From positions 1 to 20,121 of IMG/VR virus record IMGVR_UViG_3300006754_000263: a DNA stretch of 20,121 bases. One strand, written 5' to 3'. The stretch comes from a virus. Shown one piece after another: positions 1-20,121 of the stretch. Each line of letters opens with the position of its first letter. Position 1 is the stretch's first letter. The notes below the pieces were generated by a model. The model was not told where the DNA came from. It made no database searches and saw nothing but the letters and a program-made list of their open reading frames with translations. Position numbers and translations under genes: made by a program.

Positions 1-1000
1 CCGGGGTCCACTTAGCCTTGAGCTTCTTGGTGATTGCGGTTACCGCGATAGAATCGACTTTGATATCGATTTCGGGGATATCCGCATTCGCTCCTGCAAG
101 GCCCAGACCGGTGTCGCCAGTAGTTTCAAGACCCCACGGAGTACCACCCACAACAGAACCAGCAGCAGTGCTGGCTGCAAAGCTATCAGCCACAGCGTAT
201 GTGGCAGTCTTTGACTCGGTAGCAGCCGCAGCAACAGTGTTGCTTGTGGTATCCATAATGGTAACCGTTATGGTGGTACCACTAATGGAAGTCAGGCGAC
301 GAATCACAACATCTTCAGCAGCAAGGGTCAAATCCAAAGCACCAAGATTATTGGTATTCAGATTTGCGGGCGCTGTAAAGGTGAACTGCGCGATCTGCGC
401 GGTCGTGTCAGCAAGAAGGTCAGGGTCAAACCTGACAAGCTTCTTCTGCGCCTCACTTAGAGCGCTTACCAAAGTAGCGGTCAGGGCGGACACAGCCGCC
501 AAAGTAACAGACGCAGAACCAGTCGGAGAGGCGTAGCCACTCTGAAGGTCATAGTAACCGGTTTCAGACAAGGTGCCTACACCGCTAGCGATTCCACTGG
601 CCACAGCGCCACCACCGTAAACGGAAGTAGTTCGCGCTGTCGCTCCTGCCCCCACCTTGGTATCCGTGTGAGTGAAATCAAGGAAAAAGATCAGACCAGA
701 AGGCAAGCTCATGGGCTGAACGCTAACGAGGTCGTTAGCTACGAGTCCACCGAATACACGGCGAACAATCGGAAATGCAACTGCTGCAAATCCTTCCACA
801 TCCCCTTGGGACATGGCAGATGCTTCGCGAAGAAGCTCTTTAGCTTGGTTCTCTAAGAGACAAGCCATACTATTCTTTTTGCGGTCAGAACCCAACCCCT
901 CCAAAAGACCAGTACGATTCCACTTATCAAGTAGAGCCTGACCATCCTTTTCGAGACTACGGTTGACAATTCCTTCCGTCAACTTCTGTAAAACAGACAT
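1..1000 (-). CDS. 23: Major capsid protein, T4 gp23-like (partial, C-terminus beyond left edge)
   Basis: This is the shell-forming capsid protein, of which 333 codons are visible before the window ends. I translated it directly from the minus strand. It starts at ATG 1000-998, with GGAGG at 1013-1009, eight bases upstream. Residues 71-110 contain VAFPIVRRVF, LVANDLVSVQPM and GLIFFLDFT, the hallmark N-terminal core of marine gp23 homologues. The visible end reads KLKAKWTP, which in relatives leads into the conserved central domain. The N-terminal 50 residues hold two LLE tripeptides (32-34 and 48-50), possible gp21 protease sites by analogy with T4 gp23, whose N-terminus is removed in the prohead. 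It lies 23 bases downstream of the scaffold gene, the T4 22-23 order. Family identity is firm; the full length is unknown. Confidence 0.92.
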   Translation of the reverse strand, partial: MSVLQKLTEGIVNRSLEKDGQALLDKWNRTGLLEGLGSDRKKNSMACLLENQAKELLREASAMSQGDVEGFAAVAFPIVRRVFGGLVANDLVSVQPMSLPSGLIFFLDFTHTDTKVGAGATARTTSVYGGGAVASGIASGVGTLSETGYYDLQSGYASPTGSASVTLAAVSALTATLVSALSEAQKKLVRFDPDLLADTTAQIAQFTFTAPANLNTNNLGALDLTLAAEDVVIRRLTSISGTTITVTIMDTTSNTVAAAATESKTATYAVADSFAASTAAGSVVGGTPWGLETTGDTGLGLAGANADIPEIDIKVDSIAVTAITKKLKAKWTP

Positions 1001-1008
1001 TTTTAAAT

Positions 1009-1013
1009 CCTCC
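1009..1013 (-). promoter_or_regulatory. Strong ribosome binding site for the capsid gene
   Basis: A perfect GGAGG on the minus strand lies eight bases before the capsid ATG. It sits in the 23-base gap after the scaffold stop codon, fitting the very high expression a capsid protein needs. Confidence 0.75.
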
Positions 1014-1023
1014 TTAAATGTGT

Positions 1024-2034
1024 TTAATTCTTAACAATTCCTGCTAGAAGTTTCATCCTATCCGTTGCCGGGTCGGATGATTTTGCCTTGGTTGCCCGTG
1101 GCAATGTGGAAGATCGACGTTCTACAACTTCGCTCAGTGATTTTGGCGTCTTCTTAGAAGAAGAGCCCACCGCGCTCTGAAGTGTTTCAAATATCATCTT
1201 CGCCTCATCTACGGAATCTGCCTTTGAAATAGCTTCGACAATCTTATTTTTTTGTCGCTCATTCAAGGAGTCACTAATCAAAACTTGATTCGTATAGAGC
1301 AATCGTGCATTTTGAAGATTTGTGCCTTCTACATGGTCACGCATCTTCAATGCAACGTTCTTAATTTTATTTTTTTCTTCTTTAATTGATTTAATTTGTT
1401 TTGTATATTTTTCAAGCCTTTCTTCAAGCTCTTTTACATTTTTTCTTAATTCTTCGTTCTCTTCGGCCAGTTCAGAATCTTTTTCCTCTGCAACAGCTTG
1501 CTCTTCTGCCTCTTCAAGCTCAGCAGAATTGGCACCAGCCCAACCGTCTGACTTTGGTGTGACGTCTACAGTCAATGTCTCAATCAAATCTGCAAGGAGT
1601 TCTTCGCTCAAATCAACTTCTTCTTCCAAAGCCATAGCGCTTGTTAGACCCATGTCTGCTGCTTCTTCTTCCTCGGCTTCTTCTTCTGCGTTAGCTGCGG
1701 CAACCAATTGGTCCAAATCAATTTCAACTTTCTTATTGGCTGGGTCTTGCATATCTGGACAAGCACAAAGGTCTTCGCCGTCTACAGCAGCAGGAACCAA
1801 TTGGTCGGCCACAGCCTCATCTGATTCCATTCCTTCTTCGCCACCCAATTCCATGTCTAACTCGCCACCAAGTCCAAGAGGGTCCTCCTCTTCTTCAGGC
1901 TGCTCTAACAAAGTCGTAACAGCGTCTTTGATTTCAGCCTCATATTTTTCAATAATTGCTTGTTCAGCATTACGCAATGCGGCTTCTTTCAAGGCTTCTG
2001 CATCGATAATTGCCTCTTGTAACATTTTGGACAT
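1024..2034 (-). CDS. 22: Prohead core scaffold protein, T4 gp22-like
   Basis: This is the internal scaffold around which the capsid shell would assemble and which the prohead protease would then degrade. The protein is 336 aa. I chose the ATG at 2034 (MSKMLQEAIIDAEALKEAAL), not the non-ATG start 11 codons upstream, because an AGGAG lies at 2046-2042 with good spacing. The N-terminal helix is followed by a very acidic centre (runs of E and D from about residue 45 to 200), then a lysine/glutamate coiled coil (about 200-250), and a basic tail with DPATDRMKLLAGI near the end. This layout, and the position directly before the capsid gene, match gp22. The acidic centre creates a long antisense open frame on the plus strand, which I regard as a shadow. 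Sequence identity to T4 gp22 is expected to be low, so the call rests on architecture, context and the termini. Confidence 0.82.
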   Translation of the reverse strand: MSKMLQEAIIDAEALKEAALRNAEQAIIEKYEAEIKDAVTTLLEQPEEEEDPLGLGGELDMELGGEEGMESDEAVADQLVPAAVDGEDLCACPDMQDPANKKVEIDLDQLVAAANAEEEAEEEEAADMGLTSAMALEEEVDLSEELLADLIETLTVDVTPKSDGWAGANSAELEEAEEQAVAEEKDSELAEENEELRKNVKELEERLEKYTKQIKSIKEEKNKIKNVALKMRDHVEGTNLQNARLLYTNQVLISDSLNERQKNKIVEAISKADSVDEAKMIFETLQSAVGSSSKKTPKSLSEVVERRSSTLPRATKAKSSDPATDRMKLLAGIVKN

Positions 2035-2041
2035 TTTGGTA

Positions 2042-2046
2042 CTCCT
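2042..2046 (-). promoter_or_regulatory. Ribosome binding site that decides the scaffold start
   Basis: AGGAG on the minus strand lies seven bases before the ATG at 2034. A start 33 bases upstream would place this site inside the coding region, so the shorter protein is preferred. Confidence 0.65.
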
Positions 2047-2068
2047 AACCAAAGTTATTTTTATCACA

Positions 2069-2079
2069 AATAAATAGTA
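2069..2079 (-). promoter_or_regulatory. Candidate late-promoter element, copy A
   Basis: The minus-strand sequence TACTATTTATT lies in the 66-base gap before the scaffold gene, 34 bases from its ATG. The identical 11-mer recurs before the 766-aa fibre gene at 4968-4978. T4-like late promoters are short AT-rich -10 elements (T4: TATAAATA) without a -35. This motif is not that consensus, so the promoter role is inferred from AT-richness, repetition and placement. Confidence 0.3.
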
Positions 2080-2100
2080 TCTTCAACAGGTAAATACCTT

Positions 2101-2604
2101 TTAAGCGTCAATTCCCGAACCAGTCAGCGCATACATGTCATCTGCTTCAATACCTGTTAACTCCGCAAAGATGCGAACCGAGCCGGAAACACCGGAAGTT
2201 TGCGTAGGTACCCCCGATGCATAGTTGCCGTATCCCAAGCAGGTAATGTGCAATGTCTTTGTCTTAGTATCAAATGTGTATGCATCATTTGGCTCATCTA
2301 AAAAGACATAATGATTTTTTGTTATCTGATCAATGTTTGTGCCATCCCAGGTAACTCCAGGGGTGGGTCCAAAATAAATTGCCAAAGAGCCAGTATAAGT
2401 ATTCTCAATAGCGAGACCAGCATGGTGCCGCGTATTGACAACAGTAAAGTTCTTTGTTACGCTCGGAAATTCTATTGTAAGTGTACCAGAAGGCGCAATG
2501 GTTGAGCCCGTCATCCACGGTCTACCGGAGACCTGATATGCTGGGACGTGTCCCAATCCTGAAGTTTGTCTATAGGTTCCCGGTACTGAATCACCTTTCG
2601 CCAT
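2101..2604 (-). CDS. Putative virion structural protein, 167 aa
   Basis: Function is not known. The 167-aa product has no signal peptide or membrane helix, and is rich in Gly, Thr, Ser and aromatic residues with a predicted all-beta character, as in small phage surface or decoration proteins. The N-terminus GLGHVPAYQVSGRPWMTGS is followed by alternating hydrophobic strands (TLTIEFPSVTKNFTVVN, SLAIYFGP, SVRIFAELTG). It is the last gene of the fibre cassette and sits 66 bases before the scaffold gene. Its position between fibre and head genes allows a head-decoration, neck or fibre-attachment role, and the sequence does not decide between these. The start at 2604 has a purine-rich AGAGAGG just upstream. 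The preceding fibre gene ends 12 bases away, so the two are probably co-transcribed. Confidence 0.6.
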   Translation of the reverse strand: MAKGDSVPGTYRQTSGLGHVPAYQVSGRPWMTGSTIAPSGTLTIEFPSVTKNFTVVNTRHHAGLAIENTYTGSLAIYFGPTPGVTWDGTNIDQITKNHYVFLDEPNDAYTFDTKTKTLHITCLGYGNYASGVPTQTSGVSGSVRIFAELTGIEADDMYALTGSGIDA

Positions 2605-2616
2605 TATGTCCTCTCT

Positions 2617-4917
2617 CTACTTTTTAATTCCCAGGCGCTCAAGAAGAAGTTCCTGAGATTCTAATACAGTAGATAGTGTCTTGCGCAAGGTTTTGATTTC
2701 AGCATCTTGATGTTTGACTGCCTCAGTGAGAACAGCAGTTAGCTTGGAATAATCAATCCCCATACCGCCATCGGAAGCCACAGCAACAATCTGCGGCAAG
2801 ACTTTTTTCACATCCTGAGCAAGAAACCCAATCTGCTGCGCTCTCCACCCTTTGACCTTCCTGTCTGATGATTTCAAGTTATAGGTAACACCTTGCAATC
2901 TATTGATTTTATCTATTGCATTCGTCATTGGCCGAATATCTTTCTTCAAGCGTTCGTCTGAGTGAGTAACAAAAGCTTCTGCACGAATTTTATTTGTATT
3001 GTTGTCGCCGGTAGCTACATCAATCATATAGTCGTCGTCGTGGTCGTTACCAATAGTCAGAAGTTCTACAGCCTCAGCTCCCTGGCTGCGCCAGAATTGT
3101 AATTCTTCATCACCGGATGCTGAGCCATCCCATTTAAAATGAGTGCCATTGCTATCACCCCAGAGATAAACCGTCGTGCCATTGCTTCCACCGGCAGCGC
3201 CACTATTAATTGTCCCGCTGAGCACTGGAGACGTCAAGGTCTTATTAGTAAGAGTGTCCGTTGTGGCTCTGCAAACTATAGTATCATTTGACACACCGGG
3301 CACCGTGATAGTCCCATCACCCCCAAGCGAGTCTTGGACAACCATAGTCATGTAGTTGCTGCCTTGGTCGCTATCCTCGTAAAATCTAATAAAACCAACG
3401 CCAGTATCACCATTTTTAACGGAGAGACCGGCATTACATGTCACAGAACCAGAGCTTGCAATTGCGCCAATTGAATTGATTGTGCCAACCACTTGCATAT
3501 TGCCAGAGCCGGACACTGTGGTAAAAGAGGCAGCAGCGGGGGTCGTTGCGCCAATTGTTGCGTCAACTGTACCGGCATTAATGTCAGCAGTTGTTGCAAC
3601 TAAAGAACCAATTGTGCCCAACGATGTCAAGCTAGAGGCAATAACAGCGCCTCCAAGCGTTGTGGCATTAAGGACTGAGGTACCGTTAATGGCATAGTCC
3701 CCGCCCGTAATAACATCAAAACCTGCACCAACAGCTGAAGAGCCACTGACTTTAAGGCGGCCACCATCAGAGGCACACAATAAGGTAACTTCTCTATCAG
3801 TGGTAGAGCCACTGATGAAGAAGCCTGCACCAGAGTTGGTGCCGCGAGTACCGGCTGTATTACCCGTGCCTCTTGAAAGCTCAATTACGCTATCTTCAAT
3901 CCGCAAGTTCGCGGTATCAATGGTGGTTGTTGTACCGTTGACAATAAGGTCTCCAGTAACAGTGAAGTTTCCAGCAGCAGAAGCAACTGTAAGAGCGCCA
4001 GCAGAAAGGGTCGCATCACCGGAAACCGTAGTCCACGACGGGTCGCCGTTGACGTCGGCAACAAGAATCTTTCCGTTTCCTCCTACTGCGAGGGCAGCTG
4101 GGTCGCCAGAGGCATCACCATAAATAATCTTGCCGCGTACAAGTCCTGCCATTTTAGCCAAAGTAACTGCATTGTCTGCAATCTCGTCGGTGTCAACTGC
4201 ATTGTCTGCCAGATGAGCATTGTCAATAGAACCATCAACATAATGTTCTGAGTCAATTGCATCATCTGCTATTTTAGTTCCATCTACTGAATCAGCTGCT
4301 AAATGAGCTAGGTCAATAGAACCATCAGTATAGTGTTCTGAGTCAATTGCATCATCTGCTATTTTAGTTCCATCTACTGAATCAGCTGCTAAATGAGCTA
4401 GATCAATAGAACCATCAACATAATTATCACTGTCAACTGAATTGGCTGCCAGATGATCATTGTCAATAGAACCATCAACATAATTATCACTGTCAACCGA
4501 ATTGGCTGCCAGATGAGCATTGTCAATAGAACCATCAACGTATTGGTCGCTGTCAACCGAATTGTCTGCAAGCGTCAGCGCACCACCAGCTGCGATGGTT
4601 GCGTCACCAGAAACGTCAGCGAAGACGGCATCTTGGAGATTTGAAAAAGTAATCTTTTTCTCCGTGCCTGCATCAGAGAACATGAAATGGTCTGCGGTCT
4701 GGTGAATGTCAGCGCTCCCTAGAGCGCTCAGCGCGTCAATATTAACAGAGGCAGGGTTGGAAACAGTACCAGCGCCGTCCGCTATATATATCTTTGCTGC
4801 CGTCCCCGAACCAGACACATAAAGCATCGCGGTTCCTGATACTCCGGGTGCTGTGTAGCCGTCTGCGGAAGCCGTTGCTTCCAGTGTTACATTATATTGT
4901 CCGTAGGTTGTAGCCAT
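2617..4917 (-). CDS. Tail fibre protein with decapeptide repeats and C-terminal peptidase S74 chaperone domain
   Basis: A 766-aa fibre-like protein. Residues 1-117 are beta-rich and Gly/Ala-rich (possible attachment part). Residues 118-257 are fourteen exact ten-residue repeats of the type DGSIDNAHLA / ADSVDGTKIA. Residues 258-650 are a low-complexity Gly/Ser/Thr shaft with typical fibre phrases such as TTDTLTNKTLTSPVLSG. Residues 653-766 form a peptidase S74 intramolecular chaperone: SDERLK at 653-658 carries the Ser653/Lys658 pair, with the same five-residue spacing as the endosialidase catalytic dyad, followed by IGFLAQDV and a C-terminal coiled coil. In this family the domain trimerises the fibre and then cleaves itself off just before the serine. 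The start at 4917 has GGAGG at 4931-4927. It is likely a host-recognition fibre; receptor and exact virion location are unknown. Confidence 0.85.
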   Translation of the reverse strand: MATTYGQYNVTLEATASADGYTAPGVSGTAMLYVSGSGTAAKIYIADGAGTVSNPASVNIDALSALGSADIHQTADHFMFSDAGTEKKITFSNLQDAVFADVSGDATIAAGGALTLADNSVDSDQYVDGSIDNAHLAANSVDSDNYVDGSIDNDHLAANSVDSDNYVDGSIDLAHLAADSVDGTKIADDAIDSEHYTDGSIDLAHLAADSVDGTKIADDAIDSEHYVDGSIDNAHLADNAVDTDEIADNAVTLAKMAGLVRGKIIYGDASGDPAALAVGGNGKILVADVNGDPSWTTVSGDATLSAGALTVASAAGNFTVTGDLIVNGTTTTIDTANLRIEDSVIELSRGTGNTAGTRGTNSGAGFFISGSTTDREVTLLCASDGGRLKVSGSSAVGAGFDVITGGDYAINGTSVLNATTLGGAVIASSLTSLGTIGSLVATTADINAGTVDATIGATTPAAASFTTVSGSGNMQVVGTINSIGAIASSGSVTCNAGLSVKNGDTGVGFIRFYEDSDQGSNYMTMVVQDSLGGDGTITVPGVSNDTIVCRATTDTLTNKTLTSPVLSGTINSGAAGGSNGTTVYLWGDSNGTHFKWDGSASGDEELQFWRSQGAEAVELLTIGNDHDDDYMIDVATGDNNTNKIRAEAFVTHSDERLKKDIRPMTNAIDKINRLQGVTYNLKSSDRKVKGWRAQQIGFLAQDVKKVLPQIVAVASDGGMGIDYSKLTAVLTEAVKHQDAEIKTLRKTLSTVLESQELLLERLGIKK
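4147..4566 (-). repeat. Coding tandem repeat: fourteen decapeptide units in the fibre shaft
   Basis: Fourteen 30-base units encode a register of the form x-x-(S/A)-(V/I)-D-x-x-x-(Y/L/I)-(A/V/T), without a single insertion or deletion. Units 6-8 are copied as units 9-11, giving a 90-base offset direct repeat: 4244-4311 and 4334-4401 are identical over about 68 bases. The regular hydrophobic spacing suggests a beta-solenoid or coiled shaft. Confidence 0.85.
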
Positions 4918-4926
4918 TTCATATTA

Positions 4927-4931
4927 CCTCC
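4927..4931 (-). promoter_or_regulatory. Ribosome binding site of the 766-aa fibre gene
   Basis: GGAGG lies nine bases before the ATG at 4917, in the 63-base gap that also holds copy B of the AT-rich candidate promoter motif. Confidence 0.6.
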
Positions 4932-4967
4932 ATTATCTTAATATGCGCGGCGTGCGATTTAATCTGT

Positions 4968-4978
4968 AATAAATAGTA
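4968..4978 (-). promoter_or_regulatory. Candidate late-promoter element, copy B
   Basis: TACTATTTATT on the minus strand is identical to the copy before the scaffold gene, and lies 50 bases before the 766-aa fibre start. The gap holds no hairpin that could act as a terminator. The promoter role is inferred from repetition and location. Confidence 0.3.
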
Positions 4979-4980
4979 GG

Positions 4981-5847
4981 CTACTTACGATTAAGAATTG
5001 ATTTAAGCATATTAGAGAAATTCTCAAACCTTTTCTTTTGAGCATGGGCCAAAGTTTCAATTAAATCAGTCAGTTTATTAAACTGTTCTTTTTGAATAGA
5101 AATTATTTTTGTTTGCTCTTTTACTGCCTCAACAAGCACTGCATTAATGCGAGTATAGTCCATGGCGATTGCATCAATGCCATTCTCTTCATAATCAACG
5201 ACACACGGAAGAGTTTTACCTACATCCTCGGCAATAAAGCCGATATCTGTGCGTCCGCTGTCGTTCCATTTATAGGTCACTCCATCGATTTTACTAAGAA
5301 TCTCCATAGGATTTTGAATTCTTTCAACGCCACTCTTATATCGTCTTGAAGAATAGGTTACATAAGCGTTGGCCTTTACGCGGCCTGCGACACCATCAGT
5401 GTTGGGAAGTGTCAAGCGGTGGGTAACGTCGCCACCAGACGCACCAATGCCAAGGTAACCAGTGCTATCATTATACAATAAACTAGCCGCACCACCCATT
5501 GAGCCACCATTATTATATTGTAATTGTGTATCTGACCCCGCTACCGACGTCGCACCAGTTGTAAGGTCTGTCTCAGATAAATCATTTGATCTCCAATAAA
5601 CTTTTCCATCGGCTTTGGTGTATAAGAACCCGCCATTGCCTGCGCCTGGGTCGGCGGGGGCTGAACCCTGCTCAGCCGTCAGTTGAATTAACCCAACATC
5701 CAACTCATCCGTGGCCTTGGCGAAAGTAAGACCGGAATCTCCTGCCAATACCCCAGCATCATTAAATTGGACCTGAGTATTTGAGCCGCCTATAGTAACA
5801 GTACCAGCACCAGCACCAGCTTTTCTAAATTTTCCAAAACTTCCCAC
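4981..5847 (-). CDS. Short fibre protein with C-terminal peptidase S74 chaperone domain
   Basis: A 288-aa protein that looks like a compact version of the neighbouring fibre. Residues 1-16 are Gly/Ala-rich (GSFGKFRKAGAGAG). Residues 17-160 contain two phrases of the form GSNTQVQFNDAGVLAGDSG and GSDTQLQYNNGGSMGG, common in phage fibre shafts, then YLGIGASGG. The S74 domain begins at about residue 163. SSRRYK at 166-171 preserves the Ser-Lys pair at the five-residue spacing but replaces the usual DER-L with SRR-Y; IGFIAEDV and MDYTRINAVLVEAVKEQ follow, ending in a coiled coil. The start is a GTG at 5847, with AGGAG overlapping the stop codon of the preceding gene, so translation is probably coupled. 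The protein is probably an auxiliary fibre or tip; self-cleavage is expected from the dyad but unproven. Confidence 0.8.
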   Translation of the reverse strand: MGSFGKFRKAGAGAGTVTIGGSNTQVQFNDAGVLAGDSGLTFAKATDELDVGLIQLTAEQGSAPADPGAGNGGFLYTKADGKVYWRSNDLSETDLTTGATSVAGSDTQLQYNNGGSMGGAASLLYNDSTGYLGIGASGGDVTHRLTLPNTDGVAGRVKANAYVTYSSRRYKSGVERIQNPMEILSKIDGVTYKWNDSGRTDIGFIAEDVGKTLPCVVDYEENGIDAIAMDYTRINAVLVEAVKEQTKIISIQKEQFNKLTDLIETLAHAQKKRFENFSNMLKSILNRK

Positions 5848-5859
5848 TAAATTGCTCTC

Positions 5860-6261
5860 CTAAAAAGTGGTGCAAGCTGCGAATAGAAAATCATTAGCAT
5901 TAACAGCGCTATTCGCCAAGAACAAAACGCGGTCACACCCGCCAATCTCAAACACTTTATAAACTTGAGAATCGCTGACCGCCCCAGTAGCAACTGCGTT
6001 GCCTCTTGCATCTGTCAAAGGTGCCCATCTTCCAAAGGCGTAGGAAAAACCCCACACGGTAATGGTTCTACTATCCCCAGACGTATCTGTATCCAATAAG
6101 ATGTGCAAATACCTTTGGTTTTCTGTCGAATATCCAGCGGTTGCATCAGTAAGGGTGGGCTCAGACGTAACCGATGCCACCTCTGTTCCGTGAGTACCCG
6201 TAAGGTTCTTTGGGCACTTGGTGCGTCCATAACTATCCCATGTTGTTCTTCCAGTTGCCAT
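5860..6261 (-). CDS. Putative beta-rich virion protein, 133 aa
   Basis: No family recognised. The 133-aa product starts MATGRTTWDSYGRTKCPKNL and has no signal peptide or membrane helix. It shows alternating beta-strand-like segments (YLHILLDTD, SRTITVWGFSYAFGRW, VYKVFEIGG, DRVLFLANSAV) and a Thr-rich loop region, the composition of small virion or fibre-associated proteins. It opens the fibre cassette: its stop codon overlaps the ribosome binding site of the 288-aa S74 fibre, which implies coupled expression and possibly a shared structure such as a fibre base or adaptor. The start at 6261 is preceded by AGGA; the upstream gap to bS21 is 24 bases. The assignment as virion protein is by composition and neighbours only. 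Confidence 0.6.
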   Translation of the reverse strand: MATGRTTWDSYGRTKCPKNLTGTHGTEVASVTSEPTLTDATAGYSTENQRYLHILLDTDTSGDSRTITVWGFSYAFGRWAPLTDARGNAVATGAVSDSQVYKVFEIGGCDRVLFLANSAVNANDFLFAACTTF

Positions 6262-6285
6262 TTATCCTATTCCTCGTTTTAGTAA

Positions 6286-6504
6286 TTAGTGCTTTGACTT
6301 TTCTTGTTCCTGTAACTTTTTCATTAATGCTTTTCTTTCTCGTCGCTTCTTTCGGCGCTTCTCGGATGGTTTTACATAGTATGCGCGTTCTCGCACTTCT
6401 TCTATAATTCCTTCTTTCTTAACTTTTTTTATAAACCGGCGAATCATTCGCTCCGGTTGTTCATTCTTACGCGGAACAATTTTTACATGTACAACTTTAC
6501 CCAC
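6286..6504 (-). CDS. rpsU: Phage-encoded ribosomal protein bS21
   Basis: A 72-aa homologue of the small-subunit protein bS21 (71 aa in E. coli), which sits near the 3' end of 16S rRNA and assists mRNA initiation. The match is visible along the protein: VHVKIVPRKNEQPERMIRRF, then KKVKKEGIIEEVRERAYYVKPSEKR, then a strongly basic lysine/arginine tail. These fit the family pattern of R-x-E, RRF, K-x-x-E-K-x-G-x-x-x-E-x-R-x-R-x-x-Y-x-x-P. I chose GTG at 6504 over a longer frame because it leaves a bS21-sized protein, is preceded by AGGAAGG at 6515-6509, and lies one base after the stop of the previous gene. Phage bS21 is known from some Pelagibacter phages and huge phages. It probably replaces or competes with host bS21 to favour phage mRNAs (inference). 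Confidence 0.88.
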   Translation of the reverse strand: MGKVVHVKIVPRKNEQPERMIRRFIKKVKKEGIIEEVRERAYYVKPSEKRRKKRRERKALMKKLQEQEKSKH

Positions 6505-6505
6505 C

Positions 6506-6934
6506 CTACCTTCCTTTTCCGAAAACACCAAGTTTAGATATATCAACACCTGGATCGTTGGGGGCGACCCCATCTAAGGCTGAACTTGGTGCTGCTGGGC
6601 CGCGAGAAGGCTGGCCAGCTTTGTTAATTGGGTTGACCCCCTCAAAGACATCAATTCCATTAAAGCGCTGACCCATAGACTCAGAAAGAGATTTCCTCTG
6701 CCCCTCTAGCTCGCGACGGTGGTCGCGACGTATTTCTTCTAACGCAGCGTTACGCTCGCGAGGAGCATCTTCAACGGGGGTGTGTGCAACAGGTTCAGTT
6801 AGCAACATCTGCGGGCCAAGGCCCTTTACAATCTCAGTGATTATTCCAGAAAGCACCCCATCATCAAAGATAACTTCTTTGATGCATTGCTTAATCAGCG
6901 GCTTTAAAGTTTGTTTAAGCTCGTCACGTTTCAT
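6506..6934 (-). CDS. Conserved-looking phage protein of unknown function, 142 aa
   Basis: I cannot assign a function. The product has an N-terminal amphipathic helix (MKRDELKQTLKPLIKQCIKE followed by VIFDDGVLSGIITEIVKGLG), a charged central helix rich in Glu and Arg (about residues 58-88), and a Pro/Gly/Ala-rich C-terminal tail ending in LGVFGKGR. There is no membrane helix or cysteine pair. The start ATG overlaps the stop of the prohead protease by four bases (ATGA), and its own stop lies one base before the bS21 GTG start, so the three are translationally linked. Its position after gene 21 suggests a prohead core or head component, possibly cleaved in its disordered tail. That role is inferred from position alone. 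Confidence 0.65.
   Translation of the reverse strand: MKRDELKQTLKPLIKQCIKEVIFDDGVLSGIITEIVKGLGPQMLLTEPVAHTPVEDAPRERNAALEEIRRDHRRELEGQRKSLSESMGQRFNGIDVFEGVNPINKAGQPSRGPAAPSSALDGVAPNDPGVDISKLGVFGKGR
6509..6515 (-). promoter_or_regulatory. Ribosome binding site that decides the bS21 start
   Basis: AGGAAGG on the minus strand ends four bases before GTG 6504 and overlaps the end of the 142-aa gene. It supports the GTG start and a 72-aa bS21. Confidence 0.6.
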
Positions 6935-7539
6935 TCCAAACCCACTATTATATTATTCAGAGCACGGTTAATGCGGTCAGACTTATTAAAAATGTTTGAC
7001 TCTTTGTGTTCCCTCATCATATAAGCTCCGGGGGTTGACGGTTCTGAGACAAAATCAAAACAAATTAATTGAAAATCATCTTCAACAACAGCCTGACCGC
7101 TGTTCGATTCATGCACCGAACCTAAACCTCGGGACGAAATCCCCAGAGTGACACCAGAGCTAACCAAGTCTTGTAAAATCCTTCCCGATGGGGTATTCAA
7201 AACTTTCACTTTGCCCATCACACTGTCTCCATCCCACCAGATATCAGTAACCATATGCGAAGCATTTTTTAGATTAATAACTGAGTCTTCTGGGTGGTCT
7301 AACTCACCAAGGGCGCGACGTTCTTTGACAAGTTTTTGATAATTTTGGACCTCGCGCCTAAGAACTTCAGCGGGGTAAACACGACCATTGCCATTAGGCG
7401 TGTTCGCTTTCTGCATCACGCCGGATAAGTAAACAGTACCACCGCGCACCTCTAGTTTCTCCGCTTCAGACAGGTAGTCTGTGCAGACTCCCCCTTCACA
7501 AAGTTCATAATACTCTCTTAGAATTAATTTATTTGTCAT
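6931..7539 (-). CDS. 21: Prohead core protease, T4 gp21-like
   Basis: A serine protease of the T4 gp21 (peptidase U9/herpes-assemblin-like) family that cleaves scaffold and capsid proteins inside the prohead. The 202-aa protein has the family landmarks: LSGVMQKANTPNGNGRVYP (39-56), ALGELDHPED with the candidate catalytic His82, then NASHMVTDIWWDGDSVMGKV, and GVTLGISSRGLGS with the candidate catalytic Ser135 or Ser136, followed by FDFVSEPSTPGAYM. Length is close to T4 gp21 (212 aa). The start at 7539 follows AGGGAA. The stop overlaps the next ATG as ATGA. Its expected targets, scaffold and capsid, lie about 5 kb downstream, separated by the fibre cassette, whereas in T4 genes 21, 22 and 23 are adjacent. 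Confidence 0.9.
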   Translation of the reverse strand: MTNKLILREYYELCEGGVCTDYLSEAEKLEVRGGTVYLSGVMQKANTPNGNGRVYPAEVLRREVQNYQKLVKERRALGELDHPEDSVINLKNASHMVTDIWWDGDSVMGKVKVLNTPSGRILQDLVSSGVTLGISSRGLGSVHESNSGQAVVEDDFQLICFDFVSEPSTPGAYMMREHKESNIFNKSDRINRALNNIIVGLE

Positions 7540-7558
7540 AATAAGTTTTCCCTAGAAT

Positions 7559-7579
7559 ACGGGCGCAACCCGTTCGCCC
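7559..7579 (-). other. GC-rich alternative hairpins before the protease gene
   Basis: The 82-base gap upstream of the protease holds two overlapping inverted repeats: 7559-7563 with 7569-7573 (five pairs, five-base loop) and 7561-7565 with 7575-7579 (five pairs, nine-base loop). Only one can form at a time. They lie 20-40 bases before the protease ATG. No U-run follows, so they do not look like a terminator. A role in controlling translation is possible but unproven. Confidence 0.3.
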
Positions 7580-7621
7580 TAAGAGCCTTTGCAGCAATGA
7601 CGAACAGGTTGAATTTCCCAT

Positions 7622-7942
7622 CTACGCTTTATTTTTCTCTCTATTTTCATACTGTTCATGACGTAAGCCCCAATCACCAAATAATATGCTTAACACATAG
7701 GAAGTACCAGAACTTAGCCCCCCTAAGAGAAAAGCGTTAACGATGTTTAATTCAAATGTAAATAGTTCTGTATGGTGGTTTATGCCAAACAGAATAACAC
7801 CAACCCAAAAGCCAATACACATCGGACAATGAAAAAAACCACCCAATATTTCCTTAGATGGTCTCACGCGATTAAATATTGAACCGTAAACTAAAATTTG
7901 GGTTATCCCATAAGCGGATAATATAAAATATAAAAGCTCCAA
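7622..7942 (-). CDS. DUF1360-like inner-membrane protein with CPMCIGFW motif
   Basis: A 106-aa membrane protein. Hydrophobic segments lie at about residues 3-20, 43-55 and 67-88. The diagnostic motif CPMCIGFW (39-46) matches the C-P-x-C-x-G-F-W signature I associate with DUF1360, a family found in phages and bacteria with no established biochemical role. The start appears to be TTG at 7942, since a stop codon lies five codons upstream and no ATG is available; a GGTGA precedes it. It sits inside the head operon, 15 bases after the 189-aa gene and 82 bases before the protease. T4 proheads begin assembly at the inner membrane with a membrane chaperone (gp40), so a membrane protein here could serve an analogous role; that is speculation. 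Confidence 0.7.
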   Translation of the reverse strand: MELLYFILSAYGITQILVYGSIFNRVRPSKEILGGFFHCPMCIGFWVGVILFGINHHTELFTFELNIVNAFLLGGLSSGTSYVLSILFGDWGLRHEQYENREKNKA

Positions 7943-7957
7943 CCAATCACCAAAATT

Positions 7958-8527
7958 TTAAATATATTGCCTATCTCTTTTTGCTGGAACTTGCCCAAGC
8001 CCATAAGCATTTGCTGTTCCGATAGAACCCTTCTTTGAGTCCGATGGCACTTCGCCCGCCTCAGTGCTTTCTTCTGCTTCTGGGGCTGTAAGACGGTCTT
8101 CTTCCGCTTTCTGATAAGCCTTCGCAATCATAAAGTAGGGACGTTCTGCTTCAAGAAACTTTTCAACTGAAAAAACAGTCATCTGAGTGCTGTCAACACC
8201 TTCAATTTTAGATTCCAATATTTTTGCTTGAAGGGAGCCGTAAACATTGCCGCCGTGAACAGTAGAAAAATCAATTACGCCCTTTCCATTTAAAAAATTA
8301 AAAAGTCTATCTTGTGTTTCATAAACTTGGTCGCTCATATTATCTTTTGCTAGCGCCAAAACTTTCTGCTGCTCGGGATATATCACAATATCAATTTCTT
8401 CGTGGTCCAGTATCAAAATGTTATTATCCAAGGTACGACGGGCTGCCATCTCAACTGTAGCATGCGGTGTGGGCTCGTCAGCCTTCCTGATTGTGGGAGA
8501 ATCAACTGTAATATTAATTTCTGGCAT
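7958..8527 (-). CDS. Uncharacterised head-cluster protein, 189 aa
   Basis: No function recognised. The 189-aa soluble product has a mixed alpha/beta appearance: an N-terminal region with ILILDHEEIDIVIYPEQQKV, then FNFLNGKGVIDFSTVHGGNV and YGSLQAKILES (residues 80-107), a helix FSVEKFLEAERPYFMIAKAY, an acidic linker of E, A, T and S (about 145-165), and a Gly-rich tail with IGTANAYGLGQVPAKRDRQYI. Its ATG shares a base with the upstream stop (TAATG), so translation is coupled to the 273-aa gene. The slot between portal and protease is held in T4 by the small prohead core genes 67 and 68. An equivalent role is plausible from position, but no sequence similarity to these can be seen by eye. Confidence 0.65.
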   Translation of the reverse strand: MPEINITVDSPTIRKADEPTPHATVEMAARRTLDNNILILDHEEIDIVIYPEQQKVLALAKDNMSDQVYETQDRLFNFLNGKGVIDFSTVHGGNVYGSLQAKILESKIEGVDSTQMTVFSVEKFLEAERPYFMIAKAYQKAEEDRLTAPEAEESTEAGEVPSDSKKGSIGTANAYGLGQVPAKRDRQYI

Positions 8528-9348
8528 TATGCTTCAATCTCCCTAGCCAAATCCTGAATCTTTAATATCTGCATAAGAGATTCTTTGCTGATCTTATTCT
8601 TTTTAAAGCTCTCTAAGATAGTCAGGACCTTGTTAGCCTTATTAATCATATCCTCGTCCTGTTTAATCTCGTCCATCTTCAAACTGGAAGACAAAACTTT
8701 CTTCAATCGTCCAATTTCCTCATTCAAGAAAACTTTCAAGCCAACCCCATTGTCAGAAAATGATAGAATATAATTTTGAAGTAAGCTACTTTGCCCTTCG
8801 CCAAGCATATTGATATATTTTTGATTAAATTTCTTTATAAAATTTTTGATAACAAGATTATCAACTTGCACGGGATTCTTATTCCCCTCTGACGATGACC
8901 AAGTCATTGATTCTAAAACAACATCTTCTAAAAGTATGCGCTTAGCCGGGGGGACATCGCCATTAAAAATTTGATAGACTGTAGCCAAGTTTTTATAATT
9001 CGGAACAAATGTATTAAATACTTCCTTGGGCAAGTCTTTATTCATTCGCTTGATAATCGCACTCTGCTCAGTAAAAATATTCTTCTTGTCAAGCTTTTTA
9101 TATTCCTTTCTCACCTCAACTAGAAGTCGGTTGGCAGAAGACTCGCTAAGATTCTGCGACTCACACAGCGAACGATATAAATTCAATTCCTTGTGCAGCA
9201 ACGAATCAGCACCAAAGTATTCCTTTAAAATGTTCAACGTTGCTTCTTTGGTTTTGGCGTCTTTGCGAATAACTGACCGGGTTAGTTCCCTAACCAGAGT
9301 TTCAAACAAAAATGCCGTATTTCTCTTTTTATTATGTTTTAGTTTCAT
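8527..9348 (-). CDS. Uncharacterised head-cluster protein, 273 aa
   Basis: Function unknown. I chose the ATG at 9348 (MKLKHNKKRNTAFLFETLVR) over a TTG eight codons upstream; this still leaves a 17-base overlap with the portal gene. The protein is almost entirely alpha-helical and rich in Lys, Glu and Leu, with helices separated by short turns and no cysteine pairs or membrane segments. The KKRNTAFLFETLVRELTRSV start is distinctive and, from memory, resembles a hypothetical family next to the portal in marine T4-like phages. Candidate roles are a prohead core or scaffold partner near the portal, as with T4 gp67/gp68, or a neck factor. These rest on position and helical content only. Confidence 0.65.
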   Translation of the reverse strand: MKLKHNKKRNTAFLFETLVRELTRSVIRKDAKTKEATLNILKEYFGADSLLHKELNLYRSLCESQNLSESSANRLLVEVRKEYKKLDKKNIFTEQSAIIKRMNKDLPKEVFNTFVPNYKNLATVYQIFNGDVPPAKRILLEDVVLESMTWSSSEGNKNPVQVDNLVIKNFIKKFNQKYINMLGEGQSSLLQNYILSFSDNGVGLKVFLNEEIGRLKKVLSSSLKMDEIKQDEDMINKANKVLTILESFKKNKISKESLMQILKIQDLAREIEA

Positions 9349-11233
9349 TGCTTTTAGACTCCAACTCCTCAATTAACACTTTAACACCACGATTAACTTC
9401 AAAAACACTATTCTCTTCCAAAGAATAATTAGAATCTTGTTCCTCCGAAAGCCTTGTTGCGCTTGCAAGACTTTTCAACTCGTCATGACCCTTAAAAGTG
9501 TTTCTTTTTGTGGAGCTAGCCATTTCTCTAGCATATACCCCATGATAGCTGCGCTTAAGCGCTCCCGATTTCCTTCTGTCCACGTTAACTGGCGTATGAT
9601 ATTTGCCTTTTGCGCCTGGGGTCAAGTAGGCATCATCATCGCGACGGGCTGGAGCAGCAAGGAGTGGGCCTTCTTCGCCTTCTTCCTCTCCACCTTCTTC
9701 GCCGCCAAGCTCCTCTTCGTCGCCAAACTCTAAGCCGCCACCGGCTCCCATTCCGCCACCTTCTTCTCCCTCGGCTGCGCCAGCAGCTTCTTCTTCCGCT
9801 GCCGCTTCAAGGGCCGCTTCGTGCTTCTTATCAAAGAACATCTCGCGAAGATTCTGAAGGTGTTCCTCGTCAGAAAGACTAAAGATCTTCTTAGCAATCC
9901 AACGCTTACTGAAATATCCCTCAGTCGCTCCACTAGCTACTTCAAACTTTGTACTCCAGTGCTCAAGTTCTTGAAGCTCCGCGATGCGGGACGGGTTATT
10001 TAATTTAAGCCTAAACGAAACCAAATCATCGCCACGATATCCTAGTGTGTATAAATGGATAACGCCAACCTTTTCTATTTCAGAAAGAATCGCTCGTTGC
10101 ATTCGTTGAATTGTTCTTGCAAAACGAATATCCTTTTGTGCCAAGGTGGCCTTATCCTCATCTGCCCCTTCACCCCTAGAAAGGTAAGACATGGGTACCT
10201 TTAACGCCGAAAACAATTTATCTCGCAGATACTTTACATCATCAATATCACCAGTATATGTTCCTCCAGGGAGACTTTCAATCCTAGATGACGCACCGCC
10301 GCGCATAGGAACAAAATAATCTTCGTCAACGCTCATAGGATTATAGCGTAAGTCAACACGACCAGTATCAGGATCAACAACCTGCGCTCGTTTCATTTGC
10401 GTCATGACTTTTTGCATGTACTGCTCAATATCATTGGGCGCAATGTTCCCGACATCAATATAAAAAACTCTTCTTTCTGGGGAACGGACAATGCGATAAG
10501 CCATCATAGCATCTTCCAACAAAGTAAGTTGCCTCCAGATGCGACGAGCGGGCTCTAAAGCTGATGTTCCATAAGGAGAGTATTTATCATTGCCGAGAAT
10601 TCTAAAATGTGCTATCTGCCAGTTCTCAAAAGTTAAACCACCCGAATTCCATTGAAACTGAACATAATTTGGATTCGTCTTGTCCTCGCCTTCTAACCTT
10701 TCAAGTTCATGAGGTGGCAGACCGATAGCATTTTTAATCCCGTCTGTCTCATCAATGTCCAAGTACAAGAAAAAATCCCCATACTTGCACATAGTCCGAC
10801 ACCAACCAAACAAATTAAATTCAATATTCAAAATATTGTGATATAAGGTTTTTAAAATTGTTTTAATTTCACCGTTTGGACAATCAATCGTCATCATCGG
10901 TGACAAAGAAGTAGAGGTTGTCATTTCATCGGCGTAAATATCTAGAGCAGAAGCAATTTCTGGAGTGTATTCCATCTGGTCGAAATCAGAATAGCGCTCA
11001 CCGCGATTCTGCGCAGTCATATGAGCGCTTGATAAGTTCTCAAAAGGATTGTACTGGGTCTTTTTAAATTGCTGGCCGGTCGTAGAAGTAAATCTATATT
11101 TATCAAGCTGACGGCGACGAGTTGAGCGGGGCGTCTGGGTTCTATAATTTACAATGGGGCCAGAAAATAGCCGAGTGAGCCTCTTAAAAAGTTGTGATTC
11201 AGGATTTCTGGGATTGTTTTCATTTTCTGCCAT
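9332..11233 (-). CDS. 20: Portal vertex protein, T4 gp20-like
   Basis: Forms the twelve-subunit ring at one capsid vertex through which DNA enters and leaves and on which the prohead starts. The 633-aa protein shows gp20 landmarks: EIASALDIYADEM (92-104), MCKYGDFFLYLDI (148-160), VDEDYFVPMRGGASSRIESL (302-321), YLRDKLFSALKVPMSYLSR (335-353) and LAQKDIRFARTIQRMQ (364-379). It is longer than T4 gp20 (524 aa) because of an acidic, glycine-rich stretch at about 471-525 followed by a basic C-terminal tail that replaces or extends the usual end. The start at 11233 follows AAGGA. It lies 15 bases after the terminase gene, and its end overlaps the 273-aa gene. The genes for tail sheath and tube, which lie between 17 and 20 in T4, are absent here. 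Confidence 0.93.
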   Translation of the reverse strand: MAENENNPRNPESQLFKRLTRLFSGPIVNYRTQTPRSTRRRQLDKYRFTSTTGQQFKKTQYNPFENLSSAHMTAQNRGERYSDFDQMEYTPEIASALDIYADEMTTSTSLSPMMTIDCPNGEIKTILKTLYHNILNIEFNLFGWCRTMCKYGDFFLYLDIDETDGIKNAIGLPPHELERLEGEDKTNPNYVQFQWNSGGLTFENWQIAHFRILGNDKYSPYGTSALEPARRIWRQLTLLEDAMMAYRIVRSPERRVFYIDVGNIAPNDIEQYMQKVMTQMKRAQVVDPDTGRVDLRYNPMSVDEDYFVPMRGGASSRIESLPGGTYTGDIDDVKYLRDKLFSALKVPMSYLSRGEGADEDKATLAQKDIRFARTIQRMQRAILSEIEKVGVIHLYTLGYRGDDLVSFRLKLNNPSRIAELQELEHWSTKFEVASGATEGYFSKRWIAKKIFSLSDEEHLQNLREMFFDKKHEAALEAAAEEEAAGAAEGEEGGGMGAGGGLEFGDEEELGGEEGGEEEGEEGPLLAAPARRDDDAYLTPGAKGKYHTPVNVDRRKSGALKRSYHGVYAREMASSTKRNTFKGHDELKSLASATRLSEEQDSNYSLEENSVFEVNRGVKVLIEELESKSNETKT

Positions 11234-11248
11234 TATAATTTATCCTTT

Positions 11249-12823
11249 TCACTTCAAGAGCCAACCGAATTCTTTTCTTTCTTCAATTGCTTTTCTTTGC
11301 ACGGCTCTCTTGTGCCCCGTCATGCCGGGGATAGTTGTATCTAACATTGTAGACGATTTTGTCATAGAATTTAAGATAACCTTTTTATATTCTGAATCTC
11401 TCTGATTAACAACTAAAGCGGTGTCGCGCACCCAACAAGCAATTGCCAAACTCATAACCAAATCATCATTGTATGAGCGCATTGCTTCGGGCTTGCCATT
11501 GTTCCAAATAAAAGTTTTCATCTCATTTAAGGATCTAGAAGAGCGTAATGTAATTAGTTTATTTCTAATGAATTCCTCTAATTTCGCGACAATCAGGGGG
11601 CGAGTTTTCATCGATGTTGTAAAGCCCGGTACAGAATTGCTGCGATGCTCGGCTTGATACGAATCAATATATTCATGAGTGGCTTTGATTGAATGATAAA
11701 GGTTGGGGTATTGAAGCTCCATTAATTTTTCCAATACTGCGAAACCGATATTGTTATTTTCCACAACAAGCATGCAATCTCCATATTCTCTGCCCGTTGT
11801 ATTAAGCAAATTTGCATACATGTCCAGGTTAGCTTTTCCCTGATACTCTGCTACTTGGTGTAGAGTGTGTAAATCAATCACATGAAAAGCAGAAAAGTCT
11901 TTTCCGTCGCCACGCGCAACATCCGCTACCAACAAATAAGAGTGTTCAGGATTGCAGGTTTCCCATATCCACAAGTTCCTATCAAAGCCGGTTCTGTATT
12001 GAGGTTCCAAGATGTCTTCATCTTCAATCCTTGACAAATCCTCTGGGTTCAGCACTGTTTCGCCAGACATATTAAAGCTGCACTCAAGCTCTTGGGCAAT
12101 CTCGCGTTTGGACATATTTCTCGTTTCTTTCTCAAACCATTCCAAGTCCCGGTCGGGGTGTGCATCCCATGGCAAAGTTGTTGGATGAAAATCATTCATA
12201 CCAGCGTCCGCATCCACGAATGTTTGATGAAACCAGTTGCCAACACCATTAGGCGTGGACAACGCGATGCAACGACCGCCAGTTGATAGTGTGGGATATA
12301 AGCCGGTCCACAACTCTTCCAGCCCATCAACATGCGCGGCTTCGTCAATAACAAGCAACGACAACGCTTCAGAACGACCAGCATCAGCACTGGTTGAAGA
12401 TGCTTTAATTTGCGAGCCGTTTGATAATTCGAACGAAGTCCTGTTATCCACAACAATAGGCGCGACCATCAACCACGGTGGGAGATGCTTGATTATGTGC
12501 TTAACTTTTTTAACAAGATTTGTGGCAGTACCAAACTTGGTCGCCATCACAAGAATATTTTTGTCGCGATGAAACATCATCATCCAGACAACGTAGGCGG
12601 CAGAAATCGTAGAAATACCCAACTGACGCGCCTTAAGAATTACATTAAACCTGTGGTCGTTGAAGCTTCTTATAAGGTCTTCTTGAAAATCATAGGTCCG
12701 AAAAGGAATCAACCCCCGAAGTGGGTGAGAAATCTTCGCATAATTATTAATAAAATAAACAGGATCCTTGCCAGACTTGACAATCTCTTTTATAATTTCC
12801 TGTTTCGTTAATTGATAGCTCAT
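11249..12823 (-). CDS. 17: Terminase large subunit, T4 gp17-like
   Basis: The DNA-packaging motor: an N-terminal ATPase pumps DNA through the portal and a C-terminal RNase H-like nuclease cuts the concatemer. The 524-aa protein (T4 gp17: 610 aa) has all key motifs. The ATPase carries a Walker A variant KARQLGIST (64-72), Walker B LLVIDEA (156-162, Asp160 and Glu161) and coupling motif STPNG (189-193). The nuclease acidic triad is Asp301 in VADVARGDGKDFS, Glu355 in VVENNNIG and Asp453/Asp454 in NDDLVMSLAIA. No small terminase subunit is recognised next to it, though the 188-aa gene just upstream sits where one would be expected. The ATG at 12823 has only a weak AGAG upstream. The family call is very secure. 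Confidence 0.95.
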   Translation of the reverse strand: MSYQLTKQEIIKEIVKSGKDPVYFINNYAKISHPLRGLIPFRTYDFQEDLIRSFNDHRFNVILKARQLGISTISAAYVVWMMMFHRDKNILVMATKFGTATNLVKKVKHIIKHLPPWLMVAPIVVDNRTSFELSNGSQIKASSTSADAGRSEALSLLVIDEAAHVDGLEELWTGLYPTLSTGGRCIALSTPNGVGNWFHQTFVDADAGMNDFHPTTLPWDAHPDRDLEWFEKETRNMSKREIAQELECSFNMSGETVLNPEDLSRIEDEDILEPQYRTGFDRNLWIWETCNPEHSYLLVADVARGDGKDFSAFHVIDLHTLHQVAEYQGKANLDMYANLLNTTGREYGDCMLVVENNNIGFAVLEKLMELQYPNLYHSIKATHEYIDSYQAEHRSNSVPGFTTSMKTRPLIVAKLEEFIRNKLITLRSSRSLNEMKTFIWNNGKPEAMRSYNDDLVMSLAIACWVRDTALVVNQRDSEYKKVILNSMTKSSTMLDTTIPGMTGHKRAVQRKAIEERKEFGWLLK

Positions 12824-12841
12824 TCTCTGCTTTTGTTAATT

Positions 12842-13408
12842 TCATTTTCTAGGTTCTTCATCTCTTTTACCGGAAACGTTTTCTGGCTTTTTGGTTTTCG
12901 GAAATTTATCTTTCCCAATCGCCAACCAATTTTTAATTGCGTCATCTAAGCGGTCTTCACTTTCTTCTTGGACTGTCCCCGTACTATCATCCATGCCGCC
13001 AACCTTAAAGTGTTGTTTCGCCTGCACCCAAGAGCGAACTCGGGATGTGCTTTGCACTATTATGTCAGGGTCATCTACAGAGGTCAGTGACAACGATTCT
13101 CCAGTGACAGATTTATATTGCTTCTTTAAGAATCCAGCACATTTCTTCAATAGAGACTCTATGTCTGTTTCAAAGCTACTGTCATGAACTTCTTTAAGTT
13201 TCATCTCACTGTGATATTTCAAACAGAGGTGGTCACCGTACATAACAACTGAAAATCCATCAATCAGCCGCCTGTCATGAATGCTTACCTCTTCCTCTCT
13301 TCGGAGAAAACCAGTCTTAAGTGGCTCTCCTTTCTCATCCAACGCGCCGTCGTGTGTATTCGCCATAGCTTGTGAGATTCCATTTACAATTTCAAGTGTT
13401 GTTGCCAT
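12842..13408 (-). CDS. Uncharacterised protein directly upstream of terminase, 188 aa
   Basis: The chosen start is the ATG at 13408 (MATTLEIVNGISQAMANTHD), because a GGAGG lies at 13420-13416, seven bases before it; a 26-codon longer frame is less likely. The protein is soluble, with a basic tail. Regions that look conserved from memory of marine phage proteins are GALDEKGEPLKTGFLRREEE (22-41), RLIDGFSVVMYGDHLCLKYH and DIIVQSTSRVRSWVQAKQHF. Function is unknown. In T4 the small terminase gene 16 lies directly before gene 17, so this gene holds the positional slot, but no helix-turn-helix or coiled-coil oligomer typical of TerS is obvious. Its start overlaps the end of the zinc-ribbon gene by 17 bases. 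Confidence 0.7.
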   Translation of the reverse strand: MATTLEIVNGISQAMANTHDGALDEKGEPLKTGFLRREEEVSIHDRRLIDGFSVVMYGDHLCLKYHSEMKLKEVHDSSFETDIESLLKKCAGFLKKQYKSVTGESLSLTSVDDPDIIVQSTSRVRSWVQAKQHFKVGGMDDSTGTVQEESEDRLDDAIKNWLAIGKDKFPKTKKPENVSGKRDEEPRK

Positions 13409-13781
13409 TATTGGGCCTCCATCCTGTTTTCCATCTTTCTTCCCTGCCGTCAATATATTGGATGTAACATTCGTAACAACATTCAAATTTATTCATATAA
13501 ACATCATCCTTCATGTCAAAAGAATATACGCTACAGACAGGACACTCTCTTCTCGTTTCTTTATTAAGTAGTTTCTTTGATATGAAAAACCCGCCGTTAT
13601 CCACCTTATCTGTCTTCTCCGCTACGGCTTGTTTTCTCTCAGAAAGTTTTCTAATTTCTTCAAGATACTTCTGTTCTTTTTCATCATCCCAATCGGCGCG
13701 AGGGTGAGCTATCGCATCGGAACCATATTTCTCTTTTATAGCTTTCTCTATTGCCGCGATACGATTTAAATCTTTATCCAC
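13392..13781 (-). CDS. Zinc-ribbon protein, 129 aa
   Basis: A small protein with an N-terminal helical, charged half (residues 1-60) and a C-terminal zinc-ribbon-like half. The putative metal ligands are Cys80 and Cys83 (ECPVCSVYSF) and Cys102 and Cys105 within CCYECYIQYI, which gives a CxxC...CxxC knuckle pair, followed by the conserved-looking DGREERWKTGWRP. No catalytic motif is seen. The start is a GTG at 13781 that overlaps the stop of the beta-helix gene by eight bases; an in-frame stop four codons upstream rules out a longer protein. It pairs with the 188-aa gene in front of the terminase. Possible roles are DNA or protein binding in packaging, or late transcription; the sequence does not decide. 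Confidence 0.72.
   Translation of the reverse strand: MDKDLNRIAAIEKAIKEKYGSDAIAHPRADWDDEKEQKYLEEIRKLSERKQAVAEKTDKVDNGGFFISKKLLNKETRRECPVCSVYSFDMKDDVYMNKFECCYECYIQYIDGREERWKTGWRPNNGNNT
13416..13420 (-). promoter_or_regulatory. Ribosome binding site that decides the 188-aa gene start
   Basis: GGAGG lies seven bases before ATG 13408, inside the end of the zinc-ribbon gene. This supports the 188-aa rather than the 214-aa form. Confidence 0.65.
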
Positions 13782-14778
13782 TTTGTCCCATTACTTTATT
13801 AATGTCTGCGGTTACCACGCCTAAAACTTTGGCCTCATACCGTTCATGGCAGCCCATTTCTTCATGATTCGCCGTATATACGCCATCAACCTTATGGTCA
13901 TAATCCCATTGACGAGATCTGTTTTCCAAATCGTCGGCAACTGAAGAGCCTACCGAAGCCGCGATGCAGGGAGAAGTAGGCGACAAAGTATAGTCATCAC
14001 CCGCCCTATTTGTAAAAAGCGGGTCTGTCTCAAGGTCGCCTGTACCAGCACCACCATAATAGTTTGTGGTATGTCCATAAGAATCATTATAAGAATGGGT
14101 TGCCGCTCGTATCCCACCAACAGAAATGTTAGAGTTTCCATAAACGATACAATAGCGCACTGTTCCACCTGTGGCTTTTATTGAATAAGCCGCTCCACCA
14201 TCAGCACCACAATTGTCCAACGTGCAATGCTCAACAAGACCCGCGCCTGTGGCGCTTATACCTATATCTGCAATATTATAAATCAAGCAATTTCTCACTG
14301 TTATCGCCTGAGTGGCTCCGTGGATCCCATTCCCGCCAGCTACAGTAATATCATAAATCTTGCATCTCTCAACAATGCTGCCCGTCTTAAGTCGGTAAAT
14401 TGCACCCCTTCCCGAGACTCCTCCAATGTCGTGAATCACACAGTCACGAACATAAAAAACCCTATTAGACCCCTGCCCCGATATCGCATAGTCATCAAAT
14501 TCTCTGATTTCAAGCCCAGATATTATCCACCCTGTATACGCCTCAATGCCTATCGCCAAAGCCTGGGAGTTTCCATCCAGTATGGGAGAATATCCTGTAC
14601 CCGCCCGTATTGTTATGTCAGCTCTAACTGGCGATGTGGTGCGAAGAACTTCCTCTGTGTAGGTTGAACTATCTTGTATTTCTATAATATCACTAACGGC
14701 AAGAGAGGCAGAATTGACTGCCGCATTGATTGTCGTGAAGTCACCCGACCCATCAGCCTTAACAACATGTGTAGTCAT
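13774..14778 (-). CDS. Right-handed parallel beta-helix protein, likely tailspike or fibre
   Basis: A 334-aa protein with a pectate-lyase-like beta-helix fold. It begins HVVKADGSGDFTTINAAVNS, the usual opening of this superfamily. It then has successive rungs ending in buried polar/aliphatic residues: YVRDCVIHDIGG, SIVERCKIYDIT, AITVRNCLIYNI, LVEHCTLDNCG and TVRYCIVYGNS. It closes with ETDPLFTNRAGDDYTLSPTS followed by PCI, a phrase common at the end of such helices. The C-terminal tail KVLGVVTADINKVMG resembles short repeats in other phage structural proteins. There is no signal peptide, so it is probably a virion part, not secreted. Phage beta-helices often bind or cut surface polysaccharide, but no catalytic acidic cluster could be identified, so enzymatic activity is unproven. 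It follows the 327-aa fibre gene with a one-base gap. Confidence 0.78.
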   Translation of the reverse strand: MTTHVVKADGSGDFTTINAAVNSASLAVSDIIEIQDSSTYTEEVLRTTSPVRADITIRAGTGYSPILDGNSQALAIGIEAYTGWIISGLEIREFDDYAISGQGSNRVFYVRDCVIHDIGGVSGRGAIYRLKTGSIVERCKIYDITVAGGNGIHGATQAITVRNCLIYNIADIGISATGAGLVEHCTLDNCGADGGAAYSIKATGGTVRYCIVYGNSNISVGGIRAATHSYNDSYGHTTNYYGGAGTGDLETDPLFTNRAGDDYTLSPTSPCIAASVGSSVADDLENRSRQWDYDHKVDGVYTANHEEMGCHERYEAKVLGVVTADINKVMGQSG

Positions 14779-14779
14779 A

Positions 14780-15763
14780 TTATGTTATCTCCACCCAAGT
14801 CGGATCTGGGTTGAAGTAAACAAGAACGTCACTAGAATCGTCGTCGATTGCATAGCCTACGACCCTTACGATATCACCTGAAGACGATGGCGCAGTAAAA
14901 TCAAAATGACCAGCTGTTGTTGAAACATATAATGGTAAACCGTCAACTGCCCCGGATCCCGGTATATTTAAAATTTCGGTATCTGGAATCCTTACAAAGC
15001 CTTGCAATAGAGCGCCTACTGTACGCGCAGACCCACCTAATCCCACGCCCAATAACTGACTACCGCCAGTTGCTACAGCATCGGCATCAGTGCTGTCCCA
15101 GGTGCCGTCCGTGTGAAGAAAATATATTTGGCCTGCGGTCAGTGTGTCGTCGGCACCAGGAGAATATCGTAATATTCGTCCGCCGCCCTCGCCATCGGAT
15201 AGTTGATTTTCGAATGTTGTCGTATTATAATCATGCACAACTGAAAGTGTCGTTTTTGGGTCATTTGTTCCGATACCAAGACTACCACTAGCATTAATTC
15301 TCATGGCTTCAGCCAAAGTATCGTTATTCATCGTGGAAAATATCAGCCCACTGGTTTTTTCTCCTAAGATTGAGTCGTGATCAGTGCCGGTGGGGGATGA
15401 GACTGCTGCTATTCTTGCGGTTCCTGTCTTGGCTCCTCCACTGACGTTTTCTATGTCAAAATCAATAGAAGTTGGAGCAAAATCGTTAACATCCGCATCA
15501 TCAGATCGATAATTGTGCAACCTCAACATTGTCCTGTTTGTCGTACCATCATCGACAGAATTTTTGATATCAAGATATGCTTCCGGGGCGTCTGTACCAA
15601 TCCCGACCTTATCTGTAGCGGTGCTTAAGCGGACGATGGCATCATCCTCATCCGTCCATCCGCCGCCGTCGCCACCGCCACCGCCGCCAGCGGAACCAGC
15701 CACCTCCAGTATGAACATTCTCAGCTGCCCACGGGTCATATTACCAATTTTAGTTCCCGCCAT
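14780..15763 (-). CDS. Fibre-like structural protein with GIGT shaft motifs, 327 aa
   Basis: Probable virion fibre or appendage protein. Residues 1-22 form a helical N-terminus (MTRGQLRMFILEVAG within it), followed by a ten-glycine-rich linker (23-35). Two fibre-shaft phrases, VGIGTDAPEAYLDI (53-66) and LGIGTNDPKTTLSV (162-175), are of the type usually found upstream of S74 chaperone domains, but no S74 domain follows. Instead residues 190-327 form another beta-rich module with GQIYFLHTDGTWDSTDADAV, LLGVGLGGSARTVGALLQGF and DIVRVVGYAIDDDSSDVLVY, resembling a C-terminal module I associate with metagenomic phage fibres. The start shares a base with the preceding stop (TAATG). It may pair with the following beta-helix protein in one appendage. 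Confidence 0.7.
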   Translation of the reverse strand: MAGTKIGNMTRGQLRMFILEVAGSAGGGGGGDGGGWTDEDDAIVRLSTATDKVGIGTDAPEAYLDIKNSVDDGTTNRTMLRLHNYRSDDADVNDFAPTSIDFDIENVSGGAKTGTARIAAVSSPTGTDHDSILGEKTSGLIFSTMNNDTLAEAMRINASGSLGIGTNDPKTTLSVVHDYNTTTFENQLSDGEGGGRILRYSPGADDTLTAGQIYFLHTDGTWDSTDADAVATGGSQLLGVGLGGSARTVGALLQGFVRIPDTEILNIPGSGAVDGLPLYVSTTAGHFDFTAPSSSGDIVRVVGYAIDDDSSDVLVYFNPDPTWVEIT

Positions 15764-16251
15764 TAGTCTTTAAACCCCTCCGCAGCTGCATAAAAGACAC
15801 TAACGCTTAAAAGAATCCCCACCACGACACCACCAGCTAACCACCAATGCGAATAATCGTTTGGCTGGTCCAAAGATATTTCCCTCAACCGTGATATCTC
15901 TTCATCTTTAATCTTCATTAAGGAATCGTGTTGAGTCTGTAACGACTCTTTCGCGGCAGTGGCATTAGACAATTTAAGTTCCCAAAGCGCCTCGCTTTTG
16001 TTAAGTTCAAAATCATGCCTCAGTTTCAATTCAAGCACAGCGAATTCTGTTTCAGCCAGAAGCCGCGCAACGCTTTCTTGGTCAAATAAAAAACCAGCAA
16101 AGGGAGATTCCTGTCCCTCTTTTAAAATCGTGAAATTGCCCAAGTCAAGCCTTGAAATGTCAGGCGAAGCCGATGGTTCGGATGGCTGTGCTAACGCGGT
16201 CGCTGGAAATGCCAATAAAATACATAAAAATATTGCAATCAACTTATTCAT
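15763..16251 (-). CDS. Exported protein with coiled coil and C-terminal membrane anchor (spanin-like candidate)
   Basis: A 162-aa envelope protein. Residues 1-21 are a clear signal peptide with an ATALA cleavage site before Gln22; no lipobox cysteine follows. The mature part has a short motif SPFAGFLFDQESVARLLAET (49-68), a coiled coil (about 65-125) and a C-terminal membrane helix (about 137-156, LAGGVVVGILLSVSVFYAA) with a short acidic end. This gives a periplasmic coiled coil held by a C-terminal anchor, opposite in order to the upstream gene. The PF-x-GFLFD motif recalls, from memory, a small phage protein family near holin genes. A role in outer-membrane disruption is plausible but not shown. 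GGAGG at 16262-16258 supports the start; it overlaps the upstream gene by eight bases. Confidence 0.7.
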   Translation of the reverse strand: MNKLIAIFLCILLAFPATALAQPSEPSASPDISRLDLGNFTILKEGQESPFAGFLFDQESVARLLAETEFAVLELKLRHDFELNKSEALWELKLSNATAAKESLQTQHDSLMKIKDEEISRLREISLDQPNDYSHWWLAGGVVVGILLSVSVFYAAAEGFKD

Positions 16252-16675
16252 TAGAAACCTCCGAAGGGGTATATTTTATTCCAAACTTTTCTTCCAAGCG
16301 AGCAGCCAAACCGGCTGGGTCATCGTTAAATTCCTTTATATATTCTTTTACCTTTTTCTTTTTATTATTTGAAAGTGTTTCTCGTCGTTCTGCGTATTCC
16401 TGCTCCAACGCATTAACAATGTCTTCATATTCTTTTAATGCCTTATCGCGCTTTTCCATTTCAACAGTGTGTGTCTCTTTTAAAGCCTTAAGCTGGTCCT
16501 CATAGCTCTTCGTTGATGCTGCCAAAACCTTTAAGGTTGCCGCTCCGTTGCGGCGGAAAACAACCCAAAGTACAACAGTATATGCCAATACGGCTGGCAC
16601 ATACCAGTAATTCTTAAACCACACCCACGCCTTTTTTAAAAAGAGTCTGGCGGCTATCCATGTTATTGAAACCAC
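16244..16675 (-). CDS. N-terminally anchored coiled-coil protein, i-spanin-like candidate
   Basis: A 143-aa protein with one membrane helix near the N-terminus (about residues 24-41, YVPAVLAYTVVLWVVF) followed by a long charged coiled coil (about 50-115) and a C-terminal region ending in GIKYTPSEVSNE. This is the architecture of inner-membrane spanins (Rz type), which link the inner and outer membranes during the last step of lysis. No sequence signature confirms it. The start is a GTG at 16675, six bases after the holin-like stop; no ATG is available nearby. Position between a holin-like gene and a second envelope coiled-coil gene supports a lysis role, but a structural membrane protein is also possible. 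Confidence 0.65.
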   Translation of the reverse strand: MVSITWIAARLFLKKAWVWFKNYWYVPAVLAYTVVLWVVFRRNGAATLKVLAASTKSYEDQLKALKETHTVEMEKRDKALKEYEDIVNALEQEYAERRETLSNNKKKKVKEYIKEFNDDPAGLAARLEEKFGIKYTPSEVSNE

Positions 16676-16681
16676 TTTCTA

Positions 16682-16873
16682 TTAAGCTCCATGCCTCCAA
16701 CGACTGGCGATATCTGCCATCCCCTCAACTCCAATATAAACTAACGAAATGGCAACCCAATCGCTTGAAGTAAGGTCGGCAAATGCCAGAAGCCCCGTTG
16801 CTGTCAACCAAACCATTAATTTTCTAGAAAAAAGTTTTCCTAATGCTTTATCAACTACTTGTTTCATAGTCAT
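16682..16873 (-). CDS. Holin-like small membrane protein, 63 aa
   Basis: A 63-aa protein with two hydrophobic helices, about residues 18-34 (KLMVWLTATGLLAFADL) and 38-56 (DWVAISLVYIGVEGMADIA), separated by a short Thr-Ser-Ser-Asp turn, with a basic N-terminus (KALGKLFSRK) and a basic end (RWRHGA). This hairpin layout fits two-helix (class II) holins, which permeabilise the inner membrane at the time of lysis, and resembles phage holin sequences of this type. I chose ATG 16873 over ATG 16885 because the GGAGG at 16883-16879 lies between them and would be inside the longer frame. A second in-frame ATG two codons later (MTM) would allow a dual start, as seen in some holins. No endolysin gene is in the window. 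Confidence 0.68.
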   Translation of the reverse strand: MTMKQVVDKALGKLFSRKLMVWLTATGLLAFADLTSSDWVAISLVYIGVEGMADIASRWRHGA

Positions 16874-16878
16874 GTTGT

Positions 16879-16883
16879 CCTCC
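16879..16883 (-). promoter_or_regulatory. Ribosome binding site that decides the holin-like start
   Basis: GGAGG lies five bases before ATG 16873 and directly after the alternative ATG 16885, so the downstream ATG is the likely start. Confidence 0.65.
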
Positions 16884-16900
16884 ATAAAGTGTCATTTGTG

Positions 16901-16917
16901 CCTAAATAATTAGTAAC
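16901..16917 (-). promoter_or_regulatory. Weak AT-rich candidate promoter before the lysis module
   Basis: The minus-strand GTTACTAATTATTTAGG lies in the 45-base gap between the recombination gene and the holin-like gene. It partly resembles the repeated TACTATTTATT element (one base inserted). A promoter here would separate early or middle recombination functions from late lysis and structural genes. Confidence 0.2.
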
Positions 16918-16918
16918 A

Positions 16919-19900
16919 TCATTGATTTATGTATGCGAAACCATCTCTCTTGTCAATAACCAGCTGGGTGTCTACACAGTCTTTAAGATTGTCTAAATGA
17001 GAAATTAACAAGACTGTCTTAAAGTGTTCTTTAACCATATCCATCATCCGAACAAAACCTTCCATATTATCCTCATCCAAGGCTGTGCCGGGTTCGTCAA
17101 GAATAAATATATTCCCTTTCGGCAACGAAGAGACATTTAATAACGCAAGACGAATCGCCATGGCAGAGATGGTTTTTTCCGCTCCAGACCCTAGTTCCAG
17201 TGGTCTTGGTTCAAAGCGAGCGTGCTTGATATACATATCTAGCTTTCGCCCATCATCCTCCAAAAAGACTTCAAAGTTTGCAATATTGGTGAGAATCTTA
17301 GCAATTTCATTATTAATAGTCGGCAGCTTGCGCTTGATAATATCATATGCGATTCCGTTGCTATGCATACATTTCATATAAAGGTCATACGCTTCATAGT
17401 CCTCGCGAAGCTGTTGCAATTCGTTCTTCTGGTCTTCAAGGTTTTTAATATTCTGCTCTATAGATCCGTGTACTTTATAAAGCTCCAGTATCTCTGTTTC
17501 GCATGTTTCCAGGTCGGCTTCATAAGCAAGCAAAGCCTCTTTGCTTGATTCAATGGAGCGAAGAAGCTCATTGTAGTTTTCAATCGCCTCTTGGTTTTGA
17601 TAATAATAATCAATATCCTTTTGATTATCAGCTAGGTCTACATCAATTGAAAATAACTGATTGTTATTCCTTTCAATGTCCAAGCGAAGTTTTACGTTTT
17701 CCCCCTCTGCACTAGCCTTCTTTTCTAGCAGCTTATCGTACTTCGCAAGGTGGTCTTCTACGGTGGATATGTCTAGCGCTAATATTTCTGCGCCACACTC
17801 ATCCTTCTTGCAATCCAAACCTGAAATAGTATTTCTAACATCCTCAATTAACTTTGAAGCCTCATACGCATCTTTAATAAACTTGCATGACGTCACAAAC
17901 TGATTGCCACACGGGATGCCCTCTAAGTTTTTTGCACGCAAGGAATAGATATCAAATGTCCTCGCTTCATCTTCTATCTTCCGCGTCAGCTCGTCAAGAA
18001 CCTGAGATTTGTCAGCGGCAATCTGCTTCTTCTCCTCTAACACTTCAATATCAAAGTCGTGCAAGAACTCTTTTGCTTTTTTAATGAATAAGTTGCCCTG
18101 TTCTATCCCCGCAGCATTACTTTTATTTTTTTTCTCTATTTCTTCCCGCCTCAACACAAACTGTTTCTTCTTGTCTAGGCAGTCTTCAATATCAATAGGA
18201 TCAGTGCGTACAGCGTCTACCTTATCAACAAGCTTTTTTAGTTTCTTCTCTTTCTTCTTAATCTTCTTCTTTATAGATTCACAAGCCTTCTGATGTGTAA
18301 GATTTTTCACCTCATTATCAAAAAGTATCTGCTTCGCTTCTCCAATTTCTAAATCAAAGTCTCTCCCCTCCAGCAATTTAATCGCACCCCTCAAATCTGA
18401 AGCGTTCTCCTTAGCTAACCTATATTTTTTATCAAATATCTCTAAATCTAAAAACTTTGCAAGAATTTCTTTTCGTCTAGTTGACCCCTCGCTAATAAAG
18501 GCTAGGGAGCCCAGCTGAGAAGCCATTGACGTTAATAAGAAGTCTTCAAGACTGCCAAACACTTTACGAATGTTCGCGTCTGTCCCAGCTCTAGTTAGCC
18601 CATTCAAGCTAACACTTTCACGGGTTGCCGTATCAGTATTATAAAACTCCACATCCGTTTTTGCTTCAATCGTTTCCTGACCATGCAACTTCTTAACGTA
18701 TTTCTCAGACCTCCGCTCTACCACATAAGATTTATTACCAATTTCAATTGAGATCTTGCCGCTGCCCCAATCCTTTGTCTGGTTAATAATGTTTAAGTTC
18801 TTCCTAACATTTTTAGAGGTAGAATTAAAGAGTCCATATAAAAAGCTATCAATAATGCTTGACTTTCCAGAAAAGTTCTTACCAAAAATACCCACAATCC
18901 CGTTCAGGTTTGTAAAATCAATACGATTAGCTTCTCCATAGTTAAAAAGATTGTCCCACTCCAAAGAAACCAAACGCCAATTGATATTACGCGCTATTTC
19001 CTCGTCTTCTTCTGCCATAGAATTATACTTCTTATTCATAACATAAACGCGGTCAAGCGTTTTGTCGTCCACTTGGTAATCCTTGAGGTATTCTGCAATT
19101 AATTCTTCTTGCACTGCTATATTTCGTAAATCCTCAAGTTTTAGACCATCTGTCAACTCTTCTACCGAGCCATATTGGCCAGCAGCTCTATTTAAAAAAG
19201 TAACCGACTCTGGTCTAAATCGTGACCTTGCGACATCTACAGCCTTGCGCATTCTATCAAGCGGAAGAACACTATTAGACACCAATCTAATTCTAGCGCC
19301 CGGTAAAACTGTCGCACTCTTTGGAATTCTCCCTTTCGGGGTTAGTTCAACAGTAACAAACGGTTTTGGATTCTCCAATGTGCAATGCTTGCAAGTAAAT
19401 GAGGTTTTATCTTTAATATCCCAAACCAAAAACCCCTTATCGTTTGTCTCGCCATGGTTCTGCTGCACAGTAGAACCAGGATATCGGATCCGCCCTGCCC
19501 TATCTAATGCCTGATTGGTTTTATGAATATCTCCAAGGAAAGCATAATCAAAATCATCAAAAATACCAACATCATTCTCTCCATAATCTATAGTCCAGCC
19601 CGTATCCGTCTCACAGCCGCTTACAGACCCATGGTATAGAGCTATATTAACCTCATCCGATATTGTTGGCTTTATCCAATTGTCTTCATCAAAAACTGAC
19701 AAGACATTTAGAGTAAAACCGCCTTCAAGTTTGACCTCCCCAGATTCTTTTAATAAAAACAAGTCAGGGTGCGCCAATGCATCTACAATCGGCGTTAAAG
19801 CGTCTTGCCTGCTTGAGTTGCGCAAGTTCCCATCATGATTCCCCAAAATTATATAGGTTGGGGCGATGTCAGCGAGGTTTTTAAAGAAGCCCGCGCACAT

Positions 19901-20074
19901 TTCAACAAATTCTGGAGAGATTTGTGTTTTTGTGTGGGCAATGTCGCCACAGTGGATGATGTAATCCACCTTTTCTTCTTTAAGACGCGCATAAAGCAAC
20001 TCAAACACGGCCCTATACTCAAAATGATACTTCAAATTCCTGATATGTGTATCAGCAATGTGCGCAAACTTCAT
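16919..20074 (-). CDS. Fused Mre11/SbcD nuclease - Rad50/SbcC ATPase (T4 gp47 and gp46 in one chain)
   Basis: A 1051-aa protein combining both subunits of the DNA end-processing complex. Residues 1 to about 350 are a Mre11/SbcD phosphoesterase: DTH (8-10), CGDIAH (42-47), GNHD (78-81), LYHG with His148, and GDIH (181-184, where most relatives have GHxH). A capping region with CKHC (228-231) follows. From about residue 366 a Rad50/SbcC ATPase begins: Walker A GKNFSGKS (398-405), long coiled coils (about 560-900), an atypical hook with Cys722 and Cys730 in PCGNQFVTSC, signature LGSGAEKTISAMAIR (961-975), Walker B IFILDEP (989-995) and H-loop His1026. In T4 these are separate genes needed for recombination-dependent replication and host DNA breakdown. 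The frame is uninterrupted and both halves look intact. Its ATG at 20074 has a weak ribosome binding site. Confidence 0.92.
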   Translation of the reverse strand: MKFAHIADTHIRNLKYHFEYRAVFELLYARLKEEKVDYIIHCGDIAHTKTQISPEFVEMCAGFFKNLADIAPTYIILGNHDGNLRNSSRQDALTPIVDALAHPDLFLLKESGEVKLEGGFTLNVLSVFDEDNWIKPTISDEVNIALYHGSVSGCETDTGWTIDYGENDVGIFDDFDYAFLGDIHKTNQALDRAGRIRYPGSTVQQNHGETNDKGFLVWDIKDKTSFTCKHCTLENPKPFVTVELTPKGRIPKSATVLPGARIRLVSNSVLPLDRMRKAVDVARSRFRPESVTFLNRAAGQYGSVEELTDGLKLEDLRNIAVQEELIAEYLKDYQVDDKTLDRVYVMNKKYNSMAEEDEEIARNINWRLVSLEWDNLFNYGEANRIDFTNLNGIVGIFGKNFSGKSSIIDSFLYGLFNSTSKNVRKNLNIINQTKDWGSGKISIEIGNKSYVVERRSEKYVKKLHGQETIEAKTDVEFYNTDTATRESVSLNGLTRAGTDANIRKVFGSLEDFLLTSMASQLGSLAFISEGSTRRKEILAKFLDLEIFDKKYRLAKENASDLRGAIKLLEGRDFDLEIGEAKQILFDNEVKNLTHQKACESIKKKIKKKEKKLKKLVDKVDAVRTDPIDIEDCLDKKKQFVLRREEIEKKNKSNAAGIEQGNLFIKKAKEFLHDFDIEVLEEKKQIAADKSQVLDELTRKIEDEARTFDIYSLRAKNLEGIPCGNQFVTSCKFIKDAYEASKLIEDVRNTISGLDCKKDECGAEILALDISTVEDHLAKYDKLLEKKASAEGENVKLRLDIERNNNQLFSIDVDLADNQKDIDYYYQNQEAIENYNELLRSIESSKEALLAYEADLETCETEILELYKVHGSIEQNIKNLEDQKNELQQLREDYEAYDLYMKCMHSNGIAYDIIKRKLPTINNEIAKILTNIANFEVFLEDDGRKLDMYIKHARFEPRPLELGSGAEKTISAMAIRLALLNVSSLPKGNIFILDEPGTALDEDNMEGFVRMMDMVKEHFKTVLLISHLDNLKDCVDTQLVIDKRDGFAYINQ

Positions 20075-20121
20075 ATTTTAACCGTACGTTCAAGCAAATA
20101 CAGAAAAAAATAACAAAATGA
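20075..20121 (-). other. Upstream flank of the recombination gene at the window edge
   Basis: These 47 bases precede the fused nuclease-ATPase start. They are AT-rich with a run of T on the minus strand and a CGTACG palindrome near 20082-20087, but show no strong ribosome binding site or recognisable promoter. Any upstream gene lies outside the window. Confidence 0.4.

Follow-up and report, generated by a model that had tools for sequence, protein, structure and literature searches.

Does the long minus-strand frame at one end of this virus contig encode both halves of an Mre11-Rad50 enzyme in a single polypeptide, or have two neighbouring genes been joined in error; and, if the fusion is genuine, what would such a chain do? 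The window, meaning the whole 20,121-base stretch analysed here, is a virus contig with a T4-type head module and tail-fibre-like genes, all on the same strand as the frame in question. That frame runs uninterrupted from an ATG at 20074 to a stop at 16919-16921. The initial annotation had described 1052 codons at 16919-20074, which is correct as 1051 aa and a stop, but omitted the strand.

The fused gene and its junction

Sequence searches against Pfam, PHROGs, NCBIfam and the PDB agree on an N-terminal Mre11/SbcD-like metallophosphoesterase followed by a Rad50/SbcC-like ATPase (Table 1). Pfam places Metallophos at residues 1-185 (E 4.5e-14), then AAA_23 at 371-613 (E 4.6e-6) and SMC_N at 370-1035 (E 8.9e-9), and the same chain matches both phrog_100, 'SbcD-like' (7e-34), and phrog_77, 'SbcC-like' (5e-51). 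Conservation is uneven along the protein, mean identity among relatives being 24% in the Rad50 coiled coil as against 65-68% in the heads.

Table 1. Positions of the fused gene, its parts and the T4-type head genes in the window
Feature	Residues	Position	Strand	Basis
Fused Mre11-Rad50 gene	1051 aa + stop	16919..20074	minus	Pfam, PHROGs, relatives
Mre11 calcineurin-like nuclease domain	about 1-235	19370..20074	minus	Metallophos 1-185; AlphaFold2 model; Foldseek
Mre11 motif V, G181-D-I-H184 (Asp replacing P. furiosus His206)	181-184	19523..19534	minus	228/229 relatives
Mre11 capping domain	about 236-297	19184..19369	minus	AlphaFold2 secondary structure
Rad50-docking Mre11 C-terminal helix-loop-helix	319-356	19007..19120	minus	Model helices; alignment conservation
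Fusion linker (invariant R362-N363 shortly before W366)	357-364	18983..19006	minus	Conservation; model
Rad50 N-terminal ATPase lobe (lobe I)	365-544	18443..18982	minus	AAA_23; conservation; model
Walker A	398-405	18860-18883	minus	Conservation
Rad50 coiled coil	about 545-903	17366..18442	minus	AlphaFold2 model
Zinc hook CX7C (PCGNQFVTSCKFIKDA)	722-730	17885..17911	minus	Alignment
Rad50 C-terminal ATPase lobe (lobe II)	908-1051	16922..17353	minus	PDB Rad50 matches at 896-1046; conservation
Lobe II motifs: signature SGAEK, Walker B, H-loop	963-967, 989-994, 1025-1026		minus	Conservation
T4-type terminase large subunit		11249..12823	minus	Terminase_6N, phrog_2
T4-type portal gp20		9332..11233	minus	Portal_T4 E 6.2e-79
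T4-type prohead protease (gp21-like)		6931..7539	minus	Peptidase_S77 E 5.1e-35

A single-chain AlphaFold2 model, calculated with 62 window and IMG/VR sequences as input (mean pLDDT 85.1, pTM 0.57), contains every Mre11 and Rad50 element, arranged in the proper order. Docking helices at 319-333 and 337-356 lead through an eight-residue linker into the first strand of Rad50, and the sole stretch with pLDDT below 50 is residues 298-311, between the capping domain and the docking helices. As the pTM is limited for one chain with a long coiled coil, docking within the chain stays a prediction. When the model was compared with the PDB using Foldseek, the matches were the Rad50 chains of Mre11-Rad50 complexes and Staphylococcus aureus SbcD (7dog; TM 0.67-0.68 by target). 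The top viral matches are mimivirid proteins, with E values down to 3e-63, and those listed first in BFVD are full-length giant-virus 'DNA repair exonuclease' proteins of Tupanvirus, Harvfovirus and Yasminevirus.

Residues N347, R362 and N363 are present in all 81 aligned relatives and W366 in 80 of them; on this alignment, few stretches of the family are as well conserved as the junction, which is under strong constraint. No internal start codon is conserved among the 81 relatives. Met353 was considered as an internal start and rejected, being neither conserved nor preceded by a visible ribosome-binding site. In the Thermotoga maritima complex the chain ends lie approximately 28 angstroms apart, a geometry that has been argued to permit fusion through a linker of 9-12 residues (PMC3175470); the modelled helix-loop-helix and eight-residue linker fit this published argument from chain-end distance (PMC3175470). 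The conserved junction and the retained docking helices support the original suggestion that the arrangement is structurally sensible, and probably functional rather than accidental.

A protease could in principle process the chain into two subunits, making the working enzyme an ordinary two-protein complex. The poorly modelled residues 298-311 would offer a site, and after a cut there the docking helices would remain attached to Rad50, resembling the split genes of a 286-kb contig described below. The junction proper at 357-364 is, however, structured and invariant, with no flexible cleavage site, and we regard such processing as very unlikely.

Relatives, carriers and gene neighbourhood

IMG/VR was scanned three times, led in turn by proteins from the window, Microcystis phage Mel-JY01 and a megaphage source, and the best 80 of more than 500 confirmed relatives were taken from each scan. 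By our own count, the best matches listed comprise 236 loci on 226 contigs, a sample that favours sequences matching the fused queries well and over their full length, such that distant unfused relatives may be under-counted. Matches to the Mre11, Rad50-N and Rad50-C profiles lie in one open frame at 226 of these loci; at the remaining ten, the junction is crossed in one frame and the gene is cut by the end of the sequence. A split at the junction, or a two-gene arrangement, was found at none of the 236. Identity to the window protein is 46-59% in its own clade and about 30% in the sister clade. The same fusion recurs on hundreds of phage contigs. Between residues 340 and 370, no relative shows a stop, a frameshift or two overlapping genes, which the initial annotation had named as signs of two genes joined by mistake.

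An assembly or sequencing error fusing two neighbours could be imagined from T4 and Escherichia coli, which keep separate genes in the same order, sbcD and sbcC overlapping by four bases in E. coli and 47 and 46 being nearly adjacent in T4. It is hardly credible here, given that the same fusion is found on hundreds of independent contigs, in the complete record of Mel-JY01 and in two megaphage genomes, one copy of which keeps it despite an insertion, and that the linker is conserved. The 226 full-length fused loci, with the rest cut only by sequence ends, exclude both chance and an assembly artefact. The window gene is confirmed as a real Mre11-Rad50 fusion with an intact frame. Insertions of 200-1000 bases that seemed to be present at two other loci (L046 and L071) arose from the joining of separate tblastn pieces, and both frames are ordinary, at 1065 aa.

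The carriers were characterised from 15 large records: 12 IMG/VR contigs of 104-204 kb, Mel-JY01, and the 484-kb and 735-kb megaphages. All 15 have a T4-type portal and 13 a RecA-family recombinase gene, and in 12-13 no other convincing copy of Mre11 or Rad50 accompanies the fused gene. One of the large records (G005) has a weak additional SbcD-like match. The 735-kb megaphage (LR756501; positions 451881-452144, 670999-672753 and 278537-282121) has separate SbcD-like and SbcC-like loci as well as the fused gene. In the 484-kb megaphage (LR756508; L005 4600-5620), about 1 kb of sequence interrupts the fused gene and separates Mre11 motif V from the QQN motif; this insert contains a 305-aa frame for an HNH/TnsA-like endonuclease, and neither the interrupted locus nor the window has any Rfam match. 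In the window itself, two tail-fibre-like genes lie side by side on the minus strand (2617-4917 and 4981-5847), both ending in a Peptidase_S74 self-cleaving chaperone domain.

A primase homologue, identified through PHROGs and Pfam, lies upstream on the same strand at every one of the 183 loci that have 2.5 kb or more of upstream sequence (a few contigs being counted twice), and a RuvC-like resolvase, identified in the same way, at 61 of them. Only 47 bases of the window contig precede the fused gene, and any primase neighbour would fall beyond the contig end. These neighbours bear on whether the main role is the destruction of host DNA, or the defeat of host defence, rather than replication. 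In T4, the annotation of gp46/47 gives them a necessary part in host-DNA degradation as well as recombination, but the constant primase, the frequent RuvC-like linkage and the RecA-family gene in most large records point to recombination and replication, and a mainly host-directed role seems unlikely.

A scan of cellular genomes gave 12 matches, all in metagenome-assembled genomes (MAGs) and mostly on short contigs. One candidate cellular carrier, the 'chromosome' of a WOR-3 MAG (CP070664; L249 3734-10052), was rejected: the piece is bounded by runs of N, carries RuvC-like, primase and structural-type genes, and is likely to be misplaced phage DNA or scaffold. Plasmids yielded just partial, weak matches to the fusion. 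A lone 459-aa Mre11-like protein with GHIH and YPGS motifs is encoded on a conjugative plasmid (L266 4437-5816) and on similar plasmids of Burkholderia, Cupriavidus and Caballeronia.

Active sites, zinc hook and proposed function

The initial annotation credited the chain with every Mre11 motif and every Rad50 ATPase motif. The second part holds, with Walker A (GKNFSGKS), signature (SGAEK), Walker B (FILDEP) and H-loop (SH) all found and their residues kept across the aligned relatives. The first holds for D8, H10, D44, N79, H80, H148 and H184, but two positions are substituted, by His47 and Asp182. Amongst 229 distinct sequences, D8, D44, N79, H80, D81, H148 and H184 are essentially invariant, and position 10 has His in 210 of them and Gln in 12. 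Position 47, where GDxxD has its third Asp, is His in 223, and position 182, equivalent to Pyrococcus furiosus Mre11 His206, the first His of GHxH, is Asp in 228. The general features of the Mre11-Rad50 superfamily are all present: the two-metal phosphoesterase site (with one ligand substituted), Walker A and B, the signature, the H-loop and a coiled coil with a cysteine hook.

These nearly fixed substitutions could be taken to mean that the nuclease half is catalytically dead through the change of His206 to Asp, the fusion serving to tether DNA or in a structural, SMC-like role. Yet the other metal ligands are near-invariant in a highly diverged family, which would not be expected of a dead site; Asp is able to bind metal, and the Mre11 of a Vibrio T5-like phage also has GDLH. 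We therefore consider an inactive tether quite unlikely. From the alignment, Asp182 in place of a His metal ligand may mean that activity or metal preference differs from that of canonical Mre11.

The zinc hook of the window protein is of the CX7C rather than the CXXC type. Amongst the 81 nearest relatives, 68 have CX6C or CX7C and ten have CX2C. The form of the hook varies inside one clade (window residues 716-738 in the alignment), CX6-7C and CX2C occurring alongside rarer CX1C and CX3C; extended hooks are also seen in Moorella phage and fecal phage Rad50.

We consider it highly probable that the protein serves a T4-like tailed phage as its Mre11-Rad50 (SbcDC) end-processing enzyme, acting as a single chain in the manner proposed here. 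Two fused chains would pair through their Rad50 heads and Mre11 domains, giving the usual M2R2 head as a homodimer, in which ATP-driven motions of Rad50 would gate the two-metal nuclease site, exposing it and closing it off. This site would resect DNA ends, producing 3' overhangs for the phage RecA-family recombinase, and the overhangs would feed recombination-dependent replication and repair, as they do with T4 gp46/47. The likely function, judged from sequence, is DNA-end resection for recombination-dependent replication. Fusion of the two parts would fix their stoichiometry and ensure their co-inheritance, and the short linker would pin the docking helices beside the root of the chain's own Rad50 coiled coil.

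Origin and comparison with known systems

When a tree was built for each half of the protein, the window and Mel-JY01 clades grouped with the sequences from the 735-kb and 286-kb records in both, while gp46/47 of T4 and of cyanophages and SbcCD of E. coli fell outside. This group has support of 100/99 for Rad50 and 81/86 for Mre11, with long branches flagged and archaeal and eukaryotic sequences left out. The simplest reading of the trees is that one fusion occurred in the ancestor of this group.

Within this group, a 286-kb jumbo contig, filed under a Bacteroidales MAG, has separate Mre11 and Rad50 genes about 14 kb apart. Its 277-aa Mre11 (L255 7992-8825) stops in the capping domain, approximately where the 792-aa Rad50 gene product (L261 1372-3750) begins, the latter retaining the remainder of the capping domain and the docking helices; its Mre11 motif is GHIH, as opposed to GDIH in the fused clade. 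This looks like a secondary split rather than the ancestral operon. A broader scheme, offered tentatively, is that, in a large clade of T4-like phages, one ancestral fusion replaced the two-gene complex by a single-chain enzyme whose second metal site (Asp for His206) and hook (mostly CX6-7C in the window clade) depart from the canonical forms, that the primase and RuvC-like linkage would make up one recombination-to-replication module, and that the re-split contig would indicate that the docking helices must stay with Rad50.

The SbcDC protein of the fecal phage contig MT837445 (L008) likewise joins Mre11 and Rad50 in one chain and has an extended hook of the CX6C form. It branches away from the window clade, its companion in the Mre11 tree being the unfused protein of a Moorella phage, and so is probably a separate fusion.

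A named phage with a similar arrangement is Microcystis phage Mel-JY01, whose WWT39521.1 is a full-length fusion with 32% identity over the whole chain, a primase upstream and a T4-type portal in the same genome; it differs in having a CXXC zinc hook and in belonging to the sister clade. It is annotated as an 'AAA domain containing protein', the Mre11 half having been missed, and now provides a named source of the fused enzyme. T4 gp47/gp46 are the homologous nuclease and ATPase of a T4-type phage and probably function alike, but are encoded by two genes with 46.1 and 46.2 between them, where the window has one. Bacterial SbcD and SbcC share the superfamilies and architecture but are again two genes, and the window protein falls far below the cut-offs of both NCBIfam models (43 against 478.5 bits for TIGR00618, sbcc; 42 against 77.65 for TIGR00619, sbcd).

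A fusion of Mre11 and Rad50 was already published in 2011 by Yoshida, Claverie and Ogata, who described it in Mimivirus R555 as well as in twelve further sequences, among them some from eukaryotes, from Clostridium kluyveri plasmids and from Bacillus phage 0305phi8-36 (PMC3175470). They reported Asp for His206 and His for the third Asp of GDxxD in R555, inferred from mostly short metagenome reads that abundant aquatic homologues were phage-borne, with fusion confirmed for a few long reads, and reasoned about T4-like recombination-dependent replication (PMC3175470). Compared with R555 as described there, the window protein shares the domain order in one chain, both active-site changes, the docking region and the short linker, and lies outside both the canonical clades and gp46/47; it belongs to the R555-type fused family. 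It differs in being 1051 aa long, against 1351-1379 aa for giant-virus homologues such as Tupanvirus A0A6N1NVE8, and in being found in a T4-like tailed phage.

No later literature on the phage clade of the fusion was found. What is added here to the 2011 description is the identity of the carriers, now shown to be T4-type tailed phages, the near-universal fusion among the sampled relatives, the constant primase and frequent RuvC-like neighbourhood, the fixed active-site changes, the variation of the hook, the re-split contig and the proposed common fusion ancestor. As a single chain of fixed stoichiometry, the phage enzyme would also be a convenient model for the cooperation between nuclease and ATPase in Mre11-Rad50, which in T4 and bacteria are the products of two genes.
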